Assembly (NCBI GenBank): GCA_035487355.1
Contig: DATHMF010000022.1
Coordinates: 62,001-126,000, forward strand
DNA from: Terriglobales bacterium
GTDB lineage: Bacteria > Acidobacteriota > Terriglobia > Terriglobales > Acidobacteriaceae
Length of the DNA stretch: 64,000 nucleotides
Direction of reading: 5' to 3'
The position numbers and the translations under genes were made by a program. The notes beneath the pieces are model-generated. The model made no database searches and was not told where the DNA came from. It saw only the letters and a program-made list of their open reading frames with translations. The first letter of the stretch is position 1. The number at the start of each line of letters is the position of its first letter. Positions 1 through 64,000 of this stretch are shown in pieces.

Positions 1-98
1 AGTTTACTCAAAACTGGCGGATGGGCACTGCGGTCAGACACTACCGTATGCTCACCCCATCCACCTGCCACCTCTGGTTTAATGACACAGTATTCCAT
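1..98 (-). CDS. Probable immunity protein, cut by the window edge
   Basis: An ATG (bases 98-96, minus strand) opens a frame that runs without a stop to base 1, giving 32 codons that begin MEYCVIKPEVAGGWGEHTVV. An AAGGA ribosome binding site lies six bases upstream, and the start is 30 bases after the stop of the toxin-like gene. Position and spacing fit an immunity gene directly behind a polymorphic toxin. From memory, the 'PEVAGG.GE.TV.D.S.HPPV.SKL' pattern resembles small proteins encoded next to Rhs-type toxins with the same C-terminal domain. The rest of the gene lies outside the window, so family and function are inference. Confidence 0.6.
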   Translation of the reverse strand, partial: MEYCVIKPEVAGGWGEHTVVSDRSAHPPVLSK

Positions 99-128
99 TG
101 AGATTCCTTATATCATGATTCCAGCTAG

Positions 129-1724
129 TTACTTGGGTGGCTTAAACTTCGAGCGAAACTGCGCATCAATTTCTGCAACTTTCTGCAAGAATTGTTCACG
201 TGTCGGATTTGGATTTAATTCATAAAACTCGTTCAACTTCTGTCTTATTTGGCTGAGGTGCAGGTCAGGATTAAGCTCCTTTGGGATGCCGCGCAGGTTC
301 TCCAGGGCATGGATTTCTTCCTCCGTGAAAAGGCCGGGAAATTTCCTTAGAACTTGTTGTTCGATAGCGTGGTGGACCCAGACTTTTCCTCTAAGTTCTG
401 GGTGAGCCTTAAAGAAGGTCTCACGGTAGTTAGTGGAAGGCGCCTCCTTTTCCTGCAGCATCGTTGGCCTTTGCTCCGAAGCGATTTCCGGCTTTGGCGA
501 TGTGCCCTCTGATATTTTGCTAACTGAAGGAACGTCACTGGTAGTAGTGGTTACACGTGGAGCAACATGATAAACGTCGGCTCCATCGCCGACTTTGGAA
601 AGTGCACTTCCGGCGCCTTTCGTGACCAGGCTTACCGGGTTAGGGATGAAGCTTCGCTCCGGCGCCATTGACATCGCTTGCCCAATGCGCGAAATCCCCT
701 TACCTGCCATCGTGGGCAAATCGTTGGTCTGGGCGTCTTCATAGAGCCCGCCAATCAGCGGACCGACCAGGGGCAAGCCGGCTGCAGCGGAATTGATAGC
801 AACGCCCGTGTAGTCGCCTTGTTGCCCTGCTTGCTCTGCGCGGTCAATGTTCGCGCGAGTTGCGTCGTAATACCCTTTCGCGGCACGCCCCACTGTAGTG
901 AGGCCAGTTGTGTAGGCTCCGGCTTGCAAGCCTTGGCTGATAGCTTCCCCTAAAGTTTTGGGCCTCTGGTCTATAGGGTGAAGCATGAAATCTGGCGGCT
1001 TAACCAGAGAGCCAACGCCCTTGGCAGCTTCCCAGATGTCTTTGCCGGCTCCGGCGGCAGTGCGCATCTCGGCGTTATCAATTGCATCATTGAGATCGAG
1101 AAGTTGCTCCCAGGTAGACTTTTGCGGTTGCGGGGGATTTACACGCACACCTCCGATGTCGGAAAAATCATTCGACGTCGCCGGCGTTGCTTGGCGTTGT
1201 AGCTGAGTCGGCGTGATGGACGTGTGTCCACTAGGTCCAGTGACACGCTGTCCTCCTATGTCGCTAAAATCGAATAGCCTTGTCTCTGGCGCAGGCCACT
1301 GTTTAAGCCAGTCAGGAGGGTCTTGCAGGGCGCGCGCACCCATGTCCCCAAAGTCGCTGAAAAAGCCCCCGGATGGCAGTTGTCCACCAGCCTCCCCGAC
1401 CCTCTGTCCTCCAATGTCGCTAAAATCCAATGGCGTTGTTTGCTGATTTTCACTTGCTGAGACACCGGCACTCTGTGGCTGTCTCGATGTCGCAGTAGCT
1501 GTAGTAGTCGGCCACTCTTTCAACCACCCCGGATGGTTCTGTACGGAAAGCGGCCCCAGATCGCCAAACCCGCTGAAAAATCCCCCGGATGGCTGTTGCG
1601 CATCAACTCGGCCGACGCGTTGCCCGCCCAGATCAGAAAAATCAAATTCTTGCACTGGCGGTGGCGCAACCCGCTGTCCTCCAATGTCGCTAAAATCCAA
1701 TTGCTCTTCTTGCCCATCTGGCAT
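129..1724 (-). CDS. Repeat-bearing protein with C-terminal polymorphic-toxin nuclease-like domain
   Basis: 531 aa, with GTAGGAG upstream of the ATG. The N-terminal 200 residues are low-complexity and carry five copies of DFSDIGGQRV (residues 10, 28, 100, 152 and 186) and two larger units ending in WLKEWP and WLKQWP (28-72 and 100-144). The middle (about 215-380) is Ala/Gly-rich with a 'GLPLVGPLIGG' stretch, as in some phage virion proteins. The last 90 residues (VWVHHAIEQQ at about 449-458, LRGIP, LHLSQIR, then NEFY) match, from memory, the C-terminal domain of many Rhs and other polymorphic toxins, thought to be of the HNH/endonuclease VII type with catalytic His pair H451-H452. There is no signal peptide. 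It is the last large gene of a minus-strand operon and is followed by a probable immunity gene. Nuclease activity is inferred. Confidence 0.75.
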   Translation of the reverse strand: MPDGQEEQLDFSDIGGQRVAPPPVQEFDFSDLGGQRVGRVDAQQPSGGFFSGFGDLGPLSVQNHPGWLKEWPTTTATATSRQPQSAGVSASENQQTTPLDFSDIGGQRVGEAGGQLPSGGFFSDFGDMGARALQDPPDWLKQWPAPETRLFDFSDIGGQRVTGPSGHTSITPTQLQRQATPATSNDFSDIGGVRVNPPQPQKSTWEQLLDLNDAIDNAEMRTAAGAGKDIWEAAKGVGSLVKPPDFMLHPIDQRPKTLGEAISQGLQAGAYTTGLTTVGRAAKGYYDATRANIDRAEQAGQQGDYTGVAINSAAAGLPLVGPLIGGLYEDAQTNDLPTMAGKGISRIGQAMSMAPERSFIPNPVSLVTKGAGSALSKVGDGADVYHVAPRVTTTTSDVPSVSKISEGTSPKPEIASEQRPTMLQEKEAPSTNYRETFFKAHPELRGKVWVHHAIEQQVLRKFPGLFTEEEIHALENLRGIPKELNPDLHLSQIRQKLNEFYELNPNPTREQFLQKVAEIDAQFRSKFKPPK

Positions 1725-1736
1725 GGAGTATTGCTC

Positions 1737-2300
1737 CTACCTGCCTAGGACTCTTAGGCCCGGATCGCGCTGCAGCGCCTTGCCCAGGTTCTCGTGCGGA
1801 ATGTCATGAATTCCGCCCCGCGAATCCTGAAAACGAACCATTCCCTGTACTGGTGCTCGCATGGCTCCGTTTTGCGGTCCGCTGAGCATCGCCGTTCTCC
1901 CCGCCAGGAGTGGACTATTCTGACGCAGCCCACCGTGCCCCATTCCCGTATTGGGCATCGGCCCTGTGCTTCTCAGCCCGCTTCCTAAAAGACCGCTGCC
2001 TGTGCCCAACCTCGTACCGGTATTCAGGCCGCCTCCTAAAACGCCAGCCCCAAGTCGCGGGCGTGGACTCGCCAATCCACTGCCCAAAGTATTCGTACCG
2101 CCGTCGATAACTCCCGTTCCGGGTTGGGCCCGTTTGCTCTGCTCGAGCAGATACCGCCGCATGGCGATATTCAGCAGTGCCGGATTCGTGCCATAGAGCT
2201 CGCCCGGCGGCGGATAGTAGCTGGGCAGAGGCTGAGTTCCGGTCTGCTGCGCTGGTCTAGGCCCTTGGCTTAGTGGGTTCTTTCCAAATGTCATTGCCAT
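1737..2300 (-). CDS. Low-complexity Gly/Pro-rich protein, phage-structural-like
   Basis: 187 aa. The N-terminus is Pro/Gln-rich. A Gly/Leu/Thr-rich middle repeats short 'LGSGL', 'LGAGVLGGG' and 'LGTGSGLLGSG' units. The C-terminus (MVRFQDSRGGIHDIP, then LQRDPGLRVLG) is a compact segment of a type seen at the ends of phage-like proteins. It ends 12 bases before the toxin-like gene, and its start overlaps the upstream 57-aa gene by 44 bases, so the two are co-transcribed and probably translationally coupled. No enzymatic motif is visible. A structural or adaptor role for the downstream toxin-like protein is a guess from context. Confidence 0.65.
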   Translation of the reverse strand: MAMTFGKNPLSQGPRPAQQTGTQPLPSYYPPPGELYGTNPALLNIAMRRYLLEQSKRAQPGTGVIDGGTNTLGSGLASPRPRLGAGVLGGGLNTGTRLGTGSGLLGSGLRSTGPMPNTGMGHGGLRQNSPLLAGRTAMLSGPQNGAMRAPVQGMVRFQDSRGGIHDIPHENLGKALQRDPGLRVLGR

Positions 2301-2430
2301 AATTCATGTCCTGCCATAATTCCATGACGCCCGCTTTATACTTCTCCCAGCACTCTGAACAGAGAGAGAAGAAATAGGGATATTGCTCGGTATCGGTGAT
2401 CTGGTCGCAGTCAGTGCAAGCCCCAAGCAT
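2257..2430 (-). CDS. 57-aa zinc-ribbon-like protein
   Basis: A short frame beginning MLGACTDCDQ and ending EPTKPRA. It has two CxxC pairs (C5/C8 and C24/C27) separated by 15 residues, as in a minimal zinc ribbon. The ATG has a strong site (GAGGAG, seven bases upstream). The gene overlaps the end of the 96-aa gene by 20 bases and the start of the 187-aa gene by 44 bases, so it sits nested in a translationally coupled operon. Cys pairing, a clear ribosome binding site and overlapping placement support a real gene. Zinc binding is inferred from the Cys spacing and the target is unknown. Confidence 0.6.
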   Translation of the reverse strand: MLGACTDCDQITDTEQYPYFFSLCSECWEKYKAGVMELWQDMNYGNDIWKEPTKPRA

Positions 2431-2701
2431 TTTTTAGCTCCTCTACGGCCGAATCTGCTTTTCGTGGCGATGGGTTTTCCCACACAAGCTCTAATTTCCG
2501 CGTCCGATGCTTCTGCTTCCTCGCCGGCTTGCTCCGCTTCTCGGGCGCCGGCTCTTCGACCGCAACTTTCTGCGTGGAACACTGCCGGCAATATTTCTCT
2601 TGTGTCCCGACCTGGCGCGTGAAATTGCGGGCGCACCATTCACAGGTTTTTAGCTCGTAAGCAACAGCCGGCGGCGCGGATGGGGAATAAGTGGGAATCA
2701 T
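2411..2701 (-). CDS. Zinc-ribbon protein with basic tail
   Basis: 96 aa. Residues 20-41 form a zinc-ribbon pattern (CEWCARNF, then KYCRQCS). It is followed by a Lys/Arg-rich stretch (about 52-70) typical of nucleic-acid contact and a short acidic/helical end. The ATG overlaps the TGA of the upstream 119-aa gene in an ATGA arrangement (2698-2701), so the two are translationally coupled. The family is not recognised. Zinc and nucleic-acid binding are inferred from composition. Small zinc-ribbon genes of this kind are common in phage and integrative-element operons. Confidence 0.65.
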   Translation of the reverse strand: MIPTYSPSAPPAVAYELKTCEWCARNFTRQVGTQEKYCRQCSTQKVAVEEPAPEKRSKPARKQKHRTRKLELVWENPSPRKADSAVEELKNAWGLH

Positions 2702-3057
2702 CGTGGCAAGCCCTTCGTGGCAACTCGCGTTGCTTTGTCGTCTTGTTCAAACGGCCATGCGGAGATCTTTTCTGCAATTCGTTTGAGGCGGTGGCTTTCT
2801 TCCTTCCCGTCGCTGTGCAGCACCTGCGCAAGTGCATGAAGCTCGGTCTCCTGGCTGGTAATCGAGCAGTTTGTACGCTTGGGATTCTTTTGCAGTGCCC
2901 GGAAGCGCATGACCAATTTGGGATCCTTCAACCGGGAAATGCGTCGGACTTCACCCAGCTCTTCAAGACGGGCAGCTTCGGTTTTGCTTATGTAGATCAT
3001 TGGCTTGGGACCGCCGTTGATCGAATAGATGGGAACTCTGTTAGCGTGGCGTGACAA
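2698..3057 (-). CDS. Hypothetical protein, first gene of the accessory operon
   Basis: 119 aa, starting at TTG (bases 3057-3055) with AGGAG eight bases upstream. No ATG occurs earlier in frame with a comparable site. The N-terminal part (VPIYSINGGPKPMIYISKTEAARL) looks like a short beta hairpin followed by a helix. The middle is rich in Arg and Lys (RRISRLKDPKLVMRFRALQK), suggesting nucleic-acid contact. It has no signal peptide or membrane segment. It is coupled by a 4-base overlap to the zinc-ribbon gene. The family is not recognised, and a DNA-binding or regulatory role is only a possibility from charge and position. Confidence 0.6.
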   Translation of the reverse strand: MSRHANRVPIYSINGGPKPMIYISKTEAARLEELGEVRRISRLKDPKLVMRFRALQKNPKRTNCSITSQETELHALAQVLHSDGKEESHRLKRIAEKISAWPFEQDDKATRVATKGLPR

Positions 3058-3282
3058 AGTGTATCTCCTGGGGCTTTCGTGTTATCCAAGGTGAAAATAA
3101 GAACAAGGCTGGCAGGGCAGGTTTTGAACACACCTCTCCCTGCCAGATGGCCGTTGCGCACAGCAGGGGCGGAGGATTGCGCCCGCGAGGTTAAGGTCCG
3201 CTTACGACGACCGCAGCCGGTGGCCCGGCCACGGTCGTCATCGGTGTCCAAGGAGAATATGAAAATCCCTTAACCTGGATCA

Positions 3283-3311
3283 TTTATCGCATACGCGATT
3301 TATGATGTAAA
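3283..3311 (-). promoter_or_regulatory. Promoter overlapping an inverted repeat (probable operator)
   Basis: Reading the minus strand, TTTACA (3311-3306) and GATAAA (3288-3283) are spaced by 17 bases, a fair match to -35 and -10 boxes. An imperfect inverted repeat with 11-base arms, 9 matching (TCATTTATCGC at 3280-3290, GCGATTTATGA at 3295-3305), fills the spacer and -10 box, where a repressor would block polymerase. It lies about 220 bases upstream of the TTG of the first operon gene. Call made by eye. Confidence 0.4.
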
Positions 3312-3477
3312 CCTTTTGGTGCCACAGTGATACCACACGCGAAAATAGGCCGCATTTTGCTTGATTGTATTGGGAAATTGGACCATCATGAATCCGGATT
3401 ACGCCCAGCATTCCAGAATGCGGGGCGAAGGGTGAGCGTGACGACCCTGAGCGCAAGCCAGGGGAAGCAGTGCGGAG

Positions 3478-3715
3478 CCTTAGAATAAGAGCCCCAGAGG
3501 TCTTTGAAAATTCGCAAAAGCAGTACTCGGTCCTGAGCACTCAGAAACGGCCCGCGGATGATATATATCCAGTAAACACCGCAGACGATACGGGACAGCT
3601 CAGCAAGTGTCCCAATACGACAGCAACTTTCCCCAGTAAATACGAGGCGATCGTGCCTATTTCAGAAGGTTCCGACCACTTGCAGCAAGTGGGGGGTGGG
3701 GGCCAACTTTTCTGG
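3478..3715. repeat. Dispersed intergenic repeat, copy A
   Basis: This shares long blocks with 57688-57895: CTTTGAAAATTCGCAAA, then GCGGATGATAT, TAGTAAACACCGCAGAC-like sequence, CCCAGTAAATA, and CCACTTGCAGCAAGTGGG followed by a G-rich stretch. The last block contains an inverted repeat (CCACTTGC-A-GCAAGTGG). Copy A has a few insertions relative to copy B. It lies outside genes, 80 bases downstream of the stop of the TonB-domain gene. Function unknown. Confidence 0.75.
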
Positions 3716-3798
3716 GTTTTCGCCGCGTCGGTTTTCTGCCGGGAAGAGACCAAACAGGCCTGAATCTGACAATAACGTTTTAATGTTTTTGTGTAAGG

Positions 3799-5238
3799 TT
3801 ATCGGGAAAGCTGGAAGTTCAAGCTGACTCGGCTTTCTATGGGTGTCGCCTTGCCGTCTACGATGATAGGTCTGAAGCGCCAATGGCGGAGTGCCTCTTC
3901 CGCGCTTCTGGCCAATATCCCTGGTCCGCTCACTGCTTTGACGTCCTGCACTTCACCTTTCTCGTCTACCACAATAGTGAGCTCGACGAGTCCTTCCACT
4001 CTTCCTTGTCTGGCAGCCAAGGGATACATGGCAGGGACTTTACGGATGACATAGCTCTCAAGGGTTGCAGCTGAAATTTGAACTCGCGTGATTTCAGTAG
4101 TGGTCTTGCCGGCTATCGCGCTTGAGGTAGCCTTGCTGATGGGGGCAGAAGGCCGTATCGCCGTGGGCGTCAGCTCTGCGGTCGTTCCGGCGGTCTGAGT
4201 CTTCGTGGGTTCAGCGGTTTTGCTGACTGATGTCGAGGCCTGTGTATTCCGGGCAGCTGTAGTATTCAGTTCCGCCGATGGTGCTGGCATGACTGCCTGT
4301 ATCACTGCAGTCTTTGTAGCGTCCGGTTTTGATGCCACCTTAACGAGCGGTTGAGGTTCCGCTTCGGAAATAGTCGTTGCGGGCAGAGTGTCTCCCCTGA
4401 GTGTGTGGGGCGGAGACTCCATCTTGATGAGTGCTGATGGAGCGCCCGTGGCAGCAGATGAGGTTGTGGCCGTTGGTGTTGTTGATTTCACTGGCTGGGG
4501 ATTTGCTGCAATCGGTGCCGCATTTGTCTGTGTTGTACCGAAAGCAATGGTGTCTGTTCTGGCTGTGTTCACCGAAGTAGTAGGCTGTACCAGGGCAGGC
4601 ATGGGCGCCGTCGTTGCACGCTGAGTCCGTGCTTGAACTGCAGTTGTAGTCGTTGCTGCGGCCGTCGCCGGAGGCTGTCCGGAATCAAGAAAGCTGAGGG
4701 ATAGCATAGTGTTTACTAAATCTTCCAGTTCATTATCATTAGTGGCCTTGAACTGAAATGTGATGACGTAATCGCGTAGCACGATGCAAACCAGCGCCTG
4801 GCGAACCAATACACTGTTGGGTGAGGTCGATCTCAGATCAATCCGGTCGAAGTCTTTGCCGCCGAAGATGTAGTGCTTGTCTCCCGGAAGCGTCTCAAAT
4901 CCACTGGGCATGGCGGCTATGGCTAAAAAATCTTTTCCGGTTTTGATGTTGCCGTTCTGCCGCAAAGGCTCCGCCTGAATTGCGATGTAACTTCCATTTC
5001 CCGCATTTGCGGAGCTGGCTGCAAACAAAGGATACACTTGGCTTGCCATGGTGAGTCGTGTCGCACTGCCTGACCACCCTGCCGGAAAGCGGTAGGAAAA
5101 TCCAAAATAGCTGTTCACATATTGTTGTCCGTAAATGATGCCGGTGTCAGGATGGGATTCCGCATCCTGCGCCAGAGAAGGCGCAACGATGAACAACATT
5201 CCCGCGAGAATGGCGAGCAAACATAGAAGCTGCTTCAT
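3799..5238 (-). CDS. Secreted protein with C-terminal TonB domain
   Basis: 479 aa from the ATG at 5238, which has GGAGGGG six bases upstream. A start nine codons earlier lacks this and would precede the signal peptide (MKQLLCLLAILAGMLF). Residues about 30-190 form a conserved secreted domain (HPDTGIIYGQQYVNSYFGFS) that is paralogous to the whole of the protein at 35431-36096. A long Thr/Ala/Pro-rich linker follows (about 195-390). The last 80 residues are a TonB C-terminal domain (YPLAARQGRVEGLVELTIVV, then LRHWRFRP). TonB-C domains normally contact outer-membrane receptors, but this protein has a cleavable-looking signal rather than an obvious anchor, so energy transduction is uncertain. Confidence 0.85.
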   Translation of the reverse strand: MKQLLCLLAILAGMLFIVAPSLAQDAESHPDTGIIYGQQYVNSYFGFSYRFPAGWSGSATRLTMASQVYPLFAASSANAGNGSYIAIQAEPLRQNGNIKTGKDFLAIAAMPSGFETLPGDKHYIFGGKDFDRIDLRSTSPNSVLVRQALVCIVLRDYVITFQFKATNDNELEDLVNTMLSLSFLDSGQPPATAAATTTTAVQARTQRATTAPMPALVQPTTSVNTARTDTIAFGTTQTNAAPIAANPQPVKSTTPTATTSSAATGAPSALIKMESPPHTLRGDTLPATTISEAEPQPLVKVASKPDATKTAVIQAVMPAPSAELNTTAARNTQASTSVSKTAEPTKTQTAGTTAELTPTAIRPSAPISKATSSAIAGKTTTEITRVQISAATLESYVIRKVPAMYPLAARQGRVEGLVELTIVVDEKGEVQDVKAVSGPGILARSAEEALRHWRFRPIIVDGKATPIESRVSLNFQLSR

Positions 5239-5478
5239 GGTCCCCTCCGCTACAGAGACCTGCATCTTTATTGATTTTTAACTTGCGTCCGATGTTGAAA
5301 CAGGCTGTGCGGGCGCTGCCCAACATCGTTGGACCAGGGGGGTACAGGGCCACTATACTCCCGAAAAACATCCTCAAGCCATGGCGGACAGTACGAAAGT
5401 GCTGGTCTTGTATATTCCCTTTAGTAACTATAACCACTTAGTAAACATTGAAAATATTGGAATTGCTTGCTTGGAGCT

Positions 5479-5865
5479 TTATGTCTCATATTCGATTGCG
5501 TGGGCAGCGTTGTGCTGGGCGTTGTGTGTTGCTCCAGATTCATACAATTCTTCCATGCTGGCTACAACTGCCATCAGATCGAGCGTCGCTTTCGGTAGAC
5601 AATAGGTAGTTCCACTGAGCACCATTACGGGAATACCGGCCGTCACCGGATTCTCTTTGAGGCGCCTCAAGATTTCTTCCCCAGTCATTTTGGGCAGAAA
5701 CAAGTCCAGCAGGATCAGATCAAATTCTCCCTCTTGCTGCGCTAATCTCAGTCCCTCTTCGCTGTCTTTGGCTACTCGGACCTCAAATCCATTTCCGGAT
5801 AGAGTCTTTTCCAATGCGGCCCGCAGGAATTTGGAATCGTCGATTAGCAGAACTTTAGCATGCAT
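5479..5865 (-). CDS. Single-domain response regulator, C-terminally abnormal
   Basis: 128 aa. Residues 1-84 are a normal CheY-type receiver: acidic pair D9-D10, phosphoacceptor D54 in LILLDLFLP, and S84 after VMVL. Beyond that, the alpha4-beta5 segment with the conserved Lys (usually KP or KS near residue 104) is absent. The sequence jumps to 'LDLMAVVASMEELYESGA', which looks like the final helix. The simplest reading is an internal deletion of roughly 20 residues. It lies 33 bases downstream of the receiver-PilZ gene, probably in one operon. Phosphorylation may still occur, but switching could be impaired. Confidence 0.85.
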   Translation of the reverse strand: MHAKVLLIDDSKFLRAALEKTLSGNGFEVRVAKDSEEGLRLAQQEGEFDLILLDLFLPKMTGEEILRRLKENPVTAGIPVMVLSGTTYCLPKATLDLMAVVASMEELYESGATHNAQHNAAHAIEYET

Positions 5866-5898
5866 AATATCTATTTCCCCTTTTACAGTTTTTCTGTC

Positions 5899-6633
5899 TT
5901 AGTTCACCCGGTCGTTATGTTCTTTGGAAATCATCTCGTCCATCATCTTGGCCAAATGAGTTGCCAGCCATTGTTCAAGCAGAGCAAACTCTCTTTGCGG
6001 GACGAAAGAGAAGCACATGCCGGCACGGGTCCGGCCGTCTTTGTTCACCACGTGAGCCACCCGGCCGTTTACATGAATCAGGATAGAAGTTCCCGGAAGC
6101 TTGAATCCAATGGATATCTGTTGGTCCGTCTGCACTGGTTGTGGGCACTGGAACGCCAGGCCACCCGCGCTGAGGTCAATAATTTTCCCTTCCACCTGCC
6201 CTACTCCAATAAGGTTTGCGGTCACCGGGATGTCAACCACATAGCGTGCTGACCGTCGGCGCTGCAGCAGTATGTTTCCGTACGCAGCCCGCAGGCAATG
6301 TGTAGCCTGATCAACGCTCATAGGCTTATAGATCATAAAATTCGCTCCGGCGCTTGTCGCTTCGTGCATTTCCGGAGCTCCGCCGACGATGGCCACTGCC
6401 GTGGACTTGGCATTTTGATGAGACTTGCGCAATGCGCTCATGACTTGAGTAGGCTCATCATCACTGTTCCAATCCAGAATCAATGTGTCCAATTTGCGGT
6501 GAGTGACCACATCAACCGCAGCGTCGGGCTTGCTGCAGACTTGCGTTTCAATCTCAAAATTATCCAGCACTTGGTTCATTACAGAGACCACTTGGGCATC
6601 ACTGGTGAGCAGAAGACCTTCGAGGCGTGTCAT
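5899..6633 (-). CDS. Receiver-PilZ protein
   Basis: 244 aa. The N-terminal 120 residues have a receiver fold with D54 (LILDWNSDD) and K103 (IYKPMS), but the N-terminal acidic pocket is reduced (TSD at 10-12), so it may be a pseudo-receiver. A PilZ domain follows from about residue 124: RRRSAR (RxxxR-type c-di-GMP motif, about 125-130), then DLSAGG (D/NxSxxG). PilZ domains bind c-di-GMP. The arrangement matches the protein at 11142-11825 on the other side of the HD-GYP and hybrid-kinase genes, which suggests a shared c-di-GMP output. Confidence 0.9.
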   Translation of the reverse strand: MTRLEGLLLTSDAQVVSVMNQVLDNFEIETQVCSKPDAAVDVVTHRKLDTLILDWNSDDEPTQVMSALRKSHQNAKSTAVAIVGGAPEMHEATSAGANFMIYKPMSVDQATHCLRAAYGNILLQRRRSARYVVDIPVTANLIGVGQVEGKIIDLSAGGLAFQCPQPVQTDQQISIGFKLPGTSILIHVNGRVAHVVNKDGRTRAGMCFSFVPQREFALLEQWLATHLAKMMDEMISKEHNDRVN

Positions 6634-7186
6634 ATCGTTCGTTAATACCTCACTTTATGAAGACTTAAACTCTATTGTTGGCACGTGAGCGGCCAAACTG
6701 CTTACACGCTCGTAACCGCCAATTTACCAACATCTTAGGGCTATCCTGTGCACTTTCCCAAAAAGAGGTATTACAGATTCGGGAAAAGCTTGTCCAGTTT
6801 CTAGACAAGACAGATAACTGTGTGGAATTTGAAAACTGGATATCCAAGCAAACCTTTCCCTTAGATACCTTGGTCAAAGCCCCGGTTCGGGATCTTCTGC
6901 GCGGTTTAATCTCGCAAACGGAGTTTGCTAATCATGAGGTCTGGACTTGGATTCCCAAAAATCTCCCTAGCGAATGTTGGGCGCAATTTTCATTGTTCTA
7001 TTTCAGGAATCGTGTCATTTTGGGAATTGTTGTAAAAAGGCCTGGGAATTACGTTGGTAACTTGGCAAGCTATCGTTATAAAGTGATACTCACAATGCGG
7101 TGTAGTAATATTTATCACCTCCTCCCCTCCCTCTGGATAGGTGCGAATATTTTTACATAAGTCAACTCCCTGGAGGCGTTTTAGCC
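6634..7186. other. Intergenic region between divergent signalling genes
   Basis: 553 bases, more AT-rich than its surroundings, between divergently transcribed genes, so it should hold both promoters. A frame at 6675-7160 (TTG start, 161 codons) has a protein-like middle but no ribosome binding site. I do not call it. No clear hairpin, repeat or consensus promoter stands out. Confidence 0.5.
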
Positions 7187-8173
7187 ATGGCCAAGATTCT
7201 GGTGGCAGACGACGACCCATCGAATCGTGAACTTCTAAAAGCAATACTGCAGGCGGAAGGGTTAGAAATCGTTACAGCATCCGACGGACGCCACGCGCTG
7301 GAAGAGTTTGTGCGTACCAAACCGGACTTGGTTTTGTCCGACGTGGCCATGCCTTATATAGATGGTTTTGAGGTTTGTCGGCAAATCAAGCGAGATCCGG
7401 AAAAACGGTTAACCCCTGTTGTTCTGATCACCGGTCTTTCCGCGGTCGAGGACCGGGTGCGAGGGATCAAAGCCGGAGCGGACGATTTTCTGAGCAAACC
7501 CCTCGAGCGTATAGAACTGGTCGCTCGAGTGCATTCGCTGTTGAATCTGAAAGCTTACACTGACGAATTGGAACGGGCGGAATCGGTTCTTTTTACGTTG
7601 GCGCGAAGCATCGAAGCCAAAGACCCTTACACCCATGGACACTGTGAGCGTTTAGCGGAGTGTTCCGCTCGCTTAGGCACGCGTGTCGGGTTGAATCAGG
7701 AGCAGATTATTGCATTGCGCCGGGCTGGCGTGGTTCACGATATAGGCAAAGTGGCGGTTCCCGATACGATACTGCTTAAGCCTGCGAAGCTGACCGAGCA
7801 GGAATGGCAGGTGATGCGCGAGCACCCGGTCACAGGTGAAAAAATATGCAGCCCCCTCAAATCGTTTCGTATTGTACTTCCCATCATTCGCCATCATCAT
7901 GAAAAACTCAACGGGTCAGGGTATCCCGACGGCCTGAAAGGCGACAATATCCCACTTACCGCCCGGGTTCTTCAGATTGTTGATGTGTATGACGCACTGA
8001 CGACGGAGCGTCCCTACAAGCAAGCTTTGTCTCCTGCAGAAGCATTCACCACCATGGAAGATGAAGTAAGACGTGGGTGGTGGGACCGTGATCTATTTCA
8101 GCAATTCCAGCTTGAAGTCGGACTTCCCCAAAGAGAACAAGGCACAATCAGTAGCGCCAGTGCATGCGCCTGA
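7187..8173 (+). CDS. Response regulator with HD-GYP domain
   Basis: 328 aa, with GGAGG ten bases before the ATG. Residues 1-120 are a receiver (acidic residues 8-10, phosphoacceptor D52 in VLSDVAMP, Lys in LSKPLE). Residues about 140-310 are an HD-GYP domain with H184-D185 (VVHDIGKVAVPD), HHHEKLNGSGYPDG (G245-Y246-P247) and 'VDVYDALTTERPYK'. HD-GYP enzymes hydrolyse c-di-GMP. This RpfG-like layout has all expected metal-binding signatures. It ends 9 bases before the hybrid kinase, so the two are one transcription unit and the kinase is the obvious phosphodonor. Confidence 0.95.
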   Translation: MAKILVADDDPSNRELLKAILQAEGLEIVTASDGRHALEEFVRTKPDLVLSDVAMPYIDGFEVCRQIKRDPEKRLTPVVLITGLSAVEDRVRGIKAGADDFLSKPLERIELVARVHSLLNLKAYTDELERAESVLFTLARSIEAKDPYTHGHCERLAECSARLGTRVGLNQEQIIALRRAGVVHDIGKVAVPDTILLKPAKLTEQEWQVMREHPVTGEKICSPLKSFRIVLPIIRHHHEKLNGSGYPDGLKGDNIPLTARVLQIVDVYDALTTERPYKQALSPAEAFTTMEDEVRRGWWDRDLFQQFQLEVGLPQREQGTISSASACA

Positions 8174-8182
8174 TGAGTCCTC

Positions 8183-10720
8183 ATGAATCAACCGTCCGCC
8201 ATGCCCGGGGAAAAAGTTCCTACCGAGCCCATTGAGAGAAGAATCGCCCTGGGACTGAGTGTCGCTGGTGTAGTTGTCCTACCCCTTCTATTTCTTTCTT
8301 ACCGCAACATCGCCATGATCGGTTTGATCTTTGTGCTGCTGGTTCTGGTGTATTACGCGCTGCAACGGGATATCAAAGGCCGCACCCGCGCCCAAGAAGC
8401 TCTGCGCGAAAGCGAGCGGCGCTTTCGACAGATGGCGGAGAATATTCAAGATATCTTCTGGATACGCGATATCCAAACCGGCCACACCATTTATGTCAGT
8501 CCAGCCTATGAGAGGGTTACAGGGCACAGTTGCGAGCGTCTTTACAAAGAACCATCGTCATGGGTCGAGTTCATTCACCCCGAGGATCGTGAGCGAATGC
8601 TCAATGCGACCGAGACAGAAAAAGGCTCCTTCAACCAGGAATATCGCATCGTTCGGCCCGACGGTGACGTTCGTTGGTTCGCCGCTCACGCATTTCCCGT
8701 CCGCAACGAGCAGGGTGAGACCTATCGTGAGGTCGGCGTAGCCCGCGACATCACCGAACGCAAGCGAGCGGTAAGCGCTTTGAGTGAGAGCGAGGAGCGG
8801 TACCGCAAGTTATTTGAATTAACCCCTTATCCTATTTGGATTTACGACCGTGACACCTTGCAGTTCCTGGCGGTCAACAATGCGGCAGTCCAGAACTACG
8901 GCTACTCCCGGGAAGAATTCTTAGCCATGACTATTAAGGATATCCGTCCGCAGGAAGATATTCCGGCGCTCCTCGCGAATTTGGATTCTCTTTCCAATGG
9001 AGAACGCAGGTTTGGTCTCTGGAGGCATCGCAAAAAGGATGGAAGTTTGATAGATGTAGAAGTCACCTCATATTCTCTCGTTTTTGCTGGCCGTCCAGCA
9101 GACTATGTTTTGGCGATTGATGTTACAGAGCGAAGGCATGCAGAGGAAGAAAGGCATCGCCACCAGGCACTGATCGAACAACAAAATAGAGAGCTCGAGT
9201 TGCGCCGTCTGGAGGCCGAGCGCGCCACGCAATTAAAAAGCGCATTCCTGGCCAGCATGAGCCATGAGTTGCGCACACCTTTGAGTGCCATTATAGGGTT
9301 TTCAGAGTTGTTGGCTGAAATGACTGCCGGTGACCTCAACGAAAAGCAGCAACGCTATATCGAACACGTGCGTAAGGCAGCTCATCATTTACTCGACCTC
9401 ATCAATGACATTCTCGATCTCTCCAAGATCGAGGCCGGTCAGCTTGAACTGCAACCTGAAAACTTTGTATTGATGGACGCTTTGCCCGAAGTTCTCTCCA
9501 CGATCAACCCTCTTGCCATGAGAAAACAAATTCAGGTGGAAAGCATGGTTGGCCCTGAGCTTGCGCTTTATGCCGACCGTGTCCGCTTCAAACAGGTCTT
9601 TTACAACCTTGTCAGCAATGCTGTAAAGTTTACGCCGGTCAAGGGAAAGATACGCATCGAAGCGGCACAGGAAGAAGGTTTCGTCCGTGTTTCCATCACC
9701 GATAACGGAATTGGAATTTCGCCCGAAGATCAAAGAGTGGTTTTTGATGAGTTCCGGCAGGTGGGTGTAACCACGAAAGGGGTCAAGGAAGGTACTGGAT
9801 TAGGGCTGGCCATCACCCGAAGAATAGTTGAACGGCACGGAGGCAGAATCTGGGTGGAAAGCGAGACCGGCAAAGGTAGCCGCTTCAGTTTTACTCTCCC
9901 GGCTGGAAAATGGATGTCAGTAGCGAAGGAGAAAGCTGCTGCTCCAGCCTTCCGCAAGCGTGAAAAGCCTCTAGTTCTGGTGATTGACGATGAGCCGGCG
10001 GCCCGCGAACTGCTTGTGACTTTTCTGGAACCCGAAGGTTATCAGGTCGTGACTGCAAGCTCTGGAAAAGACGGAATCATATTGGCCAAGCAGTTACGCC
10101 CCGATGCCATCACCCTCGATATGCTCATGGCCGGCAAGAATGGCTGGGAGACGATATTCCAATTGAAGCATGATTCCGGCTCTGCTGATATTCCCATCAT
10201 TATTGTGTCCGTAGTGGATGAGAAGAAGGCAGGTTTCGCACTTGGGGCCGCTGAGTACCTGGTCAAGCCAATTACCAAAGAGGTTTTGATATCAAAGATC
10301 GCAAAGCACATCGGACTTGTGGCGGGGACCTCGAACAAGATTCTGATCGTGGATGATGAGCCTGCAACCTTGGGTGTGTTGGAGCAAATGCTTCGTTCGG
10401 TAGGATACGATCCCGTTCTTGCTACTAACGGCAGGCAAGCTGTGGAGAAACTGTCCCAGTTCTCGGTTCGGGCTATGCTTTTGGACTTGATAATGCCTGA
10501 AATGAACGGCTTTGAAGTCATCCAAAAAATGAAAGACCACGCCGTTTGGTCAGAGATTCCCATCTTTGTACTGACCGCGAAGGATTTGAGTCATCAGGAA
10601 ATTGAACTGTTGACACGCCAGACTCATGCTTTCTTCAGCAAGGGCATTCCCTGGAAAGATACTCTGCTTGCGGAAGTTCGTAAGGCCGTGCGAGTGGCCA
10701 AAACTTCCACTTCCGCATAA
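8183..10720 (+). CDS. Hybrid sensor histidine kinase with two PAS and two receiver domains
   Basis: 845 aa. Two close membrane segments (about residues 21-61) are followed by PAS domains at about 78-195 and 205-320, with '[12 protein letters not shown]' and '[12 protein letters not shown]' PAC ends. A HisKA domain follows with H361 in MSHELRTP, then a HATPase domain (N box, [15 protein letters not shown]), and two receivers with phosphoacceptors D646 and D768. The second receiver's Lys lies in FFSKGIPW, without the usual Pro. It lies between the HD-GYP regulator and a single receiver (6-base gap), making a three-gene phosphorelay unit. The periplasmic loop is very short, so the signal is probably cytoplasmic or in the membrane. 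Confidence 0.95.
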
Positions 10721-10726
10721 ATAATT

Positions 10727-11095
10727 ATGAAGCGTATCCTGGTTGCCGATGATGATGCTGTCTTGCGTGAGATGATTCACGATACTCTTGGTGTTCTTGG
10801 GTACGAAGTGACTCTGGTTGAGAATGGTGATGAGGTGCTTCAGCAACTTGCCGGCTCCCCTCCCGATCTTGTTCTGCTGGATATACAAATACCTCTTCTC
10901 GACGGCATTTCGGTGGTGAAGAAAATTCGTGGGAACCCTGAATTGGCCGGTCTCAAGGTTGTCGCGCTATCAGCTTTTGCCATGCGCGGCGACGACCAGA
11001 AGGCTTTGGATGCAGGTTTCGACGCCTACCTGACCAAGCCGATTAGCATCGCCGATCTCCGCAAGAAAGTTCAACAGATGCTGAACATCCTGTGA
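10727..11095 (+). CDS. Single-domain response regulator
   Basis: 122 aa, CheY-like: D8-D9-D10 pocket, phosphoacceptor D52 (VLLDIQIP), S82 (ALSAFA) and K104-P105 (YLTKPI). All canonical residues are present, unlike the receiver at 5479-5865. It starts six bases after the hybrid-kinase stop, so it is co-transcribed and probably a phosphorelay partner of that kinase. It converges with the receiver-PilZ gene at 11142. Confidence 0.93.
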   Translation: MKRILVADDDAVLREMIHDTLGVLGYEVTLVENGDEVLQQLAGSPPDLVLLDIQIPLLDGISVVKKIRGNPELAGLKVVALSAFAMRGDDQKALDAGFDAYLTKPISIADLRKKVQQMLNIL

Positions 11096-11141
11096 GTTAA
11101 AACACAAGACTAATAAGGAAACAGAAAGAAACCATTCAGGC

Positions 11142-11825
11142 TCATAACAGGTAACTGGTGATGAACTCGCGGATAAACTGCTTGTCCTTTGCGGTTATAG
11201 TTGTGAATTGAATCCCCGTACGTCCTTTCCTTTCATCCACCCAGGCAACTGCACCAGTTATGCTGCTGTTTGAGTTTTGCCCCGGCACACGAAGGGATAA
11301 TAGTACAGTTGTTCCGGGCCCGCCGATACCGCTGATTTCAATGAGAACCCCACCTTCGCTGATGTTAACCCCCGTGCCTTTAACAGTTTTAGGACCAATT
11401 TCGCATGTCACTTCAGTCTGAAGTGGAACGCGAATGTAACGGCGTTGGTTCTCAAACATGATGCCGCGGGCAATTTTGAACAGCTTCGCTAGCTTGGGTC
11501 TGTCTACGGGTTTTTGCAGGAAGAATGTTCCTCCTACGGCGAAAGCCTGCGCCATGACTTTTGGATCATCGTGCCCGGTGACGATGACGATGGGCGTCGA
11601 TCGGTTCGACGGCGATTGCCGGATCTTGCCCGCAAGTTGAAATCCATTCATTTTTGGCATTTGCAGATCAAGGAAAATGCCATCAAATCTTTCACGTTCC
11701 ACCAGAGCCGCCGCCTCCTCGCTGTCGCCAAGCGGGCGAACTTGTGCCTCAAAACTCGCCAAAACCTGGGCCATCAAATCAAGCATTAGCGGGTCATCTT
11801 CCACCACGAGTATTTTCAGCGACAT
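11142..11825 (-). CDS. Receiver-PilZ protein
   Basis: 227 aa. The receiver has D10-D11, phosphoacceptor D53 (IFLDLQMP) and K105-P106 (FLQKPV), all canonical. The PilZ domain begins at about residue 127 with QRRYIR (RxxxR-type) and contains NISEGG (N/DxSxxG). This protein could join phosphorylation and c-di-GMP signals in one output. It has the same architecture as the protein at 5899-6633 but a better-preserved receiver. It starts seven bases after an AGGA and converges on the single receiver gene. Confidence 0.93.
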   Translation of the reverse strand: MSLKILVVEDDPLMLDLMAQVLASFEAQVRPLGDSEEAAALVERERFDGIFLDLQMPKMNGFQLAGKIRQSPSNRSTPIVIVTGHDDPKVMAQAFAVGGTFFLQKPVDRPKLAKLFKIARGIMFENQRRYIRVPLQTEVTCEIGPKTVKGTGVNISEGGVLIEISGIGGPGTTVLLSLRVPGQNSNSSITGAVAWVDERKGRTGIQFTTITAKDKQFIREFITSYLL

Positions 11826-12104
11826 GTGAAGTTCCTAGACCACGAACCTGTTGTCCAACGGCTCACCTGGCTCCCTGGGACTGGCCAGTTCGATTGAGTA
11901 TAAGAGAAGATTGTATAACTAGCCGTAAAAATCCGGATGTAATAATAAGGATGTACATCGCTTCCTGCAGACCGGGTCAACGGTCCCACCTGATAGAAAG
12001 ATAGTCTGCACCTGGAATGAGCCATTGGGAAATTCTTACGCAAGATACCCTTACCCCGGCGATTCTGGTTCGTCTTAAATGTACAGTCCACGCCCGAAAA
12101 AATA

Positions 12105-12743
12105 ATGGAAGCATTCGCCAAATTCGCGCAATGGAAAGTAGGAGCAAACGCGAAAGCGCTGAACCTACCGATGAGCGAAGCGGAATCCAGCGACTACGAG
12201 TTGCTCCGGCAACTCGCCAAAGGCGACGAAACGGCCTTCCGGGCCCTTTACGAGCGTTACCAAGGATTGATTTACCGTTTTGCGTTACATATGGGCGGCG
12301 ACAGCGCAACAGCGAAAGAGACTACACAAGAAGTTTTCATGCTGCTGATCACCAATTCGAAGGCTTATGATCCCGCGAAAGGCTCAGTTGGCGGATATCT
12401 GTTCGGCATGGCGCGCAATCTGACCCGACGAAGTCTGCAGCATGCGCGCCTGGAAGTGCCGCTGGAAGAAGAGGGAATGGAAAGCGAAGAGAGCCTGGTC
12501 GCAAATGGCATTGATGCTCTCGATGGACTGACCAACGCAGAGATGCTCGACTGTCTGCGCAAAGCTGTGCAGGCACTGCCGGAAGCATATCGAGAAACTG
12601 TGATTTTGTGCGACTTGGAAGAGCTGAACTATGCCGATGCCGGGGAGGCGCTGGGGTGTTCACCTGGCACTGTGGCATCGCGCCTTCATCGCGCCCGGAA
12701 TCTACTGAAAGCGAAATTGAAGAGTAAACAATGCGTGAAATAA
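12105..12743 (+). CDS. ECF-family RNA polymerase sigma factor
   Basis: 212 aa. Region 2 (about 45-105) has the ECF pattern 'DETAFRALYERYQGLIYRF' and 'TTQEVFMLLI'. Region 4 (about 150-205) contains 'LPEAYRETVILCDLEELNYA' and the HTH 'GCSPGTVASRLHRAR'. The start is uncertain: ATG at 12105 lacks a ribosome binding site, and an in-frame ATG at 12171 (MSEAESSDYE) is a possible alternative. The next gene overlaps its end by 13 bases and encodes a membrane-anchored protein, the usual anti-sigma position. Confidence 0.92.
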   Translation: MEAFAKFAQWKVGANAKALNLPMSEAESSDYELLRQLAKGDETAFRALYERYQGLIYRFALHMGGDSATAKETTQEVFMLLITNSKAYDPAKGSVGGYLFGMARNLTRRSLQHARLEVPLEEEGMESEESLVANGIDALDGLTNAEMLDCLRKAVQALPEAYRETVILCDLEELNYADAGEALGCSPGTVASRLHRARNLLKAKLKSKQCVK

Positions 12744-13318
12744 ACAAATTCGAATCGGAAGAGCGGCTGGTTGATGCCTTGCGGCATCTGGCGCAAGAAT
12801 CGCCCCGCAATGCGCCACCAGAACTTGGCAGAGCGCTGTCGAGCGCATTTCACCGCCACCATCGGCGGCGCAGAGTAAAAAATGCTGCAATCGCCGCCTT
12901 GGTAATCGTCTGCCTTTCTTCCGCGGCATGGCTGCTCACCAAAACATCGCAGAAACCAGCGCCGCAGGTAGTGAAGCATAATCCGGCTCCGGCGTCCCCG
13001 GTTGAGAAGACAATGACTGCGAACGTGCCTCGCATGCAGGAAACGAAGAAGGCTGTGAAGCACGTACCCGGGCGCGGTATTCCACATCACAGCGATGCCC
13101 AGCTTGAGGCGCGGCAGGACGGCGATTTTCTACCGCTTCCATCCTATGATCCCGCGGCTACAGAAGGTGAGCTGCGGATCATTCGGGTAGAGATGCCGAT
13201 CCAGGACCTTCGCTTGGTAGGAGCGCCGGTGGGCGCGGATGTCCCCAACCGGCGGGTTCTGGCCGATTTTGTGGTCGGCCAGGATGGCATCCCTTACGGT
13301 GTGCGATTGGTGCAATAG
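12731..13318 (+). CDS. Membrane-anchored probable anti-sigma factor
   Basis: 195 aa, overlapping the sigma-factor gene by 13 bases. The N-terminal 45 residues are cytoplasmic and helical (SEERLVDALRHLAQESPRNA), followed by Arg/His-rich RHHRRRR and a membrane segment (about 49-69). A Pro/Lys linker and a periplasmic domain (about 130-195) close it. That end (RRVLADFVVGQDGIPYGVRL) resembles the TonB-C-like 'ADFVVGEDG' segment of acidobacterial anti-sigma-type proteins. No zinc-binding anti-sigma motif is seen. The role rests mainly on position and topology. Confidence 0.7.
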   Translation: MREINKFESEERLVDALRHLAQESPRNAPPELGRALSSAFHRHHRRRRVKNAAIAALVIVCLSSAAWLLTKTSQKPAPQVVKHNPAPASPVEKTMTANVPRMQETKKAVKHVPGRGIPHHSDAQLEARQDGDFLPLPSYDPAATEGELRIIRVEMPIQDLRLVGAPVGADVPNRRVLADFVVGQDGIPYGVRLVQ

Positions 13319-13350
13319 AGAGTTTTTCTGCTTTTAATAAGGAGAGTGCT

Positions 13351-14259
13351 ATGAAAAGAATTTGCCTGTTACTTGCCGTCGTTTTTTTGCTGACCCTTGG
13401 CGCTTTTGCCCAAATCGTACCTGCACCCCCGCCACCCGGCGTAATGTTTTTTCAGAGTGGGTCTGCTGGGCCTGGAGGCGCCGCAATCTCCAGCTATAGC
13501 TATAACTATGTCTTTGCAACCAACGTGGGCGACAGAGAGTTAGTGAAGGGAGCTCCTTACAGTGCTACGGCGGTTACTGAGAGCACACAGACGCTGGGCG
13601 ATGGCAATCGTATTGTGAACAAGTCAACCGCATTTCTTGCCCGCGACGGCGAGGGCAGGACCCGCCACGAGCTGACCATGGGGATTGGTCCCCTGCCGCC
13701 CGATGCAATGAAGAACGTCATGATCAGCGATCCGGTGAGCAAGACGAATTACATGCTCAATCTCAAAGAGCAAACTGCTGATGTTATGCACACTGACGTA
13801 ATCATGCACGAACGCAAGGTCATATTGTCGGGGAAAGAACCGAAGGAATTAGCCGAAGCTGACCAGAAGGTCAAGATCATCAGCACGCAGACCGGACCTT
13901 TGGGTGCTGGGTTCAAAGCGGAGTTCGGCGAAACGAAGCGCGAAGACCTGGGCACCCAGGTGATCGAAGGGGTTTCCTGTACCGGTACTCGCGAGACCCG
14001 CACCATTGCCGCAGGCGCCATCGGCAACGAACGCCCGATTGAGATCATCTCTGAGACCTGGATGTCACCGGAGTTAAAAGTGGTGGTGCTCAGTAAGCAT
14101 AGCGACCCCCGCTTCGGAGAGACCACGTATCAGCTCACCGGTATCAAGCGCAGCGAGCCTGACCCATCTCTCTTTCAGGTGCCCAGCGACTACAAGATTC
14201 TTGGGCCGCAGGACCGCAAAGGCCTCATTCATCTTGAAGCGGCTCCACCCAGAGAATAG
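13351..14259 (+). CDS. Secreted protein of the ECF operon, function unknown
   Basis: 302 aa, with a GGAG site six bases before the ATG. A signal peptide (about 1-20, ending GAFAQ) leads to a Pro-rich and Gly-rich stretch, then a beta-rich domain of about 240 residues with 'DGEGRTRHELTMGIGPLP', 'EGVSCTGTRETRTI' and 'WMSPELKVVVLSKHSDPR'. It probably acts in the periplasm or envelope. It sits 32 bases after the anti-sigma gene and ends in a strong terminator, so it is probably a member of the sigma-factor operon and may be part of its regulated output. Confidence 0.75.
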   Translation: MKRICLLLAVVFLLTLGAFAQIVPAPPPPGVMFFQSGSAGPGGAAISSYSYNYVFATNVGDRELVKGAPYSATAVTESTQTLGDGNRIVNKSTAFLARDGEGRTRHELTMGIGPLPPDAMKNVMISDPVSKTNYMLNLKEQTADVMHTDVIMHERKVILSGKEPKELAEADQKVKIISTQTGPLGAGFKAEFGETKREDLGTQVIEGVSCTGTRETRTIAAGAIGNERPIEIISETWMSPELKVVVLSKHSDPRFGETTYQLTGIKRSEPDPSLFQVPSDYKILGPQDRKGLIHLEAAPPRE

Positions 14260-14279
14260 GGTTTAGTTTCCCCCTCTCA

Positions 14280-14313
14280 GCCTGGCTGGGCCTGCGACCC
14301 AGCCGGGCTTTTT
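14280..14313 (+). terminator. Rho-independent terminator of the ECF operon
   Basis: An 11-base GC-rich stem (GCCTGGCTGGG at 14280-14290 with CCCAGCCGGGC at 14298-14308, one mismatch-type pair), a 7-base loop and a T run at 14309-14313. It starts 20 bases after the stop of the secreted-protein gene. Confidence 0.9.
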
Positions 14314-14525
14314 CATCACCACGAGTTGCGCGGATCTGGGGCAGGCCTGTCGCATTGGCGCCTAATCGAGTAAGGCATCAATATGGCGAAGCCTTTGTGT
14401 TATCATCTAGATACGTCAATTTGAATTGGTTGTGAGCAGTTCTCGCCTTATCAGCAAGTCCCTGCCCTGTAGTATCTTCCGACTCATTTTCAGCGTAAAT
14501 CGAATCAAAAGGAAAAAAGAAACAA

Positions 14526-14726
14526 ATGGAACAAGGTACAGTTAAGTGGTTTAACGATGCTAAAGGGTTTGGCTTTATCAGCCGCCAGAGTGGTGACGAT
14601 GTATTTGTGCATCACACCGCTATTCAGAGCAATGGCTTTCGCAGTTTGCAGGAAGGCCAGCAGGTCCAGTTTAATGTGGTCAAAGGACCCAAGGGATTTC
14701 AGGCCGAGAATGTGCAGGTTCTTTAA
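14526..14726 (+). CDS. cspA: Cold-shock protein (CspA family)
   Basis: 66 aa, the full family length. RNP1 (KGFGFI) and RNP2 (VFVHH) are both intact, and the N-terminus [16 protein letters not shown] is typical. It binds single-stranded RNA or DNA as an RNA chaperone. Over 200 bases separate it from the preceding terminator, consistent with the long 5' leaders usual for csp genes, though no specific leader fold was identified. A strong terminator follows, so it is monocistronic. Paralogues are common, so the exact letter is not implied. Confidence 0.95.
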
Positions 14727-14744
14727 TCGTTAAGTCCGTTGGAA

Positions 14745-14772
14745 GGCGACTACATGTGAGTCGCCTTTTTTT
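14745..14772 (+). terminator. Rho-independent terminator of the cold-shock gene
   Basis: Stem GGCGACT (14745-14751) with AGTCGCC (14759-14765), a 7-base loop and T7 (14766-14772). It is a textbook terminator 18 bases after the stop codon. Confidence 0.95.
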
Positions 14773-14857
14773 GTTGGCATTTTTGGTTTTATTTTTATAA
14801 ATAAATATTCTCATGTCCTATGGCGGCCGCCCGCCGAATCCAAACTTTGGAGGATGT

Positions 14858-15067
14858 ATGTCTGGCAGGTCAGGTAGCAGCTTCGGCAAACTTCAAAAAG
14901 AACGCGCTCGGCGAGAAAAGCAACTGGAAAAGGCGGCCCGCAAGAAACAGCGTAAACTGGAAAAACAAACAGAGCCCAATGGCTCGGATAATGGCGAAAG
15001 CACTCTTCATGATGAAGATGCAACTCAACTTCCACCGGATGCGTCCACGACTTTCGATGATCAATAA
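14858..15067 (+). CDS. Small basic coiled-coil protein
   Basis: 69 aa from ATG 14858, which has GGAGG four bases upstream. An earlier in-frame ATG at 14813 has no site. It starts MSGRSGSSFGKLQKERARRE and continues as a Lys/Arg/Glu-rich helix (about 10-40), then a short acidic tail. Such short charged-helix proteins are often found near RNA-binding genes in related genomes, but I do not recognise a family. It lies between the cold-shock and RRM genes. Nucleic-acid association is inferred from charge. Confidence 0.65.
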   Translation: MSGRSGSSFGKLQKERARREKQLEKAARKKQRKLEKQTEPNGSDNGESTLHDEDATQLPPDASTTFDDQ

Positions 15068-15179
15068 CGGCGTGAAAAACCCTTCGCCCTGTAAACTTCC
15101 TCAAAAAGGATTAAAATCTCTCATCATCAGCGGCCCGGGTACATAGCAACTCCAGCACCTGCGAAGGAGAAGAAACCCC

Positions 15180-15482
15180 ATGAAAAAAATTTACGTCGGA
15201 AATTTAACTTCGCTGACCAACGCCACTCAGGTGCAAACATTGTTTGAGGGATATGGAAAAGTGCTCAAAGCCGGACTTGTTTGTCATCGCGATACCGGAG
15301 AGTCGCTCGGGTTCGCCTATGTGCTCATGAGCGATGATGAAGAGGGAAATGAGGCCATTCAAAATCTAAATGGCACCACTCTGGATGGCCGCACGATGGA
15401 CGTGAAAGAGGCTCTTCCGCCTGGAGAACGCCCCGATCCCAAGAAGAAGCATTTTCATGGCATGAAATTGCGTCCGCGCTGA
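15180..15482 (+). CDS. RRM-type RNA-binding protein
   Basis: 100 aa. A single RNA-recognition motif: RNP2 is IYVGNL (4-9) and RNP1 is the 'GESLGFAYV' segment (about 40-48). Typical 'AIQNLNGTTLDGR' and 'DVKEALPP' strands follow, then a basic tail (PKKKHFHGMKLRPR). AAGGAG lies ten bases before the ATG. Bacterial RRM proteins of this size bind RNA and are often cold- or stress-linked. It lies about 450 bases from a cold-shock gene, which fits an RNA-metabolism neighbourhood. Confidence 0.93.
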   Translation: MKKIYVGNLTSLTNATQVQTLFEGYGKVLKAGLVCHRDTGESLGFAYVLMSDDEEGNEAIQNLNGTTLDGRTMDVKEALPPGERPDPKKKHFHGMKLRPR

Positions 15483-15659
15483 GCACGGGATTTTGGATTT
15501 CTCTCTCTACGCCATAACGTCGTGGCCCCGGAACATAAATAACTCCTGATACCTTCCCCCTTTGTAACGCTTCCTCCTCTCCCTGCACCATACATCAATA
15601 GATGAAAAGCAGCCTTGAAGAACAAAACATCGCGGTTCCGTGTGTGTAGGGAGATTATT

Positions 15660-15953
15660 ATGTACGATCGTAGCGAAAACAGTAGAGTCGAAACTGAGCA
15701 AGAAGTGTTTGCGCCATCCGAATGTGCTGCGGGTCGAAGTTTTGCGGGCCTCTACGCCGGCACGGCTGAGGGTACAAATGAAAGGCTCAAACCTTTAGCG
15801 GAAAGGCTTGCGCCCGGCGAATTCTTCGCGAGGCTGGGTCTTGGGAATCCATACGCAACCGGTCCTAAACCGCGTGCACGAAAGCTGGCCCGGCTGCTGT
15901 CGTTCCTGTATCCTGCCGCACTGTTCACCTTCCTATTTCTACTGGCAGTCTGA
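15660..15953 (+). CDS. Small membrane protein, unknown function
   Basis: 97 aa from ATG 15660, with a GGGAG site six bases upstream. A start 15 codons earlier has no site. The cytoplasmic part (1-75) is polar with no family I recognise. The C-terminus has one hydrophobic segment (LSFLYPAALFTFLFLLAV) that reaches the last residue, so it is tail-anchored. It lies downstream of the RRM gene and upstream of the ABC importer genes, with gaps of about 180 and 226 bases, so it is probably transcribed alone. Confidence 0.6.
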   Translation: MYDRSENSRVETEQEVFAPSECAAGRSFAGLYAGTAEGTNERLKPLAERLAPGEFFARLGLGNPYATGPKPRARKLARLLSFLYPAALFTFLFLLAV

Positions 15954-16179
15954 ATCGGCGCATTTGGCTGGAGAAGCTTCATGCTGCCAAAGTAGTTTCC
16001 AGAAGCCCATACGTATCATGGGTTTGTCTCCGCGACCAGGCCAAGACTCAACTTCTCCAACAACTGCCGTACAATGTCAGTTAGTTTCTCGTAAAAAATC
16101 CTGATCCCTTGAGCAATGGGTGCGCCCTCCCCGTTATCATTAAACAAGCATATAAAGAATCGGACTCAACTGGTGGAAA

Positions 16180-18015
16180 GTGCAGTCTGCGGAGAATCTG
16201 GGGATGAACTCCTTGCACAATGACAAATTCCGATCGCTCTTGGGACAAGGACAATGGTCAGATCTGGTCTCACTGGTAAAAGAGATGCCCGTGTCTCTCG
16301 CCGCTGACTTGATTGGCAGCTTATCCGATGAGCATCAGCAAACGCTCTTTCGCCTTTTGCCGGTACAACTTGCTGCTGCTGTGATTACAAAATTCCCTTA
16401 CTATCACCAATACATTCTGCTGCACACGCGCCCTCCCAAGGAAATGCGCGAGATTATTGATCACATGGCGCCAGATCAGCGCATGCAACTTTTTGATGAG
16501 CTTCCCGAAGAAGTTTGGCAGCGCCTGATGGATGAACTCGCCGGCCGCGAGTATGCCGCACCGCAGACAGACGACGCTGCGGAAGCCCGCATCGTCCCTC
16601 CTGAAGCGGAAGTCACCGCTCCCTTCCCAGGCCCGCCGCTTGTCCGGCGCGAGCGCGAGACCAGCGAGACGGTGATTGAGGCCCGCGGCGTCGAAAAATC
16701 ATTTCTCCAGCCTGATGGCACTCGCGTTCAAGTGATCGCGCCCCTGGATATTTCGATTTATTCGGGGACCGTGGTTGCATTGCTGGGGGCTTCCGGATGC
16801 GGTAAATCAACTCTTCTCAGAATCCTTTCGGGATTGGCTGCGCCTTCTTCGGGCTGTGTTCTGTGGCATGGTACACCCTGTGCAGAGGCAACTCCCAATG
16901 TCGCGATTGTTTTTCAGAGTTTTGCTTTGTTCCCCTGGCTTACTGTTCTGGAGAATGTTGAAGCTCCGTTGATGGCCCGTGGTGTAACTGCACCCGAGCG
17001 CCGTCGCCGGGCATTGCACGTGCTCGATACAGTTGGATTAAAGGGATTTCAAACCGCGTACCCCAAGGAGCTTTCCGGCGGAATGAAACAGCGCGTCGGC
17101 TTTGCGCGGGCCCTGGTGGTTCAACCCGAAGTGCTGTTCATGGACGAGCCTTTTTCTGCACTCGACGTGCTCACCGCTGAAAGTCTGCGCGGTGAACTGC
17201 TGGAGCTCTGGCTCAACCAGAAAATTGATACGAAAACAATTTTTATTGTCACTCACAATATTGAAGAGGCCGTACTGCTGGCCGACCGAGTGATCGTGCT
17301 GGGACGCAATCCTGCCCACATTCGGGCAGATTTCCGCATTCCGCTGGCGCAGCCGCGTGAGAGGAAGTCGCCGCAGTTCCTCCTGTACGTTGATTACATT
17401 TACAAGGTGATGACCAAGCCAGAGGTTGCGTTTGCTCCACCTCCCGAAGTCGGCCAGAAGCGGATCTACCAGCCGTTGCCTCATGCCCGCCCCGGAGGCA
17501 TTGCTGGATTGCTGGAGTTGCTTGTGGACCGCGGCGGCGCGGAAGACCTTTACCACCTTGCCGAGCAACTGCTGATGGATATTGAGGATCTGCTGCCCAT
17601 CATCGAAGCTGCCGCGCTGCTTGGCTTTGCCCGGCTGGAGCAAGGTGACGTGGAGATTACTCCTGAAGGCCGCAGCTTTGCTGAAGCCGATATTGCCACC
17701 CGTAAGACCTTATTTCGCCATGCATCTCTGAAAAATGTGCTTCTGTTCCAGCAAATCGAGAGTACGCTGCGCGCAAAAGCCGACCACACCATTCCTCTGG
17801 AACTTTTCCGCGACCTGCTTGACGAGCACTATCCTGAAAATGAAGTTGAGCGTCAACTTGAAACTGCGCTCCACTGGGGGCGCGATTGCGAACTCTTCAC
17901 CTATGATTCTGGCAACGAGAGGCTTCAGTTGATATTGCATCCGGAAGAGAAGACCGGCCAAGAGCGGGAAAGCGCCGCCGCGGAAAACAAGTCTTCGGAA
18001 GTCAAATCCTCATGA
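16180..18015 (+). CDS. ABC transporter ATPase with N-terminal MgtE_N domain
   Basis: 611 aa from GTG 16180; an ATG at 16204 is an equally possible start. Residues about 20-125 match the MgtE intracellular N-domain (LFRLLPVQLAAAVITKF, then 'MAPDQRMQLFDELPEEVWQRL'). An ABC ATPase of the nitrate/sulfonate/taurine (NrtC/SsuB) group follows: Walker A GASGCGKST at about 203, signature LSGGM at about 298, Walker B and 'VLFMDEPFSALD' from about 317. The C-terminal 140 residues fit the AAA-associated regulatory domain of this ATPase group. Its stop overlaps the permease start (ATGA). The substrate is unknown and no binding protein is adjacent. The MgtE_N fusion suggests cytoplasmic gating by an ion or nucleotide, as in MgtE, but this is inference. 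Confidence 0.9.
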   Translation: MQSAENLGMNSLHNDKFRSLLGQGQWSDLVSLVKEMPVSLAADLIGSLSDEHQQTLFRLLPVQLAAAVITKFPYYHQYILLHTRPPKEMREIIDHMAPDQRMQLFDELPEEVWQRLMDELAGREYAAPQTDDAAEARIVPPEAEVTAPFPGPPLVRRERETSETVIEARGVEKSFLQPDGTRVQVIAPLDISIYSGTVVALLGASGCGKSTLLRILSGLAAPSSGCVLWHGTPCAEATPNVAIVFQSFALFPWLTVLENVEAPLMARGVTAPERRRRALHVLDTVGLKGFQTAYPKELSGGMKQRVGFARALVVQPEVLFMDEPFSALDVLTAESLRGELLELWLNQKIDTKTIFIVTHNIEEAVLLADRVIVLGRNPAHIRADFRIPLAQPRERKSPQFLLYVDYIYKVMTKPEVAFAPPPEVGQKRIYQPLPHARPGGIAGLLELLVDRGGAEDLYHLAEQLLMDIEDLLPIIEAAALLGFARLEQGDVEITPEGRSFAEADIATRKTLFRHASLKNVLLFQQIESTLRAKADHTIPLELFRDLLDEHYPENEVERQLETALHWGRDCELFTYDSGNERLQLILHPEEKTGQERESAAAENKSSEVKSS

Positions 18016-19769
18016 CTCGGCAATCAACCTCAGCCGCCCTTCGCTCCCTCGTTCTTCCCTGGGGGGTAATCCCTCGTTCCAGCCGTTCTTTTCTGACTGA
18101 TCTCCCGATCTTTGGCCTTGGGCTCGCCCTCTTCTACAGCGTTATTGCCATCAGTCGTTATTGGAGCGGCCCTCTTACCGCTCAGGTTGAGATTGATCTT
18201 CATCCTCGTGCTCTTCCTGTTTATGTCTTTTATTCGGTGATGCGCATTTCGATTGCCTATTTTTTGAGTCTGGCATTCACCTTAATCTATGGCTACATCG
18301 CCGCGTATAACGCGCGGGCTGAGCGCTTCATGATTCCTCTGCTTGATGTGCTGCAATCCATTCCTGTGCTGAGCTTTCTGCCGGGCGTAATGCTGGCCAT
18401 GGTTGCGCTATTTCCCAGGAGACAACTGGGCCTGGAACTTGGCGCCATCCTGCTGATCTTCACCGGCCAGGTCTGGAACATGGCTTTCAGCTTCTACGCC
18501 TCGCTGAAGAGCATTCCGCAAGAAATGCGGGAAGCGGCACAGCTTTATCGCTTTAGCTGGTGGCAGTCATTCACGCAAATGGAGCTGCCCTACGCTGTGA
18601 TCGGATTGGTTTGGAATTCCATGATGTCTGTGGCCGGCGGCTGGTTTTTTCTGATGGCCTGCGAGATGTTTGTCCTGGGCAACCGTGACTTTCGCCTGCC
18701 CGGTCTGGGTGCATATCTTCAGACCGCGGCCAGCGCCGGCGATACGCGTGCAATTCTCTGGGGTGTGGGCGCGATGCTGGTGGTCATTATATTGACCGAT
18801 CAGCTCGTCTGGCGGCCGCTGATCGCCTGGGCCCAGAAGTTCAAGTTCGAGAATGTCGAAGCCACTGACGTCCCGCGCTCTCCCATTTTGGACCTGATTC
18901 GCCGCTCAAAGCTGATAGCCTTTCTCTCGCGCAAATCGGTAACACCATTGCGAGAGGCCCTTGTATTGCATTTTGCGCACAGAGATTTGCGTCCGGAATC
19001 GAGCGGCGGAAAAACCCAGACGCGGACGTGGCTTTTGTGGGCGTTGGGAGCCGCACTGCTGGTTGGAATCGCCTACGCAGTTTTCAATAGCGCTGTTCTG
19101 TTGGCGGGGCTGCATCGTGAAGAGTTGAAGAGCGTGGTTGTTGGAGCGGCCGCAACCTTTCTGAGAGTAAATCTCACGCTGGTACTCGGCGCCTTGTGGA
19201 CAATTCCCGTGGGGGTTGCCATTGGATCTCGTCCCAGGCTCGCGCGTGTGGCTCAGCCGATTGCACAAATTGCTGCATCCGTACCGGCGACTGCATTGTT
19301 CCCCATCGTTCTTCTCGCGCTGGTTCGCTTCGGGGGCGGGCTGGGCGCAGGTTCGATTGTGCTTTTGTTGTTGGGCACGCAGTGGTACATCCTGTTCAAT
19401 GTGATTGCCGGTGCCAGCGCCATTCCCACCGATTTGAAAGAAGTATGCAATGTCTTCTCTTTCAGCAAATTTGAGCGTTGGCGGAAGCTGATCCTGCCAG
19501 GCATTTTTCCCTTTTTGGTCACCGGCCTGGTGACTGCATCGGGCGGCGCCTGGAATGCGAGCATTGTGGCAGAATACTTTCACTTCAAAGGAGAAACATT
19601 CTCTACCACCGGTCTGGGTGCGGTGATCAGCCAGGCCACCGACAATGGCAATTTCAGATTGCTTCTTGCGGCTACGGTTTGCATGGCCGCGATTGTAGTT
19701 ACCATCAATCGCCTGGTTTGGCGGCGCATGTATCGTTTGGCGGCGACCAGATTTAAACTCGAAGCCTAG
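18012..19769 (+). CDS. Two-domain ABC transporter permease
   Basis: 585 aa, overlapping the ATPase gene by 4 bases. It carries two BPD-type permease domains in one chain. The first has the EAA-loop equivalent 'EMREAAQLYRFSWWQSFTQM', the second 'DLKEVCNVFSFSKFERW' then LILPGIFPF. About twelve membrane segments are visible. Importers of the nitrate/sulfonate group normally use two separate copies of a 250-270-aa permease, so this is a fused pair with a central soluble linker (about residues 275-340). It forms a complete membrane unit with the MgtE_N ATPase. Confidence 0.93.
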   Translation: MTRQSTSAALRSLVLPWGVIPRSSRSFLTDLPIFGLGLALFYSVIAISRYWSGPLTAQVEIDLHPRALPVYVFYSVMRISIAYFLSLAFTLIYGYIAAYNARAERFMIPLLDVLQSIPVLSFLPGVMLAMVALFPRRQLGLELGAILLIFTGQVWNMAFSFYASLKSIPQEMREAAQLYRFSWWQSFTQMELPYAVIGLVWNSMMSVAGGWFFLMACEMFVLGNRDFRLPGLGAYLQTAASAGDTRAILWGVGAMLVVIILTDQLVWRPLIAWAQKFKFENVEATDVPRSPILDLIRRSKLIAFLSRKSVTPLREALVLHFAHRDLRPESSGGKTQTRTWLLWALGAALLVGIAYAVFNSAVLLAGLHREELKSVVVGAAATFLRVNLTLVLGALWTIPVGVAIGSRPRLARVAQPIAQIAASVPATALFPIVLLALVRFGGGLGAGSIVLLLLGTQWYILFNVIAGASAIPTDLKEVCNVFSFSKFERWRKLILPGIFPFLVTGLVTASGGAWNASIVAEYFHFKGETFSTTGLGAVISQATDNGNFRLLLAATVCMAAIVVTINRLVWRRMYRLAATRFKLEA

Positions 19770-19774
19770 CACGG

Positions 19775-21619
19775 CTACAACACCACTGTCGTTGCCGTTG
19801 AAGTGAAGATTCTGAACTTTATCCACACCGTTTTGTTTTTTGCGTCGTAAAACCAGCCTTCAGAGACGGCATCGAGGTCCGCTTGCGAAGCAAACTTTTT
19901 TACCGCTTTGCGGTCGCGCGCGACTTTGCGTGGACTCAACGCCTGCCGGTTGATTTTCAGCACATACGTTCGCTCCAGCAGTTTGCCGTTATAGTTGCCG
20001 CTGGCCGCGCCAATAGTGACCACCTCGCGCTTGAGGCGGTTGTCAGAGGTGAACTTGGTGGTGGAGAAGGCTCCGGCTGCGTACTGGGTGCTGATGCCGT
20101 CATCTTCGTATAACGTGTAATTGGTCGAGCCCGCGGGATAAATATCCAGCGTAATGGGATCAGCGGGCACCTGGTTCACCCACTGCATCACAGAGCCCAT
20201 GGGGATGATGGAGCCTGTTTTGATGAAGACAGGCTCGCGGTCAATGGGAGCGGGGACAGTTTGAGTGCTCCCGCCCTTGTAGATTGTTCCCGTCCAATAA
20301 TCGATCCAACCTGATCCTGGGGGAAAGCTTACAGATGCGGTGGTTGCACCCGCAGTAGTAACGGGCTGCACCAGGACCTGGCTGTCGCCCGAGCCATTGA
20401 CGATCTGGGCCGAACCAATCCAATGCACCTGGTACTGTACCGGCTTTTCGTGGTACTGGATTTGCGCGTTGGAGTAGCTGAAGGGCAGCAACCGGTAGCG
20501 CAGTTGGGTGTAGGTCTTGAAGATATCCTGCGCCTGCTTGCTGAACTGCCAGGGAAAGCGTGATCCGGTCAGAGTGGGTTTCGATCCGAAAAACTCCTGG
20601 CAAGGGGTAAACGTGGTGTACTCCAGCCAGCGGATGTATAGCTCGTCATCAGGAACTCCGTTATATCCGCCGGTATCACCGCACCAGAAAGCAGTGGTGT
20701 CGGGAGTATTCAGACCGGATGCGATGCGCATCTCGGCGACCAGTCCCTCCCAGGTAGCATGTGAGTCTCCAGTCCACATGCCAGGATACTGATCTGCGTT
20801 AGGGGATTTCTGCGTGTGCGTGAGCACAAATCCGCGGCCGCGGTTGGCTTCAGCAGAAACCTCGTAAGGTATCTTGCGATACAGGGTCTTGTAGTGGTCC
20901 TGGCTGTTGTTGCCGTCCTGGAGCACGCCGTCTTTGGGATACCCGCCGCCGGTGTCGAGCTTGAAGAAGTTAAGTCCCACGTCAGTCCACGGCTCGTTGA
21001 GTCCCCGCCACCATGCGACCGTTTCCGGGTTGGTGAAGTCGAAGACCCCGGTAAATTTGTTGCCGTGCCAGCCTTTGCCGTTCACTACATTGCCGGTCGA
21101 ATCTTCAACGAAGAGATGCTTCGCAACACCCCGTTTGTAAAGCGGACACTCCTGATCAACCCACGGCCACTCCCACACGCCGAAGTGGAAGTGGTTCTGG
21201 TGCAGAGTGCTGATCATAAGGGTGGGGTCAGGGAACTGCTGCGGATCGAAGGTGAAGCAGATGTAGCGGGCCGGTTCCTGGTTATAGTTGCCGCTGAGCC
21301 AGCTTGAATCAATCCAGTAAAGGTCGCCGCTATAATTCTCGCGAAGCTGCTTCATGTCGCTCAGCACCTGCGCCTGATCGTGATAGCTGCCGTAAAGTAC
21401 ACCGAAGGCCCACTGGGGCGGCAAAACCGGATTGCCATTGAATGCCACTGGGGCAGATGAGCTGGCGCCCGTCTGCGCCGTTCCAGCCGGAGTGTCACTC
21501 TGCGCTAAAACAGTTCCGACTCCCAGGGAGCACAATGATAAACACAGGAGCACAACATTCCCCAGTAGACGGCGATGCTGGTGGTGCATGGCGTTTCCTT
21601 TCCCGAATCGGTCAGCCAT
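19775..21619 (-). CDS. Secreted glycoside hydrolase family 31 enzyme
   Basis: 614 aa with a signal peptide (about 11-40). GGAGG lies seven bases before the ATG; a second start 10 codons in is possible. The catalytic barrel starts near residue 66 (PPQWAFGVLYGSYHDQAQVL) and carries nucleophile D222 (FFKLDTGGG) and acid/base D285 (WTGDSH). A C-terminal beta domain follows with 'REPVFIKTGSIIPMG'. GH31 enzymes cleave alpha-xylosides or alpha-glucosides. The usual N-terminal beta-sandwich of about 200 residues before the barrel is missing. Substrate cannot be told from sequence. It converges on the permease gene with a 5-base gap. Confidence 0.9.
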   Translation of the reverse strand: MADRFGKGNAMHHQHRRLLGNVVLLCLSLCSLGVGTVLAQSDTPAGTAQTGASSSAPVAFNGNPVLPPQWAFGVLYGSYHDQAQVLSDMKQLRENYSGDLYWIDSSWLSGNYNQEPARYICFTFDPQQFPDPTLMISTLHQNHFHFGVWEWPWVDQECPLYKRGVAKHLFVEDSTGNVVNGKGWHGNKFTGVFDFTNPETVAWWRGLNEPWTDVGLNFFKLDTGGGYPKDGVLQDGNNSQDHYKTLYRKIPYEVSAEANRGRGFVLTHTQKSPNADQYPGMWTGDSHATWEGLVAEMRIASGLNTPDTTAFWCGDTGGYNGVPDDELYIRWLEYTTFTPCQEFFGSKPTLTGSRFPWQFSKQAQDIFKTYTQLRYRLLPFSYSNAQIQYHEKPVQYQVHWIGSAQIVNGSGDSQVLVQPVTTAGATTASVSFPPGSGWIDYWTGTIYKGGSTQTVPAPIDREPVFIKTGSIIPMGSVMQWVNQVPADPITLDIYPAGSTNYTLYEDDGISTQYAAGAFSTTKFTSDNRLKREVVTIGAASGNYNGKLLERTYVLKINRQALSPRKVARDRKAVKKFASQADLDAVSEGWFYDAKNKTVWIKFRIFTSTATTVVL

Positions 21620-22013
21620 TCTTTTTCCTCCGTGTCAGTAGTGGGGGGTGGGGGGTACTACTTGAAGTAGTCCATTCAGTGTTAAGTCATTGAAATTAAA
21701 TAACATAAGCCACCATTACTTCAAGCAGTTTTAGTAGTCCCCCTAGCGCTCGATTCATGCCCCCTGACATCAATGTCTAGATCCCCAGGCAGACCTCAAG
21801 CGAAATGATAAGCGACAATTCCTCAGGGACCAACGGTTTGATACCGACTTAATACCACACTCCACCTCGTTCCGCGGGAGGGTTTAACACAAAGGGCACG
21901 AAGGAACATAACACGAAGGAACACAAAGTGCCCGACGGGAAAAACCTTCCGGCCCTGGGGCAACCGATTAGCATCAAAGCTGCACTATCCAACCCTACTT
22001 CATTTATTAAACC
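21620..22013. other. Intergenic region upstream of the GH31 gene
   Basis: About 390 bases without a gene. It holds a G-rich run (GGGGGGTGGGGGG near 21642), an inverted repeat ACTACTTGAAGTAGT at about 21658, and a related 'TTACTTCAAGCAG...TAGTAGTCCCCC' further on. Near 21890-21930 is a copy of the 'cacgaaggaacacaaag' intergenic repeat. The GH31 promoter should lie here. Confidence 0.5.
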
Positions 22014-25000
22014 CTACTTCCGGAATGGCTTGAAGCGCACCTTGAAGGTGTCGCTTGCTGTATTGTCTGCCGTGGTTGCGTCGGTTGTATTGCTGGCTTC
22101 AGCAGCGATTGCCGTGAACGTGCGTACACCACTGAAGAGCGGCCTCACATTGACGGTGAATACCGCATTGGTGCTGGCCGCGAGCACAGGAATGCTGCAC
22201 TGTATGGTGCCGGCGCTGGGCGGATTGCAACTCGCCCCTCCGGGTACAACGACGGAATCCAGTTCGAGCGGTCCGGCAACAGTACTCAGGGTAAGTGCAA
22301 CCGTGGCCGGATTGGTGGCGTCGTTATTGGTCACGGTCACGGTAATCGCTACCTTGCCTCCAAATGGAATGACCACCGGATTATTCGCCGCGTGCGTGAC
22401 GGTGACGCTGATGTCGGCTGTCAATCCTGCGGCGCCGGTCACATTTTGCGTGAGTACAGACGAGGTGCTGGTAAGAAAGTTGGGATCTCCGCTATAAACG
22501 GCCGTGATGCTATGTGCGCCTATGCTAAGCGCATTGGTAGCGAAGGTTGCGGTCCCGCCGGAGAGGGTATTGGTCCCTAAGACCGTGCTTCCATCCTTGA
22601 AGGTTACCGTGCCGGTGGGCGGCCCTAGAGGACCACTCACGGTTGCGGTGAAAGTAACAGAGGTTGAGAAGGCTGATGGATTGGCTGAAGAAATCACATT
22701 TGTGGTCGTGGCAAAGGGAGCAATCCCAATTTCCCACATGCCACGCCCGTGAGTGGCAACCCGGAGCACACGGTTTGGGCTCTGGATGGCGATATCGAAA
22801 CACGCAACCCGCGGAAGCCCGGTGCCATAGGGGTTCCAGGTGGTTCCTCCGTCCCTGGAGAAGTACACACCGATATCCGTGGCGGCATACACAAAATTGG
22901 AGTGCAGCGGATCTACGACTATGGAATTCGTCGGAACATCGGGAATACCGTTGCCCGAGGCTGTCCAGGTAGGGGGCGCGCCGCTGAGGTTGGTGGTCTT
23001 CCACACATGCTGACCGGCCGGCAAGCCGTAGCCATCGAGCGTGACGTAAGCGGTGTTTTGATTGTTGGGATCAATCACAGCCCGGGCCACATAAAAGGCC
23101 GGGATGGGACCGGTAATATCGGTTAGGGTCGAGGAGCCGGTGGTAGTGCCGAATATCTGGCCATCGGCCAGGCCCACAATGCGGACGTTATCGTTTTGGG
23201 GCGCGATGGCGATCGTGCTAATGGGAATACCATTCGCCGTGAGGGGAGCCTGGCTGACCAGTGGCATCGTCGTGCCCTGGTTGGCAGAACGGTAGAGCCG
23301 GTCGCTGCCATAATAAACCGTGTTCGGATTTCCTGGCCCTAAAGCTATCGGGGCATAGAACAGAACATTGTCGTTAATAGAAATGCCGTTGAACGAATCG
23401 GTTGTGCCGTCGCAGTGCACGGTTGGATCTACAAGTCCTCCGTAAATGCCCATAAAAGACCATTGGGCTTCGGTGGCGCAGGGTGTAGTTTTCGTGCGGG
23501 CAAAACCAATCAAGTTGCCAGTCTGATTGAAATAGGTGTGATACATCACGACATTCGTAGTATCGGCGGCATTCTGATCAATCAGGGCGTACCCGCCATC
23601 GCCGAAGTCAGCGCGGAACCAGCTTCCATCGGCCCGCATCATGGGTGTGCCGTTATCTTGAGTGCCGCCGATCATGAAATTACGGTCACTGGGATGCAAG
23701 GCCAGGCTCTGGAATTGCGTAGCTTTGAATCCGGATGTGTTGCGGCTGGTCCAGGTATTGCCGCCGTCGGCGGAACGCCAAACGCCGCCATCGTTGCCTT
23801 CATACATGACAGTGAAGTCAGAAGGAGCATAGACAATAGCATGAGTATCGGCGTGCAGGGTGCCATTAGGCGAAGTAAATGAGGTCCCGCCATTGATGGT
23901 CTTTTGCAGAGGTAAATTGCCGCCTCCGCCCAGGAAGAAAGTATTGGCATCATCAGGTTTGAGGGCGACCACAGCATCGTAAAAGCACTGCCCGTCACAA
24001 TAGTTTGCGGCAGCAGCAACCGGAGTTCCCCAGGTAGCGCCGCCATCGGTGGAAATCCGCACCGTACCAGTGGCACCGCCGCCATCGCCGCTGCCGGCCA
24101 GCACAGTGACCGTGGAGGTCACTTTATTAATGGCAAACTTCATGGTGACCGCAAATAACTGCAAAGTTTGCGTAAAGGTTACTGTTGTCGGGTCTGCGGC
24201 CGCAGCATTGGTGCTGCGGTAGTAGCCGCCATCGCCGGGAGCAGCATTTCCAAAAACAGCGGTGACAAGGTTGTTGGGATTGCCCGGCTCCATGGCAATA
24301 TCTGTAATGCTGCGGTTGCCGCTCACCGTGGCCACAGTGAGTTTTGCGAATGTAACCGACCCCGCCGGACCGGCGGCGTTGGTGGAGCGGTACAGACCAC
24401 GCGCAGGCAGAACCGCCGCCGTGCTTCCGCTCAGACCGGAAAAACCCGACGTGGTAGACACAAAGATTGTATTGGGGTCGGTAGGATGAACCAGGATTTG
24501 TGAAATCGAGCGGCCGGTAAAAACATCAACGTTGCTGCCGTTTTTATTAAGAGGCCCAACCAGCACGGGGCTGGTATCGGCATTGTCAATGCGGTATACG
24601 CCTACACCAAAAAAGCTATCGAGCGCGAAGTTTCCCTCGCCGGTCCCCACATAGATGGTTGAGGGTTGCGAGGGAGCAATGGCAATGGCGCCAACCGCCA
24701 GAGACAAGGCGTTATCCAGCAAGGGCGTCCAGGTTGCTCCGCCGTCAAGCGAGCGGAAGACCCCGCCCTGGGCTGCGCCCACATAAACAATATTGGGGTT
24801 GGTAGGATGCACCGCAATCGCGGTAACGCGTCCGCTGACCGCAACCTCGCTGGGCGAGGTCTGCCCGTTGGGAATTGGAGAAGGACCAAGCTCCGTCCAG
24901 GGGAAACTGAGAGTAAAGGGAACAATGGTTCCCGGCGCTGCGGATACGTTTCGGTTTCCGTAGATCTGCTGCTCCTGCTGTTCCATGGTGCGGATGGCAT

Positions 25001-25367
25001 CCATGCGAATGTGGAGATCGGGGGGATTATTTGGGTCAATACCACGAATGCGGCCAATATATTCCGAGCGCAACTGCAGATACGTCTGCTTATCTATCTT
25101 GCCTCGCAAGAAAGCCGGCACGTCGGGGTCGTTTTCCTCATTCTCGCCGACTTGAGCTGCCGGCTGTGCGCTCGCGGAGTTTTGGGAAGTTTTCTGCTGT
25201 GCTTCCTGGGCTTTCTCGGCCCGGGACTCTTTCGTCACGCTTTTCTTCGACGCGTTCTTTTTACCGGGGGCAGAGTAAGCACCCTGCGGCAGAGCGACCA
25301 ACCCGAAAAAGAAAAGGGTTAAAACGATTGAACGGATTACCTGCGAGCAGCGGATATAGGTAAACAT
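22014..25367 (-). CDS. Large secreted BNR/sortilin-type repeat protein with Ig-like domains
   Basis: 1117 aa from ATG 25367 (AGGAG eleven bases upstream; an earlier start would precede the signal peptide). After the signal peptide and a Lys/Ala/Gln-rich linker, about residues 140-850 form repeated beta-propeller blades with Asp-box-like motifs (GGVFRSLDGGATWTP, SADGGNTWTSRNTSG, SRDGGTTWNPYGTG). They are followed by a bacterial Ig-like domain ('GTVTFKDGSTVLGTNTLSGG') and a DUF11-like domain ('VAITVTVTNND'). Such proteins bind or process glycans or proteins outside the cell. No catalytic residues of a sialidase are clear. It is the first gene of its strand after a long spacer. Confidence 0.85.
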   Translation of the reverse strand: MFTYIRCSQVIRSIVLTLFFFGLVALPQGAYSAPGKKNASKKSVTKESRAEKAQEAQQKTSQNSASAQPAAQVGENEENDPDVPAFLRGKIDKQTYLQLRSEYIGRIRGIDPNNPPDLHIRMDAIRTMEQQEQQIYGNRNVSAAPGTIVPFTLSFPWTELGPSPIPNGQTSPSEVAVSGRVTAIAVHPTNPNIVYVGAAQGGVFRSLDGGATWTPLLDNALSLAVGAIAIAPSQPSTIYVGTGEGNFALDSFFGVGVYRIDNADTSPVLVGPLNKNGSNVDVFTGRSISQILVHPTDPNTIFVSTTSGFSGLSGSTAAVLPARGLYRSTNAAGPAGSVTFAKLTVATVSGNRSITDIAMEPGNPNNLVTAVFGNAAPGDGGYYRSTNAAAADPTTVTFTQTLQLFAVTMKFAINKVTSTVTVLAGSGDGGGATGTVRISTDGGATWGTPVAAAANYCDGQCFYDAVVALKPDDANTFFLGGGGNLPLQKTINGGTSFTSPNGTLHADTHAIVYAPSDFTVMYEGNDGGVWRSADGGNTWTSRNTSGFKATQFQSLALHPSDRNFMIGGTQDNGTPMMRADGSWFRADFGDGGYALIDQNAADTTNVVMYHTYFNQTGNLIGFARTKTTPCATEAQWSFMGIYGGLVDPTVHCDGTTDSFNGISINDNVLFYAPIALGPGNPNTVYYGSDRLYRSANQGTTMPLVSQAPLTANGIPISTIAIAPQNDNVRIVGLADGQIFGTTTGSSTLTDITGPIPAFYVARAVIDPNNQNTAYVTLDGYGLPAGQHVWKTTNLSGAPPTWTASGNGIPDVPTNSIVVDPLHSNFVYAATDIGVYFSRDGGTTWNPYGTGLPRVACFDIAIQSPNRVLRVATHGRGMWEIGIAPFATTTNVISSANPSAFSTSVTFTATVSGPLGPPTGTVTFKDGSTVLGTNTLSGGTATFATNALSIGAHSITAVYSGDPNFLTSTSSVLTQNVTGAAGLTADISVTVTHAANNPVVIPFGGKVAITVTVTNNDATNPATVALTLSTVAGPLELDSVVVPGGASCNPPSAGTIQCSIPVLAASTNAVFTVNVRPLFSGVRTFTAIAAEASNTTDATTADNTASDTFKVRFKPFRK

Positions 25368-26070
25368 TTGCGCTTTCTCTCCTAGAAATCTTGAATGGTG
25401 GAAACAGTACATGACGGTCAACTTATTCAACACAGGGCCGAGTTGGTTTAGGTTTGGTGTTTTATGGGAAGGCGGATTCCAGCTTTCCCAATGACCTGAC
25501 CCTCTTGCTCTCCAGGGAGGAAAGAAGCAGTAGTTCAGGCGAAGTCGATGCTTAGTTCCCAGCTATGCTAGAACCTCGTAAGGCAAGTTGGCAATTAACT
25601 ATTTGGTAAATAGTAGATTTTCGCAGCTACTGCGGAGGCAATAGTTTATTGCCTTTTCCTGAAAGGAAGTTTTATCAGACTGCTTCTTAAAGTTCTAAAC
25701 GGTTTTCAAAACCCAAGTTCATTCTGGCACAACAGCCATTTTTGAAATTGTGTCCCGCTTTTAATAGGGCTTTAATGGCTGGCGATAACCAAGAGAAGCA
25801 AATTCTTCGTGAAGCTTGGCTGCAAGAAAACATCTCGATAGCGTTCTGATCTTGAAGACACCTCTGGGAATCAGCCTTATGCGGCTATGTAGACACCAAC
25901 GCGGAGTTAGAAGGCTCACCCCGCTCGGAGCACTAGCCCGATATTCAGCCTTTGAAGGAAGCAACATGTGTCTAGGGTTATTACTTTGTGTGCTGTTCGT
26001 CTCGCCGTCGGCTCGTGTGGTTCGGGCTCACCCGTAACAATGGGCAGGCTAAATTGAAAGGTGATAACTC
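25368..26070. other. Intergenic region with hairpins
   Basis: About 700 bases without a convincing gene. Hairpins include ACTATTTGGTAAATAGT near 25597 and GGCAATAGTTTATTGCC followed by TTTT near 25633, the latter resembling a weak plus-strand terminator. Frames here start poorly and have no recognisable family. It lies between divergently transcribed genes and should hold both promoters. Confidence 0.5.
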
Positions 26071-26529
26071 ATGTTAAGACTAAAATGCGTGATGATGACG
26101 CTGGCGGCAGGGCTGTCATGTATGTCACCGGCGCAGGAGCAAAAAACTGGAAACGTCTCCCAAAACGTCGTGGAATTAGAGGCGTTAAGCTACCCGGCCA
26201 TAGCCCGCGCCGCCCGTATAAGTGGTCGCGTCGTAGTGCTGGTGAAACTTGATGATACAGGGAAGGTAATATCGGCTAGCGCTATACCGAAGATCGGGCT
26301 GATGAACAATCTCCTGACGGATGACACGCTCTCCAATGCTCGCAAGTGGCGCTTCAGCCCCAACCCACAAAGGGAAGCGCTGATCGTATATGATTTTCGG
26401 ATCAACAAAGATTGTGCGGGGTATGAAATCAAGGGCAGGGTTCCCAGCACGTTTCATTTTCAAGTGCCCAACCTAGCTACGGTCACAGCTTGCCCAATAC
26501 AAATAGACACGTCAACCGCAGCAAAATAA
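26071..26529 (+). CDS. Small secreted TonB C-terminal-domain protein
   Basis: 152 aa with a short signal peptide (MLRLKCVMMTLAAGL). Residues about 35-110 form a TonB-C fold: ALSYPAIARAARISGRVVV, 'VKLDDTGKVISASAI' and the NARKWRFSP segment. The end (FRINKDCAGYEIKGRVPST) is typical of secreted TonB-C proteins. There is no linker or membrane anchor, so it is not a classical energy transducer. It may be a free periplasmic binding module. Confidence 0.8.
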   Translation: MLRLKCVMMTLAAGLSCMSPAQEQKTGNVSQNVVELEALSYPAIARAARISGRVVVLVKLDDTGKVISASAIPKIGLMNNLLTDDTLSNARKWRFSPNPQREALIVYDFRINKDCAGYEIKGRVPSTFHFQVPNLATVTACPIQIDTSTAAK

Positions 26530-26587
26530 CTCTGCAGGGCACGGGATTTTATTATCGGCATTTACATTGAGTTCTTGAGATAAAACT

Positions 26588-27049
26588 ATGAAACACAAAA
26601 TGGTTGCCACTGTGATGGGTGCGGTACTCGCAGTCGTTGTTCCGGCTGCCATGTTAATTCCGTTGAGGACTTATAAAAGTGGCAACTCGGTGGCGCTCGG
26701 CCCGCGAGCAGAGCGGCGGTTGAAAGATCCGCCACCGGGCACGTGTTGCTACTTTCAGCTTCGTGCGAATGAGACAAGAAGCCTTGTCTCGAACATGGCT
26801 CTTGTTCGGCTCGGCGACTCGAAGGAGGATGTGGTTAGGCGGATCGGGAACCCCGACTTTCAAACAAATATTAATTCCCAAGGCCTGTTTGTACTTCGTC
26901 CAAAGGCAGTGCTGTGGGGGTACTGGGTTAAGAGATGGAAAGATGTTCCCAATGACGAATTCGACAGAAGTGTTGTCCTCTTTTTTGACACAAACGACCA
27001 TCTTGTAAGGGTTGATTCCTATTTCGAGCAAGTCAAAGACCTGCCTTGA
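26588..27049 (+). CDS. Membrane-anchored or secreted BamE/SmpA-like protein
   Basis: 153 aa. An N-terminal hydrophobic segment (about 5-25) is an anchor or signal, followed by a polar linker. The domain at about 70-150 (MALVRLGDSKEDVVRRIGNP, then 'VLFFDTNDHLVRVDSYF') has the helix-helix-strand pattern of BamE/SmpA-like envelope proteins ('G.t.e.V...lG.P'). It lies 58 bases after the TonB-C gene, probably in one transcript. It is not a certain family match. Confidence 0.65.
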   Translation: MKHKMVATVMGAVLAVVVPAAMLIPLRTYKSGNSVALGPRAERRLKDPPPGTCCYFQLRANETRSLVSNMALVRLGDSKEDVVRRIGNPDFQTNINSQGLFVLRPKAVLWGYWVKRWKDVPNDEFDRSVVLFFDTNDHLVRVDSYFEQVKDLP

Positions 27050-27169
27050 CGACCCTTGTTTCACCACCGGCCTCTTTGGAGGGGCATGAATCCCCGCAGG
27101 ACTTCAAAGGCACAGAATGCGGGAAAATCAGACCTCAATCCACTACTTTTCACTTCATTTTGTGTTTCA

Positions 27170-29182
27170 ATGAAGCAGGAGATTACTCCCTTGCGTAAAC
27201 CATTCGTTATCCTCCTGATTTTTATAGGCTTAGGGCTTTTGGCTGTGGCAACTTCTGGCCAACAGGCGACCGACAGCAACGCTGCAACTACTTCGTCATC
27301 GTCATCATCCGGATCTTCATCAGAGCAGAAGCAACCCGGCGATCCAAATCAAAAAGACCAAAGTCAAAAGAAGGACGAAAGCACTCCTGCGCCAGCGTCG
27401 CAGCCTACAGCGTCGCAGCCTAGAGAAACGTCCTCACAATCGGCGGCGACTTCCTCCCAAACTCCAGCTACACCCTCGCAAACGCCAGCAGCGAGCCCGA
27501 GTTTGCCCCAAACCTCGGGAAAACAGCCCGGGGTAAAAGCAGTATCGCCAACCACTACGTACGAGTCCGGGACAGTCCTGCAGGTGCACACGCGCCTGGT
27601 GGTGATTGATGTGATCGCGACTGATGACCACGGCCATGCGGTCAGCGACCTGAAGGCCACTGATTTTTCATTGCTCGAAGACGGCAAGCCGCAGAAGGTG
27701 CGGGCTTTTGCATTTGAGCATCCTTTTGCTCCCGATCCCAATGAAAAAATGCCGGTGCTGCCGCCCAATGTGTTTACCAATCTTCCGTTATTTCCTTCGA
27801 GCAGCGCCATGAGCGTGATTGTGATGGATGTACTGAATACCTCACTTACCGATCAGGCGTATGCCCGCCAGAAGTTGTTGCACTACCTGGACAACATGCC
27901 TCCCAATGAACCCACGGCAATCTACATCATGGGAGACAGGCTGAGAATGGTGCATGACTTCAGCACCGATCATGCGGCGCTCAAAGAAGCCGTGGAAAAA
28001 ACAAAGCTGGAGTCTTCTCTGCTGGCGGAATCCCCGCTGCTGGAAACTCCTGGATCGGCAGGAGCGGGCCCAGGTGCGGGAAATGCGCAGCGTGAACTGG
28101 AGCAAACCCGAAGAACAGTCAGGATTGAGTACAGCCTGCAGGCATTGCAGACCATTGCCCATGCGCTGGCTGGTTACGAGGGAAGAAAAAATCTTATCTG
28201 GATTTCGGCGGCCTTTCCACTCTCCATCGATCCCAATATTTCGCTGGAAGAGGATTCCGGGTCGCCTTTTGACGAGATGGAAAATCATGGACAGAAGGTC
28301 GCTAAAACTGCGCAGGTCCTGACCGATTCGCAGGTGGCCATCTATCCGGTTGATCCCCGCGGCCTGGCCACCTTCAGCACTTTCAGCGCCGCTAACGGTG
28401 GCGGCGGCTACAGCCGAAATCCGGCAGCATTCGGAAACGCATTGCAGGGAGAATCGCGCAGGCTTACGGCCGCCCATGACACGATGAATCTGTTGGCTGA
28501 AAATACCGGCGGAAAAGCTTTTTACAACCGTAACGACCTTGATAAAGCGATTTACGATGGCGTGACCGACGGTTCCACGTACTACTTGCTGGGCTACTAT
28601 CCCGAAAACAAAAAATGGGATGGAAAATTCCGCAAGGTGCAGGTCAAGGCAACGCGTGGAGGAGTGAAGCTGCGCTACCGGTTAGGGTATTACGCCGCTG
28701 ATCCGCAGCCGGTTGAGATCAAGCCGAACACCAAGCAACGTGATCGCGATCTGGGCGATGCTTTGCGGCTGGGCGGGCCGACTTTAACCTCTCTATTTTT
28801 CGAGGCAGGCGTGATGCCGCCTACCCCGCAGAGCCAAAACAAGGTCACGGTTAACTATGCCATCTCCCCGCATGCTCTTCGGATACAGCGCGGTGAGGAT
28901 GGGCTGGAGCACGCCGACCTGGAATGCGTGGTGCAAGCCTATAACGAAAAAGGCAAGCCGGTGAACTCGGTACTTTCAAGCGTACAGACGGCGATGAAGC
29001 CGGAAACCTATCAGAAGAGTTTGAAAACCGGTCTCCCCTGCCAGAATCAGCTCGAATTGCAGCCGGGAAGCTACCAACTCCGCTTTGCGGTTCGCGATGC
29101 CCATACCGGTTTGATCGGCACATCGGATGGCAAGGTCAATGTGCCCGTGATTGCGGAAGTTAAGACTCCGGAACCGAAGTGA
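27170..29182 (+). CDS. Secreted VWFA-related acidobacterial domain protein
   Basis: 670 aa from ATG 27170. An in-frame TTG at 27191 has a better AGGAG site nine bases upstream and may be the real start. Signal segment 'PFVILLIFIGLGLLAVATSG' is followed by a Ser/Gln/Pro-rich linker (about 35-135). The domain then has the features of the VWFA-related acidobacterial family: LVVIDVIATDDHGHAVSDL, DFSLLEDGKPQKV, and 'VIVMDVLNTSLTD' in place of a MIDAS DxSxS. It ends with 'TDGSTYYLLGYYPENKKWDG'. These secreted proteins are common and of unknown function in this phylum. The divergent MIDAS suggests no metal-dependent adhesion. Confidence 0.88.
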   Translation: MKQEITPLRKPFVILLIFIGLGLLAVATSGQQATDSNAATTSSSSSSGSSSEQKQPGDPNQKDQSQKKDESTPAPASQPTASQPRETSSQSAATSSQTPATPSQTPAASPSLPQTSGKQPGVKAVSPTTTYESGTVLQVHTRLVVIDVIATDDHGHAVSDLKATDFSLLEDGKPQKVRAFAFEHPFAPDPNEKMPVLPPNVFTNLPLFPSSSAMSVIVMDVLNTSLTDQAYARQKLLHYLDNMPPNEPTAIYIMGDRLRMVHDFSTDHAALKEAVEKTKLESSLLAESPLLETPGSAGAGPGAGNAQRELEQTRRTVRIEYSLQALQTIAHALAGYEGRKNLIWISAAFPLSIDPNISLEEDSGSPFDEMENHGQKVAKTAQVLTDSQVAIYPVDPRGLATFSTFSAANGGGGYSRNPAAFGNALQGESRRLTAAHDTMNLLAENTGGKAFYNRNDLDKAIYDGVTDGSTYYLLGYYPENKKWDGKFRKVQVKATRGGVKLRYRLGYYAADPQPVEIKPNTKQRDRDLGDALRLGGPTLTSLFFEAGVMPPTPQSQNKVTVNYAISPHALRIQRGEDGLEHADLECVVQAYNEKGKPVNSVLSSVQTAMKPETYQKSLKTGLPCQNQLELQPGSYQLRFAVRDAHTGLIGTSDGKVNVPVIAEVKTPEPK

Positions 29183-29196
29183 AGCAAGAGCGAAAG

Positions 29197-29367
29197 TTTC
29201 ACCACAAAGGACACAAAGGAATAGCACAAAGGCACACAGAGAAAAAAGCAAGGAACCTGTCGCGGCTAGAAAATCTAATGAGAAACGCTGGGCACGAATA
29301 ACAATAATTCCACGGTTTCCCTTCGTGTACTTTTTTTTCTTATTCCTTAGTGTCCTTTGTGGTTAAA
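29197..29367. repeat. Inverted repeat between convergent genes
   Basis: Two 27-base arms (29197-29223 and 29341-29367) are inverted copies that match at 25 of 27 positions, with the core ACCACAAAGGACAC. They are 117 bases apart and sit between the stops of two converging genes, so a transcript from either side could form the stem. The core belongs to a family of intergenic repeats seen in this window at about 21890, 34122, 39679 and 45427. Confidence 0.85.
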
Positions 29368-29371
29368 CTTT

Positions 29372-30112
29372 TTACTTCCTGCCGAATACCTGTTTGAGCA
29401 ATGCTGTGGTCTGTGCCGCAGGATCGCGGCGTATCTTTTTTTCCTCTTCTCCCAGCATGTAGAACAGCCCATCCAGGGTCTTACCCACCACGTAGGAATC
29501 CAAATTCAGATTCTGGTTCTTTGAAAGTGAAGCAGCCATAGGATTTTGCATGAGCTGGTCATATTGCCTGATCACGCCTACATTTTCCATGGCATTGTGA
29601 ACAACTGGGGTGAAGGCTGAAGTTAGTTGTTCCGAGCTCTGCTTCTTGAAATAATCCGTGGCGGCGGTATCGCCTCCGGAGAGGATTTGGCGCGCATCAT
29701 CGAAAGTCATTCTGGTCAATGCATTGAGGAAGATTTGCTTGGCCGCAGGAGTGGCCTGCTCGGCGGCACGGTTCATCCCCACCTCGAGTTCATCCACCTG
29801 CGCTCCCATCCCGACCATGCGCAACCCGTTGCCGACGGTCCGCAACTTTTCCGGCAGCAGTATCTTGATCGCGGCATTTTTCAGGAATCCATCGGGCCTT
29901 CCGGTAGCGGCTACCGCTTTGCCTGTGCTTATTTGCAGGGCTTGCTTCAGGCCGGCTGTAATTTTGTCGGTGCTGAGGCCGCGGCCGTTAGCATTTTTGG
30001 ACTGGGTGGCTTGTTGGGCTTTCTTCAAAAGGTCATCCAGCGACGACTGAGCAAGGCAGCAGACAGATATCGCCGCCGTCATCAACGTGATCATCAGAAC
30101 CCACTTTTTCAT
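29372..30112 (-). CDS. Secreted DUF4197 protein
   Basis: 246 aa. Signal peptide about 1-22 (MKKWVLMITLMTAAISVCCL), then a mainly helical domain that matches DUF4197 in memory: DKITAGLKQALQISTGKAV near the start, 'IKILLPEKLR', and the C-terminal 'LDGLFYMLGEEEKKIRRDP' segment. AAGGAG lies six bases before the ATG. It is the third gene of a minus-strand unit after the STAS and receiver-HATPase genes (21-base gap). Biochemical role unknown. Confidence 0.88.
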   Translation of the reverse strand: MKKWVLMITLMTAAISVCCLAQSSLDDLLKKAQQATQSKNANGRGLSTDKITAGLKQALQISTGKAVAATGRPDGFLKNAAIKILLPEKLRTVGNGLRMVGMGAQVDELEVGMNRAAEQATPAAKQIFLNALTRMTFDDARQILSGGDTAATDYFKKQSSEQLTSAFTPVVHNAMENVGVIRQYDQLMQNPMAASLSKNQNLNLDSYVVGKTLDGLFYMLGEEEKKIRRDPAAQTTALLKQVFGRK

Positions 30113-30133
30113 TGGCTACTCCTTCGCGGAACG

Positions 30134-30991
30134 CTAGTCGAGATACTTGATAAAGATCACTTCGTTTTGTTTCTCGTTATAGAGCAACTCATCCACCAGG
30201 AAGCGGGTCATGAGGATGCCGAATCCTCCCGGGCGCATGCCCTTTTCCTCGCGTATCTTGATGTGCTCAATGGAATCCTCTTCTGGATTGCTGACGGCAG
30301 CATGCTTGAGCGAGTCAAAGCGAAAGCCGGCGCCGGGATCAGCAATGCGATAAAGGACCATCCTTCGAGTCCGCAGGCAGGCAACTTGTACTTTAACGTT
30401 GGGATCGAATTTACCTCCCCACTCGATGGCATTCAGCAAAAGCTCATGGAAGGCCTGGCCGAGGGATTCACGAACCTGGTGGGGAAGGTCAGAATCCAGC
30501 CCCATAAGAAACGACTGAATGCGGTCCACAACTTCGCGCTGGCAGGGGACCAAAAGCTGGACCCAATCTGGCTTGGCGGAGAGCACCTCAATCGCCGGCT
30601 GCGCTGGACACGCCAGAACTCTTTGGACTGTTGCCAGCAGCTCCTCTGATGAAAACGGTTTGCTGATGTACTGGCTGGCTTGTTCGCGCACGGCATGCAG
30701 CAGCGTTTCGGGCGCATGATCGGCGGTCATGAGGATGACCCGTTGCGTAGAGCCGCGCCGATGCAATTCAGTCAGCACATCCAAGCCGTTCATATGCGGC
30801 ATCCAGACGTCAAGCAGCACTACGTCGAACTCGTGACGGGAAAGCCGCTCCAGACCTTCGAGTCCGTCGCTGGCCTCTTCTACCGCAAAGCCTGCTCCAG
30901 AGAGAACTCTATTCAGAAGCACGCGTATCGAGGGCTCGTCTTCGATGACCAGCACACGGCTTGGCGATTGGGAAGCAGGAGCGTCATTCAT
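30134..30991 (-). CDS. Receiver fused to an RsbW-like ATPase domain
   Basis: 285 aa. Residues 1-130 form a receiver (D-E-D cluster in VLVIEDEPS, phosphoacceptor in VVLLDVWMP, Lys in YISKPFS). Residues about 150-280 form a GHKL ATPase of the anti-sigma-kinase type: N box 'FHELLLNAIEWGG', G1 'DPGAGF', G2 'RPGGFGI'. Anti-sigma kinases phosphorylate STAS antagonists. The gene lies 45 bases after the STAS gene on the same strand, so the pair is a partner-switching module with input by phosphorylation of the receiver. No cognate sigma factor is adjacent. Confidence 0.9.
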   Translation of the reverse strand: MNDAPASQSPSRVLVIEDEPSIRVLLNRVLSGAGFAVEEASDGLEGLERLSRHEFDVVLLDVWMPHMNGLDVLTELHRRGSTQRVILMTADHAPETLLHAVREQASQYISKPFSSEELLATVQRVLACPAQPAIEVLSAKPDWVQLLVPCQREVVDRIQSFLMGLDSDLPHQVRESLGQAFHELLLNAIEWGGKFDPNVKVQVACLRTRRMVLYRIADPGAGFRFDSLKHAAVSNPEEDSIEHIKIREEKGMRPGGFGILMTRFLVDELLYNEKQNEVIFIKYLD

Positions 30992-31036
30992 TTTTGAACC
31001 ATCATCTTTAAAATTTAAGCTGTCATAAAAAAACCG

Positions 31037-31435
31037 TTACTTTTGAACCGCAGCACCGGCGTGGAAAGCGTTCACCGCCTCTTCAACGCTGGCGTAAATT
31101 TGAAAAACTTGATTCAGATGTGTGGTTTTCAAGACGCGCTCAATGCGCTCATTCAGACCAGCCAGCTTTAAGTCTCCGCCTGCGGCTCGTATCGAGGTCA
31201 GCAGGCCGACGAGCGCGCCCAAACCACCACTATCCATATACAGAACAAGGGACAGGTCCAGAACAAGGGACAGGCCCGGAACAACGGATGGGCCCGGGAG
31301 TGAGGGCTCGTTTTGACGGAGCAGTTCCTTTACCTGGGCACGCAACGAATCGGCCTCTTCACCAAAGACAATAATTCCTTGACAAACCAGCACGGTAACC
31401 TGCCGCAGGGAGCTTATTTGCAAGGTAAGGGCCAT
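31037..31435 (-). CDS. STAS-domain anti-sigma factor antagonist
   Basis: 132 aa. SpoIIAA/RsbV fold with the phosphorylatable Ser in 'LYMDSGGLGALVGLL' (the usual DSSGL or DSAGL site). AAGGA lies ten bases before the ATG. The segment before the site is expanded by three in-frame copies of an 18-base unit at 31241-31294 (residues about 48-65: VPGLSL, VLDLSL, VLYMDS). This is unusual for a core strand of this fold. The downstream receiver-HATPase is its probable kinase. Confidence 0.88.
   Translation of the reverse strand: MALTLQISSLRQVTVLVCQGIIVFGEEADSLRAQVKELLRQNEPSLPGPSVVPGLSLVLDLSLVLYMDSGGLGALVGLLTSIRAAGGDLKLAGLNERIERVLKTTHLNQVFQIYASVEEAVNAFHAGAAVQK
31241..31294. repeat. Three 18-base tandem repeats inside the STAS gene
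   Basis: Units at 31241-31258, 31259-31276 and 31277-31294. The first two differ by a single base and the third by a few more (CAGAACAAGGGACAGGTC, CAGAACAAGGGACAGGCC, CGGAACAACGGATGGGCC). The length is a multiple of three, so the frame is kept. They encode the VPGLSL-VLDLSL-VLYMDS stretch leading into the phosphorylation site. Confidence 0.95.
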
Positions 31436-31615
31436 GAAGCTTCATTCCTTAGGGTAGAATTGAATTTTACCACCCAGTTTCATGTCATTCAGCCAGCGGT
31501 TGAGACTTGGCTTACAGCGGATTCAGGGATATCATTATAGGAGTATTCTCCCCGGGTCCATATTGGCTCCAATCGCGATGGACTTTGTACCCATTGCACG
31601 TGAGACCACAGACCG

Positions 31616-33457
31616 ATGAAGTATTGCGAAACCTGTCATAGCATTTATCCCAACGAATTAGACTCCTGCCCTAAGGACCGAGAATCTCTACGGCAAGTTT
31701 CTGATCTCATGCCGGGCATGATTATCCGCGATAAATATGAGGTCATGGAAAAAGTGGGCATCGGGGGGATGGCTGCGGTATACAAGGCGCGGCACCTGAC
31801 CTTCAACGAAATCCGCGCGCTCAAGGTGGTCAACAACAAGTTATTAAGCGACCCCGATTTTCTCAAGCGCTTCAAAAATGAAGCGATCATCACGCGTAAA
31901 CTGCGCCATCCCAATGCCGTGCAACTCGACGACTTCGATACGACGGAAGATGGGCGACCGTTCATTGTCATGGAGTACGTGCAGGGCAAGAACTTGCGCT
32001 CCTGGATCTACGGGAGCAATCCCATCCCGATTCCCCGAGCCCTGAACATCTGCAAACAAATAGCGGCCGCGCTGGGAGCAGCCCACAAGCTGGGGATCGT
32101 TCACCGCGACATCAAGCCCGATAACATTCTGCTTGTGCCCCAACCGGGCCAGGTGGAGAGCACGCAAGACCTGGTCAAAGTACTGGACTTCGGCATCGCC
32201 AAGATGCAGGCAGACGGCCACTTTGACGGAGGCCGCAATGCCACCCAAACCGGCATGGTGGTAGGAACGCCACAATATGTTTCGCCCGAGCAGGCTTCGG
32301 GCAAAATTGGCGACCAGATTGACGGGCGCTCTGACCTGTATTCCCTGGGTATTTTGCTTCACGAGATGATCACGGGAAAACTGCCCTTCAATTCCGATAC
32401 ACCTATTGGCTACTTGATCCATCATTTGCAAACGCCGCCCACGCCGCCGGCCGGAGTCTCCCAATCCGTTTCTGCCTTCATCATGAAGGCATTGGAAAAA
32501 GACCGCACTAGACGGTTCCAATCGGCGGAGGAGATGACGAACGCGATCAACCGTTTGCTCAACGCCCCAATTCCTCCCGTGGTAAGACCGGAAACGGGAA
32601 CATCCATTCTTACTCCACCAGGCGGCAGGCCAGCCCCTATTTCCCAGCGTACGCAGCCGTTCGCCACAGCCCCAGCGGTTCCCGTGCCCTCACCACGCAG
32701 CATAGCCGTACTGACGCCTTCGCACACAACCGGTACTTACGTGCCTTCAGCGGGAGGGACGGTTTTCGACGAGACCAAACTACGGCGCGGCAGGCCAGCA
32801 GCGCCAGGGTCTTTCGATTGGAAAAAACTAGCGGTGGTGGGTAGCATCGTTGTAGGCCTGCTGCTCGTAGTTGGAGCAGTCAGGCATTTTTTGGCAATCA
32901 GAAATAACCAGTCCATACAGACTGCACAGGACGACGCGCGAATCCTGCAGGATGTGAATGAGGCGCTCACTCATTCCGAACCACTGCAAAAGGCATCCGT
33001 TCATGCCGCCGTGCAAAACGGCGTAGTCACACTCACCGGCACGGTGAGCAAGCCTTATGATTCGGAAATTGCAGTGAACCTGGTGCGGGATGTCCTGGGA
33101 GTGCGCGACGTATTGAATGAGATTCAAGTGGTGGCGCCCCATGAACAACAGGAACCGGTATGGCGTTCGGAGCAAAACAAAAAACCGAACACGACCAATC
33201 CGGAGCCGAACAACAGCCACCCGGCGCCGACCCCCGGTCCGGCCAGCAACAATACTTCATCGTCGGGCAACGCGTCTTCTTCGGGTCGCGGGAACCAGGC
33301 AGCGGTTGAACAATACCTGCACGACGGCTACGGGCAGATTTCGAGGCAAGATTACCAGGGAGCGGCACAATCCTTTCAACATGCCCTGCAACTTGATCCC
33401 GGCAACCAGGCCGCTAAGGCGGGACTGCAAAAAGCGCGAGCGGCGAAAAATAAATAG
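31616..33457 (+). CDS. Ser/Thr protein kinase with zinc ribbon, BON and TPR regions
   Basis: 613 aa. The N-terminus has a zinc-ribbon-like CxxC...C (C4, C7, C18). The kinase domain (about 35-300) has the glycine loop 'VGIGGMAAVYKA', catalytic 'HRDIKPDN' (about 162-169), 'DFG' and 'SPEQ' in the activation segment. A Pro-rich linker leads to a membrane segment (about 405-420), then an extracytoplasmic BON domain (about 440-505, QNGVVTLTGTVSKPYDSEIA) and a C-terminal TPR-like region (about 560-610, 'DYQGAAQSFQHALQLDPGN'). It resembles acidobacterial PknB-type sensors that watch the envelope. No substrate gene is evident nearby. Confidence 0.93.
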   Translation: MKYCETCHSIYPNELDSCPKDRESLRQVSDLMPGMIIRDKYEVMEKVGIGGMAAVYKARHLTFNEIRALKVVNNKLLSDPDFLKRFKNEAIITRKLRHPNAVQLDDFDTTEDGRPFIVMEYVQGKNLRSWIYGSNPIPIPRALNICKQIAAALGAAHKLGIVHRDIKPDNILLVPQPGQVESTQDLVKVLDFGIAKMQADGHFDGGRNATQTGMVVGTPQYVSPEQASGKIGDQIDGRSDLYSLGILLHEMITGKLPFNSDTPIGYLIHHLQTPPTPPAGVSQSVSAFIMKALEKDRTRRFQSAEEMTNAINRLLNAPIPPVVRPETGTSILTPPGGRPAPISQRTQPFATAPAVPVPSPRSIAVLTPSHTTGTYVPSAGGTVFDETKLRRGRPAAPGSFDWKKLAVVGSIVVGLLLVVGAVRHFLAIRNNQSIQTAQDDARILQDVNEALTHSEPLQKASVHAAVQNGVVTLTGTVSKPYDSEIAVNLVRDVLGVRDVLNEIQVVAPHEQQEPVWRSEQNKKPNTTNPEPNNSHPAPTPGPASNNTSSSGNASSSGRGNQAAVEQYLHDGYGQISRQDYQGAAQSFQHALQLDPGNQAAKAGLQKARAAKNK

Positions 33458-33614
33458 CACTCAGCATTCAGCAAATTTAACCGCAGAGGACGCGGAGAAA
33501 CGCAGAGGCAAACTTTTCTCCGTCAACACTCGGTCATGATTGCTGTACTCTGATTTTGTGAGCAGGCTCCAATCGCAATTTCTGAGATCCAAGATGTTCG
33601 GTAGGAGCCTTCAA

Positions 33615-34121
33615 ATGAAACTAGCCAAAAACCTGCAGGTTGTACTGCTGCTGTGCGCCGGTTCTGCACTCTACGCACAATCTTCTGCAAAGAGTTCCCA
33701 GGCTAGAATGTGTCCGACGGCAGATTTGGCGGCGATCAAACAGCAATGGTCGGAGTGGACGGCAGCGTATGCATCGCACAACCTCGCCAAAACCATGGAA
33801 ATCTTCGATCCAGAAGTAATTTTCAGCTTCCAGGGATCTCCTGACCAGAATTTTGCCGATCTCGAACGCGGATATAAAGATGAATTCACCAAGCCAGACA
33901 ACAAACTCGAATGGGTGCCACAGTTCGAAGAGTTTGAATGCTCGGGAGATCTTGGCTTTGTGCGCTCGACCTGGGTACTGCGGCAAACTGATGCCTCAGG
34001 CAAGGTGACAGAGCTGGAGAAGAACCGGGGTGTTGACCTATTTAGGCGACAGCATCGTGGCGGCAAATGGAAGATTTTTCGGTCGCTTAACTATCCGTTC
34101 CAGCCACCTAAAAAAGATTAA
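33615..34121 (+). CDS. Secreted NTF2-like protein
   Basis: 168 aa from ATG 33615, which has AGGAG eight bases upstream; starts further upstream are unsupported. Signal peptide 'AKNLQVVLLLCAGSALYAQ' (about 4-22), then a domain with 'LAAIKQQWSEWTAAYASHNL', 'FDPEVIFSFQGSPD' and 'KWKIFRSLNYPF'. This is the layout of SnoaL/DUF4440-type proteins, which form a cone-like pocket for small ligands or enzymes. Function unknown. The gene ends just before a 'cacgaaggacacaaag' repeat. Confidence 0.75.
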   Translation: MKLAKNLQVVLLLCAGSALYAQSSAKSSQARMCPTADLAAIKQQWSEWTAAYASHNLAKTMEIFDPEVIFSFQGSPDQNFADLERGYKDEFTKPDNKLEWVPQFEEFECSGDLGFVRSTWVLRQTDASGKVTELEKNRGVDLFRRQHRGGKWKIFRSLNYPFQPPKKD

Positions 34122-34242
34122 CCACGAAGGACACAAAGGGTAATTTTTCGCCGCGGATGAGCGCGGATCAACGCTGATTGAAGAATCGTCAAAAACCCAA
34201 GGCCCTTCGATCTCCGCGCGCATCTCTTAACCGTTCCCTAAA

Positions 34243-35277
34243 CTAGCTGTTCCCCAGAACGGAATTACCTTCCGACTTGAACTTTTCGGTCTGTTCAGCT
34301 CCGTGTTGCGAGTACCAATTGCGCCAGGCTACGGGATCGTTAGGCAGGTTGACATCGGTAATCTCGCGAAGCGCCTGATAGACCCAATTGCGGGTAACCG
34401 CATTCAAGTCGGCGTCATCGCTAAGCTCAATTAGTCCGGGGACAGCCTTCATGCGCTGCTCGCGGGTCAGCATGCCGCTTTTGGCGAGGCTGCATCCGGC
34501 GCGCTCGCGTACGTCCATGGAAGGGTCATTGCGCAGGACGTCGAGGAAATCCTTAATAGTGTCGTCGGTGCCAATATGGGCAAGGCCTTCGACGGACCAG
34601 AAGCGTGTCTGCTGGTCGGGATCATGGGACCAGCTCTGAAGCCACTCGTGGATGAGTTCAGGTTCCACGCCGCGATTGGCGAGCATACCCAACTCCCAGG
34701 CGCTAAAGGGGCGTGATTTAGGGTTATCTTCGCCTGCACGCCATAAGGTCATGGCGGTGTCGCGCGATTTGTCTACCTGATTGACGGCGAGCTCAATTTC
34801 AATGGCAGCGGCGCGCACACGCAGATCGTTGGAGTAGAGCGCGGTGTCGCTCAGGGTCTGCCATTGTTGGCTGCGCTTCAGATGTCCGTGCCAGCCTGCT
34901 ACCTTCTCTTCAATCATTTCGGTGGCGCCCACGTCGTGATTGACAGCGGCGGCAAGCAGGCGTTCCATCTGCTCCTGGGGCTCGCGGCTGTTGATGTATT
35001 CCACCTCGTGCTCGGAAAGCTTGGAATGCGTAGCCGCAACCGGCGGCCCAGCAACTGGAATCTGATGCCCGGTCAGGATGTCTATGATGGCTTGCATGGC
35101 GCCGGAGCGGACCGCAAAAATCGAAATCAGGAAAAGAGTCGAACCCATGACCGCAACCAGGGCCGCGACCCGGCGCAGGTTGATGCGCGGGCGAGGCCGG
35201 CGCTCGATGCCCATATCGGGAGAGATTGTTCTTGCTTCGGGATTTTCAGGTCCATCGGGTGAGCGAGGAATATCCAT
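34243..35277 (-). CDS. Membrane-anchored HEAT-like repeat protein
   Basis: 344 aa from ATG 35277. Upstream in-frame codons exist but are unsupported, and the ribosome binding site is weak, so the start is uncertain. A membrane segment (about 41-61, VAALVAVMGSTLFLISIFAV) is followed by a helical periplasmic region with HEAT-type repeats, for example 'DPDQQTRFWSVEGLAHIGTDDTIKDFL', 'DPSMDVRERAGCSLAKSG' and 'ADLNAVTRNWVYQALREI'. HEAT repeats are protein-interaction scaffolds. No enzymatic motif is seen. Confidence 0.75.
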   Translation of the reverse strand: MDIPRSPDGPENPEARTISPDMGIERRPRPRINLRRVAALVAVMGSTLFLISIFAVRSGAMQAIIDILTGHQIPVAGPPVAATHSKLSEHEVEYINSREPQEQMERLLAAAVNHDVGATEMIEEKVAGWHGHLKRSQQWQTLSDTALYSNDLRVRAAAIEIELAVNQVDKSRDTAMTLWRAGEDNPKSRPFSAWELGMLANRGVEPELIHEWLQSWSHDPDQQTRFWSVEGLAHIGTDDTIKDFLDVLRNDPSMDVRERAGCSLAKSGMLTREQRMKAVPGLIELSDDADLNAVTRNWVYQALREITDVNLPNDPVAWRNWYSQHGAEQTEKFKSEGNSVLGNS

Positions 35278-35430
35278 AAAGTTAAAGCCTATGACTGCTG
35301 CCGTACGAAGTAAAGTTACTTCAGTAAGGCCCAAGTTGTCAGGCACTACCCTTAAGAACGGTAGAGAAGGAGTAACTTGCAATGGGAGCAGCTACAAATT
35401 TTGCTGCTCCAAATCAAGCCAAAATGCAAC

Positions 35431-36096
35431 TCATCGTGCCTGAGGCTGGGCCGCTCCTGTAGACGCGCGTATCGGTGTTCTTGCCGGATTCGCGGGCTCA
35501 GCAAAACTAAGCGATTCCATGCTGTGAATCAAGCTTTCAATGTCGTTCGGGTTGGTAGCCATGAAAGAGAACGTGACCGCGTAGTTGGGAAGCAAGGTGA
35601 AAACCATCGTCCGGTAAAGCGCAGGACTGCCGGGAGCGGGCTTGGAGACCAGATCGATCCGGTAGAACTGTTTGCCTCCAAAGGTGTAGTGCTTGTCGGT
35701 GTGCAGAGCATCGAAAGCCCCTGAATGCCCAACCGCCAGTTTAATGGAAGCATCCATGAAAACCTTTAGGGTGTCGGTGGGTTTGAGAACATCAACGTTG
35801 ATGCTCATGTAACGCATGTCTCCGGCGGCTGCCGCTGAGGCCCCGGGAAGAGCGGTAAACAGCGTATACATATAACTTGCGCTGGAGCTGGAAGGCTGTG
35901 TCACGTTGCCCTCCCACCCCTCGGGATAACGATAAGAAAATCCGAAATAGCCGTTCACATAGTGCTTCTCGGTGATAGTCCCATAATCCGGGTGGGCTAC
36001 ATCTGCTTGCGGATCAGATGTCTGACAGACCAAGGGCGATGCCCCCACTAGTACGGCGCAAAATAGAGCAATGAAAATAAAACGTTGTGTGAACAC
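35431..36096 (-). CDS. Secreted protein, stand-alone paralogue of the TonB-linked domain
   Basis: 221 aa from GTG 36096, with GGAGG five bases upstream. Signal peptide (about 1-24), then a domain beginning 'HPDYGTITEKHYVNGYFGFS', which matches the N-domain of the TonB-C protein at 3799-5238 (HPDTGIIYGQQYVNSYFGFS). Both share the 'TDKHYTFGGKQFYRIDLVSK'-type region and a strand rich in 'VTFSF.ATN.NDIE.L...M.SLSF'. The domain probably binds a ligand in the periplasm, but its function is unknown. It is found here without the TonB domain. Confidence 0.82.
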   Translation of the reverse strand: MFTQRFIFIALFCAVLVGASPLVCQTSDPQADVAHPDYGTITEKHYVNGYFGFSYRYPEGWEGNVTQPSSSSASYMYTLFTALPGASAAAAGDMRYMSINVDVLKPTDTLKVFMDASIKLAVGHSGAFDALHTDKHYTFGGKQFYRIDLVSKPAPGSPALYRTMVFTLLPNYAVTFSFMATNPNDIESLIHSMESLSFAEPANPARTPIRASTGAAQPQAR

Positions 36097-36220
36097 AAGA
36101 GCCTCCGTTTTTCAGGGGGAGTGCTTCTAAGGGGGGATTAAAGAGGGTTTATAGGAGACAGTTTACAGCGGAATTTGCTTAGGAGCCAGCAGAATTTCTT
36201 AGTTATACCTCAGAGTGACA

Positions 36221-36562
36221 TTACTTCAATTTTGCCTGCACCTTCTTAGGCAGTTTGGCTTTTACCATGTCATAGGAATTGCGGATGAGTTCCTTGAGCT
36301 CGCCGGCTTCCAGGGCATCATGGCGCTGCACGCTCACCCACTGGGCGCGGGCCATGTAGGGGGCGGGAATAATTCCTTCTCGCTCCGTCAGCTCGAAGAA
36401 CTTATCCGGTGCGCACTTGAAGGCAAGATGGTGCGGTGGCCGCAAAACCACAATGGCAAACATTTTTTCGGCAATTTTGAATACCAGATCGTCACCCCAC
36501 TGCACGGTTTCTGTGGCGTGAGGAAACGACATACAGTAGCGGCGGATGGATTCAACGTTCAT
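36221..36562 (-). CDS. YjbR/MmcQ-family protein
   Basis: 113 aa from ATG 36562. Earlier in-frame codons translate an intergenic repeat (LSTEYRVLST) and are rejected as a start. MNVESIRRYCMSFPHATETV and 'WGDDLVFKIAEKMFAIVVL' are typical of YjbR, a small CyaY-like fold linked to DNA or nucleotide binding. It lies downstream of htrA on the same strand, but the spacer holds GTACTCAG-type repeats. The cellular role of this family is not well established. Confidence 0.85.
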   Translation of the reverse strand: MNVESIRRYCMSFPHATETVQWGDDLVFKIAEKMFAIVVLRPPHHLAFKCAPDKFFELTEREGIIPAPYMARAQWVSVQRHDALEAGELKELIRNSYDMVKAKLPKKVQAKLK

Positions 36563-36570
36563 CGGAAAAA

Positions 36571-36698
36571 CAGTACTCAGTACCCGGTACTCAGTACTCA
36601 GCATCAGTTGGATGGCACAATTTCGATCCGAAGATTCAAGAATTACGCTGAGAAAAGGTCGAACTTTTTCCAACCCTTTGACTGAGTACCGAGTACTG
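36571..36698. repeat. GTACTCAG-type palindromic repeats
   Basis: The block CAGTACTCAGTACCCGGTAC (36571 on) and an inverted copy ACTGAGTACCGAGTACTG (36681-36698) flank the intergenic region upstream of the YjbR gene. A variant (CAGTACTCGGTCCTGAGCAC) is found within copy A of the dispersed repeat near 3525. Probably a mobile or recombinogenic short palindrome. Confidence 0.7.
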
Positions 36699-36703
36699 CT
36701 TCT

Positions 36704-37858
36704 TCACGCCTGTTCGTGCCGCTCACCCAGAGCTACATCAGCTTCCATCTTGCGTTTGCCGCGGTAGAAGGTCACGTGTACGGTATCGCCGGCGCGGTGC
36801 CGGTTCATGACGTGCGCCATATCCTGCTGGTCCTGGATGTCTTCACCGTCAATGGCAACAATAAGATCTCCGCCCAGCATGATTTGCATGTTGCCCAGGT
36901 AGGCGCGCTCGGTGCCGCCGCGCAATCCGGCGCGGTCAGCGGCGCCGCCGGCGACAACCTGCAGAATCAGCACGCCATGTTCGGCAGCTAGGCCCATCTG
37001 GTCAGCAAGCTCGGGGCCGACAGGCAGCGTGGCCACCCCCAGCGAAGGCCGGCGCACTGTGCCGATGGTGATCAGGTCGTTGAGCACGGCCTTGGCGGCA
37101 TTGATGGGAATCGCGAAGCCCAGGCCGGCACTTTGTCCGGCTTCACTGAAAATAAACGTATTCATGCCCACAACTTCGCCGCGCGAGTTGAGCAGCGGTC
37201 CACCGGAGTTGCCGGGATTGATGGCGGCATCGGTCTGGATGGCTTCATCTATGAAATTGCCGTTGGGGCCCCGCACCGGACGGATGGAGCTGATAATGCC
37301 TCGCGTCATGGTCCCAGCAAGACCAAAGGGATTGCCAATCGCGTAAACTTTTTGTCCTACGGCCAGGCGTTTGGAGTCGCCCAGCGTCGCAGGCTCAAGA
37401 ACTGAGTCTCCGTGAATTTGAATGACCGCCAGGTCGTTGATCCGGTCGGTGCCCACGACCTGGGCGCGATATTTTTTCTTTTCGGAGGTGGTGACTTCAA
37501 TCTGGCGCGCGTCGGCAATTACGTGGTAGTTGGTCAGTATGTGCCCTTCGCGATCAATAATGAACCCGGAGCCCTGTCCCTCTTGCGGCACCTCTCCATA
37601 AAAAAAATCGAACTGCACGGTACGTGAAGTGATGTTGACCACCGAGGGCAGGACTTTCTTGTAGACGTTGATATTGGTTTGCTCTTCAGCGTCAAACGTC
37701 TGCGGCTCGGCGGCCTCGATAATTTCCACATGCGCCGGGCGAGTCACGATTGCGCTCAGCGGAATGGCCTGGCCGAAATCGTGATGATGCGTGGTGAAGT
37801 AATAAAAGCCGCCTACCAGGAGGACGACCAAAACGAATATGCGTAACAGCTTCTTCAT
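36704..37858 (-). CDS. HtrA/DegP-type serine protease with PDZ domain
   Basis: 384 aa from ATG 37858; a start 6 codons earlier would overlap coaE and cannot be excluded. N-terminal membrane anchor (LRIFVLVVLLVGGFYYF). Trypsin-like domain with catalytic His (TNYHVIAD), Asp (INDLAVIQI) and Ser (PGNSGGPL). One PDZ domain follows (GVLILQVVAGGAADRAGL, then 'GGDLIVAIDGEDIQDQQDMA'). The S1C family degrades or chaperones misfolded periplasmic proteins. It follows coaE with no gap, so it is probably in one operon. Confidence 0.93.
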   Translation of the reverse strand: MKKLLRIFVLVVLLVGGFYYFTTHHHDFGQAIPLSAIVTRPAHVEIIEAAEPQTFDAEEQTNINVYKKVLPSVVNITSRTVQFDFFYGEVPQEGQGSGFIIDREGHILTNYHVIADARQIEVTTSEKKKYRAQVVGTDRINDLAVIQIHGDSVLEPATLGDSKRLAVGQKVYAIGNPFGLAGTMTRGIISSIRPVRGPNGNFIDEAIQTDAAINPGNSGGPLLNSRGEVVGMNTFIFSEAGQSAGLGFAIPINAAKAVLNDLITIGTVRRPSLGVATLPVGPELADQMGLAAEHGVLILQVVAGGAADRAGLRGGTERAYLGNMQIMLGGDLIVAIDGEDIQDQQDMAHVMNRHRAGDTVHVTFYRGKRKMEADVALGERHEQA

Positions 37859-37863
37859 AATTC

Positions 37864-38490
37864 TCAAACCCTGCATTGAGCTTCGAAAGCTCTTAAACTT
37901 GCAAACAGTTGCTCGGTTTCCCGTTCCAACTCGGCGAGTGTGCCGGCGTTTTCAATAACGAAATCGGCCGCCTTGACCTTTTCTTCGTCTGGAATTTGGG
38001 CCGCCATACGGCGCTCTGCTTCGAAACGGGCCTCCTCCAAAGAGAGTTTAGCGCGGGCGGCGAAGCGATGCACGCGCTGCTCCGGCGTGCATGTAACGAC
38101 CACAATCTTGTTGAAGCGGTCTTGCACACCTGCTTCGAGGATCAATGCCGCCTCAATGACCACGATGGCATCGGGATCATCGGCCGCGAAGCTGTCCATC
38201 CATTCGGTTTCACGGTCTATCACGGCGGGATGCACAAGTTGATTTAACTCCTGGACCCTGCCTCCGCCGAAGGCCTTTTCCGCCAGCTTGCGGCGATTAA
38301 TGCTGCCATCTGGTTCGACGATGTCAACGCCAAAATGTTTCACCACTTCGGCATAAACCGCTTGCCCGGGCTGCATCAGGTCGCGCGCGATCTGATCGGC
38401 GTAATTTACATGAGCGCCGTGGCTCGCCAGCATGAGCGCAACCGTAGTTTTGCCGCAGGCCAATCCCCCTGTCAATCCGACACGTAGCAT
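37864..38490 (-). CDS. coaE: Dephospho-CoA kinase
   Basis: 208 aa, the usual family length. P-loop GLTGGLACGKTT at the N-terminus, the 'ADQIARDLMQPG' segment, 'IVVIEAALILEAG' and the Arg-rich lid (LSLEEARFEAERRMAAQIPD). It phosphorylates dephospho-CoA in the last step of coenzyme A synthesis. The gene starts with one base between the folD stop and its ATG. HtrA follows directly. Confidence 0.95.
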   Translation of the reverse strand: MLRVGLTGGLACGKTTVALMLASHGAHVNYADQIARDLMQPGQAVYAEVVKHFGVDIVEPDGSINRRKLAEKAFGGGRVQELNQLVHPAVIDRETEWMDSFAADDPDAIVVIEAALILEAGVQDRFNKIVVVTCTPEQRVHRFAARAKLSLEEARFEAERRMAAQIPDEEKVKAADFVIENAGTLAELERETEQLFASLRAFEAQCRV

Positions 38491-38491
38491 A

Positions 38492-39436
38492 TTAGCGCGA
38501 CCCCACCATCTGGGGCTTCGCCTGGCCCCGGCGCAGCTTCATGGCTTTGACCGTATTGGACATCAGCATGGCAATGGTCAGAGGCCCAACTCCACCCGGC
38601 ACCGGCGTCAACGCGCCGGCAACTTCGGCAACCTGGGGATGAACGTCGCCCACCAGGGTCGAGCCCTTTTCGGCAAACTGGCGCTCGCGTTGGGTATTTC
38701 CCTTAAAGAATTTTTCAAACTCGGCCTTGTCGGTGATGCGGTTAATTCCGACATCAATCACTGCCGCCCCCGGCTTTACAAAGTCGCGCGTGACGAAACC
38801 GGGACGTCCGATAGCGGCAACCAGAATGTCGGCTGTGTGGCAGAGCCCAGGCAAGTCGCCCGTTTTCGAGTGGCAGACCGTCACCGTGGCGTTGTGGTTG
38901 AGCAGCAGCATGGCGACCGGCTTACCTACGATATCGCTGCGGCCCACCACGACTGCGTTCTGCCCTTCTATGGCGATTGCGCTGCGCTTCAGGATTTCGA
39001 TGCAGCCCGCCGGCGTGCAGGGCACCAATCCGGGACGCTTGGTGGAAAGATTGCCGACATTCACGGGATGAAATCCATCCACATCTTTTTCCGGAGAAAC
39101 TGCCAGCAGAACTTTTTTTTCATCCACCTGCGGCGGCAACGGCAGTTGAATCAGGATGCCATCAATCTCGTCGCGCCGGTTCAACTCATGCACGCTCTCC
39201 AGCAACTCCTCGGTAGTCACCGTATCAGGGGGCGTGAGCTTCTCGCTGTAGATGCCCATTTCTTCGCAGGTCTTTACCTTGCTGCGAACATAAATTTCTG
39301 AAGCTGGGTTGTGACCGGCCAGGATCACAGCCAGCCCGGGGCGCGCGCCGGCTTCTGCCAGCTTATGCACCTGTTCCTGAACTTCAGCCTTGATGGCTGC
39401 GGCTATTTTGTTGCCATCCAATATTTTTGCAGACAT
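38492..39436 (-). CDS. folD: Bifunctional methylene-THF dehydrogenase/cyclohydrolase
   Basis: 314 aa. Contains the FolD signatures: 'EIYVRSKVKTCEEMGIYSEK' with the catalytic Lys, 'LIQLPLPPQVDEKKVLLAVS', 'PCTPAGCIEIL' and the Rossmann turn 'NAVVVGRSDIVGKP'. It interconverts methylene-, methenyl- and formyl-tetrahydrofolate with NADP. It lies one base before coaE, so folD-coaE-htrA probably form one unit. The family is highly conserved, so the call is secure. Confidence 0.96.
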   Translation of the reverse strand: MSAKILDGNKIAAAIKAEVQEQVHKLAEAGARPGLAVILAGHNPASEIYVRSKVKTCEEMGIYSEKLTPPDTVTTEELLESVHELNRRDEIDGILIQLPLPPQVDEKKVLLAVSPEKDVDGFHPVNVGNLSTKRPGLVPCTPAGCIEILKRSAIAIEGQNAVVVGRSDIVGKPVAMLLLNHNATVTVCHSKTGDLPGLCHTADILVAAIGRPGFVTRDFVKPGAAVIDVGINRITDKAEFEKFFKGNTQRERQFAEKGSTLVGDVHPQVAEVAGALTPVPGGVGPLTIAMLMSNTVKAMKLRRGQAKPQMVGSR

Positions 39437-39702
39437 AGATTAAGTATAAAACCTTAGAAGCTCTCTCAAAATAGTATGGTCTGACAGGGACACGGTTCCA
39501 CCTGGTATCCCGCTTGAGGGTGTGGGCGGGTGCATCCTGCTTCCATCGTCAGCAACAGAAAATCGGGAAGGGCTTGGAGTTCTGTGCAAACGAATCTAAA
39601 TTGTAATACTAAGCCGGGTCTTAATTGTTGATGCGGCCCAAACAGCTAGCGGCTGCACGCTCTAACAGAGCAAAAAACTAACCACAAAGGACACGAAGAA
39701 GG

Positions 39703-42264
39703 CTAAGGATTTATATCCCACAACGTGACCTTATTATCATCGGCAATCGCGAGCGTCTTGCCGTCGGGACTCCAGGCCAGCGATCCCACTTCGCCGGTAT
39801 GGTCCCGCAGGATGTGCAACAGTTTTCCGCTGGCGACATCCCACAACGCGATTATGTGGTTATCGGGTGCGCTGGCCAGCCTTTTACCGTCAGGACTCCA
39901 GGCTACGGCACGTACCGGAGTGGTGCCGCCATAATCCAGTGTGCGATAGGCCCACACCGAGCGCTCGTCATAGATATCCCACAGCCTGATCGTGGAACCG
40001 GGGCCTGCGCTGGCCAGGGTCTGGCCGTTGGGACTCCAGGCCAACGATAACGACGCGTCAGGGCTGTCGCTCTCAGTTCGTATCAGCTTCCCGCTGGCCG
40101 TATCCCAGACCTTGATGGTTTTATCCGCACTGCCATTGACCAGTACTTGCCCATCGGGACTCCAGGCCAACGATGTGACTTCACCCGTATGGCTGAGGGT
40201 CGTACGCAATGCTCCGCTGCTTGCATCCCACAACTTGATAGTTCCATCCCAACTGCCGCTGGCCAGGGTCGTGCCATCCCGGCTCCAGGCCAACGCTGTC
40301 ACTCCGGCGGAGTGATTGAGCGTAGAAAACAATTCGCTGCCGTTTCCATTCCAGAGTTTGATGGTCCCATTCCAACTCCCGCTCGCCAAGATCTTACCGT
40401 CCGGACTCCAGGCTAACGCATAAACGTAGCTGTCATGATTCAAAATCCGCAGCAGTTGCCCGCTCTGCGCATTCCAGAGCTTGACAGTCCGGTCCAAGCT
40501 CGCGCTGGCAACTATTGTGCCGTCAGGACTCCATGCCACCGATTCTACGGTGCTGATATGGGCTGGGAGCGCCCGCAAAGATGGGCTACGGTCCACCGGC
40601 AGTGTCACGGTAGGCGCTGCTGCTGGAGCAGGCTTAACGGTTGGCGAGTGGTCAGTGGCAAGCAGGGCAGAAGTGAGAAGCGCGATTAACGCAAAGGCAC
40701 CATATCCCGCAATGAAGCCCATGCGAAGTCTTCCAAAGTCTTTGGTAATCCATACAACACCGATTCCGATCATGAACAGGCCAAACGCTGAAACATCCAT
40801 GGCCTGGGGAACAATCATACCGGCGGCAATGATAAGCACAAGTATTGTGTAGTTGATGCCCAAAGGCTTGGGCCATCGTGGACGGTACGTAACCAGCCAT
40901 CGCGCCACGCCCGCGCAGAGCGCAACCAAGCCATAGAGAATGCGCCGTTTCCAATCGTCAGTAGCTAAACAGGCGATACTGAAGCCGGAAGTTAAAGCTG
41001 TCAGAAGCCATTTGTTTCCCCTTTGCGTTAGCGGGAAATAAGTCGGAGTGCGCAGGCGCGGCTGTGGGGCCAGTGGTGATGGAGGGGTATGGTGTGCATA
41101 AGATACAGCGTACGTGTATTGCACCCGGCGCCCAGCCGGCCTGGCTTGAGTCTGCTTGGTGTAGATGTGCCTTCGGTGGGCCTGTGGACGGGGTTGCAAG
41201 TGTTGCCCGCTTTGTACGGCCTGGGCGGAAGGAAACGGATCGCGTCCTCCCAACTGTTTAGTTCGTTCACACCACGGGCAGCTTGTCAGATGCTTGCCGT
41301 AACGGTGCTGGATATTAATATGGCACGGAATCAGGGCAGCTTCGGCTTCTTCCAGCGCATTTTGCCATGCCTGCGCATCCGGTCTGGCGGCGGGATTGCG
41401 GTGTCCGTCTTCAAAGCAGCGAATAAACAAATGCTGCAGCAATGGGTACAAAATGTTGAACGGCGGAGAAACCGGCATGGGCCGGTAAGGCACCATGTTT
41501 TTCGACGAGTAGGGGAAGTGTCCCAAGCGAATGCGCTCTTCATAAGGCGGCGCATCACCAGAACCCAGATAGATGCCGGCAAAGGGATGCGTTCCCTCCA
41601 TCAGAAGCTGAAAGAGGATGATGGCCAAGCCAAAGCAATCATGCTGGCTGGTGCGGTCCACGGTTGAGAGATCGCAGTTTTGCAGCTCGGGTGGGGTGTA
41701 CTCGGCTGTTCCCACCGGGCAACGGTAGACGCGGTTACCCTCGGGATCATGCACCTGAAAAGAATCGGTATCCACCAGCGTGACCAGGGCACGCTGAGAG
41801 GCGAGTATGTTGCGGCTGTTAACGTCGGCAACCAGATCGCCGGCTTTGTGTACTGCGACAAAAGCTGCAGCAAGATTGCGGGCAGTTTGATGCAGGTAAT
41901 ACCAGCTGAACAGCGGGCAGGATTGCCGCCTGCCTCCAGGATTGTAGAAGTTGACGATGGGAATCAGGTCGCTGACCCGGCGCATGAGAAACCCAACCAC
42001 CTGGCCGCGCCGGTCAACGTCGCGCAGCAAGTCGATGGGCCAGGCGACGGAAACGTGTCCATGTGAAGCCATGGGATCATCAAGAGGATGGGCCACCATG
42101 CAGGTCAGCTTGCGTGCCCGCTCCTGGTTGGGCTCGTGGTAGATCTTGGCGAGAAGCGAAAAATCCTGAGGAACAGGATAGATGCAGCCTTCGCCACCAC
42201 AGGTCAGTGCCGAGGCCCTACTGAAGCTGAGCGGCCTGCCGCTACTTGCCCGTTGCAGACGCAT
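39703..42264 (-). CDS. Kinase-like domain fused to WD40 repeats (TerY-triad kinase)
   Basis: 853 aa; GAGGA lies nine bases before the ATG. The N-terminal 330 residues form a divergent protein kinase of the type found with TerY and PP2C partners: GGEGCIYPV, catalytic 'GDLVADVNSRNIL' and 'LVDTDSFQV' in place of DFG. A CPWC-type pair (about 335) and a Pro-rich linker lead to four membrane segments (about 420-550), then a WD40 propeller (about 580-850) with repeats such as 'VESVAWSPDGTIVASASLDR' and 'SLAWSPDGKTLAI'. The next genes are PP2C and VWA, making a YegI-YegK-YegL-like triad. Fusion to WD40 is distinctive. Confidence 0.9.
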   Translation of the reverse strand: MRLQRASSGRPLSFSRASALTCGGEGCIYPVPQDFSLLAKIYHEPNQERARKLTCMVAHPLDDPMASHGHVSVAWPIDLLRDVDRRGQVVGFLMRRVSDLIPIVNFYNPGGRRQSCPLFSWYYLHQTARNLAAAFVAVHKAGDLVADVNSRNILASQRALVTLVDTDSFQVHDPEGNRVYRCPVGTAEYTPPELQNCDLSTVDRTSQHDCFGLAIILFQLLMEGTHPFAGIYLGSGDAPPYEERIRLGHFPYSSKNMVPYRPMPVSPPFNILYPLLQHLFIRCFEDGHRNPAARPDAQAWQNALEEAEAALIPCHINIQHRYGKHLTSCPWCERTKQLGGRDPFPSAQAVQSGQHLQPRPQAHRRHIYTKQTQARPAGRRVQYTYAVSYAHHTPPSPLAPQPRLRTPTYFPLTQRGNKWLLTALTSGFSIACLATDDWKRRILYGLVALCAGVARWLVTYRPRWPKPLGINYTILVLIIAAGMIVPQAMDVSAFGLFMIGIGVVWITKDFGRLRMGFIAGYGAFALIALLTSALLATDHSPTVKPAPAAAPTVTLPVDRSPSLRALPAHISTVESVAWSPDGTIVASASLDRTVKLWNAQSGQLLRILNHDSYVYALAWSPDGKILASGSWNGTIKLWNGNGSELFSTLNHSAGVTALAWSRDGTTLASGSWDGTIKLWDASSGALRTTLSHTGEVTSLAWSPDGQVLVNGSADKTIKVWDTASGKLIRTESDSPDASLSLAWSPNGQTLASAGPGSTIRLWDIYDERSVWAYRTLDYGGTTPVRAVAWSPDGKRLASAPDNHIIALWDVASGKLLHILRDHTGEVGSLAWSPDGKTLAIADDNKVTLWDINP

Positions 42265-42276
42265 TGCAATAAATCC

Positions 42277-43062
42277 TCAAGCCAGCTTGCCACAGGTTGC
42301 CAACAGCAGCGTAAGGTCGTCATCGGCCCGTCCGGTGATGCGGGGTGAGCGTAAGAATGAAGTCAGTTGCTCCTGCGCTTCCGCCTCATCGGTCGAGCTC
42401 TTCACGAAACGGAACAACGGAGAAAAGAAAGGAATGTGGGCCTGATAGGGCTGCATATCCAGCGCCAGCAACTGCAGGCCGTCAGAAAACAGAGCCAGAC
42501 TTTGCGGCCGGCCTTGCCAAACGATGATTTGCGCACAGGAAAGATATTCCGCCGATGTCAGGAAGTTGGTCTCATTGACGAATTCTCCGCGCTGCGGTTT
42601 GGTCAGCGCCAGAATCTGCTCTTGATTGTCTTCGATCACAGCGGCGCCGTCGCCCACTTGCGCGGCGGCGGCAAAATCCGGGCCAGCTACTACTAAGATC
42701 AGAGTTGAAGCCAGATCAGCGACAGGATGGTTCTCTTTCGCAGCCGCTTGTTCAACTGCTGCGCGAGCCGCCTCCAGGGCCAAGGAAAGCAGCTTTTTGC
42801 CCTGCTGCTCTTCAAACTTCGGCAAAGCGGTGATGCTCAAAGCCGTGATGCTCGACGACGCTGCCTGAACGGCTGCATCTGCCGCGGTGCGCGCGCCGAT
42901 TTCGCTGAGAGGAGCAGAGCCGGCGCCATCGGCCACCGCAGCCACCAGGATTCCGCCAGGCAAGACGCGCCAACTGTGAGCATCCTGGCACGGCTGGCCG
43001 CTCTGCTGATGGCTGGTTCCCTGTACCGATGCCCCTAAGACTCGCCATGGACCGATTGGCAT
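42277..43062 (-). CDS. PP2C-type protein phosphatase (TerY triad)
   Basis: 261 aa from ATG 43062; a TTG 5 codons earlier has no ribosome binding site. PP2C features: 'QDAHSWRVLPGGILVAAVAD' with the DGAGS metal site, 'AQVGDGAAVI', 'LFSDGLQLLAL' and the C-terminal 'ADDDLTLLLA'. It should dephosphorylate Ser/Thr proteins. It lies 12 bases before the kinase-WD40 gene and 30 bases after the VWA gene, so all three are co-transcribed. The triad is known in TerY and YegK systems. Confidence 0.92.
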   Translation of the reverse strand: MPIGPWRVLGASVQGTSHQQSGQPCQDAHSWRVLPGGILVAAVADGAGSAPLSEIGARTAADAAVQAASSSITALSITALPKFEEQQGKKLLSLALEAARAAVEQAAAKENHPVADLASTLILVVAGPDFAAAAQVGDGAAVIEDNQEQILALTKPQRGEFVNETNFLTSAEYLSCAQIIVWQGRPQSLALFSDGLQLLALDMQPYQAHIPFFSPLFRFVKSSTDEAEAQEQLTSFLRSPRITGRADDDLTLLLATCGKLA

Positions 43063-43092
43063 CTTCTTAGCTTCCAAATATCAATTGTGGTT

Positions 43093-43767
43093 TCAGACGT
43101 TGGCCCAGCCCGGAGGAGGCAGGGCAACCTGGTCGCTGACCTTCGATTTGGAAACGGCGTGCATGCTGGCGGAGAGCCACACGAACAATTCCGCAAAGTT
43201 GAGTCCTGCCAGTTTGAGAGGGGTTTTCACCGCGATAGTCGACAAGCGCTCCATGTTGGCGTTCTCCACGCCCACGGCGAAAAACGAAACGTGCTTCAGG
43301 CTTTCGTCATTTTTGATCCGCTGTGCGGCCCGAACCACAACATCCTCAGGTTCTCCCTGGGGCTCGCCATCGGTGATCATGAATACCCAAGGGCGATAGT
43401 AGGCGATGCCGCTGGCCTTGTACTGCTCTTTGCGCGCCTGCACCATGTCGAGTGCCTTCTGGATCGCTTCGCCCATATAGGTCACACCCTGGGCGGTGAG
43501 GGAAGGCGGCTGAAATTGATCGGCGGTCACAAAATCCTGCACCACGTTGACTGCGCTGTCAAAGGTGACGACTGCGACTTCCACGCGGCGCGATGCGACC
43601 GGGTCTTTTGACAAGTCATTCTTAAATACGCGCAGGCCTTCGTTGAGCGCAGCAACCGGCGGTCCCTGCATGGAACCCGAGGTATCGAGCAGAAGCACGC
43701 ACGGGCAACGGGGCTCGGGGTTTTCTGCAAACTCAACCGATTGCTCCAGGTTTGGCTTAGTAGACAT
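43093..43767 (-). CDS. TerY-like VWA-domain protein
   Basis: 224 aa from ATG 43767, which has GGAGG five bases upstream. A start 6 codons earlier is less likely. A VWA fold covers most of the protein, with an intact MIDAS (DTSGSMQGPP) and 'VTFDSAVNVVQDFV', 'TYMGEAIQKALDMV' and 'FMITDGEPQGEPE'. It resembles TerY/YegL, which binds metal and partner proteins in the Ter-type stress-response network. It is the first gene of the triad. There is no signal peptide, so it acts in the cytoplasm. Confidence 0.93.
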   Translation of the reverse strand: MSTKPNLEQSVEFAENPEPRCPCVLLLDTSGSMQGPPVAALNEGLRVFKNDLSKDPVASRRVEVAVVTFDSAVNVVQDFVTADQFQPPSLTAQGVTYMGEAIQKALDMVQARKEQYKASGIAYYRPWVFMITDGEPQGEPEDVVVRAAQRIKNDESLKHVSFFAVGVENANMERLSTIAVKTPLKLAGLNFAELFVWLSASMHAVSKSKVSDQVALPPPGWANV

Positions 43768-43909
43768 ACTTACCTCCAATAGCACGAGGGCCGCGTGCGT
43801 GGAATTTACAAAATGGGAAGTTGCACAATTATAAACGAAACCCTGAATCTCGCATGACAGGCTGCTTGGAGGCCAGCAGTAGCGAAAGGAGCGAATGCTG
43901 AATGTGCGG

Positions 43910-45394
43910 CTACGTCTTGCTCGCCAACTCGACTGCGCGCAATAATGCTTGCGCCTTGTTCCTGCACTCCTCGAATTCGGTTTCAGGAACGGAGTCGGCT
44001 ACAATGCCGGCTCCCGCCTGTACGTAGGCCCGCTTGCCTTCGACCAGCATGGTGCGGATGGCAATGCAGGAATCCAGGTTCCCGGCAAAATCGGCATAGA
44101 GCACGGAGCCTCCGTAGATGCCACGGCGCACCGGCTCCAGCTCTTCGATGATCTGCATGGCGCGCACCTTGGGCGCGCCGCTCAGCGTGCCCGCAGGGAA
44201 GCAGGCGGCGAAGGCGTCGAGCGCGTCCAACTCGGGACGCAGTTTGCCTTCAATGGCAGAAACTAAATGCATCACGTGCGAATAACGCTCTACGAACATA
44301 AGCTTGCTCACCTGCACGGAGCCATACTGGCTCACGCGGCCCAGATCGTTGCGCCCCAGGTCAACCAGCATCACGTGCTCGGCGCGCTCTTTCTCATCAG
44401 CGCATAATTTGGCTTCAAGCTTCTGGTCTTCCGCTTCATCCACTCCGCGCGGCTGCGTTCCCGCAATGGGACGGTAGCTCAGCTTGTTGCCCTCGACTTT
44501 CACCAGCATCTCAGGCGAAGAGCCCAGAACGGTTCGCTCGCCCATTCGGAGAAAGTACATATAAGGTGACGGATTCACCGCCCGCAGTGCACGGTATACA
44601 TCGAAAGGCTCGGTGGTGAGAGTGAACTCCTGGCGATTCGACAGCACCACCTGGAAGATGTCGCCGGCAGCAATGTATTCCTTGGCCTTCACGATGTTGT
44701 TCATGTACTCTTCGCGCGTCAGGATGGTGCGTGAGATCTGCTTGGCAGACGGCACTTTGGATTTCTTTGCCTTCTTCCGATGTTGTGCGGGAATTCCAGC
44801 CGCCAGCTTCTTTTCAATGGCGGCAATATCGTGAGCAGCGCGATCGTAAGCTTGCTTCAACGATCCTTTGCGCACGTCGGCGGCTGCGATGATGTGAATC
44901 TGGTGGCGCACGTGGTCGAAGGCCAGCAAGCGGTCGAAGAACATGAAAGCTGCATCGGGAATCTTCAGGTCCGATTTGGCGAGCGAGGGGATGGGCTCGA
45001 GCTGCCGCACAGTATCGTAGGCAAAGAATCCGACTGCGCCCGCAATAAAAGGCGGCAGGCCTGGGATGGCAGCCGGTTTGTGCTCGCGCAACAGCTCGCG
45101 CAGGACCTGGAACACGCTGCCCTGCCGTCGCTCGGTTTTTTTGCCGCGCTCGATTTCAATCCCTTGGGGCCCGGCCCGCAACACCATATAAGGATGCGCA
45201 CCCAAGAACGTATAACGTCCGACCTTTTCCCCGCCTTCGACCGACTCCAGCAAAAAGGCGTTGGGCTCCTTAGCGGCAAAGCTCAGGAACGCCGAAACCG
45301 GAGTCAATAGATCGGCATGCACCGATTTCACCACCGGAACCAGCGTGGCTTCTTTGGCAAGACACTGAAACTGTTTGTAGTCAGGGGTCAGCAT
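43910..45394 (-). CDS. trpE: Anthranilate synthase component I
   Basis: 494 aa. N-terminal 'LAKEATLVPVVKSVHADLLT' with the Trp-binding 'LLESVEGGEKVGRYTFLG' (feedback site), then catalytic 'GDIFQVVLSNRQEF', 'YRPIAGTQPRG', 'HVMLVDLGRNDLGRV' and 'GTLSGAPKVRAMQIIEELE'. It makes anthranilate from chorismate. No trpG or other trp gene is adjacent. There is no ribosome binding site, and a TATAAT lies about 13 bases before the ATG, so translation may be near-leaderless. Confidence 0.97.
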   Translation of the reverse strand: MLTPDYKQFQCLAKEATLVPVVKSVHADLLTPVSAFLSFAAKEPNAFLLESVEGGEKVGRYTFLGAHPYMVLRAGPQGIEIERGKKTERRQGSVFQVLRELLREHKPAAIPGLPPFIAGAVGFFAYDTVRQLEPIPSLAKSDLKIPDAAFMFFDRLLAFDHVRHQIHIIAAADVRKGSLKQAYDRAAHDIAAIEKKLAAGIPAQHRKKAKKSKVPSAKQISRTILTREEYMNNIVKAKEYIAAGDIFQVVLSNRQEFTLTTEPFDVYRALRAVNPSPYMYFLRMGERTVLGSSPEMLVKVEGNKLSYRPIAGTQPRGVDEAEDQKLEAKLCADEKERAEHVMLVDLGRNDLGRVSQYGSVQVSKLMFVERYSHVMHLVSAIEGKLRPELDALDAFAACFPAGTLSGAPKVRAMQIIEELEPVRRGIYGGSVLYADFAGNLDSCIAIRTMLVEGKRAYVQAGAGIVADSVPETEFEECRNKAQALLRAVELASKT

Positions 45395-45406
45395 GCGAGT
45401 GTCTCG

Positions 45407-45412
45407 ATTATA
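45407..45412 (-). promoter_or_regulatory. Possible -10 box of trpE
   Basis: TATAAT on the minus strand, 12 bases between it and the trpE ATG. A transcript starting 6-8 bases downstream would have a leader of only a few bases. No matching -35 box is evident at 16-18 bases, so this is a weak call that needs the start site to be mapped. Confidence 0.3.
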
Positions 45413-45605
45413 AACAGGGTCGGTTCACCACGGAGGCACGGAGACACGGAGAGAGCAGAGACGTGTCATTGCCCACACGGTGCTGATTTCCTGACACAAA
45501 AATCGCCCTACTTTAAAAGTCTAACCCATTCACTTTCAACAGTTTAACTTTAGGTTGCTGACCTGCATTTTCTCCTAACGCAAGCGCGATTCAGGAGAAA
45601 CGGCG

Positions 45606-46361
45606 ATGAGAGCGAGCGGCAAAATTCAAAAATTTCAGATAGCGATTGATGGAAATCGGCTTCGGCTTCTTAAAGATCATTGGCTGCCGGTAGCTGCCTT
45701 CGTGGCGCTGAGTCTTCCTCTGACTTTGGTTCAGACCGTGCCTACAGTGCCGACGGTGAATCCGAATGTAACGAGTTCCACTGTAGTTTCAACCACTGCG
45801 ATCCCTGCGATTCCCATCCCACAACCGGCGCCGGCAAGCAAGCCGGCGCCCCTGCCACAAACGGCGGCAAAAAAAGTGGAGCACCGGAACCCGCATCGCA
45901 TTTTGATCAGTATTCCTGACCGCAAGCTGGCGTTGCTCGAAGACGGCAAGGTGCAGAAGATTTATCCGGTCGCGGTGGGAGCGGACGTTACCCCCAGCCC
46001 CACCGGCGAGTTTCACATTGCGCACAAGATTGTAGGCCCTACCTATAGCCATCACGGCAAGGTTGTCGCGGCCGGCAAAGGAAATCCACTGGGCAGCCGC
46101 TGGATGGGCCTGGACAAAGAGCATTACGGAATTCATGGCACCAACATGCCGCAATCCATCGGCCATGCCGCGTCGCATGGATGCATCCGCATGGGCAAGC
46201 ACGATGTCGAGGAGTTGTTTCAGCTTGCCGGCGTCGGAGACGTGGTCGAGATCCACGGCGAACGCACAGAAGAGATGGCGCAGATTTTCGGCGGCCTTCA
46301 GCCGGAACAGCCGGTTGAAGTAGCGCAGAACCAGGAGCCTGACGCAGGCGGCGGCCGATAG
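45606..46361 (+). CDS. L,D-transpeptidase (YkuD family)
   Basis: 251 aa; AGGAG lies nine bases before the ATG. A single N-terminal membrane segment (about 25-45), Pro/Ala-rich linker, then a YkuD domain (about 95-220) with the active-site motif HGTNMPQSIGHAASHGCIRM, catalytic C193. YkuD enzymes crosslink peptidoglycan with 3-3 bridges or attach proteins to it. The C-terminal tail is polar and has no further domain. It is followed by a small membrane-protein gene. Confidence 0.93.
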   Translation: MRASGKIQKFQIAIDGNRLRLLKDHWLPVAAFVALSLPLTLVQTVPTVPTVNPNVTSSTVVSTTAIPAIPIPQPAPASKPAPLPQTAAKKVEHRNPHRILISIPDRKLALLEDGKVQKIYPVAVGADVTPSPTGEFHIAHKIVGPTYSHHGKVVAAGKGNPLGSRWMGLDKEHYGIHGTNMPQSIGHAASHGCIRMGKHDVEELFQLAGVGDVVEIHGERTEEMAQIFGGLQPEQPVEVAQNQEPDAGGGR

Positions 46362-46437
46362 GCACAACCACGAACAAGATCGAATCTGCAATCGATCTGC
46401 CTTCGAAGAAGGCAGAAAAGAAAAAGGAGAAAAGACA

Positions 46438-46620
46438 ATGATCAACGCACTGATGGGAATCGCAACCGGAATGGCACTTTCGCTGAGCATCGCAATCTTG
46501 ATGGAACGAATGCTCTTTCGCGGATTGTTGCGGCTGATGTTCGCCGGACCACGTTTCGTCCGTCGAGCTGTGGAACCCGGCCGTGGCGACCTGGAAGCAA
46601 TGCGCCGCGCGGGAATGTAG
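46438..46620 (+). CDS. 60-aa membrane protein
   Basis: GGAG lies eight bases before the ATG. One hydrophobic segment (about 5-22, ALMGIATGMALSLSIAIL) is followed by Arg-rich LLRLMFAGPRFVRRAVEPGRG. Between the transpeptidase and this gene is a perfect 8-bp hairpin (46397-46404 with 46408-46415), which has no T run on this strand and may be a processing or stabilising element. The family is not recognised. Position suggests a link to envelope processes. Confidence 0.6.
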   Translation: MINALMGIATGMALSLSIAILMERMLFRGLLRLMFAGPRFVRRAVEPGRGDLEAMRRAGM

Positions 46621-46704
46621 GAGGCAGGTCCAAGGTCCAAGTTGCAAGCTGCAAGGCAAGCCGGATTGGGCGCGATAAGTCCGGTTCATCTGCAGCGGGT
46701 TTTT

Positions 46705-46732
46705 CTGAGAACTGAGAACTGAGAACTGAGAA
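46705..46732. repeat. Four 7-base tandem repeats
   Basis: CTGAGAA repeated four times in the spacer between the small membrane-protein gene and the SPFH gene. Such heptamers are common as unstable intergenic repeats in acidobacterial genomes. They lie 37 bases before the SPFH start codon and may vary in length. Confidence 0.9.
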
Positions 46733-46769
46733 CTATTCACGAAGTTACGCAAGTTTAGGGAGAAGAAAC

Positions 46770-48146
46770 ATGCTGGCGCTCAAATATTTGCTCACAACCA
46801 TCAGCTTCGGGTTTTTCGCCGTAGCTATAGCCTTAACCGTTTTTGATTTTTCTTTGTTGTTTCAATATCGCCGTTTACTGGCCAAGGGCAGTACGGAGAA
46901 CCTGCCTATCCCTCGGCCGGTGCGCTGGGCATGGGCGGCAAAATTATGTGCCGTGGCATTGCTGCCCATGCTCGTGTCCCAAGGAATTGTTGTGATTCCC
47001 AGCGGGATGGCCGGCGTACGCGTCAGCCAAATCTCCGGACCGCAGCCGGGGACGCTTTATCCAGGCGCGCACTTCGTCAAGCCGCTGCTGGAAGATGTAG
47101 TGCTGTATGACACGCGCGAACAAATCTTCACCGCCGGCGGCGAGGAAGAAGAGAGCACGGAAGAGCAGGCTGCGGCACCGGCTAAAACAAAGGTCAAAGC
47201 GAAGAAGAACGGCATTCTCACCGTGCAGGCGCGCGAAGGATTGCCCATCGGAATTGCAACCACCGTGCGTTATCGTTTAGACGCCAACCGGCTGGCGTTC
47301 ATCCACAATAATCTGCCGTCCTCAGTCGAAGACGAGTTGGTACCTTCGGTCGTAGCCAGCACCTTCCGCGACCTTATTCCCAACTACACCGTGCGAGAAG
47401 TTTTTGCAGTGAAGCGCGAAGAGATCCGCCGCCTGGCGTCGGATGAAATCACGAAAAAACTGGGAGCGGACGGCATCGTGGTGAATGAAGTCATGCTGCG
47501 CGACATCCAGCTTCCGCCGGAATATTCCCAAGGCTTGCAAGGCCTGTTGCTGAAAGAGCAGGAGGCCGAGCGCATGGGCGTAGAAACCGAAATCCAGGAA
47601 AAGCAGGTGAGGATTGCCGAGCTGCAGGCTGAAGCCTCCAAGGTTCAGGAGGTGAAGCGCGCTGAAGGCGACGCGGGCGTGCGTGTGTTGCAAGCCAAGG
47701 CCGAGGCTGATGCCATGCAATACACGCTCCCGCTCAAGCAGAAGCAGATTGAACAAAGCCGCCTGGAAGCCGAGGCACGCAAAGAATCCACGATCAAGAA
47801 CGCCGAAGCTGCGGCCGAAGCCAAGGTCATTGATAGCAAAGCAGAGACCGAACGCCGCAAGCTGCTGGCCGGGGCGGAGGCCGATCGCATCCGCGTGATC
47901 GCGGCCGCCGATTCCGAGCGGCTGAAGAGCGAGGCCGTAGCCCTGCGGCAGAATCCGCTGCTCATTAACAAGATCATGGCGGAGCGGCTCTCCGACAAGA
48001 TCCAGATCATGATGGTTCCCATGGATGGCAAGTTCTTCCTGGGAGATCTCCTGCGCGGAACACCGGGCGGAACAATTTCTCCTCAGGCCGCCCCCGCGCA
48101 GGATGATCCTGCTGAAGATTCCGCCACTAACACTGCAAGTCGCTGA
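46770..48146 (+). CDS. SPFH/prohibitin-like membrane protein
   Basis: 458 aa. Two N-terminal membrane segments (about 5-27 and 50-75), then an SPFH/Band 7 domain with 'IPSGMAGVRVSQISGPQPGT', 'GLPIGIATTVRYRLD' and 'AVKREEIRRLASDEITKKLG'. A long charged coiled coil follows (about 255-420) with 'QEKQVRIAELQAEASKVQEV' and 'AEADRIRVIAAADSERL'. It is of the flotillin/prohibitin class that forms large membrane rings. A GGGAG site precedes the ATG. The acidic EEEESTEEQAA insert inside the SPFH domain (about 125-150) is unusual. Confidence 0.92.
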   Translation: MLALKYLLTTISFGFFAVAIALTVFDFSLLFQYRRLLAKGSTENLPIPRPVRWAWAAKLCAVALLPMLVSQGIVVIPSGMAGVRVSQISGPQPGTLYPGAHFVKPLLEDVVLYDTREQIFTAGGEEEESTEEQAAAPAKTKVKAKKNGILTVQAREGLPIGIATTVRYRLDANRLAFIHNNLPSSVEDELVPSVVASTFRDLIPNYTVREVFAVKREEIRRLASDEITKKLGADGIVVNEVMLRDIQLPPEYSQGLQGLLLKEQEAERMGVETEIQEKQVRIAELQAEASKVQEVKRAEGDAGVRVLQAKAEADAMQYTLPLKQKQIEQSRLEAEARKESTIKNAEAAAEAKVIDSKAETERRKLLAGAEADRIRVIAAADSERLKSEAVALRQNPLLINKIMAERLSDKIQIMMVPMDGKFFLGDLLRGTPGGTISPQAAPAQDDPAEDSATNTASR

Positions 48147-48378
48147 GCGCCTAGTGGAGGTTGCCCTGGCTAATCCAACCGGATGATCCTGCTTCGCCGT
48201 GGTGGGGTCATCCGCAGCCGGGCAAGAGCAGTCAGCCCAAGTGAGCAACATGCTATGATGCGCTCGTTGACCTCAGAAACCCCATATTTATTGTCTGGGC
48301 TCTGCCGAAGTTGTAAACGGCAGCATCGAGACGCGTATCAGGGCAGGATTTCAGAGACTATAGAAAGAGTCTCGTCCT

Positions 48379-48494
48379 TGTCATTCCGACACGAAGTGGA
48401 GGAATCCCTTTTGTGCCGATAGCTTCTCTGTCCGCGAGCCTGAAATCTTTGGAGCTGATAGGGATTCCTCGTCGCTCCACTCCTCGGAATGACA
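48379..48494. repeat. Extragenic palindrome carrying a start site
   Basis: Arms TGTCATTCCGAC...GGAATCCCT (48379-48409) and AGGGATTCCTC...TCGGAATGACA (48460-48494) are inverted copies with a 4-base indel, making a long hairpin. The element is of the 'gtcattccgag...gaatccct' kind spread in many genomes. It includes the GGAGG and GTG that start the following secreted-protein gene. Confidence 0.85.
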
Positions 48495-49723
48495 AATTCA
48501 AACGCCACGATGATGCTCAAGCATTTCGAGCACTACATGCGTGTGTTCTCCTGATACTGCTCCTCCTGCCGCAATTGCAAGCACAATCCGCTCCCACAAA
48601 TTGGAACGAAGCCGCTCGCGAGCTTGCCCATCAGATTGCAGAGAAAGTCGGCTCACCTTCCAACGTTTCGCTTGCCGTAAAAAACACCTCTCCGCTGTCG
48701 GGCAGCGATGTAGCTGAGATTCGACACACGGTAGAAGCGCAGTTCAATTCTTCGGGATTGCGGATTGTTAAGCCCGATCAATCCGTTGCCGACGTACAAC
48801 TTACGCTCTCACAAAATGTGCAGGGCTGGCTGTGGGTGGCGGAGATCCGCCATGGCAATAACAGTGATGCGGTCCTGATTCCGGTTTTTACCCGTCAGGC
48901 CCCGCCTCTCCCCGGCGTCTCCAGCACAATGACACTGCATAAAACTTTTCTTTGGTCGCAGCCCAATGCTACCCAGGTGTTGGATGTAGCAATTCTCGGC
49001 GGAGGTTCAAATCCCAACGCGCTCCTGGTGCTGGATTCTTCTATGGTCTCTCTCTACCACATGCAGCAATCGCATTGGGAGCTGGACCAGGCGCAACCCA
49101 TTGCGCGCTCGCGGCCGTGGCCGCGCGATCTGCGCGGACGCCTCATTGTAGGCCACGACCGCAAATTCGAAGCGTATTTGCCCGGAATGAAATGCAGCGG
49201 CTCTGCCGATTCAGGTTTGACCATGGAATGCCACAGTGCGGATGATCCCTGGCCGTTGGGCGCGACCAGCGACGGCCCGCGGGGTTTCTTCGGTGCACGA
49301 AATTTTTTTACCGGCGTGACAAGCGGGGGCGCCACAAGCACAGGGGCGTTTTTCTCGGCGGCTTCCGCACAGCAAGATTCCAAAGAGTGGTTCTTTGCGC
49401 AAACCAACAGCCTGCTGCACTTCAGCGGTAACGCATCAGGGGGAATGAATGGCTGGGGAAGCAATATTGCCGGCATTAAATCTGGCTGTGGACGCAATTG
49501 GCAAATCCTGCTGACCGCGTCGGGTGACTATACGCAATCGGATTCCATTCAGGCAGCCGAAGCCGAAGGTGTTGCACTCATGCCGGTGGCAGCGCCTGTG
49601 GATTTCGCCGGTCCGGTAACAGCATTGTGGGCTGCTGTCGATGGCAGCAGCGCCATCGCTGTGTCCAAAAATCTGAGCACTGGAAAATATGAAGCGTTCA
49701 GTCTTTCTATTACTTGCCATTAG
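48413..49723 (+). CDS. Secreted protein of unknown function
   Basis: 436 aa from GTG 48413 (GGAGG ten bases upstream, both inside the preceding palindrome). No later in-frame start was found before the signal segment (LHACVLLILLLLPQLQAQ, about 41-58), so the first 30 residues are translated repeat. The domain after it is beta-rich with 'LSQNVQGWLWVAEIRHGNNS', 'NPNALLVLDSSMVSLYHMQQ' and a C-terminal 'ITCH'. The family is not recognised. Its end overlaps the solute-binding protein gene by 35 bases, placing it first in a three-gene operon with the kinase. Confidence 0.7.
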   Translation: MPIASLSASLKSLELIGIPRRSTPRNDKFKRHDDAQAFRALHACVLLILLLLPQLQAQSAPTNWNEAARELAHQIAEKVGSPSNVSLAVKNTSPLSGSDVAEIRHTVEAQFNSSGLRIVKPDQSVADVQLTLSQNVQGWLWVAEIRHGNNSDAVLIPVFTRQAPPLPGVSSTMTLHKTFLWSQPNATQVLDVAILGGGSNPNALLVLDSSMVSLYHMQQSHWELDQAQPIARSRPWPRDLRGRLIVGHDRKFEAYLPGMKCSGSADSGLTMECHSADDPWPLGATSDGPRGFFGARNFFTGVTSGGATSTGAFFSAASAQQDSKEWFFAQTNSLLHFSGNASGGMNGWGSNIAGIKSGCGRNWQILLTASGDYTQSDSIQAAEAEGVALMPVAAPVDFAGPVTALWAAVDGSSAIAVSKNLSTGKYEAFSLSITCH

Positions 49724-51128
49724 CCTGTGGCTGGCAGGCCTCGGCCATGCTGCCACCCGGCCGCATTACGGTGGGACACTGCGCGTCGAGTTGCGCGCAC
49801 AGGTGCCCTCGCTCGATCCGTCGGCGCCGGAAGTTTTTTCCGAGCAGGCCGCGCAGGAGCATATCTCTTCTTTGATTTTCGAGCCGTTAGTCAGGCTCGA
49901 TCAAAAAGGCTCTCCATTGCCGGCGCTGGCAGTTACCTGGCAACATTCACCTGACTTCAAGAGCTGGCAGTTCAGTTTGCGTTCGTACATCAAATTCCAC
50001 GATGGGATCCCATTTACTGCGTCCAAAGCAGTCGAATCTTTGTTGAAGATTCCTAGTCCTCGCTGGCGCGTGCATGCTGAGGGCAACGATACGTTGGTTT
50101 TTGAATCAGACTCGCCGCTGCCAAACTTACCCGCGGAGCTGGCGCAAATGCGATACGCCATCGCCCACGGCGCAGGCGCTTCCATTGCCGGCACAGGGCC
50201 TTTTCAAGTTACCTCCTGGCAGCCGGGCAAGCAGCTTGCTCTAAAGGCGAACGACGACTACTGGGATGCGCGTCCGTATCTCGATTCCATTGAGATCACC
50301 CTGGGCCGCTCTTTGCGTGATCAGATGGTTGATCTGGAGCTGGGGCGTACTGACCTGATTGAAGTTGGCCTTGATCAGGCGCGACGCGCGGCCCAAGAGG
50401 GCAAGCGCGTGGTGACGTCATCACCGAACGAAGTACTGGTGCTGGTGTTCAACCCGGGCAAACCCACGGTCCAGGAAGAACGTTTGCGTGAGGTCATCGC
50501 CAGCGCGCTGGATCGAGCAGCTATAAATAATGTACTGCTGCAAAAAGCGGGAGAGCCCTCCGGCGCCCTGCTGCCGCAATGGATGAGCGGTTATGCGTTT
50601 CTTTTTCCCGCGGCGCGCAACATGGATCGTGCTCTGCAACTGCGCGCCGAGATCGTAGTTCCCACCACGCTCATTCTTGATTATGATTTTTCTGATCCGC
50701 TGGCGAAAGCTGTAGCCGAAAGAGTTGCCGTGAATGTGCGAGAGGCCGGACTCAACATGCAAGCCCTGGGTGAAAATCTGACGGCTCGAGGCGCAACCGC
50801 CGATCTTCAGCTTGTGCGGGTTCGCTTTGTTTCCATGGATGCTTCTACAGCGTTGAACAACCTCGCCGCAGCATTGTCATCTGCCAATGCACTCCCCGCG
50901 GATGCACCGAAAGCAAGCGATGCCAATACGCCAGCCGCAATCTACCGCTCGGAACACGATTTGCTGAATGGATTTCATGTTGTTCCCATCGCACAGGTAC
51001 CCGAAGCGTGGGGATTGAGCGGCCGGGTCAAGAACTGGGTACAGTCCCGCGAAGGTGGTTCGAGCATGGCTGACATTTGGCTTGAAGTTCCTCAAGGTTC
51101 CGATACGCATGCGGAAGGCCGTCCGTGA
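49689..51128 (+). CDS. Family-5 extracellular solute-binding protein
   Basis: 479 aa with a signal peptide (about 1-22). Peptide/nickel-type binding protein features: HYGGTLRVELRAQVPSLDPS, 'FKSWQFSLRSYIKFHDGIPF', and 'LREVIASALDRAAINNVLLQ'. This family delivers oligopeptides or metals to ABC importers. No permease or ATPase genes follow. Instead, its stop overlaps the GTG of a sensor kinase by 4 bases, suggesting that ligand binding is sensed rather than used for transport. Confidence 0.9.
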   Translation: MKRSVFLLLAISLWLAGLGHAATRPHYGGTLRVELRAQVPSLDPSAPEVFSEQAAQEHISSLIFEPLVRLDQKGSPLPALAVTWQHSPDFKSWQFSLRSYIKFHDGIPFTASKAVESLLKIPSPRWRVHAEGNDTLVFESDSPLPNLPAELAQMRYAIAHGAGASIAGTGPFQVTSWQPGKQLALKANDDYWDARPYLDSIEITLGRSLRDQMVDLELGRTDLIEVGLDQARRAAQEGKRVVTSSPNEVLVLVFNPGKPTVQEERLREVIASALDRAAINNVLLQKAGEPSGALLPQWMSGYAFLFPAARNMDRALQLRAEIVVPTTLILDYDFSDPLAKAVAERVAVNVREAGLNMQALGENLTARGATADLQLVRVRFVSMDASTALNNLAAALSSANALPADAPKASDANTPAAIYRSEHDLLNGFHVVPIAQVPEAWGLSGRVKNWVQSREGGSSMADIWLEVPQGSDTHAEGRP

Positions 51129-52945
51129 GTTTGCGGGCCAGGCTGGTCGCGCTCTTTACGATCACCATTGCGCTCACGGTCTTTCTTGTGGCTGCGCTGG
51201 TTTCTTCCAGCACGACGCGAGCCTACGAACGTATTGACGAAGACCGCACCGAGGCGCTGGTCAGCCAGTTTCACCAGGAATTCTCCCAGCGCGGAGCCGA
51301 TATAACCCGGCAGGTTGAGGCCATTGCTGATTCAGACGAGATGCGCCGGATAGCCGTGGACATGGCCTCCGCGCCTGATTACTCCGCCTTCTGGCAGGAA
51401 GCCGATCATCTGAACGCAGGTCGGCTCGACGATCTATTGGAACTGACCGCGCAGGATGGCACGATCATCTCCTCTAAGCAATGGCCGGCGCGCTTTGGAT
51501 TCAAGGAAGCATGGATCGCGCAAGCTTCACTTGCCGAGTGGAAGGCACAATCCGCTTTTCTAAAACAAATCGAGCTTCCCGACGGAGACACTCTGGCCAT
51601 CATCACCGTGCGCCCCGTCGAAGTCGCCGACAAGATTTTCTATCTCGCTGGCGGAGAGCGCCTGGACCGGAAATTTATGGCAACGCTGGCCCTGCCTCGC
51701 GGCATGGATGCCTGGCTTTATCGCGCTCCGCTCGCGCCCACGGCGTCAGCAACGCTGCTGACCAGCCAGGGTGTTGTCCCCTGGGATGAAAGCGACCCGC
51801 GCTGGTCACAACTTAACAATTTGATCTCCGGTGTGCAGCAGCAACGCAGTGAACAGCACGCCACCGTTGCGTGGGCTGATTCGTCTGGGGCTTCGCCGGT
51901 TACCCAGACGGTTTATGGAATCCCGTTGTCCGGCAGAAATAATGATGTGTTAGGGGTCCTGCTGGTGAGCAGCTCGCGTGCGGAACTGCTGCACCTCACT
52001 CGCCGCATCCAGTGGACTGCGCTGGCCGTCGCTGGCGGCGGGATTCTTTTTGGCATTTTGCTCAGTATGTGGCTCGCGGCACGTGTGACGCGTCCTGTAG
52101 AACGGCTTGCGGTTGCCGCCGATGAAGTTGCCGCCGGCCATCTTGGCACGCAAGTGGATGACTCCGCGCACGATGAAATTGGGCGGCTGGCTTATGCCTT
52201 TAACCGCATGACGCGCGAGTTGCTCGAGCAACGCGAGCGCCTGCTGCAAAGCGAGCGTGTTGCGGCCTGGCGTGAACTGGCACGGCGCCTCGCCCATGAA
52301 TTGAAGAACCCTCTGTTTCCCCTGCAAATCACCGTGGAAAATATGCTGCGTGCAAAAGAAAGCAGTCCTGAGCAATTTGAGGAAGTTTTCCAGGAGGGTG
52401 CGGAAACCTTGCTGGCAGAAGTCGCCAATTTGAAGACCATCATTGGGCGCTTCAGTGATTTTTCCAAGATGCCCGCGCCGCAAATGCAGGCGATTTCAAT
52501 CAATGAAGCGGCGAAGAGAGCGGTGAAAGTTTACGAGCCGCAATTCAGCTCCAAAGATCGTCCCCTGATCACTCCACGCTGGGAGCTGGATGCGACCCTG
52601 GATAAAGAAAAGATTGACGCCGATCCCGATCTGCTGCACCGGGCGCTTTCCAATCTAGTCTTGAATGCGCAGGATGCCATCCAGGAACATGGAACATTGA
52701 CATTGCGCACGCGCAACCACGACACAACTGTGCGCATTGAGGTGGAAGATTCCGGCGTCGGACTCACCGAAGAAGAATGCCAGCGCCTGTTCACGCCCTA
52801 CTACACCAGCAAGCAATACGGTACCGGACTGGGACTGGCCATTGTGCAGTCGATTGTAAGCGACCATCATGGCAAGATCTGGGTCAACAGCACCCCCGGC
52901 AAAGGCACGACTTTTGTGATGGAATTGCCCAAACACCCGCTGTAG
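51125..52945 (+). CDS. NtrY-like sensor histidine kinase
   Basis: 606 aa from GTG 51125, overlapping the binding-protein gene. A membrane segment (about 10-28), a periplasmic sensor domain (about 30-295), a second membrane segment (about 298-320), then HAMP (about 320-372), HisKA with H391 in LAHELKNP, and HATPase with 'DSGVGLTEEE' and '[11 protein letters not shown]'. The AHELKNPL motif is typical of NtrB/NtrY kinases, whose partner is an NtrC activator. The nearest such regulator is at 58241, past the TonB-dependent receptor. Confidence 0.93.
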   Translation: MSLRARLVALFTITIALTVFLVAALVSSSTTRAYERIDEDRTEALVSQFHQEFSQRGADITRQVEAIADSDEMRRIAVDMASAPDYSAFWQEADHLNAGRLDDLLELTAQDGTIISSKQWPARFGFKEAWIAQASLAEWKAQSAFLKQIELPDGDTLAIITVRPVEVADKIFYLAGGERLDRKFMATLALPRGMDAWLYRAPLAPTASATLLTSQGVVPWDESDPRWSQLNNLISGVQQQRSEQHATVAWADSSGASPVTQTVYGIPLSGRNNDVLGVLLVSSSRAELLHLTRRIQWTALAVAGGGILFGILLSMWLAARVTRPVERLAVAADEVAAGHLGTQVDDSAHDEIGRLAYAFNRMTRELLEQRERLLQSERVAAWRELARRLAHELKNPLFPLQITVENMLRAKESSPEQFEEVFQEGAETLLAEVANLKTIIGRFSDFSKMPAPQMQAISINEAAKRAVKVYEPQFSSKDRPLITPRWELDATLDKEKIDADPDLLHRALSNLVLNAQDAIQEHGTLTLRTRNHDTTVRIEVEDSGVGLTEEECQRLFTPYYTSKQYGTGLGLAIVQSIVSDHHGKIWVNSTPGKGTTFVMELPKHPL

Positions 52946-53489
52946 GTCCTTCCTATACCTTAATTACCGTTTAACTATTACTGTATGTCCTATTTCGCCA
53001 TTCCGTTTGCATCTTGTCATCCTGAGCGCCGTTTTTTGGCGCGAAGGATCTTGCGTTTTCTTGTCTAGGCGATGCTGTTCTTTACGTACGGAAAAAACTA
53101 AACAGGTCTAGGTTATATAAGCTGATTTCTGACCAACCAGCAATCAGATGTAAAGCTCGTCAATCAGACAGACATAAATACACATCACCAACAAGGGTGA
53201 CTGTAATCACTCCCGCTTCAAGGCGAGCAAATAACCAAATAGAGCAGACCAAACCACGTTTCATCTAATGAAATACCAAGTTTTTGAGTTGAACTCCCTG
53301 TCATCGTGTTATATCGTTCATACGTTGAAAACGCTTTCATTGCAAAAAGCGATTTGTGCGGGTTCGCAGGTTCAAAGGAAAACTTCTCAGGGCCAATAAA
53401 CTGAAGAAGTCCCATTCGTGGCCTTTGGATCCCCAGACCGCCAATGAAAACTTGGCACTGCTTCTACAAAATTGTTTAGGGGGAAAATC
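52946..53489. other. Intergenic region upstream of the TonB-dependent receptor
   Basis: About 540 bases, relatively AT-rich, without a gene. Near 53014-53054 is a copy of a 'TTGTCATCCTGAGCG...CGAAGGATCTTGC' repeat that contains the hairpin GCGCCGTTTTTTGGCGC. I searched by eye for a sigma-54 site (GG-N10-GC) and found no convincing one. The receptor promoter should lie here. Confidence 0.5.
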
Positions 53490-56400
53490 ATGCAAAGGCA
53501 TTTTGCTCGTATCGCGGCCGCCATTCTGGCGGCTTGCTTTCTAACCATTGGAATGACGTTCGCTCAGACAGCCACAAGCGAAGTCAATGGAACAGTGACA
53601 GATCAATCTGCATCGGTGGTTTCGGGAGCGACTGTAAAACTCATTAATCAGGGCACGAAATTACAGGATCAAACTTCAACAAATTCCACCGGCTACTTTG
53701 TGTTCGTCAACGTCCGGCCGGGGACATACGTTCTGAAGGTGGAGGCCAAGGGCTACAAAACGGCCGCAGTTGCGCCCTTTGAAGTGCAGGTCAACACCAC
53801 AATTTCGCAACCGCTCAAGCTTGCCATAGGCCAGATTACCGAAACCGTAGAGGTGCAGGCTGCCGCCCCCCTCATCGAAGCATCCACGACCGAATTGGGA
53901 ACCGTAATCGACGAGAGAACTGTGCAGGAGCTGCCGCTGAACGGCAGAAACTTCACCCAGTTGCTGACCCTGACGCCGGGTGTCACCCCGGTTTCCACCG
54001 CCCAGAACAAGAGCGTGGGCTGCTGCGAAGGCAATGTCGGCTTGCCCGGGTCAGGATTCTCCGATGCCTCGTTCCATGGTCAGCAGAACCGCTCCAAGCT
54101 CTATTACTATGACGGGATTATTAACACCAATGTGCGTGGGCCGACCTACGTTGTCATTCCCAATGCCGATCTGATCCAGGAATTCAAGATCGTCGGCCAC
54201 GACGCTAAATCGGAGTACGGTGGCGCCGCCGGCGGCATCGTCAATGTGGTCTCCAAGGCCGGCAGTGAAGGTCTTCATGTTACGGCCTTCGAGTTTTTAC
54301 GCAATGACTACTTCGACGCACGCGATAGCTTCGTAGACGCCAAATGCTCGCCCGGCAGGTGTCAACCGGGCCAACTCTTTCCCAAGGCCCCGGCCCCATT
54401 CCGCCAAAACCAGTTTGGCGCCGTTGTCACCGGACCGATTATCAAACACAAAACCTTTTTTGCCGTGGGGTACGATGGCTGGCGCTATAGCAAAGCCGAT
54501 GGCGCCACCTCACGCGTGCCCACATTGGCAGAAATCAACGGTGATTTCACTCAACCCGGTCCTGATGGCAAGCTCCCAACCTTCTATCACAATATCTTTA
54601 ACCCCTACTCTACGCGGGCAACAGGCGTGGCGCCCAACGTAACCTTCGTGCGCGACCAGTTCCGTTGTGATGCCGCAGGCAATCCTTTGCCGCTCGTCGC
54701 CGGGCAAATGTACCAGTTCACGCCCGGCGGTGCTCCGCCCGCGGGCAGCGTAGCTTGCAACAAGATTCCGCAGGCGCTGATCTTTGGGCCCATGCAGCAG
54801 TTTTTCAAAACGTATGCGGCCACGCCGAATTTCTCCGATCCCAAGAATCCAACCGTCAACTTTATTCGCAACCGCCCGGGACGGAACCAATCCGATGCCT
54901 TCTCGGTCCGTATTGACCACCGCTTCCGCGATGCCGATAACGTTTTCTTCCGCTACACCGAGCAGCGGAATTCGATATTTACTCCTATTGGTGAGTTGGG
55001 CTCCACACAGGGCGGCTCGCAGGGCCGCAACTATGGCGGCGACTGGGTGCATGCCTTTAACCCCCATGTCATCCTCGATGTCCGTGGCGGCGTTGCCGAC
55101 CGGCCCGGGGTTGACGCCAGCCAGCAGAACGATGACCCTGCAGGTGTTTCTGGCCTGTCGCAGCTTGGCTTCTTGAATACAGACAAGTACCACGGCATAC
55201 TGGTCAACGTTGGCAACTTAACCAACGGCGGCAGCGGCAGCTTTGGAATTCGAGGCTCCGCCCCCCGCAAGAACCCTGATTGGAGCATTGCCCCCAGCCT
55301 CACTTGGCTGAAGGGCAACCACAACATCAAGACCGGCTTCATGTACATTGACACCCGCCGCATCCAGCTCAATACCTTCCAGACCTATACTTTCGCTCCT
55401 GGGCCGACATCCCAACTCAGCGTTTCCAACACGGGAATAGACATGGCCACGGCGCTCCTGGGCCTCTCCACCAGCTCTACATCACAGCTTCCTGTGCCTC
55501 ATGGCGGCGAGGTGAAGTTCAAGTTCGCGGGTTGGGGCGCCTTCATCCAGGATGAGTGGAAGATGAGATCCAACGTAACCGTGACCGCCGGTCTGCGCTA
55601 TGACTACACCACCCGCGTACAGACGCTCGATCACCGGCTGTGGAGCTTCTATGACCTGACCGGTCAGCACTACCTGGTTGGCTCCAGTCAACTTCCCACA
55701 TGCAGTGCTGCCGGCCAGGCGCCTTGCATCCCCGATGCCTTCCTGAGCGATCCCCATGCCAACAGCCTCGTCTTCATGGGCAGGAGCGACTTTGCTCCGC
55801 CGCCCATCAAAGACAACTGGGGGCCCCGGCTCGGTATTGCATGGTCGGCTACGCCTAAAACAGTGGTGCGTGGCGGCATTGGCGTCTACTGGGATTCCAT
55901 GACCGCCCGCAGCCAATGGGCGCAGAACACCCTGGAAGCCAATCTCTGGCCTGATGCTGGCCCGTTCAACGCAAGCGCTGACGGTTGCACCAACGGCAAC
56001 GCTACCACCCCTCCTACCTGCGCCTTTGGCCCCGCCATCTATCAGGGATTGGGTGGGCCTGCAATGACCATCATTCAGCAGCAGGCTCTGGGTTTTGCCA
56101 ACCCGCTGCCTCCCTACACCGGCGTAACCGGCAACCCCTGGAACCAGGGTGGAAACCAGAACGATCCTAATTATAAGGATGGCTACGCCACCGAGTGGAA
56201 CTTGGAAGTGCAACGCGAGTTGACCTCCAAGATGATGGTCTCGGCTGCCTACGTCGGTAGCCACAGCGGCCGGTTGGTCTACAGCGGGAACGCCAACTCT
56301 GCCAACGTTCCTTCTATGCCCTGTGCCAACGGCGCACCTGGCAACCTTTGCCGTCTCGCCATAGATCAATTCAGGCCCATGCCCTGGGTGACCTCCTCCG

Positions 56401-57302
56401 CCACCTATGCTCGCAGCATTGGCTATGCCAACTACAATGCTTTGGAAGCTCGATTCCAGAACAGGCTCTCCCATGGCCTCAGCTCTCTGGTGTCCTACAC
56501 CTGGAGCAAATCCTTGGATACCAGCAGCGGCTACTTCGGCAGCGCCGAAAATGGGCTGGGTGGAGGCAATGGAACCATCCAGAACTTCTTCGATCGCAAG
56601 AGCGCCTACGGAATATCGTCGTATGACATCACGCATTTCCTTTCGTGGTCAGCCATCTACGAGCTTCCCTTCGGCAGGGGAAAGACGTGGTTGCAGAGCG
56701 GTCCTCTCTCCTGGATATTGGGAGACTGGCAGACGAGTTATGTTCTTCAGGCCCGCTCCGGCCAGCCCTTTAACATCGGCGTCAGCGGTGACTTCGCTGC
56801 CCTCGGTGGAAACTTCGGGGCTCCGGGTAGCTACCTCCGTCCCAACCTCGTTCCCGGCGCTGATCCCTTCAAGGCAGGGCCGGTGCCGGCCAATCCCGAC
56901 CCGGGATGTGCAACCACGATCTCCCAGGGCGGAAAGGCCCCCGATCGGGTCCAGGCGATCGCTAACTGGTTCAACCCTTGCGCTTTCGTGACTCCCATCG
57001 GATCGTTTGGGACAGTTGGGCGCAATGCCTTCCGCGGACCGCACGTGGTCAACATGGACTTCGGCTTGAGCAAGAACATTCACTTGACCGAGCGTACGAC
57101 GCTGCAGTTCCGCGCTGAAGCCTTCAACGTATTCAACATCCAAAATTGGGATTCTCCACAAGGCGGAAACAACACCCTTGTGATCAACACCAACGGTGTG
57201 AATTCACCCCTGTTAGTCAACTCCGGGGCAGGGGTGATCACGCAATTGGCGCAAGGCACCACCGCCAGAGAGTTGCAGTTTGGATTGAAGGTCACATTCT
57301 AA
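53490..57302 (+). CDS. Oar-like TonB-dependent receptor
   Basis: 1270 aa from ATG 53490, with AGGGGG before it; an upstream TTG is unsupported. Signal peptide, then a carboxypeptidase-type regulatory domain (about 25-110, SEVNGTVTDQSASVVSGATV, 'PGTYVLKVEAKGYK'), a plug with 'VQELPLNGRNFTQLLTLTPG', and a long beta-barrel ending in 'LQFGLKVTF' with the terminal Phe. This is the large acidobacterial class, probably taking up glycans, peptides or other large substrates. It is flanked by an NtrY-like kinase and an NtrC-like regulator, suggesting regulation by that pair. It ends in a clear terminator. Confidence 0.95.
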   Translation: MQRHFARIAAAILAACFLTIGMTFAQTATSEVNGTVTDQSASVVSGATVKLINQGTKLQDQTSTNSTGYFVFVNVRPGTYVLKVEAKGYKTAAVAPFEVQVNTTISQPLKLAIGQITETVEVQAAAPLIEASTTELGTVIDERTVQELPLNGRNFTQLLTLTPGVTPVSTAQNKSVGCCEGNVGLPGSGFSDASFHGQQNRSKLYYYDGIINTNVRGPTYVVIPNADLIQEFKIVGHDAKSEYGGAAGGIVNVVSKAGSEGLHVTAFEFLRNDYFDARDSFVDAKCSPGRCQPGQLFPKAPAPFRQNQFGAVVTGPIIKHKTFFAVGYDGWRYSKADGATSRVPTLAEINGDFTQPGPDGKLPTFYHNIFNPYSTRATGVAPNVTFVRDQFRCDAAGNPLPLVAGQMYQFTPGGAPPAGSVACNKIPQALIFGPMQQFFKTYAATPNFSDPKNPTVNFIRNRPGRNQSDAFSVRIDHRFRDADNVFFRYTEQRNSIFTPIGELGSTQGGSQGRNYGGDWVHAFNPHVILDVRGGVADRPGVDASQQNDDPAGVSGLSQLGFLNTDKYHGILVNVGNLTNGGSGSFGIRGSAPRKNPDWSIAPSLTWLKGNHNIKTGFMYIDTRRIQLNTFQTYTFAPGPTSQLSVSNTGIDMATALLGLSTSSTSQLPVPHGGEVKFKFAGWGAFIQDEWKMRSNVTVTAGLRYDYTTRVQTLDHRLWSFYDLTGQHYLVGSSQLPTCSAAGQAPCIPDAFLSDPHANSLVFMGRSDFAPPPIKDNWGPRLGIAWSATPKTVVRGGIGVYWDSMTARSQWAQNTLEANLWPDAGPFNASADGCTNGNATTPPTCAFGPAIYQGLGGPAMTIIQQQALGFANPLPPYTGVTGNPWNQGGNQNDPNYKDGYATEWNLEVQRELTSKMMVSAAYVGSHSGRLVYSGNANSANVPSMPCANGAPGNLCRLAIDQFRPMPWVTSSATYARSIGYANYNALEARFQNRLSHGLSSLVSYTWSKSLDTSSGYFGSAENGLGGGNGTIQNFFDRKSAYGISSYDITHFLSWSAIYELPFGRGKTWLQSGPLSWILGDWQTSYVLQARSGQPFNIGVSGDFAALGGNFGAPGSYLRPNLVPGADPFKAGPVPANPDPGCATTISQGGKAPDRVQAIANWFNPCAFVTPIGSFGTVGRNAFRGPHVVNMDFGLSKNIHLTERTTLQFRAEAFNVFNIQNWDSPQGGNNTLVINTNGVNSPLLVNSGAGVITQLAQGTTARELQFGLKVTF

Positions 57303-57350
57303 TAACCCGGCCGCAAGCTGCCTGGTTACAATCAGGCGCCTAAGCTATAA

Positions 57351-57389
57351 CAAAGTCGTCAAGCCACATCGGCTTGACGGCTTTGTTCT
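57351..57389 (+). terminator. Terminator of the TonB-dependent receptor gene
   Basis: A 15-base stem (CAAAGTCGTCAAGCC at 57351-57365 with GGCTTGACGGCTTTG at 57371-57385, one T-G pair) with a 5-base loop and a T-rich end. It starts 49 bases after the stop codon. Confidence 0.85.
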
Positions 57390-57580
57390 TGGGGTGAGCA
57401 GCGAGCCGTCTAGAATGGCGGGCAGGCTTTCTGCAATCGTTGAATATCAAATCGTAAATCGTAATTCTTAAATCGAAAATGTTAATGTGGTCCCATTGTG
57501 GTATCAAACTCTTAGTTCCTGAGGAAAAATGGAGTACCATCGTTTTCGGAAGTGTATCGCGCATCCAGAATGCGGAGGGG

Positions 57581-57697
57581 CGAGGGCGAAGCGGTTTACC
57601 GCGTAGCCTTTTAGATACAGGGTGAGCGCGAAGCGAGCGCCGGATAGCGCGAGCGCAGCGCGAGGGCGAAGCGGTTTTACCGCGTAGCCCTTAGATA
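57581..57697. repeat. Direct repeats of 37 bases
   Basis: CGAGGGCGAAGCGGTTTACC (57581 on) and a near-identical copy at 57661 with one extra T and a short change, both continuing to 'CGCGTAGCC...TTAGATA'. The period is 80 bases. The sequence between them is rich in GCGAGCGC-type palindromes. They immediately precede copy B of the dispersed repeat. Confidence 0.85.
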
Positions 57698-57895
57698 AAA
57701 AGCTCTTTGAAAATTCGCAAAGGCAGTAACTCAGAACCGATCCGCGGATGATATCTATCTAGTAAACACCGCAGACTATCTCAGCAAGTGCCCGCCGCAA
57801 AAGCGACTTTGCCCAGTAAATATGCGGTGATCACGGGCTGTTCAGGTGGTTCCAACCACTTGCAGCAAGTGGGAGGTGGGCGCCGACTTTTTGGG
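57688..57895. repeat. Dispersed intergenic repeat, copy B
   Basis: Shares blocks with 3478-3715: CCTTAGA(A)TAA, CTTTGAAAATTCGCAAA, GCGGATGATAT, AGTAAACACCGCAGAC, CCCAGTAAATA, and the inverted repeat CCACTTGCAGCAAGTGGG followed by a G-rich end. It is 30 bases shorter than copy A. It ends 345 bases upstream of the NtrC-type gene. Confidence 0.75.
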
Positions 57896-58240
57896 CCGGA
57901 AAGCCATGCGCTGAAAATTACTAAAAGGTAAATGGCTGAGGCTGGCAGGGGACCCCATAAAAACCGGTCTGTGTAATCTAAGCTTAGCGTAACGGCGGAG
58001 CGGTTTACAGCCAAGCCTGTAGATAAAAGCCGGTTATTAGGATGATAATGATGATTAGAATTGGAAGATAACTTGTAGGCACTACTTCCAGAGGGCCGTA
58101 TGTCGTTGAATTGTAGTGACTTATCAAGCCTTGGACTACTCCAAGTAATGGGGGGTGTGGGAGTAATACTTGGCGGGTACGGACCGGGAACATGTTTTTT
58201 GGGCGCGATTATTAAGTCGCGGTAATAGAGTGATTGCAAG

Positions 58241-59620
58241 ATGAAAGCTAGACTGCTGATTATTGATGACGACCCCAACACGCTGGCCTCGCTGGCTCGC
58301 GCATTCCGGCTGGCAGGGCACGAGGCTGCGGTCTGTGACAGCGCCACGCGCGCTCTGGAAGTGCTCCGGACCGAAGAATTCGATCTGATTTTTTCTGATG
58401 TGGTCATGCCCGGCAAAGATGGCCTGGCTTTTCTGGAAGAGTTCAAAGCCCTGGGTATGAGCACGCCCGTGGTAATGATGTCCGGGCAGGCCCACATCGC
58501 CATGGCCGTGCGCGCTACCCGGCTGGGCGCCATTGATTTTCTGGAAAAACCAATCTCTTCAGATAAGCTCCTGCTCACCGTAGAAAATGCTTTGCGCCTC
58601 AAGCGCCTGGAAGAAGAAAACCGTCAGCTCCGGCAGAAACTCGGCAAGCACGAAATGATATTCACCAGCGAGCCTATGAAGCGGATCCTGGCGCAAATTG
58701 AGCGCGTGGCTCCTACCGAAACCAGGGTTTGCATCTTGGGCGAGAGTGGCACCGGCAAAGAGTTGGTTGCGCGCACACTGCATGCGCGTAGCCAGCGCAA
58801 AGCAGGTCCATTGATTACGTTGAATTGTGCCGCAGTTCCAGTTGAGCTGGTAGAGAGCGAATTATTTGGACATGAAAAAGGAGCATTCACCGGGGCCGCT
58901 TCGCGCCACGTAGGCAAATTTGAGCAAGCGCAGGGCGGCACACTGTTCCTGGATGAAATCGGCGACATGCCCGCAGCCATGCAGGCAAAATTACTGCGCG
59001 TGCTGGAAGAAGGTGAAATTGAGCGCGTGGGTGGCGGAGCGCCGGTTAAAGTGGATGTCCGTGTAGTTGTGGCCACACACCGCAATCTGGAAAATCTGGT
59101 GCGCGAGGGAAAATTCCGGCAGGATTTGTATCATCGCATCTTCGTTTTTCCAGTGATACTGCCGCCTCTACGCGAGCGGCGGGAAGATGTTCCCTTGCTG
59201 GTTGAGCACTTCAGCCGTCAACTGGCGGAGCAAAACGGATGGAAACCGGTAAGTTTTTCTCCAGAGGCCATTCGCGAACTGCAACTTTACAATTGGCCGG
59301 GCAATATCCGCGAATTGCGTAATGCGGTGGAACGCATCTTGCTCTTTGCCGCATCTGATGATATTGATGCTGCAGCGATTCATACGGCCGTGCCGCAAGC
59401 TACGTCGTCAGGGGAGGCTTCTAACACGTCTGCTGCCGGGGGGCTTGCCCAGCGAGTCGAAGCCTATGAGCGCGACCAGGTGCTGGCGGAGTTGAAACGG
59501 CAGCAATTTCATATCACCAACACCGCCCGTGCCTTGGGATTGGAACGCAGTCATTTTTATAAGAAATGCCAGCAACTGGGTATTGACTTGGAGGCCGCAA
59601 AGAAGGGGAGTGAAAATTAA
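58241..59620 (+). CDS. NtrC-family sigma-54-dependent response regulator
   Basis: 459 aa. Receiver with acidic pocket D9-D11, phosphoacceptor D53 (FSDVVMP) and K103 (LEKPIS). An AAA+ domain with Walker A GESGTGKE (about 168-175), the sigma-54 contact GAFTGA (about 214-219), Walker B GGTLFLDEIGD, and a Fis-type HTH at the C-terminus (ITNTARALGLERSHFYKKCQ). It activates sigma-54 promoters when phosphorylated. The NtrY-like kinase at 51125 is the nearest candidate partner, separated by the TonB-dependent receptor gene. The intervening region has repeats and no other regulatory gene. Confidence 0.95.
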   Translation: MKARLLIIDDDPNTLASLARAFRLAGHEAAVCDSATRALEVLRTEEFDLIFSDVVMPGKDGLAFLEEFKALGMSTPVVMMSGQAHIAMAVRATRLGAIDFLEKPISSDKLLLTVENALRLKRLEEENRQLRQKLGKHEMIFTSEPMKRILAQIERVAPTETRVCILGESGTGKELVARTLHARSQRKAGPLITLNCAAVPVELVESELFGHEKGAFTGAASRHVGKFEQAQGGTLFLDEIGDMPAAMQAKLLRVLEEGEIERVGGGAPVKVDVRVVVATHRNLENLVREGKFRQDLYHRIFVFPVILPPLRERREDVPLLVEHFSRQLAEQNGWKPVSFSPEAIRELQLYNWPGNIRELRNAVERILLFAASDDIDAAAIHTAVPQATSSGEASNTSAAGGLAQRVEAYERDQVLAELKRQQFHITNTARALGLERSHFYKKCQQLGIDLEAAKKGSEN

Positions 59621-59709
59621 GGCTTTTTAAGAAGCCATAAAGTACTTGAAAAACAGGCTGAATTGTTTCATTATGCAGTCCTCCCCATACTCCCGTTACC
59701 CTCGCACTT

Positions 59710-62442
59710 ATGGTGGTAGATAAAAATAGGTTGAAGATTGAAGGCCTCAAGTTTGGCCGGGTGTTGCAGTCCGTTTTCCGGCTGGCCTCCATGTTCACCG
59801 TTGACCACCGTGCAGTAGATAGTGCCGTACGCCAAAGTTACGAATCCCTCAATGCGTTAGTGAAACAGGTCCAGCAATTCACCTTTGGATTCATTGATCA
59901 TCGCGTATTACTCAACAACGTGCTTACTCCTGACCGCACCCTGCGGAACCTGGAAAGCGAATTCTCCAAACGAGGGATAGGCGCCGTGACCTTTCCTGCC
60001 GGGATCACACTGGGAGGATTCCGCAGATGCTTGGGCGTGATTTGCGACACTCCTGAAAACATTGAATCCAACGGTGGTATCAGGCGTTATTACGAGCGCA
60101 ACAGAGTCGAAGGCGTACGCGTAATTGCCGGCGTTAAGGGAGCCAGCAGCATGGAAGAAACCGTGCTGGAGGGCGACCCGGAGTCATTGCTCGCGGCGCA
60201 ACGTCTGGCCATGGAGTCACAGCCTACCCTTGGACTCGATCTGCTGATGGAAGCAGTAGGAATGGGAGGCGGTGGTGAAGAAGGAGGGCACGGGGGCATC
60301 GGAGGTGCGATGTCTCTTGGAGGCATAGCTGGCTCAAGCCAAGTTCCAGCGGGGGAAGCTCAACATAACAGCGGTGTGGGAATAGGTCTTGGTGCCGGAG
60401 CAGGAGGGGGTGCCGGCACTGGAGCAGGAGGAGGTACAGGCGCCGAACCGGGAGCAGCCGGCAGTTTCGCCGAGTCCGTTTTAGGGACCAGTGGAGGCGG
60501 TCCTGGGGGCACAGCGTTTTCTGGAGGTTCCGGAGCAGCAGGAACTGGAGCGTCTGGTCTCGCTGGGGCATCTGGTTCAGAAGGTCCTGAGCCCTTTCCA
60601 GGAATTAAGTCAATTGGCTCCAATGCCGACTTCATTGCTGCGGAGGTAGGAAGCGGCGGACCCGGATTGGGAACAGGTAATTCAGAGAGCACAGCCATTG
60701 CAGGTAAAGATGGGGGGACAGGCGCCGCCTCAGGGTCGGGACGTGCAGCTCCTGGGCTGGGATTCTCTCGCGTGGCTTCTTCGGCTATTGCCAGCGATCC
60801 AAATCAGGTTTTGGACATCGCGCAAAAAGCGCTTATTCGTTCTTTCTCCAACCCATCCGCCGATCCTGCACAAGCTCTGACAGCGCTTGCACACATGCTG
60901 GAAGAATTTAATCCAGAAGTTTTATTGCCCGCTCTCTCCTCGGAAAAACGCGCCGCACTCAAAGGCAAACCAGCCCGCGAGATCGCCGCCGACTTCATGG
61001 AAGACGTCGCCGCGCAATGGGCCACGAATCGCCTCTCTACAATAGCGCAGCAGGAAGATACTGCCATAGCCGAGGCAGAGGTTGTCCGCGTGCTGCAACG
61101 AAGCCTGGACGCCACTTTAACAGTGGAGCGCATGTTGCAGAAGCTCTCCCGGTTGTTTGAAAAAGCCGATCTGCCACCCGAATTCTACGGTCGAATTCAA
61201 CAAGACCTGCGTTGGATTGAGTTCTCTGACGAAGAAAAATTCAAACAGCTCATGGGCTTGCATCGTTATTCGGCGGCCGAATTCAAACGCTTGGCCACAC
61301 ATGTAAAAAACACCGTCCGCCGCGGAGAACTGACAGAGGCCACAGACCTGGTGGAACATTATTTCGCCATTCTCGACTTGAGCCCGCATGAGTTGCAGGT
61401 CGTGGAGTTGGCGCGAGCGCCGGAACTGCTGCAAAGCATCGCACGCATGCAGACTAAGGATTTTATGCAAAAGGTGGCAGATCGCCTGACCGGCCCGCTC
61501 TTTGACGAGGCATTCCGCGGCTGGTACCACACGCATATAGCCAACTGCCTGGCGACTGCAGCACACTGCATGGCGCCCTACGAAGATTTTGATGGAATCT
61601 TTCAAATTGCGCAGAACCTGGAGAAATCCCGTCTTCGTAGTCCACAGTTGCATAAAGACTGCTGCGGAGAGGCTCTGGGCAACCTGCTGGGGCCACGTAG
61701 TATCGAGCGGCTCGTGGAATTGTATTCATTGCGGCGGTATGGACAACGCATGGTTGTCTCCATTCTGAGATTGATGGGCCGGCTCGGCGCAGAAAAAATC
61801 TTTCAGCGGCTGGAAGAAGAAAAGGTTGCATCGAACCGGCTGGCGCTCATCCGCCTGATCGGCCAGATGGGTCTTGTGGCCCACGATGTAGCACGCAGCA
61901 AGCTGCGTGACGAGCGCTGGTATGTAGTGCGCAATGCCTGCCTCGTGCTGACAGAAACCCATGATCCTGAAATCATTCAGGACATGCGTGAAACCCTGCG
62001 GCATAACGACGAGCGTGTGCAAGAAGCCGCCTTTCTGGTGATTGTCAAAAGCAAAGCTCTCGGCCGCGCCGCAGCCCTGGCCGACGCACTACCCCAACTC
62101 AAGCCCCATGTGCTGGAAGAAGTGCTGAAGGAACTTCGTTTTATGAAGTCTCCGGAAAGCGTCCCAGGATTAGAGGTGTTTATCACCCTGCAGGAAGAGA
62201 GGCTTCGCGAAAAAGAGGACGCCATGCATGTTTTGGCTGCCGTGCCTGAAGATGGTTCCGCCGATGCGCTGGCCCGTATCTTGAAAAACGAGAAAATCCC
62301 TGCCTCCATTCGGCGGATCGCCATCAAAACGCTGAGCAAAAGCAACCTGCCGGTGGCATACCAGGCGCTCGCCGAGGTTGCTAGTCGAGTCCCACGTGAC
62401 CCTATGGCGCGCGAATCACAAGCTGCGCTGGAGATCGAATAA
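59710..62442 (+). CDS. Large Gly-rich protein with C-terminal HEAT repeats
   Basis: 910 aa. N-terminal 170 residues form a conserved-looking globular region (LQSVFRLASMFTVDHRAVDS, 'FGFIDHRVLLNNVL'). About 175-350 is a Gly/Ala/Ser-rich disordered stretch. From about 355 a helical domain leads to HEAT-type repeats at about 660-900 (KDCCGEALGNLLGPRSIERL, 'LALIRLIGQMGLVAHDVARSK', 'DDERVQEAAFLVIVKSKALG'-like). No enzymatic motif is seen. It lies 90 bases after the NtrC-type gene and is possibly co-transcribed. Acidobacterial HEAT proteins of this layout are known but uncharacterised. Confidence 0.8.
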   Translation: MVVDKNRLKIEGLKFGRVLQSVFRLASMFTVDHRAVDSAVRQSYESLNALVKQVQQFTFGFIDHRVLLNNVLTPDRTLRNLESEFSKRGIGAVTFPAGITLGGFRRCLGVICDTPENIESNGGIRRYYERNRVEGVRVIAGVKGASSMEETVLEGDPESLLAAQRLAMESQPTLGLDLLMEAVGMGGGGEEGGHGGIGGAMSLGGIAGSSQVPAGEAQHNSGVGIGLGAGAGGGAGTGAGGGTGAEPGAAGSFAESVLGTSGGGPGGTAFSGGSGAAGTGASGLAGASGSEGPEPFPGIKSIGSNADFIAAEVGSGGPGLGTGNSESTAIAGKDGGTGAASGSGRAAPGLGFSRVASSAIASDPNQVLDIAQKALIRSFSNPSADPAQALTALAHMLEEFNPEVLLPALSSEKRAALKGKPAREIAADFMEDVAAQWATNRLSTIAQQEDTAIAEAEVVRVLQRSLDATLTVERMLQKLSRLFEKADLPPEFYGRIQQDLRWIEFSDEEKFKQLMGLHRYSAAEFKRLATHVKNTVRRGELTEATDLVEHYFAILDLSPHELQVVELARAPELLQSIARMQTKDFMQKVADRLTGPLFDEAFRGWYHTHIANCLATAAHCMAPYEDFDGIFQIAQNLEKSRLRSPQLHKDCCGEALGNLLGPRSIERLVELYSLRRYGQRMVVSILRLMGRLGAEKIFQRLEEEKVASNRLALIRLIGQMGLVAHDVARSKLRDERWYVVRNACLVLTETHDPEIIQDMRETLRHNDERVQEAAFLVIVKSKALGRAAALADALPQLKPHVLEEVLKELRFMKSPESVPGLEVFITLQEERLREKEDAMHVLAAVPEDGSADALARILKNEKIPASIRRIAIKTLSKSNLPVAYQALAEVASRVPRDPMARESQAALEIE

Positions 62443-62613
62443 GCGCAGGTAGAACGAAACCGTCGCGTATGAATCTTCAATAATCGGCCTTACCATTGGA
62501 TCTAACAAGAAATGCAACGTTAAGCAAACAAAGAACAACCACAATACGTGAAAACCCTCAAGACCTGCTGGAGTTCCAGATTTAAAATTGAATTTTGTTA
62601 GACTGTGTTGGCC

Positions 62614-63123
62614 ATGAGCGTAATTGATGACGTCCTGGAAGCTAATGAAATCTACTCTCGCACCCACGACTTGCGTAAGTTGACCCCTCGCCCAGAACGC
62701 AAGCTGGCAGTTCTCACTTGCATGGATACGCGGCTTTCGATTCGTACCTTGGGATTGAAGACCGGAGATGCACATATTATCCGCAATGCCGGTGGAATCG
62801 TCACAGACGACAGCTTACGATCGCTGATAGTGTCGCACTACCTGCTTGGTACAGAAGAAATTATGGTCATCAACCATACCGATTGCGGGTTGATGCATAC
62901 GACCGAACAGGATTTGCGTACAAGAATCCAGAATCGCACCGGGACCGCAGCCGTTGCCCCTGCCTTTTTCTACGCATTCCAAAACATCGAAGAAAATGTA
63001 CGACATCAATTGCAAAAACTGCGCACACATCCCTGGATTCCCAAAGAGGTTGCAGTACGTGGATTTGTCTATGATGTGAGCAGTGGTCGACTGCGCGAAA
63101 TCATGGGCAATTGCAACGCTTGA
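62614..63123 (+). CDS. Beta-class carbonic anhydrase
   Basis: 169 aa from ATG 62614; a GTG 3 codons earlier is possible and neither has a good site. Zinc ligands C36, D38 (CMDTRL), H88 and C91 (INHTDCG) are in the order of type-II beta-carbonic anhydrases, with the 'NAGGIVTDDSLRSLIVSHYL' segment. It interconverts CO2 and bicarbonate. It stands alone between the HEAT protein and a tRNA gene. Confidence 0.95.
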   Translation: MSVIDDVLEANEIYSRTHDLRKLTPRPERKLAVLTCMDTRLSIRTLGLKTGDAHIIRNAGGIVTDDSLRSLIVSHYLLGTEEIMVINHTDCGLMHTTEQDLRTRIQNRTGTAAVAPAFFYAFQNIEENVRHQLQKLRTHPWIPKEVAVRGFVYDVSSGRLREIMGNCNA

Positions 63124-63236
63124 TCGAAAGTTTCGAGTAATACAGCACATATCTTGCTACGCGCCCCAACTTGCAGCAAAAACCACTCGCTCCCGCTACA
63201 ATGTTCGTAACCCTTGTGTGCGTAAAACGTAATTGA

Positions 63237-63311
63237 GGGCCTGTAGCTCAGCGGTAGAGCAGGGGACTCATAATCCCTTGGTCGCAGGTTCGAATCCTGC
63301 CGGGCCCACCA
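63237..63311 (+). tRNA. tRNA with CAT anticodon, probably tRNA-Ile2
   Basis: 75 bases with the CCA end encoded. The acceptor stem GGGCCTG/CGGGCCC, D-arm, anticodon loop CTCATAA, variable loop and T-arm (GGTTCGAATCC) all fold. The anticodon CAT can be Met or, with lysidine, Ile. The 'GACTCATAAT...CTTGGTCGC' body matches E. coli tRNA-Ile2 (ileX) better than elongator tRNA-Met, by memory. Confidence 0.93.
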
Positions 63312-63700
63312 AAAGAACACGAACTGGTCACTGCAACAAGGAGTTGTGCAGTGACAATAGAGCACCACAAGCTGCAGGCAAAAGGCTGCAAGCAACGAAA
63401 TATTGACATTGTGAACAAGGGAAGTTCATCCCTTAGTTCATACAAGACCCCCACTGAAAAAGAATTCACAGGGCCATATAGTATCTGCAGGTGGTTTGGG
63501 CAGGTCGATATCTCCCAATTGCTACTTGATTACAGACCGGGACCATCACCAGACGGTTGTCACAATTCATCACCTAATACTTACTCCCTAGGATCATCAG
63601 CCAACTATCCAGGATTGTCATCCGTCCACTGCCTGGATTCGTTGACGGTCAGCTACATTCCGCTCTGCTGCAAAAACAAAGAGCAGTCAGGAGGTGGCAT
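63312..63700. other. Spacer after the tRNA gene
   Basis: About 390 bases without a convincing gene. Immediately after the tRNA is an inverted repeat (GTCACTGCAAC at 63327-63337 with GTTGTGCAGTGAC at 63343-63354) that could end the transcript but lacks a T run. The frame at 63351-63704 has no ribosome binding site. No integrase or attachment-site copy is visible. Confidence 0.5.
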
Positions 63701-63994
63701 ATGAACGCGCGCATCTATACGGGCACCGTTATCTCAGAGCTGATGGCCCTGATTGAAAAGCGCATCTGCAGCGTTCCCGATTGCGACCACCTGGGCCAAC
63801 CTTGCGCCGAGTGCAAGGTACATGTCTGCAAACTCCACAGCGAGAAATGCACAGATTGCGGTGAAATCCACTGTGAAGAGTGTACGGCGTTTCATGGCAT
63901 GTATTGCGAAAAAGCAAAGGGAGAGGCAGCCGGCGAAGGCAGCGACCCGGTGCATGACCATCGCCGCGATGCGGTGCGCGAGGTACAGCGATGA
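63701..63994 (+). CDS. Cys-rich zinc-binding-like protein
   Basis: 97 aa with AGGAGG about six bases before the ATG. Residues 23-69 carry ten Cys and several His in paired spacings (CAECKVHVCKLHSEKCTDCG, then 'CEECTAFHGMYC'), like a double zinc ribbon or B-box. The C-terminus is acidic then basic (DPVHDHRRDAVREVQR). Its stop overlaps a following ATG by 4 bases (63991-63994), so it is coupled to a gene that continues past the window. Function unknown. Its position next to a tRNA gene is where accessory elements often insert. Confidence 0.75.
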   Translation: MNARIYTGTVISELMALIEKRICSVPDCDHLGQPCAECKVHVCKLHSEKCTDCGEIHCEECTAFHGMYCEKAKGEAAGEGSDPVHDHRRDAVREVQR

Positions 63995-64000
63995 CATGCA
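63991..64000 (+). CDS. Start of the next gene, cut by the window edge
   Basis: An ATG at 63991 overlaps the TGA of the Cys-rich gene in an ATGA arrangement, opening MTC. Only three codons are visible, so nothing can be said of its product beyond probable translational coupling. Confidence 0.35.

Follow-up and report, generated by a model that had tools for sequence, protein, structure and literature searches.

So far, the MuF head protein is almost the sole carrier for which phage-borne polymorphic toxins have been described: temperate phages, mainly siphoviruses of Firmicutes, encode carriers in their packaging region that bear toxin tips and are accompanied by immunity genes (Jamet 2017, PMC5576092; Bxa, PMC11699363). 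Polyvalent virion proteins likewise fuse effector domains in proteins thought to be packaged and injected, although they combine a large number of anti-host domains, and an immunity gene downstream is not part of their definition (Iyer 2017, PMC5512222). Among bacterial systems, Zhang et al. listed Imm11 as the partner of Tox-AHH and Tox-SHH (PMC3482391), and MXAN_0049 of Myxococcus xanthus is the immunity protein of the AHH nuclease MXAN_0050 (PMC12077131; PMC6627406), which degrades DNA in vitro (PMC12077131) and whose carrier is a T6SS/PAAR system. No report of polymorphic toxins on internal virion or ejectosome proteins was found in the open-access literature.

Here we describe a locus of a Terriglobales bacterium in which the tip of a 531-aa protein and its 143-aa neighbour form a toxin–immunity cassette. 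The window, that is, the whole stretch of 64,000 nucleotides that was analysed, corresponds to C22:62001-126000 of a 5.4-Mb draft genome, and the contig was extended leftward from it. The genes form an operon on the minus strand, which is read from right to left in the following order.

2698..3057, minus strand: gene that opens the operon, whose head is present a second time, truncated, near C22:60600
2411..2701, minus strand: small Cys-rich (zinc-ribbon-like) protein of the same operon, with no significant family
1737..2300, minus strand: 187-aa gene, 12 bases upstream of the toxin gene, carrying the 'SYYPPPGELYGTNPALLNIAMRRYLL' module
129..1724, minus strand: open reading frame of the carrier-toxin gene, 531 aa, with a phage-type body (residues 1-429) and a toxin tip (430-531)
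438..1724, minus strand: carrier body, residues 1-429
1668..1700, minus strand: repeat 1, LDFSDIGGQRV, at residue 9
1614..1646, minus strand: repeat 2, FDFSDLGGQRV, at residue 27
1398..1430, minus strand: repeat 3, LDFSDIGGQRV, at residue 99
1242..1274, minus strand: repeat 4, FDFSDIGGQRV, at residue 151
1140..1172, minus strand: repeat 5, NDFSDIGGVRV, at residue 185
132..437, minus strand: toxin tip, residues 430-531, with the pattern VHH-x23-N-LRGIP-...-H-x4-R-x6-FY, assigned by identity to Rhs/WXG100-type tips and by an AF2 model
104..109, minus strand: ribosome-binding site AAGGAA of the immunity gene, read from the sequence
1..98, minus strand: start of the immunity gene, which extends left of the window; the complete gene is C22:61667-62098 = L002:17667-18098, 143 aa

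The 531-aa frame starts with an ATG behind the ribosome-binding site GGAG and occurs as a single copy in the host genome. Its N-terminus is repeat-rich and apparently disordered, with five near-identical copies of LDFSDIGGQRV (0 in 20,000 shuffles) and a further pair of repeats, ~26 aa each, at residues 47 and 119. The double DFSDIGG pattern, searched as DNA in viral contigs, gave one match, which is the chance level, so that the repeat is not a known common phage tag. Pfam, NCBIfam and PHROGs returned no family for the whole protein or for the tip, the body matched no recognisable virion family in Pfam or PHROGs, and no relative of the body was found in IMG/VR or in 100 related genomes; its placement among virion proteins therefore rests on genome context. 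A hydrophobic N-terminal segment is absent, the top 19-residue hydropathy window (1.4) lying at residue 307. These results agree with an earlier note made from the letters alone, which had described a repeat-rich frame that is not Rhs, has no signal peptide and follows small zinc-ribbon genes; zinc-ribbon-like Cys pairs are indeed present in the 2411-2701 gene and in a short Cys-rich frame near 2258-2430.

The phage-like character that the same note had ascribed to the protein is borne out by genes outside the window. To the left of the cassette and on the same strand are encoded a terminase (E 2e-24), an 868-aa portal-size protein, a scaffold-size protein, a major head protein (E 5e-8), virion proteins, a virion transglycosylase, an endolysin (E 6e-47) and an integrase (E 1e-26). 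With terminase, capsid, integrase and lysis genes in one cluster, this is a tailed-phage prophage of ~40 kb (C22:24.6-65 kb), with ordinary chromosomal genes on either flank. A search for direct repeats of at least 14 bases between the flanks searched gave no attachment sites or prophage ends, and no replication or repressor gene was recognised in the prophage, so the element may be defective. When the carrier, the immunity protein, the capsid and two other phage carriers were compared with GenBank phages by tblastn, no match was obtained; the portal control of the same search returned 177 records, which shows that the search itself works.

The 187-aa gene is probably co-transcribed with the toxin gene, and its product has three copies, all inside this prophage. 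A weak match to its 'SYYPPPGELYGTNPALLNIAMRRYLL' module is found in each of three successive prophage proteins, one of them the virion transglycosylase; by analogy with T7 gp14-16, these three may be internal virion proteins. A 435-aa protein (L002:5286-6593, minus strand) with N-terminal PPLPAGYKLD repeats directly follows another 187-aa copy, with the gene order of the toxin unit and without this tip. A second toxin-like candidate of 624 aa (L002:8205-10079, minus strand = C22:52205-54079) matches the 187-aa proteins at its N-terminus and is followed, with a 4-base overlap, by a signal-peptide gene (L002:7672-8208, minus strand); neither product matched a known family. A leader of ~300 bases precedes three prophage transcription units (window 3050-3400; L002:15880-16095; L002:16680-16910), its copies being 78-94% alike in parts; it is possibly a shared late promoter or 5' leader, and Rfam gave no match for it. 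A phage structural cluster homologous to the prophage was also seen in several genera of another family of the order (L043, L044, L045 and L046 in G060, G066, G061 and G064, respectively), where it adjoins genes resembling hom/thrB of the threonine pathway; the constancy of this site points to a domesticated prophage or gene-transfer agent.

The motifs HHAIEQQ, LRGIP and LHLSQIR, which the note had likened to the nuclease tips of Rhs toxins, all lie within the final 102 residues (430-531). This tip has a G+C content of 46%, against 57% for the carrier body, and is 46-64% identical to the C-terminal tips of Rhs and WXG100-type proteins and 51-57% identical to translated plasmid DNA of Streptomyces and Photobacterium. 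In bacterial genomes, it ends large Rhs proteins in Cohnella (64%) and Nonomuraea (56%), lies in Lentzea (46%) on an open frame of 2,110 aa whose pre-tip is Hint-like, and is carried by a protein with a WXG100-like domain (E 1e-12) in Psychromicrobium (47%). The proposed match to Rhs tips thus stands on sequence searches, while Pfam and NCBIfam hold no family that covers the tip. It was absent from the 298 other genomes of the class, this genome being alone among 299; the AHH and Imm11 families were found in none of 61 genomes of the class, in a search whose controls were also silent.

The HH, E, NLRG and FY residues are invariant across 11 tip homologues, and the H of HLS is nearly so. In the AlphaFold (AF2) model of the tip (mean pLDDT 89.9), HH and LRGIP are predicted to lie on strands and H-x4-R on the long helix that follows, giving a beta(HH)-beta(LRGIP)-alpha layout. 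Such an arrangement, with HH on a strand and H on a helix, is expected of a His-Me-finger nuclease. The tip shares the order HH...N...H...Y with Tox-AHH (PMC3482391) but has VHH where that family has [AG]HH, is not matched by the Pfam AHH profile, and gave a negative hhalign comparison with the domains of the four AHH genes of the phylum; Foldseek against the PDB returned nothing significant, the top entry being the HNH nuclease SspE (E 0.7). Nuclease activity is likely from the order of the residues, the layout of the model and the family to which the immunity protein belongs, and the tip is probably a small HNH/AHH-like DNase; of the toxin nuclease tip proposed in the note, the toxin part is supported by the match to Rhs proteins, whereas the nuclease part is still inferential. 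In another genome of the phylum, an AHH nuclease gene is followed by a frame resembling Imm11 (L063).

The note had also pointed to a frame with its own ribosome-binding site thirty bases downstream that resembled an immunity gene. The ATG of this frame, behind AAGGAA, is exactly 30 bases past the 531-aa stop, and the frame runs off the window; in the extended contig it is a complete gene. Its product matches phrog_32682, of unknown function (E 1e-55), and its best Pfam family is Imm11 (PF07791), below threshold at 17.0 bits against a cut-off of 22.1. A homologue 55% identical to it was modelled by AlphaFold (pLDDT 92.5), and Foldseek matched this predicted structure to 6A4C, the structure of MXAN_0049 (E 8e-4, probability 1.00, TM 0.59 by query length), so that the modelled homologue is predicted to have the Imm11 fold. 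The neighbour, a small protein, is thereby linked by predicted fold to a proven immunity protein, in line with the note's reading of it.

Immunity homologues accompany the tip elsewhere. They lie directly 3' of it in Photobacterium, Cohnella, Psychromicrobium and Lentzea, that is, in four of the five bacterial loci where the tip is intact and its neighbour can be read, as well as in four phage contigs (L048, L050, L052 and L053, the tip of L053 being frameshifted). The exceptions are Nonomuraea, with a SUKH-like gene in the immunity position, and Streptomyces L008, where the tip is broken and an annotated SMI1/KNR4 gene takes this place. Orphan homologues occur in Paraburkholderia and in a cassette-array-like stretch of Vibrio THAF190c, and one lies within an S-pyocin immunity cluster on a V. 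campbellii plasmid. The identity to Rhs/WXG100 tips, the conserved downstream neighbour and the fold match of the homologue to 6A4C together establish the toxin–immunity cassette. Directly after the immunity gene, a DUF416 gene (E 1e-16; L002:17038-17634, minus strand) is possibly a further immunity gene of an array.

With immunity homologues as query, six IMG/VR contigs were recovered, in which the tip–immunity pair is found on two other phage carriers unrelated to one another. In L048 and L050, it stands at the end of ~780-aa phrog_37988 proteins, which weakly resemble the phrog_992 'head protein' (E 4e-12 and 9e-15); the L050 pair is inside a prophage with a portal resembling that of podovirus BcepC6B. 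In L052, it is carried by a different, 548-aa protein with NPFDQFD repeats at its start, near a virion structural protein (E 1e-31). The tips of L053 and L055 are broken, and upstream of the latter two frames (L055:5002-8290) resemble RadC/JAB domains by eye, possibly from a polyvalent virion protein. Extra immunity copies occur in L049, L050 and L051; two to three tandem homologues, some broken, lie behind decayed carriers of related prophages (L049:5106-6621, L051:4611-5543, L050:9506-10396).

A polymorphic toxin system is recognised by a conserved body with exchanged tips and by arrays of immunity genes. In L050 and L051 there are further copies that align with residues 1 to ~510 of the L048 carrier but have other C-terminal ends, so that one carrier bears different tips; this was not seen for the body of the 531-aa protein, which has no homologue. 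One tip is found on Rhs proteins, on WXG100-type proteins and on at least three unrelated phage carriers, and apart from Nonomuraea and Streptomyces L008 the immunity gene directly downstream is conserved with it.

Compared with the known systems, the locus resembles MuF toxins in its temperate-phage carrier, variable C-terminal toxin, adjacent immunity gene, position in a packaging/structural region and proposed delivery with phage DNA. Unlike them, neither the 531-aa carrier nor the other phage carriers found contain the MuF domain (PF04233) according to Pfam, and at least one related element has the BcepC6B-like podovirus portal. MuF identity was accordingly rejected for the 531-aa protein, though it may work alike. 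It shares its tip, and mostly the downstream immunity family, with the Rhs and WXG100/T7SS toxins of Cohnella, Nonomuraea, Lentzea and Psychromicrobium, whereas their carriers are bacterial secretion-system proteins and this one sits in a prophage.

We consider it probable that the locus is a polymorphic-toxin cassette of a temperate phage, with a DNase-like tip, an Imm11-fold immunity protein and a virion-type carrier, delivered by particles or lysis. In the lysogen, the immunity protein would hold the tip harmless; upon prophage induction, the fusion protein would be made along with late genes, its N-terminal body serving as the virion-type carrier, which would probably be built into particles or released at lysis. 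Because the protein lacks a secretion signal and its gene lies among those for virion proteins, it would most likely leave the cell within the particle, or failing that through lysis; for packaging in, or ejection from, the virion as such, we judge the chances to be about even. The tip would then enter other cells together with phage DNA, where recipients without immunity would suffer DNA damage and carriers of the immunity gene would survive.

Three other explanations have to be weighed. The same cassette could sit on a carrier that is not part of the virion, is freed by prophage lysis only and acts in a bacteriocin-like manner, its repeats binding a receptor or uptake route; this fits a body without a recognised virion family, its repeat-rich, apparently disordered N-terminus and the immunity homologue in an S-pyocin cluster, but Pfam finds no pyocin or colicin translocation domain in the 531-aa protein, related cassettes lie on proteins within phage structural clusters and the gene upstream of the toxin has a module common to virion proteins, and we regard it as unlikely. 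More doubtful still is a role of the pair within the lysogen itself, as a module for addiction, abortive infection or superinfection exclusion, with the tip set free only upon loss of the immunity protein or when an infecting phage disturbs the balance. The two genes are neighbours on a mobile element whose own delivery of the toxin is putative, yet the same tip is used on export-type proteins (Rhs and WXG100), and toxin-less orphan immunity genes are common, which fits defence against incoming toxin and not addiction. It is very improbable that the gene is a decayed passenger, i.e., a chance fusion of a phage gene with a laterally acquired Rhs tip in a defective prophage with no present function, since the intact frames with good ribosome sites, the full set of catalytic-type residues and the same arrangement on other phage carriers speak against it, despite the lower G+C of the tip, its absence from the 298 other genomes, the att repeats and replication genes not found, and the truncated duplicate of the operon head.

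On the reading as a phage cassette, the phage particle may deliver the toxin to unprotected cells. Phage-borne polymorphic toxins are already known from MuF, but the carriers described here lack the MuF domain. We tentatively propose, as an idea somewhat short of probable, that internal or ejected virion proteins of podovirus-like temperate phages form a second, MuF-independent class of polymorphic-toxin carrier, which gained the same Rhs-type nuclease tip and Imm11-like immunity independently, and that competitors which are not lysogens are killed or arrested by their particles, lysogens being marked as kin. The recurrence of one tip–immunity pair on several phage carriers that are unrelated suggests a general use of virion proteins as toxin vehicles; if true, this would explain the orphan immunity genes of this family in prophages, integron-like arrays and pyocin clusters.

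Follow-up and report, generated by a model that had tools for sequence, protein, structure and literature searches.

We found that the window, the whole 64,000-nt stretch of DNA analyzed here, from a soil bacterium of the Terriglobales, encodes an ABC ATPase that carries an MgtE_N domain ahead of its ATP-binding domain and an AAA_assoc_C domain behind it, and that this ATPase is paired with a permease containing two transmembrane domains. The genome contains no match to NMT1-type binding proteins, the fusion has a single origin in our tree, and its MgtE_N domain is under purifying selection. The novelty lies in the MgtE_N fusion, as the base transporter (an AAA_assoc_C ATPase plus a duplicated permease) is already known, if uncharacterised. 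We give about even chances to the reading that the pair forms an orphan ABC transporter that lacks a binding protein, acts in cation homeostasis and bears MgtE_N as a regulatory or docking module of its ATPase.

The ATPase and permease genes

Table 1. Features of the ATPase-permease gene pair, in window coordinates.
Feature	Position	Strand	Remarks
ABC ATPase gene	16180..18015	+	611 aa from GTG; likely 603 aa from ATG 16204
MgtE_N domain, residues 41-121 of ATPase	16300..16542	+	Pfam and whole-genome profile search; predicted all-helical
Linker of ATPase, residues 123-165	16546..16674	+	Predicted unstructured; weakly conserved
ATP-binding domain, residues 166-400	16675..17379	+	ABC_tran 188-325; nearest solved folds NrtCD, CmpCD
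AAA_assoc_C domain (PF09821), residues 458-576 of ATPase	17551..17907	+	Pfam; compact in structure model
Two-domain permease gene, 585 aa	18012..19769	+	ORF list, Pfam
First transmembrane (BPD_transp_1) domain of permease	18284..18793	+	Profile match C22:80285-80794
Second transmembrane (BPD_transp_1) domain of permease	19202..19711	+	Profile match C22:81203-81712
ATGA overlap of ATPase and permease genes	18012..18015	+	Four bases

The MgtE_N domain that the initial annotation had placed at the N-terminus of the ATPase is indeed present: Pfam matched PF03448 there with an E-value of 1.6e-13 and a score of 51.5 bits, where the family cut-off is 25.9, and an independent whole-genome search agreed, placing the domain at C22:78300-78542, which is 16300-16542 in the window. 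The AAA_assoc_C match had an E-value of 1.2e-38, and this domain occurs once in the window's genome. Pfam also recognized ABC_tran in the ATPase and two BPD_transp_1 stretches in the permease, which bears out its description as a duplicated fusion. The catalytic motifs of the ATPase were invariant among 13 sequences. Because Met9 of the GTG reading was likewise invariant in 13 aligned sequences, the true start is probably the ATG at 16204, and the two genes are likely to be translationally coupled via their ATGA overlap. The pair is flanked in the window by genes for a hybrid kinase, a sigma factor, an RRM protein and a GH31 hydrolase.

In an AlphaFold2 model of the ATPase (13 sequences; mean pLDDT 68.7), nine helices were predicted over residues 2-120, with mean pLDDT values of 82-91 for 10-residue blocks between residues 11 and 100, while the linker scored 24-41, was predicted to be unstructured and is probably flexible. 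MgtE structures matched the fused domain by profile (8gpv, E 6.3e-12); among the fold-search matches listed, which were filled by the ATPase domain, the MgtE fold did not appear. The ATPase domain itself was nearest to 8wm7_D by sequence (E 1.1e-51) and aligned with 8wm7_C in the fold search (Z 18.6, rmsd 4.0, 227 aligned residues).

These nearest neighbors are the cyanobacterial NrtBCD/CmpBCD importers. The likeness to NrtC is not supported at the C-terminus, where Pfam gave AAA_assoc_C rather than the binding-protein-like domain of NrtC, and the ATPase missed the cut-off of the curated ntrCD family (189.2 of 291.8 bits). The permease likewise missed the ntrB cut-off (93.8 of 209.05 bits), and all of the curated family cut-offs listed were missed by the window pair. 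NrtBCD/CmpBCD also combine a single-domain permease with a binding protein and carry a binding-protein-like domain on NrtC/CmpC, whereas the window ATPase has AAA_assoc_C and MgtE_N instead.

A counterpart of the base system was described in 2012 in a survey of Ca. Liberibacter asiaticus, which presents CLIBASIA_02415/02420 as an Nrt/Ssu/Tau-like "possible novel ABC system" (PMC3688454). Like the window pair, it consists of a PF09821 ATPase and a permease with two tandem transmembrane domains, and a binding protein is absent; MgtE_N, which the window ATPase has, is not described there. Its authors deduced that the PF09821 domain at the C-terminus is a winged helix and expressed doubt that such systems carry out transport. 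We observed that the base system is widespread on plasmids, where 52 of 193 records with a permease match covered at least 80% of the query, and PF09821 was found in 76/297 sampled genomes of the phylum and 178/300 of the window's family. The initial description of the arrangement as little-described thus applies to the fusion, since our literature search listings contained no description of an ABC ATPase with MgtE_N, but not to the base system, which was reported in 2012 (PMC3688454). For the base transporter, we found no reported substrate or mechanism in the literature.

Distribution and origin of the MgtE_N fusion

At a threshold of E 1e-8, an N-domain profile matched 19 genomes out of 300 that were sampled from the window's family. 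Sixteen of the 300 carried the fusion, with MgtE_N and AAA_assoc_C on the same contig at matching positions; one match (G360) was cut by a contig end, and two (G257 and G307) were rejected as fusions, their 461- and 460-aa proteins reading as MgtE channels (G257 also by Pfam). A second AAA_assoc_C match was present in four of the 16 fusion genomes (G539, G547, G563, G565), and in G565 it lay in a frame of 458 aa, short enough for a non-fused copy. A phylum-wide profile search identified the fusion in two of 396 sampled genomes (179 and 193 bits). At E 1e-6 this profile matched 71/396 genomes, and the best non-fusion match scored 76 bits; among the non-fusion matches G257 and L196 were identified by Pfam, a few frames were read and the rest were judged by score and frame length. 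Long frames in G098, G055 and G153 were inspected and set aside.

Scanning 84,980 species genomes with a two-row alignment and peptide patterns narrow enough that diverged fusions of other phyla could be missed, we recovered 16 fusion loci, all with Acidobacteriota-type titles; a single-sequence query against this collection gave no match. On plasmids, the ATPase was matched in 1101 records, none of which covered 80% of the query. Among the genomes and plasmids sampled, the MgtE_N-AAA_assoc_C fusion was found only in Acidobacteriota.

In an ATPase tree of 78 rows (21 fused and 45 non-fused Acidobacteriota sequences and 12 from plasmids), the 21 fusions formed one clade with support of 100/95, and because they group together in this way, the simplest reading is that the ATPase gained MgtE_N once. 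Among the 21 sequences, the ATPase domain had the highest mean conservation (0.84), followed by AAA_assoc_C (0.80) and MgtE_N (0.76); the value for the linker, 0.59, is inflated by shared gaps. In all five pairs compared, dN/dS of the N domain was 0.11-0.23, which indicates that MgtE_N is kept under purifying selection; in these pairs the ATPase domain gave 0.04-0.13 and the linker 0.08-0.64. A chance MgtE_N match was ruled out by its recurrence, its confinement to one clade and this selection, and a fusion created by misassembly was ruled out by the many separate genomes that share it.

Of the 18 fusion loci in which the ATPase was called (19 loci given), 16 had the permease next to it with the gene order preserved, and two had no adjacent permease. 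In an alignment of 27 permeases (the window's, 19 from plasmids and seven from fusion loci), the protein proved strongly conserved and distinctive, with one invariant set of residues in each half: Gln153, Trp155 and Asn156, and Gln457, Trp458, Tyr459 and Asn463. The motif strings TGQxWN and QWYxLFN were absent from eight control permeases; TGQxWN was not universal among the plasmid permeases either, where universality is confined to its Q, W and N. The invariant residues fell in helices of a weak model (mean pLDDT 63.9), and we regard them as candidate residues of the substrate path.

Binding proteins and gene neighborhoods

The initial annotation had noted that no binding protein is adjacent, which held throughout the stretch of the window with ORFs listed and scanned. 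A binding-protein gene elsewhere would make this a normal importer; searches for NMT1_2 and NMT1, each positive in 12 of 14 control genomes, gave no match in the window's genome, which is 96.55% complete. Non-fused relatives on plasmids were read at 20 loci, of which 19 are annotated (picked by hand from the listed matches, with some from the same genus, including three Azospirillum and two Thermus, and with incomplete gene tables). None of the 19 lists a binding protein, versus one within three genes in 8/8 control loci of related ATPases, which were chosen from 30 entries spaced along the ranking of those ATPases. The usual rule for this permease class would be broken if import proceeded with no binding protein.

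The same loci differed in their metal-related neighbors. VIT, MgtC, CDF or Nramp genes lay within three genes at nine of the 19 annotated plasmid loci, compared with none of the eight controls. At seven of the 19, the neighbor was on the same strand as the base pair: VIT (L117, L125), MgtC (L122, L131, L132) or CDF followed by MgtC (L130, L134). An Nramp gene lay two or three genes upstream at L120 and L119. Within Acidobacteriota, MgtC was directly downstream at one non-fused locus (L156), and KdpA was a near neighbor at L064, L065 and L081, all of them fusion loci, and at the non-fused locus L148. No metal gene was recognized next to the window pair. Among 103 neighbors of fusion loci we noted Kdp and sensor kinases, and VIT, MgtC, Nramp and CDF were not among the 25 listed of 102 Pfam families; these four were also not among the 25 listed of 131 families for 107 neighbors of non-fused Acidobacteriota loci. 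The neighborhoods of relatives, mostly distant ones (41-52% identical), point to cation homeostasis and not to nitrate or sulfonate, and the contrast with the controls is a concrete lead in that direction. The anions initially put forward as candidate substrates follow from what the ATPase is called, whereas these neighborhoods speak for cations.

Possible roles of the fused domain

In the reading that we prefer, the two genes would suffice for a whole ABC transporter, one of the orphan AAA_assoc_C systems with no dedicated binding protein, probably assembled from one two-domain permease and two ATPase copies, and belonging to cation homeostasis. In one Acidobacteriota lineage, the ATPase gained the predicted helical MgtE_N domain once, on a probably flexible linker. 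As a regulatory or docking module, this domain most likely responds to a signal in the cytoplasm, or to another protein, and together with AAA_assoc_C changes how the ATPase cycles. OpuA is an ABC importer with a CBS regulatory appendage on its ATPase. In MetN C2 and ModC importers, a cytoplasmic appendage on the ATPase similarly lets a ligand control transport (PMC10710835). The appendages of such importers sit at the other end and have a different fold, and the importers use binding proteins. That the MgtE_N fusion exists in nature suggests that an ABC motor can be fitted with a sensor domain of the channel type.

We consider it unlikely that the pair is instead an oxyanion importer (for nitrate, bicarbonate, sulfonate or similar) with a binding protein encoded elsewhere and MgtE_N as an added regulatory domain. 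In favor of such an importer, NrtCD and CmpCD are the nearest relatives of the ATPase domain in both sequence and fold, and the permease matches ntrB weakly, but the genome has no NMT1 or NMT1_2 match, relatives' loci and controls differ as given above (0/19 and 8/8), and ntrCD, ntrB and the other listed curated cut-offs were missed. Still more improbable, in our view, is a membrane-anchored signaling ATPase that transports nothing and uses its C-terminal domain to bind DNA or another protein, a role that we rate as very unlikely; the winged-helix assignment and the doubts about transport in PMC3688454 are in its favor, while the invariant catalytic motifs and the strongly conserved permease argue against it.

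As for the fused domain, the initial annotation had envisaged two cytoplasmic gates. This is possible because accessory domains lie on both sides of the ATPase, but the part of the proposal that relied on MgtE-like Mg2+ gating did not find support. Such a gate, in which high cytoplasmic Mg2+ would bind the fused domain and turn the ATPase off, strikes us as distinctly unlikely. It would fit the profile match to MgtE structures and the MgtC and Kdp genes adjoining relatives; however, the Mg2+ sites of MgtE connect its N domain with CBS and the plug helix (PMC5882242), and both of these are absent here. Pfam identified neither a CBS pair nor the MgtE membrane domain in the two window proteins; the fusion shares with the channel a profile match and a predicted helical domain but has no CBS, plug helix or channel. 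When 21 fusions were aligned to the N-domain ligands of T. thermophilus MgtE (Glu59, Asp91 and Asp95), Glu59 was kept in 0/21, Asp91 in 11/21 and an acid at Asp95 in 0/21, the last position being Arg in 14, Gln in six and Ser in one. This change is not decisive because two same-family MgtE channels also vary at positions 59 and 95: L051 and L052, both from Acidobacteriota, read A/D/R and D/D/E at 59/91/95, and L051, from the window's family, shares its A/D/R with several fusions. The altered ligands alone thus do not disprove Mg2+ sensing and serve as supporting evidence only.

Somewhat less doubtful, though we still think it quite unlikely, is that MgtE_N senses nothing and merely tethers the ATPase to another protein. 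Helical domains of the FliG/MotE type tether to other proteins. The most conserved MgtE_N stretches in the fusions, YYHxYVLLHSRP and DELPEEAWQRLMDE, differ from the Mg2+-ligand places, which together with the loose linker would suit docking, but no conserved partner gene was found at the fusion loci. A broader version of gating, in which MgtE_N and AAA_assoc_C both read the cytoplasmic cation state and jointly control ATP hydrolysis, making this an ABC cation transporter gated at both ends and working with no binding protein, seems to us rather unlikely; if true, the motor of an ABC system would have taken over a sensor of the MgtE type.

Acidobacteriota also encode PRC-MgtE_N-CBS proteins (L001 and kin), in which MgtE_N lies outside a channel, as it does in the fusion. 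Unlike the window ATPase, these are separate proteins that are not fused to a transporter, have CBS and retain most ligands (n = 11; Glu59 in 10/11, Asp91 in 9/11 and Asp95 in 11/11). An Nramp gene was nearby in eight of the ten loci read for these stand-alone proteins. At one of the plasmid loci of the base pair (L119), genes for a PRC-MgtE_N-CBS protein and Nramp were both among the neighbors.

Genes neighbouring fused and non-fused ATPases

At the non-fused Acidobacteriota loci, where the ATPase carries AAA_assoc_C without MgtE_N, we often observed a stand-alone receiver-domain protein of 123–150 aa adjoining the ATPase, and Pfam identified a receiver domain in 10 of 107 neighbours. These proteins were for the most part divergent by BLAST, and no such stand-alone protein was seen beside the fusions. 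Kdp potassium pump genes occurred in the vicinity of three fusion loci, DUF4118 sensor kinases were present at some, and a small RRM protein is encoded upstream of the window's own pair.

Features at the compared loci and in the window
Feature	Locus	Coordinates	Strand
Interrupted fusion copy	L053	9001-12505	
Kdp genes near fusion	L064	12525-17733	
Kdp genes near fusion	L065	10452-12209	
Kdp genes near fusion	L081	16350-19001	
Receiver-domain protein beside ATPase	L137, L139, L144, L146, L148, L150, L151, L161, L164		
PRC-MgtE_N-CBS, Nramp nearby	L208-L211, L213-L216		
N-terminally extended MgtE channel	L196	472-3330	-
N-terminally extended MgtE channel	L198, L202		-
Upstream RRM protein (RNA-binding), 0.7 kb from pair	window	15180-15482	+

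Atypical fusion copies

In one fusion copy (L053, the same locus as L071), the ATPase and permease frames are both interrupted, and this copy is either decayed or misassembled. At two loci, L073 and L074, no permease adjoins the fusion ATPase.

MgtE_N in other proteins

Nramp genes lie near the separate PRC-MgtE_N-CBS proteins at eight of the ten Acidobacteriota loci read, with none nearby at L207 (the window's genome) or L212. Three MgtE channels have a long N-terminal extension (frames >1150 aa); Pfam named only MgtE_N, CBS and MgtE in L196, and by eye the extension in all three looks like an amino-acid-permease-type membrane domain.
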